44,991 bases of DNA from Clostridia bacterium (GTDB taxonomy: Bacteria > Bacillota > Clostridia > Christensenellales > Aristaeellaceae), in contig JAKSQH010000008.1 in NCBI GenBank assembly GCA_024404245.1, forward strand, positions 1-44,991, given 5' to 3'. Both the position numbers and the translations under genes were made by a program. The notes beneath the pieces were generated by a model, which was given only the letters and a program-made list of their open reading frames with translations, had not been told where the DNA came from and did not search any database. This document shows, piece by piece, positions 1-44,991 of the stretch; within the stretch, counting starts at the first letter, position 1; every line of letters begins with the position of its first letter.

Positions 1-62
1 CCCCGCAGTACACGGGAACATATCGTCCCAATATTGAGCGAGCGAACTGGGATTTGTCGGGC

Positions 63-383
63 TTATACCATCAGTTTGCTTACCAGCTTTACCTTCAAAT
101 CTCTCGCCGTCAGAAATTCTGCATTCTGATCCATTGTTGTTCTTGGATGCGGATAGATATCTGTTCCAACCACGATTGGTTCATCAATCACATACAAATA
201 TCCGTGTTCAGTCCCGTTGTGATTGATGATCCCATTATCTTCATATGACAAACTGCTGGGTTGATGAGAAAAGGCTTCGGCCAATGCCTTCCACTGTGTT
301 ATTGTGCTTCCCTTTTTCAGCATTGTGAATCTCTGATTTGAACCATGAAACCAGGTACCATTCTCTTTGATTTCTATATTCAT
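63..383 (-). CDS. Small protein of unknown function, weak ADP-ribosyltransferase-like N-terminus
   Basis: A 106-residue soluble protein without signal peptide or membrane segment. The start at 383 is well supported: a GAGGAGG site lies about nine bases upstream. Near the N-terminus it has WFHGSN followed by GSTITQW and LAEAFSH. An aromatic-H-G-S stretch of this kind opens many small ADP-ribosyltransferase-fold proteins, but I see no convincing catalytic glutamate motif, so the fold is only a suggestion. The rest includes a YLYVIDEPIVVG beta-like segment and a charged C-terminus. It reads leftward, separated by about 75 bases from the next leftward gene, and its downstream side is cut by the window edge. 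The reading frame and ribosome site are secure; the function is unknown. Confidence 0.7.
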   Translation of the reverse strand: MNIEIKENGTWFHGSNQRFTMLKKGSTITQWKALAEAFSHQPSSLSYEDNGIINHNGTEHGYLYVIDEPIVVGTDIYPHPRTTMDQNAEFLTARDLKVKLVSKLMV

Positions 384-458
384 AAAACAGCCTCCTCAAA
401 TTCTTATTTGTCTACTCCGCTAAATATCACTATAGTGAAGCAAGCACATTTCGTTTTA

Positions 459-1073
459 TCAGATCAACATAAGCAGCCCCAGATACATCACCGCGCCGGC
501 GATATTTCCCTTGGCCGGGAACTTTGTCAGTGCCAGCACGGCCATGAGCGGCAGCGTGTTGACGATGCATGCCCACTGCGGCAGGCTGGTTCTCCCTGTC
601 ACGACCATGATGAACAGCGTGACCAGGAACACGGCCAGGCCCAGATAACCAACAAACATGGTAGCAATCGTTTTCTTCTGGAATTCCAACGCAACAGTCC
701 GAGCTTCATCCGTTCTGCCCAGCCTGACATAAAGCCATTCGACCAGACCGCAGATGATATGATGAACAACGATAGGGATCAGAAATACGATGGAAGAAAT
801 GTACATGATCGTGGAGGCAGTGTGCGAGAAGGTGCCCATCCACTTGCTCAGCTCCAGATAACCAAAGCCAAACATGGTAATGGCTGCAACGCCCAACAGG
901 ATGGACGCCATGGGCCAACTGAGCGGAAGAGCCTTGAACTCTTCGCGCATTTTCTTGGCATCCTTAAGCACACTGGCCAGATCTATCCTTCCGCCGGGAG
1001 AATAGCTGAGCAGGCAGTCGCATACACCGCAGAGTATATGACCAAGAAACGCCAGTGCCAATACGATTTTCAT
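459..1073 (-). CDS. Multi-pass membrane protein of unknown function
   Basis: A 204-residue integral membrane protein with about six hydrophobic segments: the N-terminus (IVLALAFLGHILCGV), then around residues 55-75, 88-105, 110-120, 150-175 and 180-204. I chose the ATG at 1073 because AAGGAG lies directly upstream. A longer frame to 1118 lacks a ribosome site and adds a charged leader in front of the first membrane segment. The sequence HILCGVCDCLLSYSPGGR near the N-terminus resembles uncharacterised Clostridia membrane proteins, but I cannot name the family. No catalytic motif is apparent. It is a single leftward gene with no obvious partner; the next leftward material, at 1268 and above, is debris. 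Confidence 0.7.
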   Translation of the reverse strand: MKIVLALAFLGHILCGVCDCLLSYSPGGRIDLASVLKDAKKMREEFKALPLSWPMASILLGVAAITMFGFGYLELSKWMGTFSHTASTIMYISSIVFLIPIVVHHIICGLVEWLYVRLGRTDEARTVALEFQKKTIATMFVGYLGLAVFLVTLFIMVVTGRTSLPQWACIVNTLPLMAVLALTKFPAKGNIAGAVMYLGLLMLI

Positions 1074-1223
1074 ACGATCGCTCCTTATTTCTTTCTGGGG
1101 AGCCATGGAATGCCTCAATTAACTCCGCAAATTATTTAATCAGCTGTGTTAAAGAACACTATAGCTCACCAGAGCCAAATCTATAATACCATGGATCGAC
1201 CCATATTTTAATTACCGCTGCAC

Positions 1224-1256
1224 AAAAATGCTGTACCGGCTCATCACCGATACAGC
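1224..1256. terminator. Bidirectional hairpin terminator
   Basis: A ten-base stem (1230-1239 with 1247-1256, one wobble pair) and a seven-base loop. On the minus strand it is followed by five Ts (1228-1224), and on the plus strand by TTATTTTT. It lies a dozen bases beyond the minus-strand stop codon at 1268, which supports reading 1268-1412 as the tail of a former minus-strand gene. Confidence 0.65.
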
Positions 1257-1267
1257 TTATTTTTCTA

Positions 1268-1412
1268 TTAGGCTTGCTTCATCTTGAATTTCCCAGCCCA
1301 AGGTACCACCTTGCCCTCGTCCGGTCTGGCCTGTGCTCTGATCTCCTTGCCCTTGGGGTCAAATACACCGCGCATATCAACCGCGGCCCGGCGGAGGCTT
1401 TCATTGCCCAGA
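1268..1412 (-). pseudogene. Remnant: C-terminal tail of a lost minus-strand gene
   Basis: On the minus strand the frame ending at TAA (1270-1268) reads as a plausible protein tail of about 48 residues, containing AAVDMRGVFDPKGKE, then RPDEGKVVPWAGKFKMKQA and the stop. A proper terminator follows immediately. The frame has no start codon with a ribosome site, and its protein-like character fades near 1412, where a plus-strand remnant begins. I read it as the 3-prime end of a deleted gene. The family is not recognised. The evidence is amino-acid texture plus terminator placement, so this is moderate to weak. Confidence 0.35.
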
Positions 1413-1417
1413 TTCCA

Positions 1418-1645
1418 ATGTATGAAAACTGGGACTTGAAACTGTTTGGTACGAATATATCAATAACTCCCTTACTACCGGAGGATGAGAAGCCCTATGC
1501 TCAGCTGATGGACGGACTACCAGATCGCGGCATTGAAGAACAGTTTGATCCGGACCGTACGATCATTACTTTATCGCTTGAAAAAATGCAAGCGATAAAA
1601 AAGAATCCAACGGAGAATTCAAAATCTGTCAGATCCGGAAGTTAA
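1418..1645 (+). pseudogene. Remnant or short hypothetical gene, weak acetyltransferase-like N-terminus
   Basis: A plus-strand frame of 75 codons from the ATG at 1418, beginning MYENWDLKLFGTNISITPLL and continuing through PEDEKPYAQLM to EQFDPDRTIITLSLEKMQ. The stretch NISITPLLPEDEKPYAQLM resembles the opening beta strand and helix of GNAT acetyltransferases. The acetyl-CoA loop and the rest of that fold are missing. There is no ribosome site before the ATG. It abuts the opposite-strand remnant at about 1412, which suggests a deletion or rearrangement joint. It could also be a genuine short gene. Confidence 0.3.
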
Positions 1646-1894
1646 AAAGACAAAAGGTATCTGTTGGGAGAGAATCCGATGAATAACAGAATCGCCTGAG
1701 ACAATTGCCAAAAATCGATGTTAACATGTCACAAATTGTCAAAATGCAAAAATCTGCAACGTTAACTTGCATATTTGCTCTTTGTGGCATATAACTGGCA
1801 TTCAGGGAATAAATCATACGGGAGAAAGCGCTGTGTGAATGCCGGATTATGCCTGTACATCTCTTGTGACGGCTGACCGGGGGCGTAGGGCATG
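1646..1894. other. Intergenic stretch without a recognisable gene
   Basis: AT-richer sequence between the remnant and the terminator of the ABC operon. I see no frame with a ribosome site. The only notable element is the 14-base string ACTTGCATATTTGC (1765-1778), which recurs at 20128-20141 upstream of the GH5 gene. Confidence 0.4.
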
Positions 1895-1926
1895 AAAAAC
1901 CCGCGCTGACCGATTGCAGCGCGGGT
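1895..1926 (-). terminator. Terminator of the leftward ABC operon
   Basis: A perfect ten-base stem, ACCCGCGCTG (1899-1908) with CAGCGCGGGT (1917-1926). On the minus strand it is followed by TTTTT (1899-1895). It lies about 60 bases past the stop of the ABC permease gene, the expected position for the end of that transcript. Confidence 0.85.
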
Positions 1927-1985
1927 GAAAGTCCGTTTTTCCTCCCGTATCAGTGCGCGGTGTATCAACGTTGAGTCCTTCTTTT

Positions 1986-3692
1986 TTACGTGTCAATGTT
2001 TCCAAGCCACAGGGCGGATTTGCGGTTCAGCCTTCTTTCGGTCAACGCAGCGCCGCCCCAGGCGATCAGTACCAGCCCCGCCGCGATCAGCGTCGCGAAA
2101 AGCACGGGATTCTCCGGCAGGCTGAGGACCACCAGAAAAGGCATTGCCAGGAAGAGAATCATTGCCAGAAGAATACACACAAACCAGATAATCATTCCAC
2201 GTGAGTTGGACTTGGCTATGGAGGCTTCGCTTTCCCAGTGTAGATTGGGCTTCTTCAGATCATGGGCAGCTTCCAGATTCACCAGGATCACCACCAGCGC
2301 GGCTGTCAGCAGGATGCAGAGCAGCGCGCACAGTGGGGTGACCGTGCCGGTTGCGCAAAGCACGACGGCAGCCGGAATCTCATATCCCACACTGCCGATT
2401 CCGGCAATCGTCAGCACAGCGTTCCGCTTTCCGAACACCTGCAGACGATAGGACACCGGCACCATTTTTAAGTAATAGAAACTCGCGCCTTCGCGGGAAA
2501 TCAGCGTTCCGGCCAGACAACTGAGACCCACGGTGCTGCACGCGGCCATCAGCGCGACCGCGATACTGCCTGCGAGCGTCATCAGACTGCGGATCATCTC
2601 CGCCTGTTCGGCTGAATCGCCTGTCGGCAGCTCAAACGGCAGCCCGTCCTTCAGGAAGAAAGTCGCCAGCAGGACCACTGGCCAGGCCAGCGCCAGCAGC
2701 CAACCGTTGGTCATGTACGCGGGATTACGGAAAACCAGCCGCAGATCGCGTCGCGTATAAGCACTCAGTATACCGCGCTGCCTGCAAGCGCGGTCCATCG
2801 CGTCGGTACCGAGGCTCCTTCGCTTGGAACTTGAATCCTGCATATTCAACGCGGCCCGCAGGTACAGCCGGTCGCTCACAAACAGATACAGCGCCGCGAT
2901 TGCCGCGGTTATTGCCAATACAATCAGCAGGTTCAGCACTACGTCTTTCCCTGCCATCATCTTTGTTACAAACGGAATTACCGGGATCGCGACCGCGGGT
3001 CCGCTGAGCGCGCTTACCACCGCGCCGGCGGTTTCCTTGACTGTTTCGGCGTTCAGCGCCGTATTCGATTTGTTGATGAACAGGTAGCCGATCAACGCCG
3101 CGAAGCCCAGTAACGCGCCGATTACGGCCATCATTTCACGGTTCCGCGCGATGCGGAACACAGTCATAATCAGAATTGCCAGTATGCCCGCCAGCGCGAC
3201 TGCCGCTACAGTCGTCGCAAGATCACCGGCAATCAGCCCGATCCAGTATCCGGCGGGCTGTGTTCCGCCGCTGCCGACCGCGAATCCGACGCCGAAGGGG
3301 AGAATGATCAACGATGACAGAATGACCATCGTCTTCAGTGTATTCAGCGTTCTGGCGAATACGATCTGGCGCGGTGAAAACGGAAGACTCATCAGATAAG
3401 GCAGATCCGAGGAAAGGAACATGTTGCTTATCAGGTCCATCAGTGACATCAACAGCAGCATAAAGGCCACGATCAGGAACAGAGTCGCCATAAACGGTTC
3501 AACCCCGCCGAACAGCAGGGATAACGGGCCGAAGAAACGCCCGACAAAGAACAGCACCACCGGAAGGATCAATCCGCCTGCCACATAAAGCAGCAGCGAG
3601 TTATCGCCCTTCAGATCCGCCTGCCGGTCCTGCTTTTCATTTCCTTTTCCGCATTTTCTGAGAACACGGGCCAGAAGAAGAAATCGTTTCAT
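1986..3692 (-). CDS. ABC-2-type exporter permease
   Basis: A 568-residue membrane protein with two sets of about six hydrophobic segments. The first set lies around residues 30-260, with an amphipathic loop SDLPYLMSLPFSPRQIVFART typical of large Gram-positive ABC-2 exporters. The second lies around residues 330-550. A cytoplasmic stretch (about 290-320) carries charged residues and TRRDLRLVFRNPAYMTNGWLL, another feature of this class. It starts five bases after the ATPase gene ends, with a GAAGAGA site. It should form the membrane part of an exporter with that ATPase. The cargo cannot be told from sequence; peptides, lipids or drugs are usual for the class. Confidence 0.85.
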   Translation of the reverse strand: MKRFLLLARVLRKCGKGNEKQDRQADLKGDNSLLLYVAGGLILPVVLFFVGRFFGPLSLLFGGVEPFMATLFLIVAFMLLLMSLMDLISNMFLSSDLPYLMSLPFSPRQIVFARTLNTLKTMVILSSLIILPFGVGFAVGSGGTQPAGYWIGLIAGDLATTVAAVALAGILAILIMTVFRIARNREMMAVIGALLGFAALIGYLFINKSNTALNAETVKETAGAVVSALSGPAVAIPVIPFVTKMMAGKDVVLNLLIVLAITAAIAALYLFVSDRLYLRAALNMQDSSSKRRSLGTDAMDRACRQRGILSAYTRRDLRLVFRNPAYMTNGWLLALAWPVVLLATFFLKDGLPFELPTGDSAEQAEMIRSLMTLAGSIAVALMAACSTVGLSCLAGTLISREGASFYYLKMVPVSYRLQVFGKRNAVLTIAGIGSVGYEIPAAVVLCATGTVTPLCALLCILLTAALVVILVNLEAAHDLKKPNLHWESEASIAKSNSRGMIIWFVCILLAMILFLAMPFLVVLSLPENPVLFATLIAAGLVLIAWGGAALTERRLNRKSALWLGNIDT

Positions 3693-3697
3693 TCTCT

Positions 3698-4450
3698 TCA
3701 GGCCTCCGTTCCGGTTTCGACGGACGCCTGCTTTTCACCGGTCAGATGAAGGAAGATATCTTCCAGAGATGTCCCTTCCGGATATCCGCTCCTCAACTCA
3801 TCCAGCGTGCCGGTGAACCTGATTTCACCCTGCCGGATTACAGCGATGCGGTCGCACAGCTTCTCCGCCACCTCCAGCACATGGGTTGAAAACAGCACAC
3901 TGTTTCCGGCATCCGCATGCTCGCGCATCATCTTTTTCAGCTCGAAAGCACTCTGCGGGTCCAGCCCGAGCAACGGCTCATCCAGAATCCAGATCGGCGG
4001 CTTGTGGATCAGCGCGCCCATGACCATGATCTTTTGCCGCATACCGTGACTGTAGGACAGAATTTTGCTGTTCAGCGCGTCCGCGATGCCGAAACGGTCC
4101 GCGTATTCTTCAATGAATTCCCGCCGTCCCTCAGACGGCATGCCATAGATATCCGCCATAAAGTTAAGATATTCAACGCCTTTCAGCCGCAGAAAATGAT
4201 CGGGTGAGTCACTGACATAGCCGAAGGTTTCCTTGGCTTTCAGCGGCTCCTTCGTAATATCGAACCCGTTCAGTTTTACTGTTCCGGCGGTTGGACGCAA
4301 CACGCCCGTGATCATCTTCAGGTGGGTGGTCTTGCCTGCTCCGTTAGGCCCGATAAAGCCCATGATCGCGCCGTCAGGCACTTCCCATGTGCAGTCATTG
4401 ACTACTTTGCGGTCCCCGTAGGTCTTTGTCAGGTGTGAAATCTCGATCAT
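3698..4450 (-). CDS. ABC transporter ATP-binding protein
   Basis: A 250-residue ABC ATPase with Walker A GPNGAGKTT (residues 34-42), a divergent signature LSYSHGMRQK (131-140) in place of LSGGQ, and Walker B WILDEP (154-159) followed by an H-loop in FSTHV. The divergent signature and the 30-residue C-terminal extension are usual in exporters with ABC-2 permeases (DrrA/YtrB-like). The start has GGAGG nine bases upstream. It lies between the small membrane protein gene (43 bases upstream) and the permease (5 bases downstream), so the three are probably one operon read from the promoter at 4908-4937. Confidence 0.92.
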   Translation of the reverse strand: MIEISHLTKTYGDRKVVNDCTWEVPDGAIMGFIGPNGAGKTTHLKMITGVLRPTAGTVKLNGFDITKEPLKAKETFGYVSDSPDHFLRLKGVEYLNFMADIYGMPSEGRREFIEEYADRFGIADALNSKILSYSHGMRQKIMVMGALIHKPPIWILDEPLLGLDPQSAFELKKMMREHADAGNSVLFSTHVLEVAEKLCDRIAVIRQGEIRFTGTLDELRSGYPEGTSLEDIFLHLTGEKQASVETGTEA

Positions 4451-4493
4451 GCGTGTTTCCTCCGTTGCTATACGCGCGTTTCCGTCAGGGGGA

Positions 4494-4874
4494 TTATTTC
4501 TTAACCAGCTTTTTGTTCATTCCAAGCCCGGCTATGATGATCACCACAAGGAAAACACCTATGAGAATCAGCCTGGGCGGCCATGTCCAGTGAAGCAGAG
4601 CGGTCGCGTAGAACGCGATCATGCACAGACCGACCAGCGTGTACTGGAGGCCAATCGGTATGATACAATTCTGCACGGATTCGGTGGTATATTTGGCATA
4701 TCCTTTTTCAAGACCGCCATAGAACTTTTTTGTCACCATGGTCATAATTCCGACTACCAGATAGAAGAGACCCATCGCGGCAATGATGAGGTCAATGATA
4801 TCCGGACTGCCGAAAGTATCCGCCGCGGGCGCGGCTTCCTCCGCGGCTTCCGCCAGACAACGGGTGATCCACAT
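4494..4874 (-). CDS. Small membrane protein, first gene of the ABC exporter operon
   Basis: A 126-residue protein with an acidic alanine-rich N-terminal stretch (AEAAEEAAPAADTF, no charged leader) and three hydrophobic segments near residues 28-45, 75-90 and 99-117, ending in a basic tail. AGGAGG lies ten bases before the ATG. It is the first gene after a good sigma-A-like promoter and precedes the ATPase. I do not recognise the family. Its position suggests an accessory subunit or the regulated first gene of the exporter operon, but nothing in the sequence shows a mechanism. Confidence 0.75.
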   Translation of the reverse strand: MWITRCLAEAAEEAAPAADTFGSPDIIDLIIAAMGLFYLVVGIMTMVTKKFYGGLEKGYAKYTTESVQNCIIPIGLQYTLVGLCMIAFYATALLHWTWPPRLILIGVFLVVIIIAGLGMNKKLVKK

Positions 4875-4907
4875 TTGTTTTTATCCTCCTATAAATCAGT
4901 TTTGCCT

Positions 4908-4937
4908 ATTATACAATATATTCCATATCAGTGACAA
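4908..4937 (-). promoter_or_regulatory. Promoter of the leftward ABC exporter operon
   Basis: On the minus strand TTGTCA (4937-4932), an 18-base spacer and TATAAT (4913-4908), about 33 bases upstream of the first ATG. The -35 box is the left arm of the inverted repeat at 4932-4950. Confidence 0.75.
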
Positions 4938-4950
4938 TCACGAATTGTCA
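4932..4950. promoter_or_regulatory. Candidate operator between divergent promoters (7-5-7 inverted repeat)
   Basis: TGACAAT, five bases CACGA, then ATTGTCA: a perfect inverted repeat. Its left arm contains the whole -35 box of the leftward exporter promoter. Its right arm ends 16 bases before the -35 of the rightward promoter. A repressor bound here would block the leftward promoter directly and could act on both. No regulator gene lies next to it. Confidence 0.6.
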
Positions 4951-4966
4951 TTATAGCGGGAATCAC

Positions 4967-4995
4967 TTGTATAACATGATGTGAAGTGCTATAAT
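4967..4995 (+). promoter_or_regulatory. Promoter of the acetyltransferase-methyltransferase fusion
   Basis: TTGTAT (4967-4972), exactly 17 bases, then a perfect TATAAT (4990-4995). The predicted start near 5002 gives a leader of about 260 bases before the ATG at 5262. Confidence 0.75.
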
Positions 4996-5001
4996 ACGGC
5001 T

Positions 5002-5261
5002 GTCAGATCCGGCTAAGGCCGGAAAGCGGAGGTGCTTTTTGGAATCGGTTGCGTAAAGGACAGGAACTGATAAGGAATGCCGCGGTGGCATGGCCGCGTG
5101 TTTGCTTTACCGTTCTTTGGGCGCAAGCTGTTCCGGGGAAGGCCTCTTTTTCTATACCTAAAATCCGTTCATCCCGACAAGCCCGGCCTGACTGTCCGTT
5201 TTCTCACACATGCGAAACAGACCTTATGTAAACCGAAAAACAGACGAGGAGAGAAAACAAC
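5002..5261 (+). promoter_or_regulatory. Long 5-prime leader of unknown role
   Basis: About 260 bases between the predicted transcript start and the ATG. It holds a CCGGC/GCCGG hairpin (5009-5022), a GGAGG followed by TTG and a five-codon mini-frame ending in TAA (5038-5055), and a small hairpin ATGCC-GCGGT-GGCAT (5077-5091). I looked for a T-box or another known riboswitch and did not find one. There is no clear terminator, although a T-run (5157-5161 region, CTCTTTTTCT) follows GC-rich sequence. Confidence 0.3.
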
Positions 5262-7100
5262 ATGGATAACAATAAAATCAACGGGCATCAGACCATTGAG
5301 ATCCGCAGGGAGACCGAACAGGACTATTTTGCCACGGAGGCTATGGTCCGCCGTGCTTTCTGGAATAAATACCGTCCCGGCTGTGATGAGCATCTCATGG
5401 TGCGTGCCATGCGCTCACATCCGGATTTTCTGCCGGAATTCAGCCGTGTTGCCGTCTGCGGGGACAGGATCGTCGGCCTTATCAACTACTTCAAATGCAA
5501 GGTTCTGTATGAGGGAAAAGAAATCACTGTTCCTTCCTTCGGTCCGCTGTGTGCCGATCACGCCTATAAAAACCGGGGCATCGGCCGCCGTTTGATTACG
5601 GAGACACTGCCCCTGCTGAAGGCTGCCGGTTATCCCGGTGTGATCATCTTCGGTGAACCGGACTATTATCCGAAACTCGGTTTTGTCCGCGCCGGCTCGC
5701 TCGGACTGACGGATATGGAAGGCAATGCCTGGGACGCTTTTCTCGCGTATGAGTTTGAGCCCGGTTCCCTGCGGATGCCCGGCGGCAAGTTTGTGGAATC
5801 CACCCTGTGCGAGGCTTTCCCGCATGAGGAACCTAACCCGTCGGAACCCGACCGCCCCTTTGAGAAACTGCCCGTGGCCGTGCGCCCCTGCCAGTGGACC
5901 TATGATAACGCTACTGAAGAAAAGAACGGATACCGCCTGATGTACGCGGTGGAAAATCCCCGTGCTTTTGATTTTCTGTTCGCACGCTACATTGACGAGC
6001 TTTCCCGTTATGACGAAAGCCTTACACGGCACAATCCCGCTGCTATGGTCCGGGAGCTGCGCGCGGATCCGAATAAGGCCACTTACATCATCGTGAAGCA
6101 CGGCGCGCCTGTCGGGCTTCTCGTTACTTCTGTCCCCGGCTCCGGGGATGAAGCGGATGACTGTACCGCCTATCTGGAAGAAATCTGGATTCTTCCGGAA
6201 AACCGCGGTCAGGGCATCGCGAAGGATATCTTCCTCCGCTTCCTGCGCCAGCAGAGCGGAGATACCGGCTTCTGTGTCATTCCGTCAAATCCCGCGGCGG
6301 AAATGTGGCGCGGCCTGCTGAAAAAGGAAAGTTATTCCTTTACCGAGAACCGCTCTGATGAAGGGCTGATCTTCTTCCGTGTTTTACCGCGCACACTTTC
6401 GGATAAGTATGGCCGTTTCTTTACCGCGAATTATATGATGGGTCCCAACGCGCTGCTTCTGCTGGACGCGCTGGTGAAACAGGATCCCGCGGCGGTGCAC
6501 GGCAATGTGATGGACCTGGGCTGCGGTGAGGGTCTGACCACCGTGTATCTGGCTAAAGAAACCGCTGCCGAAAAGGTTTATGCCGTAGATCTGTGGATAC
6601 CGGCCACGGAGAATATGAAGCGTTTCCGTGAAAACGGCATCGCCGATAAGGCTGTTCCGATTCACGCGGACGCTCTGGACCGGACATTCCCGGATGATTT
6701 CTTTGATGCTCTCGTCAGTATCGACGCCTATCACTACTTCGGTACCGCGGACGGTGTCTTCGGTGAAAAGACGCTGCCTCTGGTCAGACAGGGCGGCACG
6801 GTTCTGCTGGCTGTGCCCGGCCTCGCGCGTGAAATGACGCAGGAGGAAAACGCACTCATGACCGAGTGGGCGGATGACGAAGCATATATGTTCAGGACCG
6901 CGGAATGGTGGCAGGCTCATCTTGAAAAAGAAAGCGCCGGTAAAGCTTCGGTTTCTGTTGTTACCGTTCCGGATCCCGAACCCTTCTGGAAGGACTGGTA
7001 CTCAACCGGCCACGAGTATGCTCTCCGTGATCGCGAATTCCTTGAGAGGGGACTGGGCAGGGTTATCACCTTCATCCTCATGACCGTGAAAAAGAATTGA
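5262..7100 (+). CDS. Three-domain fusion: GNAT acetyltransferase, second GNAT, SAM-dependent methyltransferase
   Basis: A 612-residue soluble protein in three parts. Residues 10-165 form a GNAT acetyltransferase with the acetyl-CoA loop NRGIGR (104-109) and the YYPKLGF segment typical of YhbS-like members. Residues 225-375 form a second GNAT with ENRGQGIAK (313-321). Residues 380-610 form a class I methyltransferase with motif I DLGCGEG (418-424), the acidic residue of strand 2 in AVDLW (441-445) and a YMMGPN opening that resembles stand-alone small-molecule methyltransferases of Clostridia. GAGGAGAG precedes the ATG. The substrate is unknown. Successive acetylation and methylation of one small molecule, for example in drug modification, is an inference. 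It is divergent from an ABC exporter and shares a possible operator with it. Confidence 0.9.
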   Translation: MDNNKINGHQTIEIRRETEQDYFATEAMVRRAFWNKYRPGCDEHLMVRAMRSHPDFLPEFSRVAVCGDRIVGLINYFKCKVLYEGKEITVPSFGPLCADHAYKNRGIGRRLITETLPLLKAAGYPGVIIFGEPDYYPKLGFVRAGSLGLTDMEGNAWDAFLAYEFEPGSLRMPGGKFVESTLCEAFPHEEPNPSEPDRPFEKLPVAVRPCQWTYDNATEEKNGYRLMYAVENPRAFDFLFARYIDELSRYDESLTRHNPAAMVRELRADPNKATYIIVKHGAPVGLLVTSVPGSGDEADDCTAYLEEIWILPENRGQGIAKDIFLRFLRQQSGDTGFCVIPSNPAAEMWRGLLKKESYSFTENRSDEGLIFFRVLPRTLSDKYGRFFTANYMMGPNALLLLDALVKQDPAAVHGNVMDLGCGEGLTTVYLAKETAAEKVYAVDLWIPATENMKRFRENGIADKAVPIHADALDRTFPDDFFDALVSIDAYHYFGTADGVFGEKTLPLVRQGGTVLLAVPGLAREMTQEENALMTEWADDEAYMFRTAEWWQAHLEKESAGKASVSVVTVPDPEPFWKDWYSTGHEYALRDREFLERGLGRVITFILMTVKKN

Positions 7101-7193
7101 TATCAGCCCGGTAAGTATACGGACGGCCAGGAAATGATACATCAGGACAAACCGGAATTTCAGCCGGAAACGCGATAAAGGAGGTGACTGCGG

Positions 7194-7757
7194 ATGGACG
7201 GGGCCCGGAAACCGTACCGTACGGGAGTACTGACCGGAAGGTTTCAGATGATCCATCTCGGTCACATTGAGATGATCGAAAAAGCCCGGGAGATTTGCGA
7301 AAAGATTATTATTCTGGTCGGATCCTCACAGGAGGCGGGCACGGAGAAAAACCCGTTTTCCTATGAAGAACGCAGGGATATGCTGAAAGCCGTATTCCCG
7401 GATGATAATATCAGCGTTTTCCCGCTTCCGGACGCGGGATTCGGCAATCACATACTGTGGGGAGAGTATATTCTGAACAGGGTAAAGGAATACACGGGTA
7501 CATTGCCGGACCTGATGATCACCGGAAGGGAAGAACGGAGGGAAGGCTGGTTTTCAGGGCCGAACGGCATGAATGTGGCCGAACTGGCCGTGCCGAAATC
7601 CGTACCGCTGTCCGCCACGCAGATGCGCGAATGGCTGATTCAAGGCGAAAAGGAGAAATGGAGTGAAGCCACGGCTCCCGCGCTGCGGGAACGGTATTCC
7701 GCACTGCGTGAAACCGTGCTCGCGTCCGTCGGAAAAAAAGAAACGGACAGTATCTGA
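7194..7757 (+). CDS. Nicotinamide-nucleotide adenylyltransferase-like nucleotidyltransferase
   Basis: A 187-residue HIGH-superfamily nucleotidyltransferase. GRFQMIHLGH (residues 15-24) carries the nucleotide-binding HxGH motif; the NadM/NadR consensus has PFH where this has MIH. SYEERRDML (about 57-65) and SATQMR (141-146, equal to the ISSTKIR motif) complete the active site. The family transfers AMP from ATP to NMN or a related phosphate. NadM-like proteins are often fused to a Nudix domain; here the protein ends after the core with a short helical tail. AAAGGAGGTG precedes the ATG. It follows the fusion gene by 93 bases without a terminator, so it may be co-transcribed. NMN as substrate is likely but not proven. 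Confidence 0.8.
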   Translation: MDGARKPYRTGVLTGRFQMIHLGHIEMIEKAREICEKIIILVGSSQEAGTEKNPFSYEERRDMLKAVFPDDNISVFPLPDAGFGNHILWGEYILNRVKEYTGTLPDLMITGREERREGWFSGPNGMNVAELAVPKSVPLSATQMREWLIQGEKEKWSEATAPALRERYSALRETVLASVGKKETDSI

Positions 7758-7882
7758 CGGAATTCCGTTTAGCCGGGATACGGTATGAAGGGAATGAACC
7801 GTATGCGGAATCAGATCGGCATCACACAATGAACCCATAAACAAATCCCGGAAACGGATAAAAAACCGGACAAAGTGAAGGC

Positions 7883-7902
7883 CGGCTGCCGAAGGGCAGC
7901 CG
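7883..7902. terminator. Possible hairpin terminator between convergent genes
   Basis: CGGCTGCC, loop GAAG, GGCAGCCG: a perfect eight-base stem between the convergent NadM-like and nitroreductase genes. There is no good T-run on either side, so termination is uncertain. Confidence 0.35.
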
Positions 7903-7920
7903 ATCCGCTGTTTATGTTTT

Positions 7921-8676
7921 TTATCCGACGGAGTATTTCGCGACGGGCGTATATTCTTCATCCCCGGAGTCAATGAACAGTTCTCTCGCGGCGGTGATCC
8001 CCTTTTCCGCCATGATGATCTCCAGAAAACAAAGGAAAATACCGATATCGATCCTGTTGAAATATCCGACGGAACCCGCGGGCATGATGCCTCGTTTTCC
8101 CGGTTTCCTGTATCGGGAAACAGTCAGTACGCCGGCTTCATTTTTCACATACCATGGCTGGGAATTGCAGGCACTGGGCGCGAACCGGGCAATCTCCGCT
8201 ATGCCGGAGGTATCCCCCGGCCAGATTTCCTCAGCCATCTTTCTTTTCGCCCTGTACATGTCCTTCCGGAACAGCGATTCATTATTCACCTTGCGGACAG
8301 CAATCATGATCACATAATCCAGCCCGTCATATACAGGCTCGTCCGGTTTTCCGATACCGAACCACAAGGTGCCGATGCCGCGGGAAACAAGGTACAGATC
8401 CAGCTGCTCACCCATATAGCCGGCGTTCAGCAGGTAGTTATCCTTTTTCTCGCTGTAGATCAGGATGCAGTATTCGGCATCACGCTTGAAATGCACTTTC
8501 TCGGACGGCACGATTCGCAGGGCTGTTCTGATATCCGGATACAGCCTGCCGAACGTATGCCAGACACGTTCAATTTCCATCAATTCCTGAATCGTGACGG
8601 TATCGGAACCGGTGCCCCTGAACAGATGAAACGATTTTCTTCTGAAGATTTCCGGATAAAGTTCCGCGCTCAACAA
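7921..8676 (-). CDS. Nitroreductase family protein (TM1586-like)
   Basis: A 251-residue flavoprotein of the nitroreductase fold. The N-terminal YPEIFRRKSFHLFRG is the FMN-phosphate-binding region of the TM1586-type branch. Further marks are GYMGEQLDLYLVSRGIGTLWFG (about 86-107) and ARFAPSACNSQPWYV (about 162-176), which usually holds FMN contacts. The family reduces quinone-like or nitro compounds with NAD(P)H; the natural substrate is unknown. There is no ATG in front of the conserved region. The start is a TTG: 8676 lies seven bases after GGGAGGG, while TTG codons at 8682 and 8673 are alternatives. It has its own promoter at 8721-8749 and is divergent from an AraC gene. Confidence 0.85.
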   Translation of the reverse strand: MLSAELYPEIFRRKSFHLFRGTGSDTVTIQELMEIERVWHTFGRLYPDIRTALRIVPSEKVHFKRDAEYCILIYSEKKDNYLLNAGYMGEQLDLYLVSRGIGTLWFGIGKPDEPVYDGLDYVIMIAVRKVNNESLFRKDMYRAKRKMAEEIWPGDTSGIAEIARFAPSACNSQPWYVKNEAGVLTVSRYRKPGKRGIMPAGSVGYFNRIDIGIFLCFLEIIMAEKGITAARELFIDSGDEEYTPVAKYSVG

Positions 8677-8720
8677 CGGCAATCCCTCCCCGGACGGCTA
8701 TGCTGCCGCCATATATCCGT

Positions 8721-8749
8721 ATTATACACCGGAGGCGGATTTGCTTCAA
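8721..8749 (-). promoter_or_regulatory. Promoter of the nitroreductase gene
   Basis: On the minus strand TTGAAG (8749-8744), 17 bases and a perfect TATAAT (8726-8721), about 45 bases upstream of the TTG start. Confidence 0.7.
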
Positions 8750-8880
8750 CCGGAACTCCGGCCGGCTGAAACCGGTACCGGGGAAGTGAAATACAACCGT
8801 GACCCGGATATCTACGGGTGATGTTTACGGACGAGTACGGTTATTTTTATACTGTGTGCGGTTACATGGCAAACGCGGGA

Positions 8881-8910
8881 TTTACAAACATTTCTTTCAA
8901 CGGTTATAAT
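8881..8910 (+). promoter_or_regulatory. Promoter of the AraC-type regulator
   Basis: TTTACA (8881-8886), 18 bases, TATAAT (8905-8910). The expected transcript start near 8917 lies before the ATG at 8938 but after an in-frame ATG at 8818, so it decides the start of the gene. Confidence 0.65.
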
Positions 8911-8937
8911 ATGCACAAACGCCGGAGGGAAAAGAAA

Positions 8938-9690
8938 ATGCTGATCGAATACGGCAATATGGATACTGTTGCAGCGTGGGAACCGGTTGAGGAAGTACCG
9001 TCGGGATATTCCCGGATTTATTATATCACAAAGGGCGACGCGATCTATGAAGCGGCCGGTGACAGACGTCATCTGACACCGGACCATCTTTATGTATTCC
9101 CGTCCATGATTCCTTACCGTGTGTGGCATGAGAGCGGGCAGGAACTGGAGTACACCTATCTGTATATGGATTTTCCGAAACACCGTGTAAACGGACTGAT
9201 TGAACTGCAGGTTGACGGTGAAACCTGTCTGCACGACTTTGCCGGCGCTGTGAGAAAAGCAATCTGTGAGGATAAAATCGATCTGCTGGAACATCTGGCG
9301 GACGCTTTCCCTTTCTTTCTGAACGAAAACGAGCACTTCATCCGGAATTCGGCAATGCTGAATGATGTGCAGAAATTCGTTTCAGAACATCTTTCCGAAG
9401 AGATAACCATTGAAGATATGAGCCGGATTTTCGGATATCATCCGAACTATTTTATCCGCCTGTTCCGCAGTGAAACCGGGCGTACACCTTACCGGTATAT
9501 TATGCAGATGCGGATGCAGCACGCCGTGAGGCAGCTGAACAAAGGGATGCCGAATGATGAAGTGTGTCATGCCTGCGGATTTACGGATTCCAGCACGTTT
9601 ACACGCGCGTTCCGGAAATACTTCGGGGTGACACCGCAGAAATACCGCAAGGGATGCCGTATAAGGAAAGTCACTCTGAACCCGTGTTAA
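8938..9690 (+). CDS. AraC-family transcriptional regulator
   Basis: A 250-residue regulator with a cupin-like sensor domain (about residues 10-120, with a YYITKGDA strand and HLTPDHLYVFPSMIPY turn) and two C-terminal helix-turn-helix motifs (about 145-245). The second HTH carries ACGFTDSSTFTRAFRKYFGVTPQKYR, the AraC signature. A frame to 8818 exists, but the TATAAT at 8905 and GGAGGG eight bases before 8938 support the shorter start. Such regulators usually sense a sugar and activate neighbouring genes. The corrinoid and methyltransferase genes follow 108 bases downstream on the same strand and are its likeliest targets, which is unusual for a sugar-type regulator. Confidence 0.88.
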   Translation: MLIEYGNMDTVAAWEPVEEVPSGYSRIYYITKGDAIYEAAGDRRHLTPDHLYVFPSMIPYRVWHESGQELEYTYLYMDFPKHRVNGLIELQVDGETCLHDFAGAVRKAICEDKIDLLEHLADAFPFFLNENEHFIRNSAMLNDVQKFVSEHLSEEITIEDMSRIFGYHPNYFIRLFRSETGRTPYRYIMQMRMQHAVRQLNKGMPNDEVCHACGFTDSSTFTRAFRKYFGVTPQKYRKGCRIRKVTLNPC

Positions 9691-9798
9691 CGGCCAGCGC
9701 GCTGCCGGAACGCAGAATATCTGATAATGAATAACGGTTCCGCGGCATCGGTAATCAGGAACGGTGCCGTGAAGCTGACAGGTGTAAGGGGGAACGGT

Positions 9799-10443
9799 AT
9801 GGAAAAGACTGAATTGATGAAAACAATTTCCGAGCAGCTGCAGAAAGGCAAGGCGAAGGATGTCAAAGCGCTTGTGAACGAAGCGATTGAAGCGGGTGTT
9901 CCGGCGGGCGAAATTCTTTCCGAGGGACTGCTGGCCGGGATGAGCGCGGTCGGTGACCGTTTCCGCGCGAATGAGATTTTTGTGCCGGAGGTGCTGGTAG
10001 CCGCGCGCGCGATGAACCAGGGCGCCGCGTTGCTGAAGCCGCTGCTGGCGGGTGAAGGCGTTCAGGCCGGCGGGAAAGTGTGCATCGGCACCGTACAGGG
10101 TGATTTGCATGATATCGGTAAGAATCTGTGCAAAATGATGATGGAGGGCAAAGGACTCGAGGTTGTTGATCTGGGTACGGATGTTGCTCCGGAAACCTTT
10201 GTACGCACGGCGAAGGAGCAGGAGTGCAGCGTGATCTGCTGTTCCGCGCTGCTGACAACAACCATGGAGAAGATGCGCGAGATTGTGGAAGAAGCGGAAA
10301 AAGCCGGAATCCGCGATAAAGTGAAGATTATGATCGGCGGCGCTCCCGTAACGCAGGAATACTGTGACCGGATCGGTGCGGACGCCTATACGCCTGACGC
10401 GGCAAGCGCGGCTGAACAGGCGGCAATATTCTGCAAAGGGTGA
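9799..10443 (+). CDS. Corrinoid protein of a methyltransferase system (MtbC/MtaC type)
   Basis: A 214-residue cobalamin-binding protein. The first 85 residues form the helical cap domain (MtaC/MetH-like, with VGDRFRANEIFVPEVLVAARAM split over 51-72). The rest is a Rossmann-like B12 domain with GDLHDIG (101-107), whose His104 coordinates cobalt, followed by VVDLGTDV and a C-terminal IGGAPVTQEYCDRIGADAY. Such proteins carry a methyl group between a substrate methyltransferase and an acceptor methyltransferase. The start at 9799 has GGGGGGA six bases upstream; a longer frame to 9727 lacks a site. The next gene overlaps by one base (TGATG), so the two are translationally coupled. Confidence 0.9.
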   Translation: MEKTELMKTISEQLQKGKAKDVKALVNEAIEAGVPAGEILSEGLLAGMSAVGDRFRANEIFVPEVLVAARAMNQGAALLKPLLAGEGVQAGGKVCIGTVQGDLHDIGKNLCKMMMEGKGLEVVDLGTDVAPETFVRTAKEQECSVICCSALLTTTMEKMREIVEEAEKAGIRDKVKIMIGGAPVTQEYCDRIGADAYTPDAASAAEQAAIFCKG

Positions 10444-11447
10444 TGTCCGTGAATATGCGTAAATGGCTGCGCGCGGCAGCCGGAACACCGGGAAACGCGT
10501 TGCCGGTTCTGTCCTTTCCGGCCGCGGCAAGGCTGAATATTCCGGTGGGGCAGCTGGTGCGCGACAGCGCGCTGATGGCTGATGTGATTGCCTGCGTTGC
10601 CGGAAATACGGAAACAGCGGCCGCGGTGAGTCTGATGGACCTGAGTGTGGAAGCGGAGGCTTTCGGGGCATCGGTACACTTTACACAGAATGATGTACCG
10701 GTGATCACCGGTCAGCTTGTCGGTGATGAGGCCGCTGCCGCGGCACTCGCCGTGCCCGCTGTCGGCAGCGGCCGTACCGGCGTGTGTGTGGACGGCATCC
10801 GGCAGGCAAAGCGGCGGATTACCGATAAGCCTTTGCTTGCCGGGATGATCGGACCGTATTCATTGACCGGCAGGCTGATGGATGTAACGGAGATCATGTA
10901 TCTGTGTTATGATGAACCGGATACGGTGCACACCGTTCTGCGCAAGACAACGGATTTTCTGATTGCTTACGCGCGAGCGTTCCGGGAAGCGGGCGCGGAC
11001 GGAATTATTATCGCGGAGCCGCTCGCGGGTCTGCTCGGCCGCGATATGTGTGAGGAATTCTCGAACCCGTATGTGAAAGAGATCATTGATGCCGTGCAGA
11101 CGGACGATTTCGCGGTGATCTACCATAACTGCGGGAATACCGTGATTCATATGATTCCGGAGCTGTACGCGCTGGGTGCGGCGGCATACCATTTCGGCAA
11201 CGCCGTGGATATGGCGCGTGTGCTCTCGGCGGCACCGGCGGATATGCTGTGTATGGGAAATATCGATCCTGCCGGGCTGCTGGTCAACGGTACGGCGGAT
11301 CAGGTGCGCGAAACGGTGGAAAAACTGCTTGCGGAATGCGACGGGAAACCGAATTTCCTGCTTTCTACCGGATGCGATGTTCCTCCGAACGCGAAATGGG
11401 AGAACATCATCGCATTCTTTGACGCGGCACATCACGGCAGACAGTGA
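10443..11447 (+). CDS. UroD-fold methylcobamide-dependent methyltransferase (MtbA/MtaA-like)
   Basis: A 334-residue protein of the uroporphyrinogen decarboxylase/cobamide methyltransferase superfamily. The zinc-site pattern of the methyltransferase branch is present: YHNC with His228 and Cys230, and STGCDVPP with Cys311. The decarboxylase substrate-binding arginines are not apparent. It should demethylate the corrinoid protein encoded just upstream and pass the methyl group to a thiol or other acceptor; in non-methanogens the acceptor may be tetrahydrofolate or another thiol. It overlaps the corrinoid gene at TGATG. No substrate-specific MtaB/MttB-type enzyme and no reductive activator gene is in the window, so the methyl donor is unknown. 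Confidence 0.88.
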   Translation: MSVNMRKWLRAAAGTPGNALPVLSFPAAARLNIPVGQLVRDSALMADVIACVAGNTETAAAVSLMDLSVEAEAFGASVHFTQNDVPVITGQLVGDEAAAAALAVPAVGSGRTGVCVDGIRQAKRRITDKPLLAGMIGPYSLTGRLMDVTEIMYLCYDEPDTVHTVLRKTTDFLIAYARAFREAGADGIIIAEPLAGLLGRDMCEEFSNPYVKEIIDAVQTDDFAVIYHNCGNTVIHMIPELYALGAAAYHFGNAVDMARVLSAAPADMLCMGNIDPAGLLVNGTADQVRETVEKLLAECDGKPNFLLSTGCDVPPNAKWENIIAFFDAAHHGRQ

Positions 11448-11467
11448 ACATATGCGTGAAAAACAAC

Positions 11468-11491
11468 GCGCGGCACAGAAATGTGCCGCGC
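11468..11491. repeat. Perfect inverted repeat after the methyltransferase gene
   Basis: GCGCGGCACA, loop GAAA, TGTGCCGCGC: a ten-base stem with a GNRA-type loop, 20 bases past the stop codon. It lacks a plus-strand T-run, so it may be a weak terminator or a 3-prime stabiliser of the corrinoid operon. Confidence 0.55.
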
Positions 11492-11828
11492 TGTTCATAC
11501 GCGGATATCCTGTATACACAGCGGCAGAGGGCGGAGTTTTTAACTTTTGACATAATTTCGGGAAGACCTGCCGGAAACACGGGAATGCTGCACAAATTTT
11601 TGATCAGATATGTATTTCGGCACATTTTTAGTCTGTAATGGTATACCTTTTTTGTGGGGTATTTGTTAATATACGCGGGATAAATTGACATAAAGACGGA
11701 ATATTACCATGTGTCATATGGATTGCATGGGATAACCGTCCGCATGACCGGTTTATCCGTCTGCTTTGACAGACGTTCGGGCGTTTTGCGCCTGTACAGT
11801 GCCCCCGCACGGAAAGAGAGATACAGAT
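11492..11828. other. Intergenic stretch upstream of the second AraC-type gene
   Basis: About 340 bases, AT-rich from 11535 to 11700. It holds a TTGACA at 11685-11690 but no convincing -10 box at the right distance. I see no gene in it. Confidence 0.4.
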
Positions 11829-12311
11829 ATGCCCCGCAAATACCCGGTTACAGGAACCGAATCCCCGAATGATGAGACAACAACCGAAAACACGGAACAG
11901 GCGGGTTACATCCGTTCCGGAACCGGCAAGGAACCGCGAAAAGATAACTTTCAGAGAATAACGGAGTATATGGAAGCGCATTACAACGAGCAGATTTCGC
12001 TTCAGGATGTGGCTTCCTACGCGTATCTGAACAGAACATATGTTTCCGAACTTTTCCCGAAAAAGCTCGGAATGTCCTTTACCAGCTACCGTAATTTGCT
12101 TCGGATCCGTCACGCGTGTGTCATGATGGAGAAAAGCAGCATGAGCCTGACTGAAATTTCGCGGGCTGTCGGTTATGACGCGCTCAGCAGTTTCTCCCGC
12201 GTTTTTCGCCAGATTATGGGCGTACCGCCGCAGCAGTATCGCAAAACACAGCTGAAGGCAAAAACATCCGCCGTTATGATGCAGATCCGCAGGGAAAAGG
12301 AAAATGACTGA
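11829..12311 (+). CDS. Short AraC-type regulator, DNA-binding part only
   Basis: A 160-residue protein made of a hydrophilic, probably disordered N-terminus (residues 1-40, rich in T, E, G) and one AraC DNA-binding domain (about 43-145). The first HTH is in ISLQDVASYAYLNRTYVSELF and the second in the conserved segment ending MGVPPQQYRKTQ. There is no sugar-binding cupin or receiver domain, so it either senses through a partner or is constitutive. I chose 11829 because GAAAGAGAG lies before it; the frame runs back to 11766 without a site. It converges on the GH43 gene and may control it. It resembles the C-terminal half of response-regulator-type AraC proteins, so it could be a decayed longer gene. 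Confidence 0.8.
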   Translation: MPRKYPVTGTESPNDETTTENTEQAGYIRSGTGKEPRKDNFQRITEYMEAHYNEQISLQDVASYAYLNRTYVSELFPKKLGMSFTSYRNLLRIRHACVMMEKSSMSLTEISRAVGYDALSSFSRVFRQIMGVPPQQYRKTQLKAKTSAVMMQIRREKEND

Positions 12312-12330
12312 TTTTTGAGGTTGTAAATGA

Positions 12331-12360
12331 AGCGCGTGCCAATGCCGGCACGCGCTTTTA
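12331..12360 (+). terminator. Terminator after the AraC-type gene
   Basis: AGCGCGTGCC (12331-12340) pairs perfectly with GGCACGCGCT (12347-12356), followed by TTTTAGTTT. It separates the convergent regulator and GH43 genes. Confidence 0.85.
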
Positions 12361-12368
12361 GTTTATCC

Positions 12369-13787
12369 TTATTTGAGTTCGAAGGAGGCAAACTGCAGGT
12401 AACCGTTGCCTTTGAAAGTGAAGTAAAGGGAACGGATCCCGTCCGGAACGGAAACATCCGTTTCCGCGTAATGCCATACATTGTTGTACCCGATCGGGAT
12501 TTCTCCGATGACATCGCCGTTCCAGGCAAGCCGTATTTCCATGCTTCCGTTCGCATAGCCTTTTGTACGGATACCGATTTTTTTCACACCTTTACAGTCG
12601 AAATACCGGAATCCCGCTGTGGCGGAAGGACGCATGTTGGCGATATAGCTCATTCTGTCCTGTCCGTCGCCGCAGGTCTGGGTGATTTTCGGGAAACGGT
12701 CATCCATCCAGCCAGACCAGGGAATGTATTCCACATCCGTATCGGTGAAAAGGTGGCACGCGATATACGCCGGATACTCGCCTTCACCGCGCAGAGGCGT
12801 GGAAATGCCGCCGCAACTGGTGATCTCAGCCTGCATGATTGTACCGTCATCCAGAATTGTCAGCTTTTCCATACAGCCCTGACGGCTGTAATTGGTGCCG
12901 TTGGTGTGGCGGTGATAGAAAATGTACCAGCTGCCGTTGATCTCCGTCATGCTTCCGTGATTGTTCGCCGTATAGAACATGGGTTTTTCAGCCGGCTTGT
13001 AGGTATCGATGCCCATGTCGCACGCGCTGATAATCACTCCGCGGTAAACAAAACCTTCGACCGGACTTTCGCTGGTGGCGTAGCACAGCTCATGGAATTT
13101 AATGGATGAATAGATGAAATAGTACAGATTTCCGCGTTTACGGATGGAAGGCGCCTCAAAGAACTCATGTCCTTCAAATCCGGTACCGGCGCTGTACATG
13201 ACTCCGGGCGCCACAAAGCGCGGTGCTTCCTTTACGGTGAGCATGTCCTTATCCAGAACGGTGACCATTGCGCCGTGGCGGGACAGATCGCCGTAACTGC
13301 AAAAGCCGGTATACAGGTAAGTTACATCGCCTTCCGTCAGCACACCGGGATCGAACTGCGGTTCATCGCCTTCCTTTTCGCCCAGACGGGTACCGTCAGG
13401 ATAGCGGACATTTCCGTAGAACTCGAAAGGCCCGGTGGGATTGTCGGCAACAGCCACGGAAACATAGCCGCAATTGCTGAGTACGTAATACAGGTAATAC
13501 CGTCCGTCGGGACCGACGGCCACATCGGGCGCGTACAGATTGCCCTGCAGGTCCGCGTTGTCCGGATCCTGATCCTTACGGTAAATAACGCCTTCGCAGC
13601 GCCAGTTTCCCAGATCGTTTACCGGCGCGGACCAGCCCATATAGTCCCCCATACAGTAGACCTCACCGCCGAAGAAGTCATGGGAACCGTATACATAAAC
13701 CCGGTCACCGAAAACATAGGGTTCACCGTCCGGTATGTATTCCCAGGCGGGCAGATAGGGGTTGGTAAGCTGAGACATATTGTCCAT
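12369..13787 (-). CDS. Glycoside hydrolase family 43 enzyme with C-terminal carbohydrate-binding-like domain
   Basis: A 472-residue enzyme. The five-bladed propeller of GH43 spans about residues 5-340, with the opening NPYLPAWEYIPDGEPYVF (Asp20 the likely base), LYAPDV (Asp88, the pKa-tuning residue) and FFEAPSI (Glu211, the likely acid). The last 110 residues (about 360-472) are beta-rich and resemble a family 6-like carbohydrate-binding module. Members act on arabinose- or xylose-containing glycans. There is no signal peptide, so it should cleave imported oligosaccharides in the cytoplasm. The start at 13787 follows GAGAGGG; a longer frame to 13868 crosses the promoter. The AraC-type gene converging on it is a possible regulator. 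Confidence 0.92.
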   Translation of the reverse strand: MDNMSQLTNPYLPAWEYIPDGEPYVFGDRVYVYGSHDFFGGEVYCMGDYMGWSAPVNDLGNWRCEGVIYRKDQDPDNADLQGNLYAPDVAVGPDGRYYLYYVLSNCGYVSVAVADNPTGPFEFYGNVRYPDGTRLGEKEGDEPQFDPGVLTEGDVTYLYTGFCSYGDLSRHGAMVTVLDKDMLTVKEAPRFVAPGVMYSAGTGFEGHEFFEAPSIRKRGNLYYFIYSSIKFHELCYATSESPVEGFVYRGVIISACDMGIDTYKPAEKPMFYTANNHGSMTEINGSWYIFYHRHTNGTNYSRQGCMEKLTILDDGTIMQAEITSCGGISTPLRGEGEYPAYIACHLFTDTDVEYIPWSGWMDDRFPKITQTCGDGQDRMSYIANMRPSATAGFRYFDCKGVKKIGIRTKGYANGSMEIRLAWNGDVIGEIPIGYNNVWHYAETDVSVPDGIRSLYFTFKGNGYLQFASFELK

Positions 13788-13827
13788 TCTGTTTCCCTCT
13801 CTTTGCCGATATTCTTTATGATCATGT

Positions 13828-13833
13828 ATTATA
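13828..13833 (-). promoter_or_regulatory. -10 box of the GH43 gene
   Basis: TATAAT on the minus strand, about 41 bases before the ATG at 13787. No good -35 lies at 16-18 bases, which fits a promoter that needs an activator such as an AraC protein. Confidence 0.5.
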
Positions 13834-13883
13834 CCATAATACTGCCGTACCGCCTCTAAATTTCGCATATTATTTTGTATACG

Positions 13884-13906
13884 AAAAAGACATCCCGCAG
13901 GATGCC
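13884..13906 (-). terminator. Terminator after the 88-residue coiled-coil gene
   Basis: On the minus strand GGCATCC, a four-base loop and GGATGTC (one wobble pair), then TTTTT. It lies a dozen bases past the stop of the leftward gene ending at 13918. Confidence 0.75.
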
Positions 13907-13917
13907 TTTTCGTCTGC

Positions 13918-14184
13918 TCAGCCGCCGATTTTGAAAATTCCGGCCGCTTCCAGAATAATCAGGATGACAACGATCACCAGCAACGCGATCACGATATAAA
14001 TGATGATGTCCAGCTGATGAACGGTCAGGTGTACCTTATCAAACCATTCTTCTTTTTTCTCACGGATCGCCGTTGTCAGAAAACTTTCTTTCCTGATGGC
14101 TTCCTCGCGCATCGCGACAGCTTCCTCACGGGCCTTCACGGCTTTTTCGCGCGCTTCCAGGTCTTTTTCTCTTTTGCTCTTCAT
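13918..14184 (-). CDS. Small coiled-coil membrane protein of unknown function
   Basis: An 88-residue protein. Residues 3-50 are highly charged and form repeated seven-residue units (AREKAVK, AREEAVA, MREEAIR), a clear coiled coil. Residues 62-82 form one membrane helix rich in I, V and L, followed by GIFKIGG. The start lies four bases after the sugar permease gene ends, with GTAAGG upstream, so it belonged to that operon. The arrangement suggests a single-pass membrane protein with a cytoplasmic coiled coil. I do not recognise it, and such proteins are not standard parts of RbsC-type transporters. Confidence 0.75.
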   Translation of the reverse strand: MKSKREKDLEAREKAVKAREEAVAMREEAIRKESFLTTAIREKKEEWFDKVHLTVHQLDIIIYIVIALLVIVVILIILEAAGIFKIGG

Positions 14185-14188
14185 AGCC

Positions 14189-15004
14189 TTACTTCTTGGC
14201 GATGTATTTCCGGATATCAAGGGATACGGCCAGCACGATGACAAGACCCTGCACAACGTAGTTGTAGTAGGGGTTGACGCCCAGGAACTGGAGGATGATC
14301 TTCAGCAGTTCAAATACCAGAACGCCGACCAGGATGCCGGGCACCGTACCGATACCGCCGGTGGTGGAAACGCCGCCGATGGTGCAGCCCGCGATGGCTT
14401 CCAGTTCATAGCCCTGACCCATGGAGGCGGAAGCACCGCCGGATTTGGCCGCCAGCAGATAACCGGCCAGCGCGTACATAAGGCCGGCGGTCACATAGAT
14501 ACCGATCAGCGTTTTGGTTGTATTGACACCGGAAACTTCGGCAGCGACTTCATTGCCGCCGATCGCGTACATGTATTTGCCGTGACGGGTCTTATTGTAA
14601 ATGAACCAGAACAGAATGCCGAAAACAATCGCGACAAACAGCAGATAGGGAAGGTAGAACCCTTTCACATCACCGATGCGGCCGTTGATCAGCGATGTAT
14701 AGATCTTCTGGAAGCCGCCGATCGGCTGCGCGTCGGAAATGACAAGAGAAATACCGTAAATGATTGTCTGCGTGCCCAGCGTGGCAATGAACGGCGGAAC
14801 ATGGAGCTTGGTGATGATCAGGCCGTTGATAAGCCCCCAGACCAGACCGACAACGAGAACGATCAGCAGAACCAGACCGATGTTCATCTCCGGCGCCCAT
14901 TTCCACAGCCGGCCGGTGTAGTTGCCGCGCTGGCAGAGAATGCCGGCGATAACCGCGGCGAAACCGACCTGACGGCCGGCTGAAAGGTCGGTACCCTTTG
15001 TAAT
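14189..15004 (-). pseudogene. RbsC/MglC-type sugar ABC permease, N-terminally truncated
   Basis: The frame gives the C-terminal three quarters of a sugar permease of the BPL_permease_2 family, with the characteristic AIGGNEVAAEVSGVNTTK and the TIGGVSTTGGIGT segment near the C-terminus. An ATG at 14887 would give 232 residues. The protein homology continues upstream in frame through ITKGTDLSAGRQVGFAAVIAG (15004-14940 region), which is the conserved GxDLSxG region near residue 60 of intact permeases. Before that there is only a T-rich stretch and a TAA, with no start codon or ribosome site. About 60-80 N-terminal residues and the ATPase and binding-protein genes are missing. I infer a deletion or recombination end near 15005. 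Confidence 0.75.
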
Positions 15005-15151
15005 CAGACAGCCTGATAGGGGAAAAAAAGGACAGGGATTGTTTGTTTACACTGAGTTTACATAATGTTTATATTCAACGCAGGAAAAAACAGGAAAATC
15101 ATGCTATGATACACAGGCGATGAAGTTCTGTTCTGCAAGGAGACGATATGT

Positions 15152-16273
15152 ATGAGTAAAAACAGGGAACCGGACACTGTACCCGAAAACGTCGGCGCTG
15201 AGATAAACGCGGCACCGGCGGCGCGCACGGAGCCTAAAAAAAAGAAGAAAAAAGCCGGGAAGGTCATCCGCAGGATCATCGTGACACTGCTGATTCTTGT
15301 GATCCTCGCCGCCGCGGGGTTCTACGCGTGGAGCCGGCTGAAGGATCAGTACACCGTGACCTATCAGGCGTATACCGCGACCATCGGCACGATTTCCAAC
15401 TCACTGTCCTTCAGCGGAACGCTGCAGGCTGTGAATACGCAGGACGCGACGGCGAACGGGCAGACGACCGTGCGGAATATGTATGTCTCGGAAGGCGATA
15501 AGGTCAAGGCCGGTACAAGACTGGCGCGGCTCGCGAACGGCCAGGTGCTGGAGGCTGATTTTGACGGTACCGTGAATCAGGTGCTGTATGCCGCCGGTGA
15601 CAGCGTGGCTGCCGGCGCGACCGTGATTCAGCTGGTTGATTTTGACCACATGAAGGTCAGCATCCGCGTGGATGAATACGACATCGGGAATGTGCACACG
15701 GGGGATGTCTGCCGTGTGACCACAACAGCGACGGAAAAGGTTTTTGACAGCAGCGTTGCTTCCATCAACTATGTATCCTCTTCCACGGGCAATGTCGCGT
15801 ATTATACCGCGACCGCCTATGTGGATGTGGACGAGGGCTGCTATCCCGGCATGCAGGTAACGGTGACGGTGCCGCGGAATGAGGCAACCGATGTGGTGAT
15901 TCTGAAGGCGGACGCCCTCAGCTTTGATGAACTGAACAATGCCTTCGTTTATGTGCGTGATGATGAGGATCAGGTAACGGAGAAGCCGGTTGTGATCGGT
16001 GTGTCCAACGGCAATTATGTTGAGATCAGGGAAGGCCTTCAGAACGGCGATGAGGTGTACAGCGAAGTGAAAGTGGAAACCAACACCGCCGCCGGTCTGC
16101 TGATGAACCTTTTCGGAGGACGTAATTTCATGGGCGGAGGCCGGAACAATACCAATAACAACAACCGGAACGGTCAGCAGAATAACTGGGGCAGCTTCGG
16201 AGGCGGAAACGGCACAAACCGGACCGGAGGCGGAAACAGCGGCAATCCGGGCGGCGGCCGACCCGGAAACTGA
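15152..16273 (+). CDS. Membrane-anchored adaptor of a MacB-like ABC export system (HlyD family)
   Basis: A 373-residue protein with a lysine-rich cytoplasmic start (EPKKKKKKAGK), one membrane segment (about residues 44-64), then the adaptor fold: lipoyl half-motifs NMYVSEGDKVKAGTRLARL and VLYAAGDSVAAGATVIQLVD (flanking residues 110-165), beta-barrel and membrane-proximal domains. The last 50 residues are low-complexity glycine and asparagine. AAGGAGACG precedes the ATG. It is the first gene of an operon with an ATPase (20 bases on), a MacB-type permease and a lipoprotein. In Gram-positives such adaptors work with MacB/YknYZ-type transporters in export or envelope-stress defence; the cargo is unknown. 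Confidence 0.88.
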   Translation: MSKNREPDTVPENVGAEINAAPAARTEPKKKKKKAGKVIRRIIVTLLILVILAAAGFYAWSRLKDQYTVTYQAYTATIGTISNSLSFSGTLQAVNTQDATANGQTTVRNMYVSEGDKVKAGTRLARLANGQVLEADFDGTVNQVLYAAGDSVAAGATVIQLVDFDHMKVSIRVDEYDIGNVHTGDVCRVTTTATEKVFDSSVASINYVSSSTGNVAYYTATAYVDVDEGCYPGMQVTVTVPRNEATDVVILKADALSFDELNNAFVYVRDDEDQVTEKPVVIGVSNGNYVEIREGLQNGDEVYSEVKVETNTAAGLLMNLFGGRNFMGGGRNNTNNNNRNGQQNNWGSFGGGNGTNRTGGGNSGNPGGGRPGN

Positions 16274-16293
16274 CAGCGGAAAGAGGGAAGGAT

Positions 16294-16989
16294 ATGAGTG
16301 AACTCTTTCTGGAAATGACAAATATCAATAAATTCTATACCATGGGCGAGGAACAGGCGCATATATTGAAAAATGTATGCCTGAAAGTGCGTGAAGGTGA
16401 GTATCTGAGTATTCTCGGCCCCAGCGGCAGCGGCAAAAGCACGCTGATGAACATCATCGGCTGCCTTGATACCGCCACAAACGGCAGCTATCTGCTGCAC
16501 GGCCATGAGATTGAGGACCAGAGCGAGGCGGAACTCGCGCGTATCCGGTCAAAGGAAATCGGGTTTGTGTTTCAGAACAGCCAGCTGCTGCCGCGGCTCA
16601 CGGCACTGAAAAACGTGGAGCTGCCGCTGATTTACGCCGGGATACGCCCGAAGGAACGGCGCGAGCGCGCGCGTGAGATGCTGGTTCGTGTAGGTCTGGA
16701 AGACCGGATGGAACACAGACCGAACCAGCTGTCCGGCGGTCAGCAGCAGCGTGTGGCCGTCGCGAGGGCGCTGGTCGGAAACCCGAGCATACTGCTGGCG
16801 GACGAGCCGACCGGCGCGCTGGACCAGAAGACCGGACACCAGATCATGGAACTTTTTCAGGAACTGAGTGATGAAGGTAAAACCATTATTATGATAACCC
16901 ATGATATGCATATAGCCGCGTTCGCAAAGCGTATCGTGCATATCATCGACGGGGTCCTTACGGAAGGAGGCGCCGCCGCTGATGCTTAA
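16294..16989 (+). CDS. ABC transporter ATP-binding protein (MacB/LolD type)
   Basis: A 231-residue ATPase with Walker A GPSGSGKST (42-50), Q-loop Gln94, a full LSGGQQQR signature (146-153), Walker B ILLADEPTGALD (166-177) and H-loop His in ITHD. The ADEPTGALD string is diagnostic of the MacB/LolD/FtsE-like group. AGAGGGAAGG precedes the ATG. It overlaps the permease gene by eight bases and should power it. Confidence 0.94.
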   Translation: MSELFLEMTNINKFYTMGEEQAHILKNVCLKVREGEYLSILGPSGSGKSTLMNIIGCLDTATNGSYLLHGHEIEDQSEAELARIRSKEIGFVFQNSQLLPRLTALKNVELPLIYAGIRPKERRERAREMLVRVGLEDRMEHRPNQLSGGQQQRVAVARALVGNPSILLADEPTGALDQKTGHQIMELFQELSDEGKTIIMITHDMHIAAFAKRIVHIIDGVLTEGGAAADA

Positions 16990-18193
16990 GCGTATGCGAA
17001 AAGGCCTTGTGATGCTGAAGGAATGCATTGCGATGAGCCTGGACAATATCAGAGGCAATAAGGTACGCAGCTTTCTGACAATCCTGGGCATCATGATCGG
17101 CGTTACCGCGGTCATCGCGCTGATTACCACCGTGTCCGGTTTTTCCGGCACGCTGACGGACAGTTTCAGCGGCATGGGCGCGGGCACACTGTCCGTAAAC
17201 ATCACCGGCAGCGACCTGAAGGACGGGCTGAACAGCGATGATCTGAAGAAGCTGGCGGAACTGGATGAAGTGGAAGGTATTACCCCTTCGGTCAGCCTGA
17301 AAGCGAGGGTCAGCCGCGGCGGAAAATATGAAAAGAACATCTCCGTATCCGGGAAAAACGCTTATTATTTCAGAAAAAACCCGGATACGGTGAAGCGGGG
17401 CAGAAGTCTGACTGTCGCGGATGAGGACAACCGGTGTTTTGTATGCCTGATCAACAACGATATGGTGGAAAGCCTGTTTTACGGTGTCAATCCCGTAGGT
17501 GAGAACATTTATATCGAAGGCATTCCGTTTCTGGTGGTCGGTCTGCTGAATGAGGACGCGAGCACAAGTGTGGTGGATATGATAAGCGGTTCTCCCGCGA
17601 TTCTGATTCCGTATACCACATGTATGAAGATGAACAACGTGAGTGTTGTGACCGGCATGACCGTTTATCTGGCGGACGGAACGGATTCCGAAACAGCATC
17701 CGCTGCACTGGAGGAAACACTGGACGCCATGTTCTCCTTCGAAGAGGACACATTCACCGTAACAACTATGAGCAGCATCGAGGAAACCATGAATACCATG
17801 CTCGGCATGGTCAGCACCCTGCTGGCCGGTATCGCGAGCATCGCGCTGGTTGTGGGCGGCATCGGCATTATGAACATGATGCTGACGACAGTAACGGAGC
17901 GGACGGCCGAAATCGGTCTGAAGAAAGCACTGGGCGCCATCCCGTGGCAGATCCAGATCCAGTTCCTGATTGAGAGCTTTCTGCTGAGCATGATCGGCGG
18001 TATTATCGGTGTACTCCTCGGTGAAATGCTGAGCATGATCCTTTGCCAGATCATGGGTATGAGCTTTACCGTAAACAGCGGCGCGATCCTGCTCGGCGTC
18101 TGCTTCAGCGCCGCTGTCGGTATCCTGTTCGGCTGGGCACCGGCACGCAAGGCCAGCAAACTGAACCCGATTGACGCGCTGCGCGCCAATTGA
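16982..18193 (+). CDS. MacB-like ABC transporter permease (FtsX fold)
   Basis: A 403-residue membrane protein of the MacB type: one membrane segment near residues 30-50 (SFLTILGIMIGVTAVIAL), a large extracytoplasmic domain (about 55-275), then three membrane helices (280-305, 328-355, 365-390). The motif GIGIMNMMLTTVTERTAEIG, followed by LKKALGA, marks the FtsX family. It starts inside the end of the ATPase gene (8-base overlap) with GGAGG upstream. With the ATPase and the two adaptor-like proteins it should form a mechanotransmission-type transporter or exporter. Confidence 0.93.
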   Translation: MLKRMRKGLVMLKECIAMSLDNIRGNKVRSFLTILGIMIGVTAVIALITTVSGFSGTLTDSFSGMGAGTLSVNITGSDLKDGLNSDDLKKLAELDEVEGITPSVSLKARVSRGGKYEKNISVSGKNAYYFRKNPDTVKRGRSLTVADEDNRCFVCLINNDMVESLFYGVNPVGENIYIEGIPFLVVGLLNEDASTSVVDMISGSPAILIPYTTCMKMNNVSVVTGMTVYLADGTDSETASAALEETLDAMFSFEEDTFTVTTMSSIEETMNTMLGMVSTLLAGIASIALVVGGIGIMNMMLTTVTERTAEIGLKKALGAIPWQIQIQFLIESFLLSMIGGIIGVLLGEMLSMILCQIMGMSFTVNSGAILLGVCFSAAVGILFGWAPARKASKLNPIDALRAN

Positions 18194-18224
18194 AATATGT
18201 GATATCATTCAAGGAGGAAAGAAC

Positions 18225-19331
18225 ATGAAGCGTTTTCTGAAGAAAACCCTGTTACTCGGACTGGTATTCTGCATGCTGGCGGGGTGCGCGGCGGCGGACG
18301 GTATCAACCTGACCGGCAGCGTCGTGTGTGACGCCACGCTGGCGCAGAACAGCGTGTTCGGCGGTACGGTGCTCAGCGTGAATGTGAAAGCCGGTGAGCA
18401 TGTGAAAGCCGGCGATGTGCTGGCAACACTGGATACAACCAAGGTGTATGCCGAACAGGACGGGGTTGTCCGTATTTTCGGCGCGATCGGTGATAACGCC
18501 GAAACCGTCGCGACACGCTACGGCGGTGTGGCCTTTATTGAACCGGCGGTGCGCTATACCATTTCCGCGTCGACCCGGAACGCGTACAACAGTGAAGCGA
18601 CCAAAACCCTTCATCCCGGTGAGACAGTATGGCTTTACGCGACCGGAACCAAGCACGCCGGTACCGGTATCGTGACCAATGTCAGCGGCACCAGCTATAC
18701 CGTGGAAGTGCTGACCGGTGACCTGGTTTCCGGCGAAAGCACCATGATCTACCGTGATGAGGCGCTGAGCAATACCGAGAAGCTCGGCCGCGGAAACACA
18801 GCACTTGCCGCGTATACAGCCTATACGGGCACAGGCCTTATCGCCGCCTATGCCGTGAAGAACGGCGCGGAGGTGAAGGCGGGAGACCTGCTGTTTGAAA
18901 CGGTGGACGGAGCATTCAACGGAACGCGTGAAGACCTGACCGTAATCCGCGCCGGCGTTGACGGTGTGGTTTCCACACTGAGCGTAAGCGCAGGCACGGC
19001 ACTGGCGGCAGGCGGAACCGTATGTGAAATTTATCCGGACTGCGGCCTGCGCGTGGAAGCGAACGCTGTTGAGAGCGACCTCCAGAATCTGAAAGTCGGG
19101 GATCAGGTGAAGGTTGAGTTCACCTATCTGAACAACGGTGAATTCACCGCGGACGGAACTGTGGAACGGATCAGCATGCTCGGCACCGCGTCCGAATCCG
19201 AGGAAAGCGATGAGTCCCTCTTTGCCGTGACCGTGAAGCTGCAGGATGTTGCCGGTATCTCCTACGGACTGACCGCGATTGTGACAACGCCGGAGGAGGA
19301 AGTACCGGAAGAGGCGACAGAAGCCGAGTAA
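18225..19331 (+). CDS. Lipoprotein, second HlyD-like adaptor of the MacB-type system
   Basis: A 368-residue lipoprotein. A basic start, hydrophobic stretch and lipobox LAGC put the lipidated cysteine at about residue 20. The mature part has adaptor-like repeats: VKAGEHVKAGDVLATLDT (about 49-66), VKNGAEVKAGDLLFETVD and VSTLSVSAGTALAAGGTV, matching biotinyl/lipoyl-type half-domains, then a beta-barrel-like segment. The C-terminus is acidic (EEEVPEEATEAE). I chose 18225 because AAGGAGG lies eight bases upstream; a frame to 18171 overlaps the permease. Two adaptors around one MacB pair is unusual. Confidence 0.85.
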   Translation: MKRFLKKTLLLGLVFCMLAGCAAADGINLTGSVVCDATLAQNSVFGGTVLSVNVKAGEHVKAGDVLATLDTTKVYAEQDGVVRIFGAIGDNAETVATRYGGVAFIEPAVRYTISASTRNAYNSEATKTLHPGETVWLYATGTKHAGTGIVTNVSGTSYTVEVLTGDLVSGESTMIYRDEALSNTEKLGRGNTALAAYTAYTGTGLIAAYAVKNGAEVKAGDLLFETVDGAFNGTREDLTVIRAGVDGVVSTLSVSAGTALAAGGTVCEIYPDCGLRVEANAVESDLQNLKVGDQVKVEFTYLNNGEFTADGTVERISMLGTASESEESDESLFAVTVKLQDVAGISYGLTAIVTTPEEEVPEEATEAE

Positions 19332-19351
19332 AAAGAGAACATGAGGGAAAC

Positions 19352-19381
19352 TTTACACGCCGCGGAAAGTGTGCTTATAAT
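19352..19381 (+). promoter_or_regulatory. Promoter of thrH
   Basis: TTTACA (19352-19357), 18 bases, TATAAT (19376-19381), about 35 bases before the thrH ATG. Confidence 0.65.
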
Positions 19382-19415
19382 AGCTGTATCCCGAATCTGA
19401 CCGGAGGAATGGAAC

Positions 19416-20024
19416 ATGGCTATGAGCATTACCTGCCTGGATCTCGAAGGCGTTCTGGTACCCGAGATCTGGATCGCGTTTTCCGAGGCAACCGGCATCC
19501 CGGAACTGCGGCGCACTACCCGTGACGAGCCGGATTATGACAAGCTGATGAAGTTCAGAATCGCGATTCTGAAGGAACACGGGCTGGGGCTGAAGCAGAT
19601 CCGCGAGACAATCGCGAAGATTGACCCGATGCCCGGCGCGAAGGAATTCCTGGATGAACTGCGTTCCTTTACACAGGTGCTGATTCTCAGCGATACTTTT
19701 TCCCAGTTCGCGACGCCGCTGATGGAAAAGCTCGGATGGCCCACCATCTTCTGCAATTCGCTGGAGGTCGCGGAGGACGGCGAAATCACCGGGTACAGGA
19801 TGCGCTGTGAAAAGAGCAAGCTGACAACCGTGCGCGCGTTGCAGTCCGTCGGTTTTGAAACCATCGCCGCGGGTGACAGCTATAATGACCTTGGCATGAT
19901 TCAGGCGAGCAAGGCCGGCTTCCTCTTCCGCAGTACGGAAAGAATCCGCGCGGACCATCCGGAGCTGCCCGCGTTTGAAGAGTACAAGGATCTGCTGGAA
20001 GCAATCAGAAAAGCAAGCACATAA
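19416..20024 (+). CDS. thrH: Phosphoserine phosphatase / homoserine phosphotransferase
   Basis: A 202-residue HAD-superfamily enzyme matching ThrH over its whole length. The N-terminal CLDLEGVLVPEIWIAF replaces the usual HAD DxD with DLE, as in ThrH. Further conserved parts are TTRDEPDYDKLM, LILSDTF (motif II) and AAGDSYND (motif III/IV). ThrH hydrolyses phosphoserine and can move its phosphate to homoserine, so it links serine and threonine synthesis. The ATG at 19416 follows GGAGG by eight bases. It has its own promoter and terminator and is a single-gene unit between the transporter and GH5 modules. Confidence 0.93.
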   Translation: MAMSITCLDLEGVLVPEIWIAFSEATGIPELRRTTRDEPDYDKLMKFRIAILKEHGLGLKQIRETIAKIDPMPGAKEFLDELRSFTQVLILSDTFSQFATPLMEKLGWPTIFCNSLEVAEDGEITGYRMRCEKSKLTTVRALQSVGFETIAAGDSYNDLGMIQASKAGFLFRSTERIRADHPELPAFEEYKDLLEAIRKAST

Positions 20025-20030
20025 CCGGAA

Positions 20031-20057
20031 AGCACCTCGCGAAGGGGTGCTTTTTTT
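20031..20057 (+). terminator. Terminator of thrH
   Basis: AGCACC (20031-20036) and GGTGCT (20046-20051) form a stem around a nine-base loop, followed by TTTTTTT. It starts a few bases after the stop codon. Confidence 0.85.
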
Positions 20058-20129
20058 ATTGATTGCCGTGCCGGAACCGCGGGAAACGGTATATCCTGAC
20101 GATGTTCTTATGAAGTAACGAACTGTTAC

Positions 20130-20159
20130 TTGCATATTTGCGGTGTGCTGTATTATTAT
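20130..20159 (+). promoter_or_regulatory. Possible promoter of the GH5 gene
   Basis: TTGCAT (20130-20135), 18 bases, TATTAT (20154-20159). The -35 lies inside the 14-base string ACTTGCATATTTGC that also occurs at 1765-1778. Confidence 0.45.
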
Positions 20160-20223
20160 ACAGACGGACACATATTCCGCGCGGCGGTGCTGACCGGGCG
20201 CGGTACACGGAGGGAAACATATT

Positions 20224-21177
20224 ATGAAGGAATTCAGAGGATTCCGCAGGGGTGTGAACCTCGGCGGATGGATGAGCCAGTGTGATTATTCTAAGGACCG
20301 GCTGGACAATTTCATTACGGAACCGGATTTCGCGAAGATCGCGTCCTGGGGGCTGGACCATGTCCGCCTTCCGTTCGACTATAACATTGTGGAGACGGAG
20401 GATGGCAGCGCGTATATTGAGGACGGCTTCCGCAGAATCGGGGAAGCGATCCGCCTGAGCCGGAAGTATGGCCTGAACATTATCCTTGACCTGCACAAGA
20501 CCTGCGGCTTCAGCTTTGATAAGGGTGAAACGCAGTTCGGTCTGTTTGACGATCCCGCGTTGCAGGAACGCTTCTGCAGACTGTGGGAGCAGATGGCGCG
20601 GCGTTTCGGCAACGATCCGGAGCATGTGGCGTTTGAACTGCTGAATGAGGTGACCGATCAGGCCTATTCGAAAGCGTGGAACGAACTCGCGAAACAGTGC
20701 ATCGGGCGGATCCGCGCTTTCGCGCCGGACACGGTGATCCTGGTCGGCAGTTACTGGAACAACCACGCGACGGCGGTGAAAGATATGGATCCGCCGTATG
20801 ATGACAGGATTGTATACAATTTCCACAGTTACGATCCGCTGCCTTTCACTCATCAGGGCGCGCACTGGGTGGATTCGCTGGACATCAATGCCCGTGTTTC
20901 ATTTGAGGAAAGCGGCGCGACGGTGCAGTTCTTTGAAGACCTCTTCGCGGAGGCGATACGGGTTGCGGAGGAACGCGGTACCGTACTGTATTGCGGGGAA
21001 TACGGCGTGATTGATGTGGCGAAGCCGGAAGATGCCCTGAAGTGGTACAGAACGATTAACACGGTTTTTGAAAAGCACAATATCGGGCGTGCCGCGTGGA
21101 CATACCGCGGAATGGACTTTGAAATGTGCGGGGACAGGCTTGCCGGAGTGATCGGCGAACTTGTGAAAGTTATGTGA
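20224..21177 (+). CDS. Glycoside hydrolase family 5 enzyme (endoglucanase-like), cytoplasmic
   Basis: A 317-residue single-domain TIM-barrel enzyme. The opening GVNLGGWM and DHVRLPFDY are typical of GH5. The acid/base is Glu142 in FELLNEV and the nucleophile is Glu259 in YCGEYGV. HSYDPLPFTHQGA (about 201-213) lies at the substrate site. There is no signal peptide, membrane segment or carbohydrate-binding module, so it should cut imported beta-glucan or mannan oligosaccharides. CGGAGGG precedes the ATG. It ends in its own terminator just before the Lpl-type sugar uptake operon, a natural partner. The substrate within GH5 cannot be fixed by eye. Confidence 0.92.
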   Translation: MKEFRGFRRGVNLGGWMSQCDYSKDRLDNFITEPDFAKIASWGLDHVRLPFDYNIVETEDGSAYIEDGFRRIGEAIRLSRKYGLNIILDLHKTCGFSFDKGETQFGLFDDPALQERFCRLWEQMARRFGNDPEHVAFELLNEVTDQAYSKAWNELAKQCIGRIRAFAPDTVILVGSYWNNHATAVKDMDPPYDDRIVYNFHSYDPLPFTHQGAHWVDSLDINARVSFEESGATVQFFEDLFAEAIRVAEERGTVLYCGEYGVIDVAKPEDALKWYRTINTVFEKHNIGRAAWTYRGMDFEMCGDRLAGVIGELVKVM

Positions 21178-21198
21178 ATACAGAAAGCTTAATAACGG

Positions 21199-21224
21199 GC
21201 ACCGCGAACGCGGTGCTTTTTTTT
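21199..21224 (+). terminator. Terminator of the GH5 gene
   Basis: GCACCGC, loop GAAC, GCGGTGC, then eight Ts (21217-21224). Confidence 0.9.
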
Positions 21225-21457
21225 CTCATTTTGTGTTTTTTTTACGCCGCGGCCGGCAGGAATGCGCAGAGTGCTGCCAGAAATAACATATATTATGAAA
21301 GCAAAAACTGTGCTGTTCAGCGAAAACACGCCCGGAATTCTGCCATTGCCGCATGGAAAAATCACGGTTGAATCCTTGTAATATAACGGAAACTGTATTT
21401 GTAGTGTTTTTTGGCACCCGACTCCGGAAAGGAAGAAAACACGACAAAATATGAGTA

Positions 21458-21514
21458 ATACAGCGCAAACGTTTACATACAACAATCGCAATAAATGAAC
21501 AGATACAGCGCAAA
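21458..21514 (+). promoter_or_regulatory. Direct repeats and LacI/CcpA-like site upstream of the sugar uptake operon
   Basis: ATACAGCGCAAA occurs twice, at 21458-21469 and 21503-21514, 45 bases apart. Direct repeats at such spacing are typical of AraC-family binding sites, and an AraC gene ends this operon. The first copy runs into AAACGTTTACA (21467-21477), which resembles a cre or LacI-family half-palindrome. The rest of the 21225-21542 stretch shows no gene. Confidence 0.5.
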
Positions 21515-21542
21515 TATTGATTAAAAGTTCCCGTTTACTCCA

Positions 21543-21596
21543 TTGAGAATGTACGTACAAATGATACATAATATCCCTAACGGACACAAAGTGTCC
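21543..21596 (+). promoter_or_regulatory. Promoter and 5-prime inverted repeat of the sugar uptake operon
   Basis: TTGAGA (21543-21548), 18 bases, CATAAT (21567-21572). Just downstream, at the expected transcript start, lies the perfect inverted repeat GGACAC-AAA-GTGTCC (21582-21596). It could be an operator or a stabilising 5-prime hairpin. GGAGG for the binding protein follows at 21610. Confidence 0.5.
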
Positions 21597-21621
21597 AAAA
21601 AAGAAAACGGAGGAAGAACAC

Positions 21622-23265
21622 ATGAAGAAGTTCCTGGCTGTCATGATGGCGCTGGCGATGATCGTCGCCCTGCTGCCCGCGGCTCTGGCTGACGAAGCCC
21701 TGGAGCCCATCACCGTCACTGTCTTCCGCGGCGATCCCGGCGATCAGCCCACGGACGACAACAAGATCTACAAACTGATTGAGGATGAATTCGGCATCAA
21801 GTTCGAAATCGAATTCCTCGCCGGCGATCTGGACGAGACCCTGGGCCTCAAGATTGCTAACGAAGACTATCCGGACCTGTTCGACGGCGGCAACTCTGCT
21901 GAGCTGATCGAAAACGCCGGTGCTCTGATCGACCTTCTGCCCTACATCACCGAAGAAGGCACCCCCAACCTCTACAAGCACATCTACACTGACAACCGCG
22001 TCCAGCAGCTGCTGCACGACGGCAAACTGTACATCATCCCCAACTACGGCATCAACTACAACGGCAAGATCGATAACGCCCCCAATGGCCCCATGTTCTT
22101 CATTCAGAAGCAGGTCATTGCGTGGAACAACTACAAGGTTCCCACCACCCTGAATGAGTACTTCGACCTGCTCGACGCTTTCATCGCCGAGAACCCCACC
22201 AACAAGGACGGCAACCCCTACATCGGCTTTGCTTTCCCCGTTGAAGACTGGCGCCGCTTCGGCCTGATCAACCCCGTTCAGCACCTGATGGGCCGTCCGA
22301 ACGACGGTGAAGTTATTATCGACGTCACTACTGACGACTATGCCACCACCACCTTCATCAACCAGTCCTACGCCAAGGACTACTACAAGAAGCTGAACGA
22401 AGAATTCAACAAGGGCACCATCAGCCGTGACACCTTCGTTTGGAACTATGACCAGTACATCGCCGCTCTGTCCACCGGTACCGTTCTGGGCGCTTTCGAC
22501 CAGGGCTGGAACCACGGCACCGCTATGGACGCTCTGAAGACCGCCAAGATGGATGAGAACACCTTCCTGGGCATCCCGCTGGTCTATGATGAGAGCTACG
22601 GCTACGGCAAGATCGAAGAGCACTATGTCAACGGTACCGTTATGAACAAGGACCGTGGCTTCGGTATCTCCGTCAACTGCCAGTATCCGGAACGCATGAT
22701 CAACCTGTTCGAGAACCTCCTGTCCGACAAGTGGCAGAAGATCCTCCAGTGGGGTATCGAAGGCGAAGATTACTACGTTGAAGACGGCCGTATGCTGATG
22801 ACCAAAGAACAGTATGATCAGCGCAGCGATGCTGCCTGGAAGAAAGCCAACATGGCTCTGACCATCTGGGAATCCGCTCCCAAGAAGCAGGGTCTCATGG
22901 ATGACGGTAACGCTTGGGCTCCCGGCGATCAGGCTGAAATGTACTTCGGTATGATGACCGAGTATGACGTCAACTTCCTCGAGAATTGCGGCGTCCGCGT
23001 CCCCGGTGACTTCTTCGACAAGACTCTGGAGCTCGCTCCCTACGGAGAAGCCTGGCAGATCGACAAGGCCCCCATCGATATCGATTATCAGGACTTCCTG
23101 ACGATCCAGGATCAAACCCTGCCCCAGGTCATCATGGCTGATCCCGCTGAATTCGATGCTAAGTGGGACGCTTTCGTCGAAGCGATCAACCCCTCCTGCG
23201 AAGTGTACAGTAACTTCATGCATGAAGAAGTTCTGAAGCTCGTCAAGCAGGCTCTGGGCGAATAA
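21622..23265 (+). CDS. Sugar ABC transporter substrate-binding protein (LplA-like, family 1)
   Basis: A 547-residue secreted binding protein. The signal peptide MKKFLAVMMALAMIVALLPA ends with a type I site (ALA before DEAL); there is no lipobox cysteine, so membrane attachment is not obvious. The mature protein starts ITVTVFRGDPGDQPTDDN and carries the ANEDYPDLF segment common to LplA/YtcQ-type proteins. Codons are strongly biased to C-ending and preferred forms, more than in neighbouring genes, which suggests very high expression and also produces a long spurious antisense frame. CGGAGG precedes the ATG. It heads an operon with two permeases; oligosaccharide import is the expected role. Confidence 0.93.
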   Translation: MKKFLAVMMALAMIVALLPAALADEALEPITVTVFRGDPGDQPTDDNKIYKLIEDEFGIKFEIEFLAGDLDETLGLKIANEDYPDLFDGGNSAELIENAGALIDLLPYITEEGTPNLYKHIYTDNRVQQLLHDGKLYIIPNYGINYNGKIDNAPNGPMFFIQKQVIAWNNYKVPTTLNEYFDLLDAFIAENPTNKDGNPYIGFAFPVEDWRRFGLINPVQHLMGRPNDGEVIIDVTTDDYATTTFINQSYAKDYYKKLNEEFNKGTISRDTFVWNYDQYIAALSTGTVLGAFDQGWNHGTAMDALKTAKMDENTFLGIPLVYDESYGYGKIEEHYVNGTVMNKDRGFGISVNCQYPERMINLFENLLSDKWQKILQWGIEGEDYYVEDGRMLMTKEQYDQRSDAAWKKANMALTIWESAPKKQGLMDDGNAWAPGDQAEMYFGMMTEYDVNFLENCGVRVPGDFFDKTLELAPYGEAWQIDKAPIDIDYQDFLTIQDQTLPQVIMADPAEFDAKWDAFVEAINPSCEVYSNFMHEEVLKLVKQALGE

Positions 23266-23277
23266 TCCGGTTAATTT

Positions 23278-23307
23278 TCAGGGGGAGGGATTCGTCTCTC
23301 CCCCTGA
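23278..23307 (+). terminator. Intra-operon hairpin after the binding-protein gene
   Basis: TCAGGGGGAG (23278-23287) pairs perfectly with CTCCCCCTGA (23298-23307), loop of ten bases, followed only by TTCTGTC. It probably acts as a partial terminator or 3-prime stabiliser, so that more binding protein than permease is made. Confidence 0.7.
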
Positions 23308-23334
23308 TTCTGTCACAGGGAGGAGCAAAGAATT

Positions 23335-24285
23335 ATGACCGCGAGAGCCGGAAAAACTGTATTGAAGCCCGTACGAAAAAAAGGTTTCTGGAAGACCCTC
23401 TGGGGACAGAAGCAGCTGATGATCATGTCCGTTCCGATGCTGCTGTATGTCCTGCTATTCAATTACGGCCCGATGTGGGGCTGGATCACCGCGTTCCAGG
23501 ATTTTACCCCCAAAAGAGGTCTGGCAGAGAGTCCGTTCGTAGGATGGGCGAATTTCCAGTGGCTGTTCAGCCGTCCGGACTTTATCCGGAGTATCCGGAA
23601 TACGCTGGCCATGAGCGTCATCAATCTGGTGTTCGGCACGGTGTCCTCCATTCTGCTGGCCGTGCTTCTGAACGAAGTCAGAAACAAGACATTCAAAAAG
23701 ACCGTGCAGACGGTCACTTATCTGCCCCATTTCCTGAGCATGGTCATCGTGGTCGGCATGGCGCAGAACATTTTCGCCAGTAACGGTCCCATAAACAAGC
23801 TTCTGCAGGGGATCGGCATTATCAAACAACCTGTGTTCTGGCTGGGAGAAGGCCAGCACTTCTGGTGGCTGGTTGGTGTTATCAACGTTTGGAAGGAAGT
23901 CGGCTGGAACACCATTATCTACATCGCGGCAATGACCGCCATTGACCCGAGCCTGTACGAGGCAGCCGCGATCGACGGCGCGGGCCGTTTCCAGCGCATT
24001 CTGCATGTTACACTGCCGGGCATCAAGTCCACCTTCATGGTGCTGCTGATCATGAATATCGGTCATCTGATGGAGGCCGGGTTCGAGATCCAGTATCTGA
24101 TGGGCAACGGCCTTGTGCAGGACTTTTCCGAAACGATCGACGTGTTCGTGATGAAATACGGTATTTCCAAACAGAAGTATTCCTACGCGACCGCCGCCGG
24201 TATGTTCAAGAGCGTAGTCGCCATCGTCCTGCTGCTTGGCGCCAACTTTATCGCCAAGAAACTGGATGAAGACACGCTGATCTGA
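23335..24285 (+). CDS. Sugar ABC transporter permease (LplB-like)
   Basis: A 316-residue permease with six membrane segments. The cytoplasmic N-terminus is basic (KTVLKPVRKKGFWK), and the first membrane part reads LMIMSVPMLLYVLLFNYGPMWG, typical of LplB/YtcP systems. The EAA loop is YEAAAIDGAGRFQRILHVTLP (about residues 210-230), the contact site for the ATPase. GGGAGGAG precedes the ATG. It pairs with the next gene. No ATPase is in the operon; a shared MsmX-type ATPase elsewhere in the genome is expected for this class. Confidence 0.94.
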   Translation: MTARAGKTVLKPVRKKGFWKTLWGQKQLMIMSVPMLLYVLLFNYGPMWGWITAFQDFTPKRGLAESPFVGWANFQWLFSRPDFIRSIRNTLAMSVINLVFGTVSSILLAVLLNEVRNKTFKKTVQTVTYLPHFLSMVIVVGMAQNIFASNGPINKLLQGIGIIKQPVFWLGEGQHFWWLVGVINVWKEVGWNTIIYIAAMTAIDPSLYEAAAIDGAGRFQRILHVTLPGIKSTFMVLLIMNIGHLMEAGFEIQYLMGNGLVQDFSETIDVFVMKYGISKQKYSYATAAGMFKSVVAIVLLLGANFIAKKLDEDTLI

Positions 24286-24302
24286 GAAAGGAGGGTGATC
24301 CC

Positions 24303-25217
24303 ATGACAACCGCGACTGTGAAAAACAAAAACAGGATCAAAAGGGATGCCGCCTTCCCGGTCATTAATACGATATTTCTCGTCCTGTTGATGTTCGTGAC
24401 GGTTTATCCCGTCATCAACACTGTGGCGATCTCATTCAATGACGGTACTGACGCTCTGCGTGGCGGTATCGGTCTGTGGCCCCGTGTATTCAGCACGAAA
24501 GCGTATGATTCTCTGCTGGGCGATAAGGAGATCTATCAGGCATTCTGGATCTCCGCGTCAAAGACAGTGCTCCTGACGGTATTGAACCTGTTGTTCACAT
24601 CCATGCTGTCCTTCGCGCTGAGCCGGAAAGAGTACGTGCTTCGCGGATTTATCACCACTGTGATGGTGCTGACGATGTATGTCAACGCGGGTCTGATCCC
24701 GAACTATCTGCTGATCACGCAGACCCTGAATCTGGGCAAGTCCTACTGGGTCTATATCATTCCGTGTTTGTTCTCCTGCTTCAACATGATCGTGATCCGT
24801 ACCTATATCTGCGGTCTGCCCGAGGCGCTTGTGGAATCCGCAAGAATTGACGGTGCCGGCGATATCCGCGCGTTCTTCCAGATCATCCTGCCGCTGTGCC
24901 TGCCCGTACTCGCGACCGTGGCGCTGTTTGTAGCCGTCGGTTCCTGGAACAGCTGGTTTGATACCTATCTGTACAACGGCAGCAAAAAGAACCTGTATAC
25001 CTTGCAGTATCTGCTGAAGATGAAGCTTGCGACCACGCAGGCAAGCGCGAACGCTGCCAAGAGTACGGCTGACGCGCTCGCGTCCACCACGCAGACAACG
25101 CCGATCACCATTCGCTGCGCGATCACCGTCATTTCCGCGCTGCCGATCATGATCGTATATCCTTTCCTGCAGAAATATTTTGTAACAGGCATGGCGCTGG
25201 GCAGCGTCAAGGGCTGA
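24303..25217 (+). CDS. Sugar ABC transporter permease (LplC-like)
   Basis: A 304-residue permease with six membrane segments and the EAA loop VESARIDGAGDIRAFFQII (about residues 178-196). It starts with the VINTIFLVLLMFVTVYPVIN segment usual in LplC/AraQ-type partners. Its final PFLQKYFVTGMALGSVKG matches the C-terminus usual in the family. A stretch of about 30 residues before that (SANAAKSTADALASTTQTTP) is alanine- and threonine-rich. AAGGAGGG precedes the ATG, 17 bases after the LplB-like gene. Confidence 0.94.
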   Translation: MTTATVKNKNRIKRDAAFPVINTIFLVLLMFVTVYPVINTVAISFNDGTDALRGGIGLWPRVFSTKAYDSLLGDKEIYQAFWISASKTVLLTVLNLLFTSMLSFALSRKEYVLRGFITTVMVLTMYVNAGLIPNYLLITQTLNLGKSYWVYIIPCLFSCFNMIVIRTYICGLPEALVESARIDGAGDIRAFFQIILPLCLPVLATVALFVAVGSWNSWFDTYLYNGSKKNLYTLQYLLKMKLATTQASANAAKSTADALASTTQTTPITIRCAITVISALPIMIVYPFLQKYFVTGMALGSVKG

Positions 25218-25272
25218 TGCGGAACCTGAAACCGAATTGCTATTTTTCCTACGATGTGCTTTGAGGTGAAAC

Positions 25273-26172
25273 ATGTCTGAACCGGCAGCCGAACGGAACC
25301 AGAATCCGAAACGCTATGAAGACGGGTTCCGGATCCTGCAGGGAAAACAGGAATACGTAACCTATCCCGAGGACTCCAGCTTCCGGGTATGGTACGCGGA
25401 TTCGCCCTGGAAATTTGAGATTCACCGCCATTCTGCGGTTGAGGTTGTGCTGACGCTGGAAGGCACTGTGGAAGTGACGGTTGAAGGCACATGCTATACC
25501 GTAAGGGAACGTGAAGTGATCATCATTCCGCCTGATATGAGCCATGAGATCAGTATGGGGGAGGGCAGCCGCCGGCTGCTGTTCCTGTATGAGCCGGACG
25601 GCGTATACGGGTTGCGTGATGTGAAACGGGCCGCGAAAGGGCTTGACCGGCTGTTTGTTTTGCGTGACGGGGCGGATGTCCTGCCCGAGATCCGCAGGCT
25701 GCTGCTGGACATCTGGCAGGTTTACAGAACGGGCGAGCCAATGTGGAACACATGGTGCTACAGTTGTGTGCTGCGTATCTACGCGCTTCTCGGACGCGAA
25801 TATCTGCGTGTACAGGAGAATGATGACAGAAACGGTTCCAGTGTGGATCCGGAAGTCATCGCCGGCGCGATGAGCTACATCAACAGCCATTACCGTGATG
25901 ATCTGACGCTGGATGAAGTCGCGAACTTCGCCGGATTCAGCCGCTACTATTTTTCACGCTGCTTCAGGCAGCAAACCGGGTATACTTTCCGTGAATACCT
26001 CAGCCAGAAGCGTCTTCAGGTGGCGACCGACCTGCTGATCCGGTCCAGAAAGAGCATGCAGGAGGTTGCCGAAGAAAGCGGCTTCGGCAGTGTGGCGACA
26101 TTCAACCGCGTATTCAGGGAAGCGCGTGACTGCACACCGACGCAGTACAGGGCGATACACGGAATCTATTGA
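25273..26172 (+). CDS. AraC-family regulator of the sugar uptake operon
   Basis: A 299-residue regulator with a cupin sensor domain (about residues 25-130; FEIHRHSAVEVVLTLEGTVE and VIIIPPDMSHEI are the sugar-binding strands) and a C-terminal pair of HTH motifs (about 195-298), with NFAGFSRYYFSRCFRQQTG and ATFNRVFREARDCTPTQYR. It follows the LplC-like gene by 55 bases on the same strand and ends the operon. It most likely senses the imported sugar and acts on the direct repeats at 21458-21514. GAGGTG lies before the ATG. Confidence 0.92.
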   Translation: MSEPAAERNQNPKRYEDGFRILQGKQEYVTYPEDSSFRVWYADSPWKFEIHRHSAVEVVLTLEGTVEVTVEGTCYTVREREVIIIPPDMSHEISMGEGSRRLLFLYEPDGVYGLRDVKRAAKGLDRLFVLRDGADVLPEIRRLLLDIWQVYRTGEPMWNTWCYSCVLRIYALLGREYLRVQENDDRNGSSVDPEVIAGAMSYINSHYRDDLTLDEVANFAGFSRYYFSRCFRQQTGYTFREYLSQKRLQVATDLLIRSRKSMQEVAEESGFGSVATFNRVFREARDCTPTQYRAIHGIY

Positions 26173-26198
26173 TTATACGTGAAAATGCATATTGAAAA

Positions 26199-26230
26199 CG
26201 GCCGTTTCCGAGGGGAAACGGCCGCTTTTT
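26199..26230. terminator. Bidirectional terminator between AraC and holA
   Basis: CGGCCGTTTCC, loop GAGG, GGAAACGGCCG: a perfect eleven-base stem with CTTTTT on the plus strand and a TTTTCAAT run on the minus strand. It ends the plus-strand operon and the minus-strand holA transcript. Confidence 0.9.
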
Positions 26231-27246
26231 CACGGTTCATCCGGTTTGTTCCGAAGGGTCAGCAGGGTCAGCATAACTTTTTCCAGTGATCCTTCCTGCT
26301 CGATTCTGCCTGATTTTATCGCAAAATCCGTATCGGCGCAGATTCGCACGGCACGCTTAACCTGCCCGCCGGTATACTGCTTTGCCTGCTGCAGATACCG
26401 GTCACAGACGTACGGGCTGAGACCGAGCGCCTGCTGAATGAACTCACGCGGCTTTTTCTCATACTGCATGATTTTGACATGCTGCAGAAAACGGTACTGG
26501 CGGAGCAGCATCGCCAGCAGACCGATACGGTCCTCGCCGGCTGAAAGCAGATTGCGCATGAGCATGAGCGCCCTGCCGCTCTGCCCGGAAATGACGGCAT
26601 CAACCATCTGGAAGACTGTACATTCCGTTGACGGTGTCGCCAGCGCGGAAATCTCACCCGGCAGAACCGGTGTACCGGCTTCACCGTGACTGGCAATTTT
26701 ATCAATCTCATTCGACAGCAGGGACATATCCGTGCCGCAGGTAAAAATCAAAAAATCCGCTGTTCTGGCCGCGCATTCACGCCCGCGGTCGGCGAATCCT
26801 TTTACAACCCAGGATGAAAGCTCAAGATCCTTTAAAGGCGAAAACACAACGACATTGCCGGTTTTTTTAATCAGTGAATAGAGCTTTTTCCGGGCATCCG
26901 GCTTTGTACGGCAGTAGAAAACAAGAATGCATGTATCCGGCAGGCCGGGGAGATATGACTGCAGCTGTTCATCGCCTTCACTTTTACCGACGAGCGCGGG
27001 TAAATCCCTGACAATGACCAGACGACGGTCTGCCATGAAAGGCATGGTTTCCGCGGCGGCAATGATCTCGTCTGTTTCCGGGGCTTCCAGCACGGTTTCG
27101 TTGAGCTGCTCGAAGCCTTCCGGCAACACAGCCTTACGGAGTGCTGAAAGAGCGGACGATTTCATCTGCTGTTCCTCGCCTTCAAAAAGGTATATACCGC
27201 GGATATTATTCTGAGCGATTGCTTTTTCCAGATCTTTGCGTTCCAG
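26230..27246 (-). CDS. holA: DNA polymerase III delta subunit, with probable CTG start
   Basis: A clamp-loader subunit of 338 residues if read from CTG at 27246. The ATG at 27165 gives only 311 residues and lacks the conserved first strand. Upstream of it the same frame reads LERKDLEKAIAQNNIRGIYL and then FEGEEQQ, exactly the N-terminal region expected of HolA. The frame has no ATG, GTG or TTG there. AAGGAGG lies nine bases before the CTG. HolA residues include FLIFTCGTDMSLLSNEIDKI (about 165-184) and the C-terminal collar helices. It starts two bases after the comEC stop, so it is the last gene of the rimM-to-holA operon. Confidence 0.88.
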   Translation of the reverse strand: MERKDLEKAIAQNNIRGIYLFEGEEQQMKSSALSALRKAVLPEGFEQLNETVLEAPETDEIIAAAETMPFMADRRLVIVRDLPALVGKSEGDEQLQSYLPGLPDTCILVFYCRTKPDARKKLYSLIKKTGNVVVFSPLKDLELSSWVVKGFADRGRECAARTADFLIFTCGTDMSLLSNEIDKIASHGEAGTPVLPGEISALATPSTECTVFQMVDAVISGQSGRALMLMRNLLSAGEDRIGLLAMLLRQYRFLQHVKIMQYEKKPREFIQQALGLSPYVCDRYLQQAKQYTGGQVKRAVRICADTDFAIKSGRIEQEGSLEKVMLTLLTLRNKPDEP

Positions 27247-27248
27247 AA

Positions 27249-29525
27249 CTATACACCTCCTTCGGATACGGAGAGAAACGTTTCCGCCGAAAAGCCGCTG
27301 TCCGTGAAATGTACGGTGAGCGCGCCGCCGTCCGGCGTGGCGAAAACCGGTATATCCGGTATCCTTTCGCGGACATCCGCCACGCGGTTCAGACCGTTAC
27401 AGCTGAGCAGGATGAGCTGCGGTGATACCGCCGCGATAAACGCTTCGGATGAGCTTGAAGCGGAACCGTGATGCGCGATCTTCAGCAGATCGGCCGGTTC
27501 GGCGGCATACATCTCATATCTGCCGTCAAGATCGCCCGCCTGCAGCATCGTGACACCGTGAAGGCGGACGCGCATTGCAAGGGAATACATATTGGCTTCC
27601 TGGCCTGAACGGACACGCCCTTTCTCCGGCCACAGAACGGTGATTTCACCGGATGGAAGCGGCAGCGAGTCTCCGCGGGAAAGTGTCCTGATTTCCGTAC
27701 CGGACGCGCGAAGCCGTTCAATCAACTCCGTTACCGAAGGGTGGATGACGCATTGCGTGGCACCTTCAGGCAGATAACATACACGGATCGGAATGCCGTC
27801 GTCAAGGAGATCCGCGATGCCGTAGGTGTGATCGCTGTGCAGATGCGTAAGGATAACCGCGTCCGGCGTGACGCGTTTCCGGTGCAGATATCCCGCGAGG
27901 ACACCGTCGCCGTTTCCTGTGTCAATGACAACGGTTGTATCCTCATCCCACAGCAGCGCCGCGTCGGCACTGCCGACGGAAAACTGGATGTATTCCGTGC
28001 CGGTATGATGAACGGGAAGAACGCTGAGCACTGTGACGGCAAGCCCTGCCGTGAGCAGAAGCAGCCGCCCGGGCGCTTTCATACGGAAAAGAGAACACAG
28101 CGCGATAAAAAGCAACAGCACGCCCAGACATGTCAGCAGTGTGGAGGCCCGCGTCCAAAGTGAAATCCAGGACGCAGATGAGAGCGCGCGCACGGTATTC
28201 GTTACAAATGCCGTGACCCGCGCGCCGACGTAACCAAGCATAACGTTCAGCCCCGGAACGGGAAGGCAGAGCAGAATCAGCCAGTAAACGGAGATCATGA
28301 ACGTGATGACAAATGAAAACGGAACATTGATCAGGAGTGAGAGAACCGGTAATGTCTGAAAGAAGTACAGTTCCGGCAGCAGTACACCCAGCTGCGCGCC
28401 GATTCCGGCAGTGAGAATATTCCACAGCCTGCGCGGAACAGGACGTGACGGCCGGATCAGTTTTGCCAGAAACGGTGTGACCAGCACAAGCCCGTACATG
28501 GCACCGAAGGAAAGCAGGAATGAGGCTCCCGTAATCTGCACGGGTGAAAAGAGAAGCATCAGGATCCAGCAGGCGGATAACAGATGCAACCCTGTGCGCG
28601 GCTGCTTCAGAATGCGTCCGTACAACCCGAGCAGAACAAGCAGGGAAGCTCTGATAACAGGCTGACTCATGCCGCAAAGCACGGTATACACCGCGAGAAT
28701 TATGGCGGAAACAATGAAGCGTACACGGGGACCCGCGCCGAATACTTTGAGCAGGGCGGCAAGCCCGGCGACAAGCACACCCACATGGAACCCGCTTACG
28801 GCCAGAACATGCGCGATGCCGAGCTTCGCGAAAGCGGCCCGGTCTTCGCCGGAAACGCCTGTGCGGATGCCGAAAAGCATCGTGGCAGCGTAACCGCCGG
28901 CTTCATCACCCATGACTTCTTTCAGCGAAAGGGTGATCCTGTATCTCAGATACGCTGTCCACCCCTGCAGCGAAAACGCTGAGGACGCGGAGATTTCCGG
29001 ATTGCCGAAACCGGAAACACCCACCGTGATATTCCGGCGCAGCAGATCCTCACGAAAATCATATCCGTCCGGATTGGACGGTCCGGACGGATGATATACG
29101 TTACCCGTAAATTCCACCCGGACGCCCGGAATGAGATTCTCAGGCATTTCGGAAGGATAAAAGCTCCAGTAAAAGCGATCGCGGACAGGTTCTCCGTTCA
29201 GCGTGACATTCGTCAGAACCGTGCGGTACTGTTCACGGTCAGCGGAACGCAGTTCATCACTGACAATACCCGAAACACGGTACAGCCCTCCTTCAGGCAA
29301 TACGGGATGCCAGGCAATCTGCCCGGCAACTGCTCCGATGCAGGCAGTGAGCGCGAGCAGGGCGATGAAGCGCGTTCTGTTCCTGCCGATGATGACCGCG
29401 GCGGCACAAAGAACACCCCCTGCCAGTAACGGCAGAATATGCTCCGCGTTCCGGCCGAGAAGTATGCCCGCGGAAAGAAGAACAGACATTGGCGGCAAAA
29501 GCCACGCGCGTTCACGCTTCGTCAT
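27249..29525 (-). CDS. comEC: DNA uptake channel protein ComEC/Rec2
   Basis: A 758-residue membrane protein. An N-terminal membrane pair and an OB-like extracellular segment (about residues 70-190) come first. The competence domain (about 200-480) follows, with GIAHVLAVSGFHVGVLVAGL as its hallmark. A C-terminal metallo-beta-lactamase domain (about 510-758) carries the metal ligands in LTHLHSDH and HHGS. It should move single-stranded DNA into the cell during transformation. Its ATG overlaps the stop of the upstream hydrolase gene (ATGA), and holA follows two bases after its stop. ComEA and the pilus genes are not here. Confidence 0.93.
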   Translation of the reverse strand: MTKRERAWLLPPMSVLLSAGILLGRNAEHILPLLAGGVLCAAAVIIGRNRTRFIALLALTACIGAVAGQIAWHPVLPEGGLYRVSGIVSDELRSADREQYRTVLTNVTLNGEPVRDRFYWSFYPSEMPENLIPGVRVEFTGNVYHPSGPSNPDGYDFREDLLRRNITVGVSGFGNPEISASSAFSLQGWTAYLRYRITLSLKEVMGDEAGGYAATMLFGIRTGVSGEDRAAFAKLGIAHVLAVSGFHVGVLVAGLAALLKVFGAGPRVRFIVSAIILAVYTVLCGMSQPVIRASLLVLLGLYGRILKQPRTGLHLLSACWILMLLFSPVQITGASFLLSFGAMYGLVLVTPFLAKLIRPSRPVPRRLWNILTAGIGAQLGVLLPELYFFQTLPVLSLLINVPFSFVITFMISVYWLILLCLPVPGLNVMLGYVGARVTAFVTNTVRALSSASWISLWTRASTLLTCLGVLLLFIALCSLFRMKAPGRLLLLTAGLAVTVLSVLPVHHTGTEYIQFSVGSADAALLWDEDTTVVIDTGNGDGVLAGYLHRKRVTPDAVILTHLHSDHTYGIADLLDDGIPIRVCYLPEGATQCVIHPSVTELIERLRASGTEIRTLSRGDSLPLPSGEITVLWPEKGRVRSGQEANMYSLAMRVRLHGVTMLQAGDLDGRYEMYAAEPADLLKIAHHGSASSSSEAFIAAVSPQLILLSCNGLNRVADVRERIPDIPVFATPDGGALTVHFTDSGFSAETFLSVSEGGV

Positions 29526-30238
29526 AGATCAATCATCATACCGGCAGAGGCCGGCTGTACGTTTGCGAAGTGTTCCCGTGCTTCGCGGATCAGTGTTTCC
29601 ACGGGAATTGACGGATTCAGATGCGTCAGGATCAGACGGGAAACGCCCGCGTCCGCGGCCAGCTCCGCGGCAAGAGAAGCCGAAAGATGCGGCTTCTCAG
29701 CAGACCAGAGCGCGCAAGTGAAAAGCGCGTCCGCAAGCAGTGTATCCGTTCCGCGCAGAAAGTCCGACAGACCGGGGAAAAGGTTGGTATCTCCCGTATA
29801 GCAGAAAACACGGCCTTCCGCCGCAACTTTGTACATAACAGCCGGAACCGGGTGAACGGCACGGCCGGCGGTGACGCTTATATCTCCCATGGAAACCGTA
29901 TCTCCGGGCGCAATATCATGCAGTTCAAAACAATCGCTGTGAAGCACAATATCGCGAACGGGCGATGATTCATCCACAGGCGCGTAGATACGCAGCACGG
30001 CTTTCAGGGCTTGCAGACGGTAGATCAGCGGCAGAAGATCACTTGTGTGATCAAAGTGCCAGTGGGACAGGAAAATCGCGTCCAGCGCTTCGGGAGCGGT
30101 CAGCGCGGTGAGCGATGACAGAACACCCGTGCCGAGATCAAACTGCAGCAGAAAACCGCCCGCTTCCAGCAGATAACCGGAGCAGGCGCCGCGAGGTTCG
30201 GGAAACGGACCGTTGACACCGAGCAGATGCAGACGCAT
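29522..30238 (-). CDS. Metallo-beta-lactamase-fold hydrolase (RNase Z-like)
   Basis: A 238-residue soluble hydrolase. The metal-binding motif is SHWHFDH (His59, His61, Asp63, His64), with further ligands in VHPVP, YTGDT and THLNP. The arrangement resembles RNase Z and the related YhfI-like hydrolases. The start is the ATG at 30238, after GGAG seven bases upstream; it directly follows the barstar-like stop (TAATATG). A longer frame to 30274 overlaps that gene. It sits just before comEC. Its substrate is unknown; a phosphodiester is likely. Confidence 0.87.
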   Translation of the reverse strand: MRLHLLGVNGPFPEPRGACSGYLLEAGGFLLQFDLGTGVLSSLTALTAPEALDAIFLSHWHFDHTSDLLPLIYRLQALKAVLRIYAPVDESSPVRDIVLHSDCFELHDIAPGDTVSMGDISVTAGRAVHPVPAVMYKVAAEGRVFCYTGDTNLFPGLSDFLRGTDTLLADALFTCALWSAEKPHLSASLAAELAADAGVSRLILTHLNPSIPVETLIREAREHFANVQPASAGMMIDL

Positions 30239-30239
30239 A

Positions 30240-30488
30240 TTACAGCTCCGTAACTTTGCCGCCGTTATCGGCAATTACATTCATGCAAACGGAAACGGCT
30301 CTTTCAACATCACCGGTGCCTCGGCTGAGTATCCACGCGTTGACAGGCTCTCTTCTTTCGGAAAGGCAGTCATTCAGCGCGTCCGCGTTGGCTCCGTAGT
30401 ATTCCGGCAGGTCAAGCATGGTTTTCAGCGCCCGATGCAGTTCGGCCGCGGTGGAATAACTGTTTCCGTCAATCATAATGGTTTTCAT
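30240..30488 (-). CDS. Barstar-like ribonuclease inhibitor family protein
   Basis: An 82-residue protein matching the barstar family: MKTIMIDGNSYSTAAELHRA, then LPEYYGANADALNDCLS (about residues 26-42), the barnase-binding region with its conserved YYGxNxDAL, and a C-terminal VIADNGGK. The second ATG (30488) is seven bases after GGAGG and is the better start; an ATG at 30494 overlaps the site. No barnase gene is in the window, so it may inhibit a ribonuclease elsewhere or serve another role. It lies 16 bases after the membrane protein gene and 1 base before the MBL gene, inside a housekeeping operon. Confidence 0.88.
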   Translation of the reverse strand: MKTIMIDGNSYSTAAELHRALKTMLDLPEYYGANADALNDCLSERREPVNAWILSRGTGDVERAVSVCMNVIADNGGKVTEL

Positions 30489-30504
30489 GGTCATACCTCC
30501 TGTA

Positions 30505-30876
30505 TCAGATCCCTTTGCCCGTACGGGCTGAGAACGTGATCATATATGCGGCGAAAGCGGATTCAACCGTAATCACACGTGAATCGCCTGTCGCGAACAG
30601 CTTAAGCGCGTCGGCCGTTACCCCGACCGAGTTCAGATACTGCACAAGCAATACCAGCAGAACGGCAGCGGCCGGGATCCACAGTAAATGCGCGAACGGT
30701 TCACGCATTTTTGTGGCACCGGCAAGCGGCAGCAGCAGACTGAGCATGACGCCGAGCAGCGTGCCCAGCAGTACGTTGCCGAAGAAACCGAGGCTGTTCA
30801 TCAGCGGAATCAGGACACACAGCAGGATCAGCAGCCCGAGCGGGACGGCGATCACCGTCAGTTTTCTGAGGAACAT
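30505..30876 (-). CDS. Small membrane protein in the rimM-trmD operon
   Basis: A 123-residue protein with three to four hydrophobic segments: about residues 5-25, 30-52, 62-82 and, weakly, 95-115. No named domain is visible. AAGGAG lies before the ATG at 30876, which overlaps the end of trmD by 19 bases, so it is co-transcribed and probably coupled. Function unknown. Confidence 0.75.
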   Translation of the reverse strand: MFLRKLTVIAVPLGLLILLCVLIPLMNSLGFFGNVLLGTLLGVMLSLLLPLAGATKMREPFAHLLWIPAAAVLLVLLVQYLNSVGVTADALKLFATGDSRVITVESAFAAYMITFSARTGKGI

Positions 30877-31598
30877 GACTCCAACTCCTTCAGCATTTTG
30901 AGATCTTTCTTGTCCAGCACGGCTTTTTCCAGCAGGTCCGGACGGAAACGCATCGTGGCTTTCAGGCTTTCTTTACGGCGCCAGGCGCGGATTTTCGCGT
31001 GGTCACCGTTCAGAAGGACCTCCGGAACCGCCATTCCGTTCAGCTCACGCGGACGGGTATACTGCGGATATTCAAGAAGCCCGTCGGAAAAGGATTCCTC
31101 TTCAGGGCTTTCGGCACTGCCGAGCACGCCCGGTATGAACCTCGCGACACAGTCCGTAAGCACCATGGCGGCAAGTTCACCGCCGGTGAGAATATAATCG
31201 CCGATGCTGATTTCCTCATCCACGCAGGTGTCAAGCGCGCGCTGATCCACCCCTTCGTAATGACCGCACAGCAGCACCAGACGGTCCTCCTTAGCGAGCT
31301 CGCGTGCCATGGCGGTGGTGAGTGTTCTGCCGCGCGGCCCCATATAGATGCGGCGGCCGGTAAACCCGTCTCCGGTTACGGAAGCCATCGCGTCCATAAT
31401 GGGCTGCGCCGTCATGACCATGCCGGCACCGCCGCCGAAAGGATAATCGTCCGTATTTTTGTGCTTGCACTGCGAGAACGGACGGATATCAATCAACTCG
31501 ATTTCAATCAGCCCCTGCTCCCGGGCACGGCCGAGAATGCTGGATGAAAAAACGCTGTCAAACATCTCCGGGAAGATGGTCAGGATACTAATCTTCAA
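30858..31598 (-). CDS. trmD: tRNA (guanine-N1-)-methyltransferase
   Basis: A 246-residue SPOUT methyltransferase. It makes m1G37 in tRNAs with a G36, using SAM. The trefoil-knot segments LLCGHYEGVDQRALD (about 112-126) and SIGDYILTGGELA (about 132-144) are invariant. The start is TTG at 31598: GGAGG lies nine bases upstream inside the rimM end, and the protein begins ISILTIFPEMF as usual. It overlaps rimM by 11 bases and the next gene by 19, in a tight operon. Confidence 0.96.
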   Translation of the reverse strand: MKISILTIFPEMFDSVFSSSILGRAREQGLIEIELIDIRPFSQCKHKNTDDYPFGGGAGMVMTAQPIMDAMASVTGDGFTGRRIYMGPRGRTLTTAMARELAKEDRLVLLCGHYEGVDQRALDTCVDEEISIGDYILTGGELAAMVLTDCVARFIPGVLGSAESPEEESFSDGLLEYPQYTRPRELNGMAVPEVLLNGDHAKIRAWRRKESLKATMRFRPDLLEKAVLDKKDLKMLKELESCSSEN

Positions 31599-32109
31599 AG
31601 ACGGCTACCTCCGACAGCTTTTCAGGATCCGCCGTGATTCTGCCGGCTTCGGTGTCCACAGCGGGGAAGACGGCCAGCAGAGCCGGCGCCATCATTGTGC
31701 CTTTGCCGGTTTTGAAGACCCATGTGTCGACTGTTCCGTACTGCAGCACATCCGTCAGCGTACCGATTACGGTACCGTCCGGCGTGACCGCTTCGCAGCC
31801 GATGAGGTCAGCAATCAGATCGCCTCCGTCACCGGGCAGATCCGCGTCCTTACGTGAGATATACAGCTTTTCCCCGCGGATCTTCTCGGCATCTTCAGGT
31901 GTTGTGAAACCTTCCGGCGTTATATAGGCAAACCCGTCATGCACACGGCCGGGTTTCACGCGAAGCGGTATATATTCATGATTCTTTTCCAGATACAGCG
32001 TTTTCCATTTCAGAAAACGATCCGGATCGGCACTGTAAGGGCGAATTTTGCATTCACCGTGAATTCCCTGCGGTTTGAGCACTTCGCCGATCATCAGGTA
32101 TTCTTTCAT
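31588..32109 (-). CDS. rimM: 16S rRNA-processing protein RimM
   Basis: A 173-residue ribosome maturation factor that binds the 30S head near S19. The N-terminal barrel starts YLMIGEVLKPQGIHGECKI, and the PRC-barrel part is ADLIGCEAVTPDGTVIGTLTD (about 102-122), ending with DTEAGRITADPEKL. GGAG precedes the ATG. It is the first gene of the second half of the housekeeping block, after a terminator and a new -10 box, so it is partly uncoupled from rpsP. Confidence 0.95.
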   Translation of the reverse strand: MKEYLMIGEVLKPQGIHGECKIRPYSADPDRFLKWKTLYLEKNHEYIPLRVKPGRVHDGFAYITPEGFTTPEDAEKIRGEKLYISRKDADLPGDGGDLIADLIGCEAVTPDGTVIGTLTDVLQYGTVDTWVFKTGKGTMMAPALLAVFPAVDTEAGRITADPEKLSEVAVFED

Positions 32110-32155
32110 ATTGCTCCGGCGCGGCCGTGATGTTGTTTTGACCGCGATTCAATCT

Positions 32156-32161
32156 ATTATA
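32156..32161 (-). promoter_or_regulatory. -10 box of the rimM-trmD operon
   Basis: TATAAT on the minus strand, about 47 bases before the rimM ATG. The -35 is weak (TTTTCT at 17 bases). Placed just after the upstream terminator, it probably gives rimM its own transcript. Confidence 0.5.
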
Positions 32162-32174
32162 CAGTCTGCGTAAA

Positions 32175-32206
32175 CAAAAGAAAAGCGGAATCTTTCGACT
32201 CCGCTT
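32175..32206 (-). terminator. Terminator between khpA and rimM
   Basis: On the minus strand AAGCGGAGTC, loop GAAA, GATTCCGCTT (one mismatch), then TTCTTTTG. It starts a few bases past the khpA stop and splits the ffh-khpA block from the rimM-holA block. Confidence 0.75.
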
Positions 32207-32211
32207 CCTCA

Positions 32212-32439
32212 TCAGTTGATTTCCACAAAGACAGGTTTGCTGTCTTTGGCCGTAGCCGCTTTGATCACCGAACGGATCGCCTTGGCGATGCGACCCTGCT
32301 TTCCGATGACCTTACCCATGTCTTCTTCTGCCACATGGAGTTCAAGGATCACGGCTTCCGGGCCGTCGGTCACGGTGACGCGGACCTGATCAGGCGCGTC
32401 TACCAGAGACTGTGCCACGAAGGTAAGTAATTCTTGCAT
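32212..32439 (-). CDS. khpA: KH-domain RNA-binding protein KhpA
   Basis: A 75-residue protein equal to one KH domain, with the GxxG loop in VIGKQGRIAKAIRSVIKAA (about 45-63). KhpA pairs with KhpB to bind RNA and affects cell division and envelope genes in several Gram-positives. The start at 32439 follows AAAGGA and gives the family length; a frame to 32469 adds ten residues without support. It lies 68 bases after rpsP, its usual neighbour. Confidence 0.94.
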   Translation of the reverse strand: MQELLTFVAQSLVDAPDQVRVTVTDGPEAVILELHVAEEDMGKVIGKQGRIAKAIRSVIKAATAKDSKPVFVEIN

Positions 32440-32507
32440 GGAGGCATCCTTTCTTTCAGACAACGGCATACCGCCTGTTTACGGACGGAGCTGCCGCCGG
32501 GGCATAC

Positions 32508-32759
32508 TTACTTCTCTTCGATGACGCCGGTCTTCTTCAGAAGAATACGGACGGTATCGGTGGGCTGAGCGCCGCAGCCGATCCAGTACTTGGCGCGTTC
32601 TTCGTCGACCTTGATCTCAGCGGGCTGGGTCATGGGGTTGTAGTAGCCGATCTCCTCGATGAAACGGCCGTCACGGGGACTGCGGATATCAGCGACGACG
32701 ACACGGTAGAAGGGCTTTTTCTTCATACCCATTCTCTTCAGACGGATCTTGACAGACAT
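32508..32759 (-). CDS. rpsP: 30S ribosomal protein S16
   Basis: An 83-residue ribosomal protein beginning [20 protein letters not shown], then [20 protein letters not shown], both invariant in S16. GGAGGAGG lies ahead of the ATG at 32759; the frame to 32777 has no use. It sits between ffh and khpA, the conserved Bacillota order. Confidence 0.97.
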
Positions 32760-32844
32760 GATGTTTTCCTCCTCCAAATATGGTTCGGTAAAGTATTATT
32801 TATTCCAAAGGCGGACCGGTAACGGCCTTTACCTCAGAACCGGA

Positions 32845-34170
32845 TTACATGCCGGGGAACTTCATCCCGCGGAGCTTTCCCTTTCCCTTCATGCTCATCA
32901 TCTGCTTCATCATCTTCTGGCTCTGCTCAAACTGATTGATGAGCTGATTGACATCCGTCACGGTGGTTCCGCTGCCGGCGGCAATGCGCTTGCGGCGTGA
33001 CGCGTTCAGAATGGAAGGGTTGCGCCTCTCTTTCGGCGTCATGGAACGGATGATGGCTTCGGGCTTCTTCAGGGCGTTCTCGTCTACATCAATATCCTTG
33101 CCGCTCATGCCCGGAAGCATGCCGATCAGGCTCTTGATGCCGCCCATCTTTTTCATGCTCTGCATCTGCTCCAGAAAGTCCTCCAGCGTCAGCTTGCTGT
33201 TCAGACCCTTACGGGCAAACTTCTCGGCATCCTGCTCGTCAAAGGCTTCGGTTGCCTTGTCGATCAGTGTAAGCACATCGCCCATGCCGAGGATGCGGCT
33301 TGCCATACGGTCCGGATGGAAAGGCTCAACATCCGTAAGCTTCTCGCCGATGCCGCTGAACTTGATGGGCTTGCCGGTGACCGCTTTGATTGACAGTGCC
33401 GCGCCGCCGCGGGTATCGCCGTCCAGCTTCGTCAGGATGACGCCGGTCACATCCAGCTTTTCATCAAAAGCTTTGGCAACGTTCACCGCGTCCTGACCGG
33501 TCATGGCGTCAACCGTGAGCAGAATCTCCGAAGGCTTTACGGCTTCCTTGATACGCCCGAGCTCATCCATCAGCGCCTCATCAATGTGAAGACGGCCGGC
33601 CGTATCGATAATCAGCACATCGCGCTGATAATACCTGGCGTATTCAATGGCTTCCTTCGCGGTTTTCACAGGATCCTGTGTGCCCTTTTCAAATACCGGC
33701 ACGTTTACCTGCTGACCCACAACCTGCAACTGCTTGATAGCCGCGGGACGGTATATATCGCACGCGGCGAGCATGGGCTTTTTGCCCTGCTTTGTCAGCC
33801 AGCCGGCCAGCTTGGCGCACATGGTGGTTTTACCGGCACCCTGCAGACCGCAGAGCATGAACACCGTCGGCACGGATGACGACCATACGAGCTTGGCGTT
33901 GGTGCTGCCCATCAACGCGGTCATTTCCTCGTTGACGATGCGGATTACCTGCTGCGAGGGAGTGAGGGAAGAAAGCACATCCTGCCCGACACAGCGCTCG
34001 GTTACTTTTTTGATAAAATCCTTCGCGACGGCATAGTTAACGTCCGCCTCCAGAAGCGCCATACGTACCTCACGCATGCCTTCCTTCACGGTCTGTTCAT
34101 TCAGCTTGCCGCGCCCGGTCATCTTTTTCAGGGCACCCTGCAGTTTTTCACTCAAGCCTTCAAAGGCCAT
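32845..34170 (-). CDS. ffh: Signal recognition particle protein
   Basis: A 441-residue SRP GTPase. The N domain (1-90) is followed by the G domain with GLQGAGKTT (about 107-115), DTAGR (about 189-193) and TKLDGDTRGGAAL (about 246-258). The M domain (about 300-441) is methionine-rich, holds SMTPKERRNPSILNASRRKR for SRP RNA binding, and ends MKGKGKLRGMKFPGM. It binds signal peptides on nascent chains and docks with FtsY. GGAGG precedes the ATG at 34170, which overlaps ylxM by 11 bases. A frame to 34227 is not supported. Confidence 0.97.
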   Translation of the reverse strand: MAFEGLSEKLQGALKKMTGRGKLNEQTVKEGMREVRMALLEADVNYAVAKDFIKKVTERCVGQDVLSSLTPSQQVIRIVNEEMTALMGSTNAKLVWSSSVPTVFMLCGLQGAGKTTMCAKLAGWLTKQGKKPMLAACDIYRPAAIKQLQVVGQQVNVPVFEKGTQDPVKTAKEAIEYARYYQRDVLIIDTAGRLHIDEALMDELGRIKEAVKPSEILLTVDAMTGQDAVNVAKAFDEKLDVTGVILTKLDGDTRGGAALSIKAVTGKPIKFSGIGEKLTDVEPFHPDRMASRILGMGDVLTLIDKATEAFDEQDAEKFARKGLNSKLTLEDFLEQMQSMKKMGGIKSLIGMLPGMSGKDIDVDENALKKPEAIIRSMTPKERRNPSILNASRRKRIAAGSGTTVTDVNQLINQFEQSQKMMKQMMSMKGKGKLRGMKFPGM

Positions 34171-34525
34171 TTTCTTCCTCCGTATCGAGCGTGAGCAGCG
34201 TTTCAAGCGTCTGCCTGGCTTCGTCATATCGTTCGGCGTTCAGACTGTCAAGCGCTTTGGAAAGACCGTCTTCCATGCGGCGGAAACGCTCCGCCACACC
34301 GAGGGAGGCTTCCATTACGGTCAGCTTTTCAGCGGCGCGGTTCAGCGTCTCATGCACGGCCTGACGGCTGATGCCGACTTCATCGGCAATTTCACCGAGG
34401 GAAAGATCCTCTTCACAGTGGAGTGTGAGCACGCGGCGCTGGTTCTCTGTCAGCATACCGCCGTAGAACGCGGCAAGCCACGCAAGATCCACCTTGCGGC
34501 GGAGATCAACCCGCGACACATGCAT
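34160..34525 (-). CDS. ylxM: YlxM/p13-like DNA-binding protein
   Basis: A 121-residue protein with a sigma-70 region-4-like helix-turn-helix: LTENQRRVLTLHCEEDLSLG, then EIADEVGISRQAVHETLNR (about 25-65), then a helical C-terminus. It is the standard partner encoded before ffh and is thought to act in SRP-related regulation. AGGAGGG lies before the ATG at 34525; an ATG at 34537 lies ahead of the site. It is read from a strong promoter at 34561-34588. Confidence 0.93.
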   Translation of the reverse strand: MHVSRVDLRRKVDLAWLAAFYGGMLTENQRRVLTLHCEEDLSLGEIADEVGISRQAVHETLNRAAEKLTVMEASLGVAERFRRMEDGLSKALDSLNAERYDEARQTLETLLTLDTEEENGL

Positions 34526-34560
34526 CCCTCCTGTCAATGCCTGAAGCTTGACAGTGAGTC

Positions 34561-34588
34561 ATTATACACAAAACAGGCCGGATGTCAA
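34561..34588 (-). promoter_or_regulatory. Promoter of the ylxM-ffh-rpsP-khpA operon
   Basis: On the minus strand a perfect TTGACA (34588-34583), 16 bases and a perfect TATAAT (34566-34561), about 36 bases before the ylxM ATG. Confidence 0.85.
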
Positions 34589-34616
34589 CCTTTTTCGATT
34601 GACAGTGTGAAAATGA

Positions 34617-34644
34617 TTGACTTTACGCCTGAATGTCTTATGAT
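34617..34644 (+). promoter_or_regulatory. Promoter of tadA
   Basis: TTGACT (34617-34622), 16 bases, TATGAT (34639-34644), 32 bases before the tadA ATG and divergent from the ylxM promoter. Confidence 0.7.
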
Positions 34645-34675
34645 GTATGCGAAAGGCAAAGGAGGTCTCGCACAG

Positions 34676-35125
34676 ATGGAACCGATGGAGCTCGCGCTGG
34701 CGGAAGCGGAAAAGGCTCTGGCCGAGGGTGAAGTACCGGTCGGCGCGGTGCTGGTGAGAAACGGGGAAGTCATCTGCACGGCGCATAACACCCGTGAACG
34801 GACCAAGGATCCGACCGCGCACGCGGAGATGCTCTGCCTGCGGGAAGGAGCGCGCGTTAAGGGTGACTGGCGCCTGGATGACTGCACGCTGTATGTTACG
34901 CTGGAACCGTGCCCTATGTGTGCCGGCGCGATTGTGATGTCCAGACTCGGAAAAGTTGTTTTCGGAGCGCCTGACCCGGAAAAGGGCTGCTGCGGAAGTG
35001 TATATCTGCTTCCGTCCGATCCGGCGCTGCACGGAAAAACCTCCTGGCGTCCGCTGTGCGAAGAGGAACGGTGCCGGGAGGTCCTGACAAGATTTTTCGA
35101 GACAAAACGGAATAAGGATCAATAA
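34676..35125 (+). CDS. tadA: tRNA adenosine-34 deaminase
   Basis: A 149-residue zinc deaminase that turns A34 of tRNA-Arg(ACG) into inosine. The active site is complete: HAE (His49, Glu51) and PCPMCAGA (Cys79, Cys82). The C-terminal helix reads EEERCREVLTRFFETKR. AAAGGAGG lies ten bases before the ATG at 34676. A much longer frame reaching 34076 is antisense to ffh and ylxM and is not used. It converges tail to tail with the next gene, without a terminator between them. Confidence 0.95.
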   Translation: MEPMELALAEAEKALAEGEVPVGAVLVRNGEVICTAHNTRERTKDPTAHAEMLCLREGARVKGDWRLDDCTLYVTLEPCPMCAGAIVMSRLGKVVFGAPDPEKGCCGSVYLLPSDPALHGKTSWRPLCEEERCREVLTRFFETKRNKDQ

Positions 35126-36286
35126 TCAGTCAAGCACATCGATGAGACGTCCGTACGCGTCATACAGCAGCGCCCGGTCGTCTTTTTTGTTGTGCCATAC
35201 ATTTTTCTCCTGCCATACAAAGTGACCGGCTTCATCCGAAGCGAGTGTGCTTACGGTGACGGACCCGCCGGCGGGAAGTACTGTGCCGGCCGGAAACACA
35301 AAGATTTCGCCGCCCCGTTCGGAAAGCAGATACCAGCCGGAAATGTCGGCCTGACCGTCCCCCGTGTTCATCAGGCTGACGGTGTCGCGGATATTATCCT
35401 TGCCCGTAAGCCGTACATCACGCGGAGCATCCGGCAGCGGATCCGACTGCACCGGCTCCAGTGTGACCTGCCCGTTTTCAAGAACCGCGAGAACACCGGA
35501 AGACGCGTTCTGTGTACATGCCATACGTACGGAATCACGGTTGAGCAGCTTCAGTACACGCCCGGAAGGAGTATCCGGTTCATCATCCGAGTTTGTTGAG
35601 ATGACGGCGGCGGAGGGAGCGGCGGCACGGAGCAGCGCTTCACTTGTCGCGTCACTTTCACCGTGGTTGGCGATTTTCAGCAAATCCACCTTCGGAATCA
35701 GGTTCGCGTCAAGGAGCGTTTTTTCTTCCGGGAACTCCATATCGCCCGTAAGCAGCATGGAACCGCCGGCACCGGATACAAGCAGAACCAGCGAATTGTT
35801 GTTTTCAATCTCGTCATCCCTGACAACGGGCCCGAGTACGCGGATTTCACCGTTTTCCAGCGGAAGCGTATCCCCTGAAACCAGAAATGTGAGCGGAATG
35901 CCGTATTTGTCAGATGACAGCACAGCCGGGTGCTTTTTACGCTTGCATGTGAAATATACGGGAGTGTAAATGGCTCCGATGCTCAGCCCGGAGGCGCAAA
36001 GCGCGTCCAGCCCGCCCGCGTGGTCCGCGTCCGTATGGGTCAGAATAACGCCTTTGAGTGAGGTGATGCTCTGCTCCTTCAGATAACGGGATACCTGCCC
36101 CCAGCTTTCGGCGCTGCCGGTGTCGATCATATACAGATCATCGCCGGAGGACAGCAGGAGACAGTCGGCTTTGCGCACATTGAGCGCGAACAGTGTAAGA
36201 CGGGATACGGCATTTTCCCCGTACGCGTAAACCGCGCATGTGACAACCAATGTGAATGTGAGCAGCAGACACAATAAGCGTTTCAT
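35126..36286 (-). CDS. Secreted metallo-beta-lactamase-fold protein with C-terminal lamin-tail-like domain
   Basis: A 386-residue exported protein. The signal peptide is residues 1-22 (MKRLLCLLLTFTLVVTCAVY then AYG). The MBL domain (about 26-280) is like the ComEC C-terminal domain: VRKADCLLL, THTDADHAGG (83-92) and KIANHGESD hold the metal ligands. The last 100 residues (DVRLTGKDNIRDTVSLMNTG, then ISGWYLLSERGG and VLPAGGSVTVS) form a lamin-tail-type beta domain, found on many extracellular nucleases and hydrolases. AAAGGAGG precedes the ATG at 36286; a frame to 36457 enters rnpB antisense. It may degrade extracellular nucleic acid; that is inference. Confidence 0.88.
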   Translation of the reverse strand: MKRLLCLLLTFTLVVTCAVYAYGENAVSRLTLFALNVRKADCLLLSSGDDLYMIDTGSAESWGQVSRYLKEQSITSLKGVILTHTDADHAGGLDALCASGLSIGAIYTPVYFTCKRKKHPAVLSSDKYGIPLTFLVSGDTLPLENGEIRVLGPVVRDDEIENNNSLVLLVSGAGGSMLLTGDMEFPEEKTLLDANLIPKVDLLKIANHGESDATSEALLRAAAPSAAVISTNSDDEPDTPSGRVLKLLNRDSVRMACTQNASSGVLAVLENGQVTLEPVQSDPLPDAPRDVRLTGKDNIRDTVSLMNTGDGQADISGWYLLSERGGEIFVFPAGTVLPAGGSVTVSTLASDEAGHFVWQEKNVWHNKKDDRALLYDAYGRLIDVLD

Positions 36287-36354
36287 ACATTGCCTCCTTT
36301 CCGGTGAATTGATTCTATCATAAAAGACAGGTGTTGGCAAATGCCGTGTATGGC

Positions 36355-36383
36355 TTGACAAAGTGCCCCGCACAGGGTATGAT
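36355..36383 (+). promoter_or_regulatory. Promoter of rnpB
   Basis: TTGACA (36355-36360), exactly 17 bases, TATGAT (36378-36383), placing the start near 36390. Confidence 0.85.
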
Positions 36384-36390
36384 ACCCCCT

Positions 36391-36735
36391 CGTACGAGGT
36401 GAACAGACGATCGCAGGCCCGAAAGGGCAAGAGGAAAGTCCGGGCACCACAGGGCAAGGGTGCAGGCTAACGGCCTGTGGAGGCGACTCCAAGGAAAGTG
36501 CAACAGAAAGAAACCGCATCTGTGAATAACGGATGTAAGGATGGAAAGGCGAGGTAAGAGCTCACCCGCGGCTTGGCGACTCGTCCGCGATGTAAACCCC
36601 ACCCGGTGCAAGATGCAATGGAGGCAAGCCGGCTGCCCGCCGCGTTCTCCGCAATCGCTTGACCCGCACGGTAACGTGCGGGCTGGATAGATGATCGTCC
36701 AATACAGAACCCGGCTTACGGTCACGCTCGTACAT
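36391..36735 (+). ncRNA. rnpB: RNase P RNA, class A
   Basis: The catalytic RNA of RNase P, which matures tRNA 5-prime ends. Diagnostic parts are present: GAGGAAAGTCCGGGC (36430-36444 region), ACAGAAAGAAACCGC, GAGGTAAGAGCTCACC and the 3-prime GATAGATGATCGTC followed by ACAGAACCCGGCTTA. The outer helix P1 pairs GTACGAG plus GTGA at 36392-36402 with TCAC plus CTCGTAC at 36722-36733. These closing bases set the ends. It has a strong promoter and a terminator. I call it class A because the P-helix layout and the length of about 345 bases match it; a full structure model would confirm. Confidence 0.96.
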
Positions 36736-36744
36736 TCCTGTATC

Positions 36745-36771
36745 AAACGGCTTATCATGAGCCGTTTTTTT
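36745..36771 (+). terminator. Terminator of rnpB
   Basis: AAACGGCT (36745-36752), a seven-base loop, AGCCGTTT (36760-36767), continuing as a run of seven Ts. Confidence 0.9.
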
Positions 36772-36803
36772 GATTTGTTCACATTGATTTCATCCGTATA
36801 AAC

Positions 36804-36832
36804 TTGCGAACGAAGATATTTTGTATTAGAAT
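36804..36832 (+). promoter_or_regulatory. Promoter of the DegV-VanY gene group
   Basis: TTGCGA (36804-36809), 17 bases, TAGAAT (36827-36832), about 46 bases before the GTG start. Confidence 0.5.
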
Positions 36833-36878
36833 TATTCAGTCGGAATGTATACTCCGACGGGAAAGGGAGGAAACCCCT

Positions 36879-37766
36879 GTGCCGGATTATGTAATCAGCT
36901 GCTGCTCCACCGCGGACCTGAGTGAAGCACACTACAGGAGCCGCGATATCGCACGCGTGAGCTTTCGTTATCAACTGGACGGAACAGATTATACGGACGA
37001 TTTCTGGAAAAGCATGGAACCGTCAGCTTTCTATCAGGCGATGCTTGACGGCGCCCAGACCAGAACAAGCCAGGTCGGTGTCGGCGCGTATGAGGCTTTT
37101 TGGACACCTTTTCTGGAACAAGGGAAAGATATTATTCATGTATGCCTGTCATCCGGTATAAGCGGAACCATGAATTCCGCGCGTATCGCGGCGGATGACC
37201 TGGAGAAACTGTGGCCGGAACGGCGGATTATCGTGATCGATTCTCTGGGCGCGTCATCAGGCTACGGCCTGCTGGTTGATGCCATGGCAGACAGACGTGA
37301 TCAGGGGTTCACGCTTGATGAGCTGGCCGAGTGGACCGAAAAAAACAAACTGAGAATACATTACTGGTTCTTTTCCTCTGACCTGACTTTTTACATCCGC
37401 GGCGGCCGTGTAAGCCGTACGGCGGGATTTATCGGAAAACTGCTGAATGTATGTCCGCTGCTCAACATGGATGATCACGGACGGCTGATCCCGCGGGAAA
37501 AGATCCGCGGAAAGCGCAAGGTGATCCGTGAAATTGTTGACCGTATGGCAGAACACGCGGACGGCGGCGAATGCTATAACGGGAAATGCTATATCAGTCA
37601 TTCGGACTGCATCGAGGACGCGAAGGCTGTTGCCGCGATGATTGAATCCCGCTTCCCGGATCTGAACGGTGATGTTGTGATCAACGATGTCGGGCCGACC
37701 ATCGGTACGCATACCGGACCCGGAACGGTCGCGCTGTTCTTCTGGGGCGATGAGCGGACTGAGTGA
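36879..37766 (+). CDS. DegV family fatty-acid-binding protein
   Basis: A 295-residue DegV protein. It opens with YVISCCSTADLSEAHY, the lipid-head-group site, and continues with TRTSQVGVGAYEAFW, CLSSGISGTMNSARIA (about 87-103) and DSLGASSGYGLL. In the C-terminal half GGRVSRTAGFIGKLLNVCPL (about 174-193) is the classic DegV signature. Such proteins bind fatty acids for FakA-type kinases. I chose the GTG at 36879: GGGAGG lies eight bases before it, and the frame to 36804 begins inside the promoter. It is followed 15 bases later by a VanY gene. Confidence 0.92.
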   Translation: MPDYVISCCSTADLSEAHYRSRDIARVSFRYQLDGTDYTDDFWKSMEPSAFYQAMLDGAQTRTSQVGVGAYEAFWTPFLEQGKDIIHVCLSSGISGTMNSARIAADDLEKLWPERRIIVIDSLGASSGYGLLVDAMADRRDQGFTLDELAEWTEKNKLRIHYWFFSSDLTFYIRGGRVSRTAGFIGKLLNVCPLLNMDDHGRLIPREKIRGKRKVIREIVDRMAEHADGGECYNGKCYISHSDCIEDAKAVAAMIESRFPDLNGDVVINDVGPTIGTHTGPGTVALFFWGDERTE

Positions 37767-37781
37767 CGAAGGGGACGGAAA

Positions 37782-38486
37782 ATGAGTTCATTCCTGCAAA
37801 GTATAGGTTCGCTGGCGACTGCCGGGATGATGCTGCTGTCAGGCGCGCTGGAAGAAGCCGCACCGCAGAATGATATTGACGGACTGCTGTTTCTGGCTAA
37901 CCGTCAGTGGACTCTGCACGAAGCTTTTGAGCCGGAACTGGTGATAACCCCTGTGCGCGGACAGGTGCGCAGACTGCGGCCGGACGCCGCGGCTGCGCTT
38001 ACGGAAATGTTCGAAGCCTGCAAAAAGGATACCGGAGTGACACTGATGTCCGTAAGCGGATACCGGGAGTACGCCAAGCAGGCCAGAATCTATCAGCGGA
38101 AACTGCGCAGTGTGAAGAAAAACGTGGAAAAAGCGGATGAGTATGTGGCCCGGCCCGGTGCCAGTGAGCATCAGCTCGGTCTGGCGATGGATGTCGGTCA
38201 GGTGCAGACCGGTACGCAGCTCAGCTCTTCATTCGGCAAGACAAAAGGCGGAAAATGGGTCCTCGAGCATTGCTGGGAGTACGGTTTCATTCTGCGGTAT
38301 AACAAAGGCTGGGAGGAAATAACCGGCTATCAGTATGAACCGTGGCATGTGCGCTATGTCGGAAAGGAGAACGCGCGGCTGATCCATGAGGCGGATATTC
38401 CGCTTGAAACGTATCTTCTGGCGGTGCGGGAAAGCGTGCTGCTTGATATTGTGACACCGAACGGAACCGGGGGAGAAATTGAATGA
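37782..38486 (+). CDS. D-alanyl-D-alanine carboxypeptidase, VanY type (first of two)
   Basis: A 234-residue peptidase of the VanY/M15B group. The zinc site is SEHQLGLAMD (His130, Asp137) and EPWH (Glu186, His189); SGYREYAKQ (about 92-100) is the conserved entry strand. It should trim D-Ala from peptidoglycan stem peptides. The N-terminus has a moderately hydrophobic stretch (residues 4-22) without basic residues, so export is not certain. GGGGACGGAAA precedes the ATG. The stop overlaps the next VanY start (ATGA). Confidence 0.9.
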   Translation: MSSFLQSIGSLATAGMMLLSGALEEAAPQNDIDGLLFLANRQWTLHEAFEPELVITPVRGQVRRLRPDAAAALTEMFEACKKDTGVTLMSVSGYREYAKQARIYQRKLRSVKKNVEKADEYVARPGASEHQLGLAMDVGQVQTGTQLSSSFGKTKGGKWVLEHCWEYGFILRYNKGWEEITGYQYEPWHVRYVGKENARLIHEADIPLETYLLAVRESVLLDIVTPNGTGGEIE

Positions 38487-39328
38487 GACGTATTTTTATA
38501 CTGCTGACGGTGCTTTGTCTGTTACCGGCGGTATGCGCGGCGGAGGATGAGCTGAGCATACTGGATACAGATGAGTTGATTATCGAGGAAATTGAAGGTG
38601 ACGATTACGGCGTTTTCTGGGATTTCCCCGTGGCGCTGGAGGACCTGGATCCCGAGCTGATTGTGCTGGCAAACAAGCATTATGTGCTGGATGAAAAATA
38701 CGGTTCGTCCTCCATGGTGAAGATGAAAACTCGTAAGGCCAACAAGGATGGATCCAATGCCAACGGCGGAGTGCTGAAGGCACCCGGAAGCGGTACACTG
38801 CAGCTGCAGACGGAGTGCGCGGAGGCGCTTGTCGCGATGTGCGAAGGCGCGCGTGAGGACGGGTATAAACTGTATCTTAAGAGCTCCTACCGCTCGTATT
38901 CCACGCAGAAAACCATGTATAACAACCGCCTGAAAAAGAATAAAGGCAAGGATGACGGATGGGTCGCGAAACCGGGTACAAGCGATCATCAGACCGGCCT
39001 CGGGTGCGATGTGGTGCCGAGAAGCTGGTATGACAGGGCCATGAATGAGAAAATGGCCGCGACAGAAGAATGCATATGGATGGCGGAACACTGTCAGGAG
39101 TACGGCTTTATTCTGCGGTATCCTAAGGACAAGCAGGATGTGACGGAGATCAATTATGAGCCCTGGCATATGCGTTATGTCGGTATTCCCGTAGCAACAT
39201 ATATCATGGAAAACGGCATGTGCCTGGAGGAATTCAATGACGAACTGCAGGCGGCAATCGCGATCTATCTGGAAAACGGAGGAGACCGGGAACGGGTTGA
39301 GGCGCTGATCAGAGAACCGAACAACTGA
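38483..39328 (+). CDS. D-alanyl-D-alanine carboxypeptidase, VanY type (second of two), secreted
   Basis: A 281-residue peptidase with a clear signal peptide (RRIFILLTVLCLLPAVCAA, cleavage near residue 20). Its acidic linker (about 21-55) is followed by an M15B domain: SSYRSYSTQK (134-143), GTSDHQTGLGCDV (His169, Asp176) and EPWHMRYVG (Glu226, His229). It overlaps the first VanY gene by four bases. The two proteins differ clearly in sequence and leader, so the pair is either an old duplication or two separate activities. No VanS/VanR or van ligase genes are nearby, so a wall-remodelling role is more likely than vancomycin resistance. Confidence 0.92.
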   Translation: MRRIFILLTVLCLLPAVCAAEDELSILDTDELIIEEIEGDDYGVFWDFPVALEDLDPELIVLANKHYVLDEKYGSSSMVKMKTRKANKDGSNANGGVLKAPGSGTLQLQTECAEALVAMCEGAREDGYKLYLKSSYRSYSTQKTMYNNRLKKNKGKDDGWVAKPGTSDHQTGLGCDVVPRSWYDRAMNEKMAATEECIWMAEHCQEYGFILRYPKDKQDVTEINYEPWHMRYVGIPVATYIMENGMCLEEFNDELQAAIAIYLENGGDRERVEALIREPNN

Positions 39329-39378
39329 CGCGCAGTCTGCACTTCGGAATATACAACAATAAAAAAACATTAATTTTG

Positions 39379-39407
39379 TTTACATGTACGGACATCCATA
39401 CTAAAAT
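39379..39407 (+). promoter_or_regulatory. Promoter of a short transcription unit
   Basis: TTTACA (39379-39384), exactly 17 bases, TAAAAT (39402-39407). A terminator-like hairpin begins only nine bases further on, so transcripts would be about 50 bases long unless they read through. Confidence 0.6.
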
Positions 39408-39412
39408 ACAAA

Positions 39413-39465
39413 ATGCCGGACGGAAATGACCGAAGAAATGTCAAACCGACCGTCCGGTTTTTTTG
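39413..39465 (+). ncRNA. Putative small RNA or attenuator leader
   Basis: A stem CCGGACGG (39416-39423) with CCGTCCGG (39450-39457), a 26-base loop holding a second TGAC/GTCA pairing, and a T-run (39458-39464 and on). With the promoter just upstream it forms a complete unit for an RNA of about 50 bases. It could be a free small RNA or a leader that controls read-through into the binding-protein gene at 39626. The 39466-39625 stretch shows no gene. Confidence 0.45.
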
Positions 39466-39625
39466 TTTTTATTCGGTATCCGGAAGGAAATTCCGGGTTA
39501 CATGAAGAATAAAAAACAGTCATTTGTAACAGACCGAAATTTCCGGAACGCATCAGAACGGCTGTACACCAAGAACCCGGGCAAACGCGCGGACATTAAT
39601 GTTGACGCAAAGGAGCGCTGCGAAA

Positions 39626-41617
39626 ATGAAAAAGCTGGTTTCAATACTGATGTTACTCGTAATGCTGTGCGGCATCTGCGCCGTATCCGCTGAGGACGCG
39701 CCCGTTTATCTGTACACGGGACCGGACTATGATTACGATCATCTGACGGTCGGCAATACAACGAAGATGAGCGGCAACTTTACAACCTCTGTATGGGGCA
39801 GCAACACCGCGGATCTTGACGTTCGCGCGCTTGTGAACGGATATAATCTGATCCGCTGGGATTACGGCAACGGCAATTTCAATATTGACGGTTCCGTGAT
39901 CACCGGCCTGAATGTGATTGATGACGCGGAAGGAAACCGTACCTTCCAGTTCACAATCGGTGAGGATCTGGTTTGGAGCGACGGTACACCCATTACCGCG
40001 TACGACTATGCTTTCGGTATTCTGATGCAGGTTGCCCCGCAACTCCGCGAACTGGGCGGCGATACGGATAACTATGCCTGCCTGCTCGGTATGAAAGAAT
40101 GGAAGAACGGTGAGGCCGATAAGCTTGCCGGCGTGAGCGTACTCAATGATCAGATTCTGGCGCTGACGATCGCAAAGGAATACCGTCCGTTCTTCTACGA
40201 ACTGGGTCAGCTGATGTGTTATCCGATGCCCGTATCCGTTATTGCTCCCGGCTGCGCGGTCAGAAGCGATGATGCCGGTATCTGGGTCGAGGGTGAGATG
40301 ACTGCCGATTTGCTTCGGGAAACCATGCTGAACCCCGAGAAGGGCTATCTGTCCCATCCTTCCGTTGTCAGCGGACCTTACAGGCTGGTTTCCTATGACG
40401 CGGAAAACGGAACAGCAGAATTTGAAGCGAATGAGTATTTCAAAGGCAATGCGAATGACGCGAAACCGCAGATTCGTTATCTGACCTATACGCTTGCGGA
40501 TAACGCGACGATGATGGATAAGCTCGCGAACGGCGAGTTCGGACTGCTGAACAAATGCATGCGGGAAGATGCGGTTACCGCCGGAATCCAGCTGGTCGGC
40601 GGTGAGAACTACGCTATGCAGTCCTATCCGAGAGTCGGTCAGAGCTTTTTCTCCTTCTGCTGCGAAAAAACCGCTGTATCCGGTCAGAAGGTGCGTCAGG
40701 CAATTGCATACTGCCTTGACAAGGATCAGCTTGTCTATGATTACTCCGGTAACTACGGTCTGCGCGTGGATGGATACTACGGTATCGGTCAGTGGATGTA
40801 TGAAGCCGTGAACGGTGCCATTGCCGCGCCTGTGCAGGAACTGAAGGAAGACGCATCCGCGGAGGAAACCGCCGCGTACGAAGCCGAACTGGAAGAGTGG
40901 GCGGAACTGAACATGGATGATATCCGTGTTTACAATCTTGACATCGAAGCCGCCGTAAAGCTGCTTGAGGAAGACGGCTGGTCACTGAACCGGAACGGTG
41001 AAGCTTTTACCGCGGGCGAGGATGATGTGCGCTGCAAGGAAATCGGCGGCGAGATTGTCGCGCTTGATCTGAAGATGATCTATCCTGAAGGCAACAACAT
41101 TGCCGGCAGCCTGAATGACACCTTTATCAATCATCTTGCCGAAGCCGGCGTCAAGGTAACCGCGGAGCCTGTGGCATTCACGGAACTGCTTGATATGTAT
41201 TACCGCCGCACGGCACGTGACTGCGATATCATTTATCTGGCTTCCAACTTTGAAATCGTGTTTGACCCGTGGCCGACCTTTGATCCGGCGGATGCCGACA
41301 CCGGTCTGACGAATTACACCGCGGTCAGAGATGATGAGCTATGCGCGCTGGCGAAGGACATGTCCATGACCGAGCCCGGGGACAACCTGACCTATGTGAA
41401 GAAGTGGCTTGCTTTCCAGGCACGTTATGAAGAAGTGATGCCGTCAATACCGGTTTACAGTAACGTTTATTTCGACTTCTTCACACGGTGCCTGCAGCAG
41501 TATCAGATTGTGGAGAACGCGACCTGGTCGCAGGCGATCATCGAGAGCCAGATGGGCGATCCGGAAGCGCCTGAAGCGGAAGCTGAAGAAGACGGAGAAG
41601 AGATCATTTTTGAGTGA
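39626..41617 (+). CDS. Peptide-type ABC transporter substrate-binding protein (SBP family 5)
   Basis: A 663-residue exported protein. The signal peptide is residues 1-22 (cleavage SA before ED); no lipobox is clear. The family 5 fold begins with LVWSDGTPITAYDYAFGI (about 115-132), then GPYRLVSYDAENGTAEFEAN and VRQAIAYCLDKDQLVYDYSG (about 360-379). It should bind an oligopeptide or other large solute. The last 30 residues are acidic (EAPEAEAEEDGEEIIFE), unusual for the family. No permease or ATPase gene adjoins it. AAAGGAG precedes the ATG; a terminator follows. Confidence 0.92.
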   Translation: MKKLVSILMLLVMLCGICAVSAEDAPVYLYTGPDYDYDHLTVGNTTKMSGNFTTSVWGSNTADLDVRALVNGYNLIRWDYGNGNFNIDGSVITGLNVIDDAEGNRTFQFTIGEDLVWSDGTPITAYDYAFGILMQVAPQLRELGGDTDNYACLLGMKEWKNGEADKLAGVSVLNDQILALTIAKEYRPFFYELGQLMCYPMPVSVIAPGCAVRSDDAGIWVEGEMTADLLRETMLNPEKGYLSHPSVVSGPYRLVSYDAENGTAEFEANEYFKGNANDAKPQIRYLTYTLADNATMMDKLANGEFGLLNKCMREDAVTAGIQLVGGENYAMQSYPRVGQSFFSFCCEKTAVSGQKVRQAIAYCLDKDQLVYDYSGNYGLRVDGYYGIGQWMYEAVNGAIAAPVQELKEDASAEETAAYEAELEEWAELNMDDIRVYNLDIEAAVKLLEEDGWSLNRNGEAFTAGEDDVRCKEIGGEIVALDLKMIYPEGNNIAGSLNDTFINHLAEAGVKVTAEPVAFTELLDMYYRRTARDCDIIYLASNFEIVFDPWPTFDPADADTGLTNYTAVRDDELCALAKDMSMTEPGDNLTYVKKWLAFQARYEEVMPSIPVYSNVYFDFFTRCLQQYQIVENATWSQAIIESQMGDPEAPEAEAEEDGEEIIFE

Positions 41618-41657
41618 TTATCCGCCTGAAAAGAAAAAAGAAACATCACGTAATAGC

Positions 41658-41692
41658 GGAGGAGACAATCATCATGATTGTCTCCTCCTTTT
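41658..41692 (+). terminator. Terminator of the binding-protein gene
   Basis: GGAGGAGACAATC with GATTGTCTCCTCC (41658-41688), a perfect stem, then TTTT. Confidence 0.85.
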
Positions 41693-42013
41693 GTTCAAAA
41701 AAATATCGATATGTTGTTTATTTTTTCCCACATTACAACAAGCAATAGACAAATTTGGGAAAACAGGACGCGCCTACGGACGGAAAAGATTACATGTATC
41801 GGTGCAAACGGTCAACATTAATATAACAATAAAATAACAAAAGCCGAATATATCACAAAAATGCGATGGGGATTTATATGACTAAACCGTTACGAAAACG
41901 TTTACAAATAACACTTTACAGCATATTGACTAAAGTTACGGGTAAAAAAACAATAAGCGAACAAAAAAAAACGATTATTCGTTCCAAATGTAACCGGTCA
42001 TATAACCATGAGT
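41693..42013. promoter_or_regulatory. Long AT-rich intergenic region with a LacI/CcpA-like site
   Basis: About 320 bases without a gene. GAAAACGTTTACA (41894-41906) resembles a cre or LacI-type operator and shares AAACGTTTACA with 21467-21477. A TTGACT (41926-41931 region) and several A-runs are also present. I see no structured RNA. Confidence 0.35.
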
Positions 42014-42022
42014 TGCTATGAT
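42014..42022 (+). promoter_or_regulatory. Extended -10 promoter of the repeat-protein gene
   Basis: TGCTATGAT (42014-42022) is an extended -10 box. No good -35 is seen. The start near 42029 gives a leader of about 86 bases to the ATG at 42115. Confidence 0.5.
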
Positions 42023-42114
42023 ATCAGTGTAGAGATGTCGAAGTAGGCTTATCTTTCTCTGCATGAGGAACGAGTTTTCGTCACAAGACGGATGATACAT
42101 CGGGAGGGACTGAA

Positions 42115-43674
42115 ATGAAAAACCTGTTCAACAAGCTGATCGCTCTGGCTCTGGTGCTTGCGATGGCGTGCGCTCTCTTCACCGGCGTTTTTGCCGAGGA
42201 AGCGGTAACCGTCGAAACCGAAGCAGCGGAAGTTATCGTTGAAGAACCCGCTGCCGAAGCAGAAATTGCTCCCGCGGAAGAAGCACCTGTGGCTGAAGTG
42301 CCTGTGGCTGCCGAAGAACCCGCGGAAGAGGTTCCCGCTGTCGAAGTTGCGGCTGAGGAAACTCCTGCAATGAGCGCCGCCGAAGAACCCGCGGTTGAAG
42401 AAGTCAAGACCGAGGAACCCGCCGCCGAAGAACCCGCGGTTGAAGAAGTCAAGGCCGAGGAACCCGCCGCCGAAGAACCCGCGGTTGAGGAAGTCAAGGC
42501 TGAAGAACCCGTTGCGGAAGAACCCGCGGTTGAGGAAGTCAAGACTGAAGAACCCGCTGCGGAAGAACCCGCGGTTGAGGAAGTCAAGGCTGAAGAACCT
42601 GCCGCCAAAGAACCCGCGGTTGAAGAAGCCAAGGCTGAAGAATCCGCCGCCGAAGAACCCGCGGTTGAGGAAGTCAAGGCTGAAGAACCCGCTGTGGAAG
42701 AACCCGCGGTTGAGGAAATCAAGGTCGAGGAACCTGCTGCTGAAGAACCCGTCGTTGAAGAAGTCAAGGTAGAAGAACCTGTTGCCGAAGAACCTGTCGT
42801 TGAAGAAGTCAAGGAAGAAGAACCTGTTGCTGAAGAACCCGTCGTTGAAGAAGTCAAGGAAGAAGAACCTGTTGCCGAAGAACCCGCTATCGAAGAAACC
42901 AAATCCATCACATATGTAAGCATTGCTCCGATGGAAAATAAAGAGTATTATTACGGTGACAAGATGGTTCTGGTTGCTTACGCCAGCGATAAACTTCCTC
43001 AGGATGCCATATGGCAGATCTGCGCCGGCATTTCTGAAAATGACGCGGACTGGAAAGTATACGCTGTCGGCGGAGACTGCTGCTTCATCACACTGACAAA
43101 AGCAAATGCCGGATGCGCCTATCGCGTGGTACTGCCCAACGGAACAAAGTCCAATGCTTATGTTCCCGTTGCCAAGGATCGCCCGGTTGAAGAAACCGAA
43201 GAAATTGAAGAAGAACCTGCTGAAGCTGAAGAAGAAACCGTGACCGAAGAGATTACTGAGACCGAAGAACCGGTTGAAGTTGAAGAAGTTATTGAAGAAG
43301 AAATCATAGAAGAAGAGATTGCCGAAGAAGTTATCGAAGAAGAAACCGCGGAAGAGACGATCGAAGAAGAGATTGCCGAAGAAGAAACCGTGGAAGAGAC
43401 GATCGAAGAAGAAACCATTGCGCCGGAGCGCTTCGTACGCATTACCACCAATGTGCCGCAGGGTACAGTACCGTATTTCGGCGAAACGATTGTTCTGACA
43501 GCAAATCCGGAAAACTTTGATGATGCTGCTTATAGCGTACAATGGTTCCGGTCTACTGACGGAGTGAACTGGAAGAAGATCAAGGGCGCCAACGGGCAAA
43601 CGTATACCTTTATTCTGGATGAGAAAAATTGTTCATATTATTGGCGCGTAAGTATTGAAACGATAGAAGAGTAA
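42115..43674 (+). CDS. Secreted acidic repeat protein with two beta domains
   Basis: A 519-residue exported protein. The signal peptide ends near residue 27 (VFA before EEA). Residues 28-93 are rich in A, E, P and V. Residues 94-258 are eleven 15-residue repeats of the type [15 protein letters not shown]. Two beta domains follow: about 263-350 ([20 protein letters not shown]) and about 441-519 ([16 protein letters not shown], then [20 protein letters not shown]), the latter Ig-like. They are linked by a second acidic E/I/V/T stretch (355-437). No LPXTG or anchor is present. GGGAGGG precedes the ATG. The protein is strongly acidic and could span the wall or bind cations or partner proteins; this is inference. 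Confidence 0.85.
42394..42888 (+). repeat. Eleven tandem 45-base repeats inside the acidic protein gene
   Basis: Exactly eleven units of 45 bases encoding 15 residues each (pattern VEEVK-x-EEP-x-x-E-E-P-x). Units differ at silent and conservative positions. The last three carry V and E at places where the early ones have A or T. The array length may vary by slippage or recombination. Confidence 0.9.
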
Positions 43675-43763
43675 TCAGTTTTTCCGGAGCCGGCTCCTGA
43701 CAGTCAGCTCCGATTCGGCGTCTATACAGAAGAGGAACATACATCAGCTTGGAGGTCGTCCAT

Positions 43764-44991
43764 ATGAAGAATTATCTGAAACGGTTTACAGCATGGGTCA
43801 TGTCATTGGTTATGATAATGACTATGATGCCGACCACAGGTTTGGCAACGTGGGGTACACTCGATCCCCTGGGCGGAACAAAACCACCTGTTATCACCTT
43901 CAGGTTTGTTGATGAAACGGGAGGGGACTACCTTGGCCTTAACGATGTTGTTAAGATTCCCGATTATACGCCCGGTCAATATGAAAACCAGGTACAAATC
44001 GGTAATCTGGTGAATTGGGCGGAGAAAAGGAATAATTATTCCATATCCGCACTCGGGGCAAAGCTGAATCAGTGCTATGATGATACTATTTCTTATGAAA
44101 TTATCAGAAAAGATAACGGTCAGCGTATTTATGATCAATGGGGCGCTATTCCAAAACAGGATGCCGATGTTGAAGTAATCTGCCATGTTAACCGCATGGC
44201 GTATGAGTATTCCTATAACTATAACGGCTGGGACATGTATGATAATCAGCCGGCAGGAAACCATTCCGTAATTGATACCCCGCAAGGACCGATGCAAGGT
44301 GGTAACTTCAAGCTCAGCATCAGAGTCGGCGATGTCGTTCATGTCTGGCCTGTGCCTCACATGACTCTGAGAGATGACGTTTACTTCGGAACAACGGATC
44401 ATAATATATACGCTTGGTTGGCGGATATCAATCTCAGTGCGTCATCAACCTTTAATAAGAATACTGTTTACTATGAAAACGTACAGAATTCGAAAATCAA
44501 TCCGCAGAAATATTATGCCGGAGCTTATTCTTCCTATTTTATAATGCCCGCGCGTTCTGTTAATATGCAGGGCCACTTCTCGAAACTGTCCGGCCTCTCG
44601 GAAGTAACGATCAAGTCGGAAAGTATCCAATATGTATATAACGGAAAGGTTCAGAAATATGATGTTTATACGGTAACCGGTAAGGATAGTACCGGACTCC
44701 CGGTAAACTTCAAAAAAGAAAATGATTATACCTTTACGGCAACTATTCAGGGACAGACTGCCAAATATATCATCGAATCCACATCAAGTGTAAAGAATGT
44801 TACTGACAGCAAGGATAGCAATAATACATTTACATACAGCGCGACCGGTGGCCTGGTAGCGACCGGTGGCGTAAAGACTCAGTTCGGCAGAATTGATATT
44901 CTTCCTATTAATGTCACGCTGACGAGTGGCAATGCCGAGAAGGTATATGACGGCACAGCGCTGACGAACGCGGATGTGGCGGACAAGCTGG
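43764..44991 (+). CDS. Large cell-surface protein, N-terminal part (runs off the window)
   Basis: An open frame of at least 409 codons with no stop before the window end. TTGGAGG lies before the ATG at 43764. The protein opens MKNYLKRFTAWVMSLVMIMT, a signal peptide with cleavage probably after GLA. Segments rich in aromatic and asparagine residues follow, then near residues 390-405 ITSG-like NVTLTSGNAEKVYDGTALTN, typical of the YDG/MBG-type repeats in large clostridial surface adhesins. It follows the acidic repeat protein by 89 bases without a terminator, so the two are likely one operon. Anchor and full length are not visible. Confidence 0.85.
   Translation, partial: MKNYLKRFTAWVMSLVMIMTMMPTTGLATWGTLDPLGGTKPPVITFRFVDETGGDYLGLNDVVKIPDYTPGQYENQVQIGNLVNWAEKRNNYSISALGAKLNQCYDDTISYEIIRKDNGQRIYDQWGAIPKQDADVEVICHVNRMAYEYSYNYNGWDMYDNQPAGNHSVIDTPQGPMQGGNFKLSIRVGDVVHVWPVPHMTLRDDVYFGTTDHNIYAWLADINLSASSTFNKNTVYYENVQNSKINPQKYYAGAYSSYFIMPARSVNMQGHFSKLSGLSEVTIKSESIQYVYNGKVQKYDVYTVTGKDSTGLPVNFKKENDYTFTATIQGQTAKYIIESTSSVKNVTDSKDSNNTFTYSATGGLVATGGVKTQFGRIDILPINVTLTSGNAEKVYDGTALTNADVADKL

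Follow-up and report, generated by a model that had tools for sequence, protein, structure and literature searches.

A predicted GNAT-GNAT-methyltransferase fusion in Clostridia, rare and conserved, joins enzymes that relatives encode apart

In the window, as the whole stretch of 44,991 nucleotides analysed here is called, one gene appears to join two GNAT acetyltransferases to a SAM-dependent methyltransferase (MT). This raises the questions of whether such a three-part protein is real and what would bring its activities together. ORF 5262-7100 (plus strand) reads as a single frame from ATG to TGA, encoding 612 aa. The stop-free frame around it spans 622 codons, and the longest such run in 60 mononucleotide shuffles of the window was 367. 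The preliminary description of this locus, made from the letters alone, had proposed one continuous chain of two GNATs and an MT. The frame, the Pfam matches and the motif positions all bear this out, and the residue numbers it gave for NRGIGR (104), ENRGQGIAK (313) and DLGCGEG (418) are exact. The parts of the gene are as follows.

5246..5251, plus strand: possible ribosome binding site GAGGAG, 10 nt before the ATG of the three-part gene, read from the sequence
5262..7100, plus strand: three-part gene GNAT-GNAT-methyltransferase, 612 aa, one open frame; the fusion in genome G304 (locus L047) is 65% identical
5295..5861, plus strand: N-terminal YhbS-type GNAT, residues ~12-200; Pfam Acetyltransf_7/_9; PDB relatives 4rs2 and 4zbg
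5568..5588, plus strand: GNAT 1 acetyl-CoA loop, K103 and NRGIGR; K103, N104, G106, I107 and G108 invariant in a three-sequence alignment
5877..6389, plus strand: second GNAT, residues ~206-376; Pfam Acetyltransf_1; profile weakly matches thialysine/diamine acetyltransferases
6198..6224, plus strand: GNAT 2 acetyl-CoA loop ENRGQGIAK; R315, G318 and I319 invariant in five aligned second domains
6390..7097, plus strand: class I SAM methyltransferase, residues 377-612; Pfam Methyltransf_25/_11; family alignment of 15 sequences
6513..6533, plus strand: SAM-binding motif DLGCGEG, residues 418-424; D418, L419, G420 and G422 invariant in 15 sequences

Each domain combines a profile match above the curated cut-off with the motif expected of its class, an acetyl-CoA loop in both GNATs and a glycine-rich motif I in the class I MT. 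GNAT 1 matches Acetyltransf_7 (residues 63-142, 5.1e-9, 36.8 bits, cut-off 27) and Acetyltransf_9 (13-141, 9.9e-8, 32.5 bits, cut-off 25), and GNAT 2 matches Acetyltransf_1 (257-323, 1.3e-9, 38.7 bits, cut-off 20.7). The MT matches Methyltransf_25 (416-497, 2.6e-10, 41.3 bits, cut-off 27) and Methyltransf_11 (418-502, 1.4e-9, 38.9 bits, cut-off 21.2). The GNAT 1 loop reads K-N-R-G-I-G, with a lysine where Q or R is usual, and that of GNAT 2 reads R-G-Q-G-I-A. Because the two loops and motif I are present and conserved among relatives, the protein is predicted to hold three binding sites for two cofactors.

The substrate is less easily read. The window protein stays below the cut-off of all 15 NCBIfam models listed, so no family model names a substrate. 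The protein falls far short of MshD (TIGR03448, 15.4 bits against a cut-off of 163.1) and of aminoglycoside 6'-N-acetyltransferase (NF043067, 17.5 bits against 140), the latter being the sole aminoglycoside model in the NCBIfam list (E up to 0.01). Compared with solved structures, the GNAT 2 profile weakly matches thialysine, diamine and putative streptothricin acetyltransferases and AAC(6') (E 8e-5 to 1.5e-3). The MT profile, also weakly, matches MitM, 3bus, glucose O-methyltransferase, phosphoethanolamine methyltransferases and arginine methyltransferases. Relatives of these kinds suggest that the modified group is an amine or a hydroxyl, carried by a small molecule or a side chain. A role as a defence system was considered and set aside, as the PADLOC match to Mad2 (MADS) is partial (model positions 239-399 of 492, residues 353-521 in the MT region, 48.3 bits).

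Several known systems resemble the chain in part. Like the tandem GNAT enzymes MshD and Eis, it holds two GNAT folds, but it carries an MT in addition; Eis has an SCP2-type domain, and none was found in the Pfam scan of the window protein. Polyketide synthase loading modules combine GNAT and MT domains in one chain, but the same scan found no other polyketide synthase domain here. The N-terminal domain is like YhbS-type GNATs (Acetyltransf_7/_9) in profile and acetyl-CoA loop, from which the window protein differs by its second GNAT and its MT. This domain is presumably comparable with E. coli YhbS itself, a protein that is not known to have been characterised. E. coli YhbS co-purified with Hfq, in an RNA-dependent manner in exponential but not in stationary phase (PMC6773851).

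A second genome carries the fusion as well. In G304, a genome of the same genus (contig JAUNQH010000001.1), the three parts lie in one frame of 604 aa with 65% identity, junction included, and with a neighbourhood that differs from the window's. A frameshift or assembly error, which the preliminary description had allowed for, might be suspected since the window genome (G000) is only 65% complete (both fusion genomes are at ~65%). No such error was found: the equivalent join recurs in G304, and base composition is even along the gene (GC 55.5-55.7%, GC3 63-65% across the three parts). Because a 65%-identical fusion sits in a second genome of the genus amid other neighbours, the join is not an assembly error, and the chance of an artefact is negligible. 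Between the two fusions, identity is 72%, 63% and 60% for GNAT 1, GNAT 2 and MT, and the NG86 estimates are dN 0.23, 0.26 and 0.31 and dS 1.4, 2.2 and 1.8. The resulting dN/dS values are 0.16, 0.12 and 0.17; with dS near saturation, these ratios say no more than that all three parts look constrained, consistent with purifying selection.

The fusion is rare in the sets searched. The full protein has a single match in its own genome, itself, and among 300 genomes of the family (G304 not included) the full chain was found in the window's own genome only. The tandem part (E 1e-45 or better) was likewise confined to the own genome among 396 genomes of the order. A search of 45 genomes of the genus with residues 1-374 gave four matches at E 1e-30, which covered both GNATs in G000 and G304 and domain 1 only in G283 and G112. 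A genome_contigs scan, which detects a genome only if it contains either of two short exact patterns and could miss more divergent fusions, gave 192 pattern stretches and 144 relatives; among the best 80 of these, only the G304 contig is fully fused. Carriage on plasmids was set aside, as 49 plasmid records match but none over 80% of the query, and one scan of viral_contigs with the window MT as sole query gave no pattern match. The search for the same architecture that the preliminary description had called for thus yielded one further full fusion and none beyond it in the searched sets. Its statement that the parts occur as separate enzymes holds, with the tandem GNAT alone in another genus and the MT as a lone gene across the family. 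In that other genus of the family (G004), the tandem GNAT stands alone on contig C165 (381 aa, 57%) and the MT lies on C292 behind a MutS2-like gene. The parts are therefore indeed split in a relative, which the preliminary description would have counted against the fusion, but this marks the fusion as a derived state and does not make it false. Judged from these comparisons, the fusion is genuine, rare and conserved, a new combination of known enzyme kinds. Neither this architecture nor the GNAT-RsgA fusion considered below appears in the titles and abstract openings of the literature searched.

Three genes near the fusion are considered here.

1986..3692, minus strand: ABC transporter permease (ABC_tran_2, 7e-7), judged not part of the unit
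3698..4450, minus strand: ABC transporter ATPase (ABC_tran), divergent, judged not part of the unit
7194..7757, plus strand: NMN adenylyltransferase-like nucleotidyltransferase (CTP_transf_like, 9.7e-15), downstream neighbour

Pairing with the ABC exporter, proposed earlier as a self-protection or detoxification unit, is not supported: the exporter lies on the opposite strand, a 126-aa gene stands between, and it has no counterpart around the G304 fusion. None of six neighbouring window genes, including the ATPase, the permease and the nucleotidyltransferase, has a match in the 14 kb around that fusion. As a counterpoint to rejecting the exporter, the loci L049 and L051 have ABC ATPases ~30% identical to that of the window, 4.3 kb ahead of the MT and 0.9 kb past the GNAT, respectively. 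Unrelated ABC ATPases often reach such identity, and these two look unrelated. At L051 (6743-10221), genes for a response regulator, an ABC ATPase and a histidine kinase follow the MT-GNAT pair, a layout that we presume to resemble drug-sensing operons. Farther along the window (9727-11447, plus strand), a corrinoid-binding protein and then an MtaA/uroporphyrinogen-decarboxylase-like methyltransferase were recognised from sequence.

Other relatives encode the parts apart. Among the matches listed, the MT occurs as a lone gene of ~240 aa at at least 73 places in the 300 family genomes. These free-standing class I MTs share the domain of the window MT (33-51% identity) and the motifs MGP, DLG-G and D-x-Y/F-x-YF; they differ in standing alone and, in part, behind a shortened MutS2 gene, here called MutS2s. 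Sixty-eight of the 73 loci were examined (those of G234, G215, G246, G170 and G199 were left out). MutS2s lies upstream on the same strand at 19 of the 68, with lengths of 635-684 aa and one copy running off its contig at 517 aa. In 16 of the 19 it overlaps the MT frame or ends at most 9 bases from it, and in the other three (L142, L164, L165) a GNAT gene sits between the two. The 19 loci come from 19 genomes of 6 genera but are not independent, because 11 belong to the window's genus. The remaining 49 lone MT genes have no MutS2s upstream, and as a few of these contigs hold little sequence there (L187, L029), 19 is a lower bound. At 9/68 loci a GNAT is encoded on the strand of the MT and at most 210 bp from it; GNATs are common and this count has no background rate, so taken alone it is weak. 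Three of the nine (L132, L155, L188) carry another GNAT type of 480-500 aa. A GNAT-matching protein of another type, 457-496 aa, also precedes the lone MT, by -1 to 3102 bases, at L132, L155, L188, L154 and L136. A link of the MT to rsgA was rejected, as rsgA is directly upstream at 3/68 loci only (L032, L143, L171).

The fused MT might be the genus's own MutS2s-linked MT moved elsewhere. We set this aside because, in trees of 73 and of 32 MTs, the two fused MTs fall outside the MutS2s-linked MT clade of the genus, but the topology test does not reject it: in the 32-row set, forcing the fused MTs together with 12 MutS2s-linked rows was 10.3 log units worse (AU p 0.09). Forcing them together with the MT of L051 was 0.37 log units worse (p 0.38). 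Both constrained groups were named after the first tree had been seen, and long branches are involved.

In a quick tree built from the N-terminal GNAT domains of the window and the 80 loci (81 in all), the window groups with L047, L048, L049, L050, L051 and L053 (SH-aLRT 99), where the genes are arranged as follows.

Window and L047: GNAT-GNAT fused to MT
L049: MutS2s-MT-GNAT-GNAT in a row
L051: MT first, GNAT with a shortened second domain 17 bases on
L050 and L053: MutS2s immediately before GNAT; L053 contains a stretch of N
L048: GNAT apart from MT and MutS2s, on a contig of 3.2 kb

All seven genomes of this clade hold MutS2s, and a MutS2 of ~800 aa was also seen in five. The genome of L052, a tandem GNAT outside the clade that lies ~280 bases behind an RsgA gene, gave no match to MutS2s (E 1e-40) or to the MT (E 1e-20).

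MutS2s is a neighbour gene in relatives and not part of the window protein. It consists of an ATPase core and a KOW-like region and lacks an SMR domain. Five copies pass the cut-off of the model for MutS2, the ribosome-splitting ATPase (TIGR01069, 524-564 bits, cut-off 400), but their matches end at model positions 510-518 of 790, and a Pfam scan of them found MutS_V and no Smr. Walker A (GPNTGGKT), a KOW-like stretch and a conserved tail in place of SMR are present in 7/7 short copies. The KOW-like region aligns moderately with its counterpart in long MutS2 (hhalign probability 60%, E 8.5e-5), the long set being six copies of which one, L198, is itself a shortened frame. The window genome carries such an SMR-less paralogue (G000:C8:27253-29151), as do relatives, with the long MutS2 elsewhere in the genome. 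B. subtilis MutS2 is described as recruited by its SMR and KOW domains to split stalled ribosomes, with KOW binding uS10, and its authors consider that this contact may suffice for partial activity without SMR (PMC10897456). By analogy, MutS2s may bind ribosomes.

The association of MutS2s with the MT is not uniform. MT follows MutS2s in G066, G091 and G004. In G000 and G304, MutS2s shares 76% identity with the G066 copy; no MT follows it, it is not adjacent to the fusion, and a convergent methionyl-tRNA synthetase-like gene (recognised from sequence) comes after it. Across the class, 391 genomes were searched for MutS2s, giving 18 matches including the own one. Downstream of MutS2s, considering the longest frames that start no more than 900 bases away, an MT or GNAT was found in 0/17 genomes of other families, two of these loci having no frame of 70 aa or more there. 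MutS2s thus does not need an MT or GNAT, and its pairing with them is lineage-specific.

A parallel case involves RsgA, a ribosome-assembly GTPase. The 80 loci are the best 80 of the 144 relatives by match to the window and not a census; at 41 of them, a YhbS-type GNAT shares one frame with a long RsgA match. The others comprise four in which the RsgA-like part is short, one whose RsgA is split between two frames (L110), 12 with a second GNAT in front, one with another GNAT in front (L105), 14 with none of these partners and the seven loci L047-L053. All 8 RsgA-fusion genomes tested carry another RsgA match besides, on a frame of 296-344 aa; in two of these genomes a stop falls within the match. 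The RsgA joined to the GNAT is therefore an additional copy; G000 and G304 have one RsgA match each. The 41 include L057, L063, L066-L068 and L070-L072, with GNAT-RsgA chains of ~530 aa, and the fusions occur mostly in records titled Lachnospiraceae, Butyrivibrio or Eubacterium. Because they sit in another GNAT subgroup, they bear on the window by analogy only.

We tentatively favour a fusion between a tandem-GNAT gene and a free-standing MT gene, giving a multifunctional modifying enzyme whose activities are joined on one substrate or pathway, perhaps linked to translation; we place this reading a little short of an even chance. One or both GNATs would acetylate and the MT would methylate one substrate or within one short pathway, and the fusion would fix a pairing that some other lineages keep as adjoining genes. 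Less firmly, the substrate might be tied to translation: a protein or RNA associated with the ribosome, or a small amine-bearing molecule that interferes with translation. MutS2s would then work at the ribosome. The best-supported statement, and a probable one, is that the acetylating and methylating activities work in concert; several modifications of one molecule, as the preliminary description suggested, are plausible because GNAT and MT genes also adjoin in other lineages. The reading is favoured by the retention of the fusion in G304 amid other neighbours, by low dN/dS in all parts, and by MT and GNAT parts that are separate or adjoining in relatives, several times beside MutS2s. The MutS2s genes in all seven genomes of the GNAT clade, the Walker A motif and KOW-like region that MutS2s keeps, and the GNAT-RsgA fusions count on the same side. 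Against it stand the 17/17 MutS2s genes of other families without MT or GNAT, the 49/68 lone MTs without MutS2s upstream, the distance of MutS2s from the fusion in G000 and G304, the different subgroup of the RsgA-fused GNATs, and the solved relatives of MT and GNAT 2, largely small-molecule enzymes and all weak matches. The adjacency counts for GNAT, MT and MutS2s stand without a background rate, and the link to paralogues of ribosome-acting NTPases is a lead that has evidence both for and against it.

Those solved relatives, from the thialysine, diamine and putative streptothricin acetyltransferases and AAC(6') of GNAT 2 to MitM, 3bus and glucose O-methyltransferase for the MT, fit an enzyme that works alone in detoxification or biosynthesis, on a small molecule bearing an amine (antibiotic, polyamine or amino-acid analogue), the MutS2s neighbourhood being incidental. 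The position of MutS2s elsewhere in both fusion genomes and the ABC ATPases near L049 and L051 agree with this, but the parts adjoin MutS2s in several genera and no window neighbour recurs around the second fusion; we consider it a reasonable possibility that we doubt rather more than we credit. A read-through fusion of adjoining, functionally unrelated genes, kept by drift, would suit the clean junction, which has no long linker, and the occurrence of the fusion in just two species of a single genus. Such an origin is improbable, given 65% identity across the whole chain, low dN/dS in every part, and GNAT-MT adjacency in other lineages, also with the MT first (L049, L051). A broader extension of the favoured multifunctional enzyme is that Clostridia built a translation-stress module more than once, from a duplicated ribosome-acting NTPase (SMR-less MutS2 or second RsgA) and a YhbS-type GNAT, sometimes with an MT. 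The window protein would then be the modifying half in one chain. It would act on a ribosome component, or inactivate a small molecule aimed at the ribosome, and the NTPase would meanwhile clear the ribosome. We think this unlikely.

The fusion ties together enzyme activities that relatives encode apart. It also points towards acetylation and methylation as a recurring pair, close to paralogues of NTPases for ribosome rescue and ribosome assembly. If that link is true, a testable role would open up for many clostridial GNATs and methyltransferases that lack an assignment, and the fused protein could be purified as a single chain to screen for both reactions. Other GNAT pairings also occur among the 80 loci. 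At the 12 where a further GNAT precedes the YhbS-type GNAT within one frame (L054-L056, L058, L060, L062, L069, L079, L089, L119, L120 and L123), the front domain presumably resembles streptothricin acetyltransferase.
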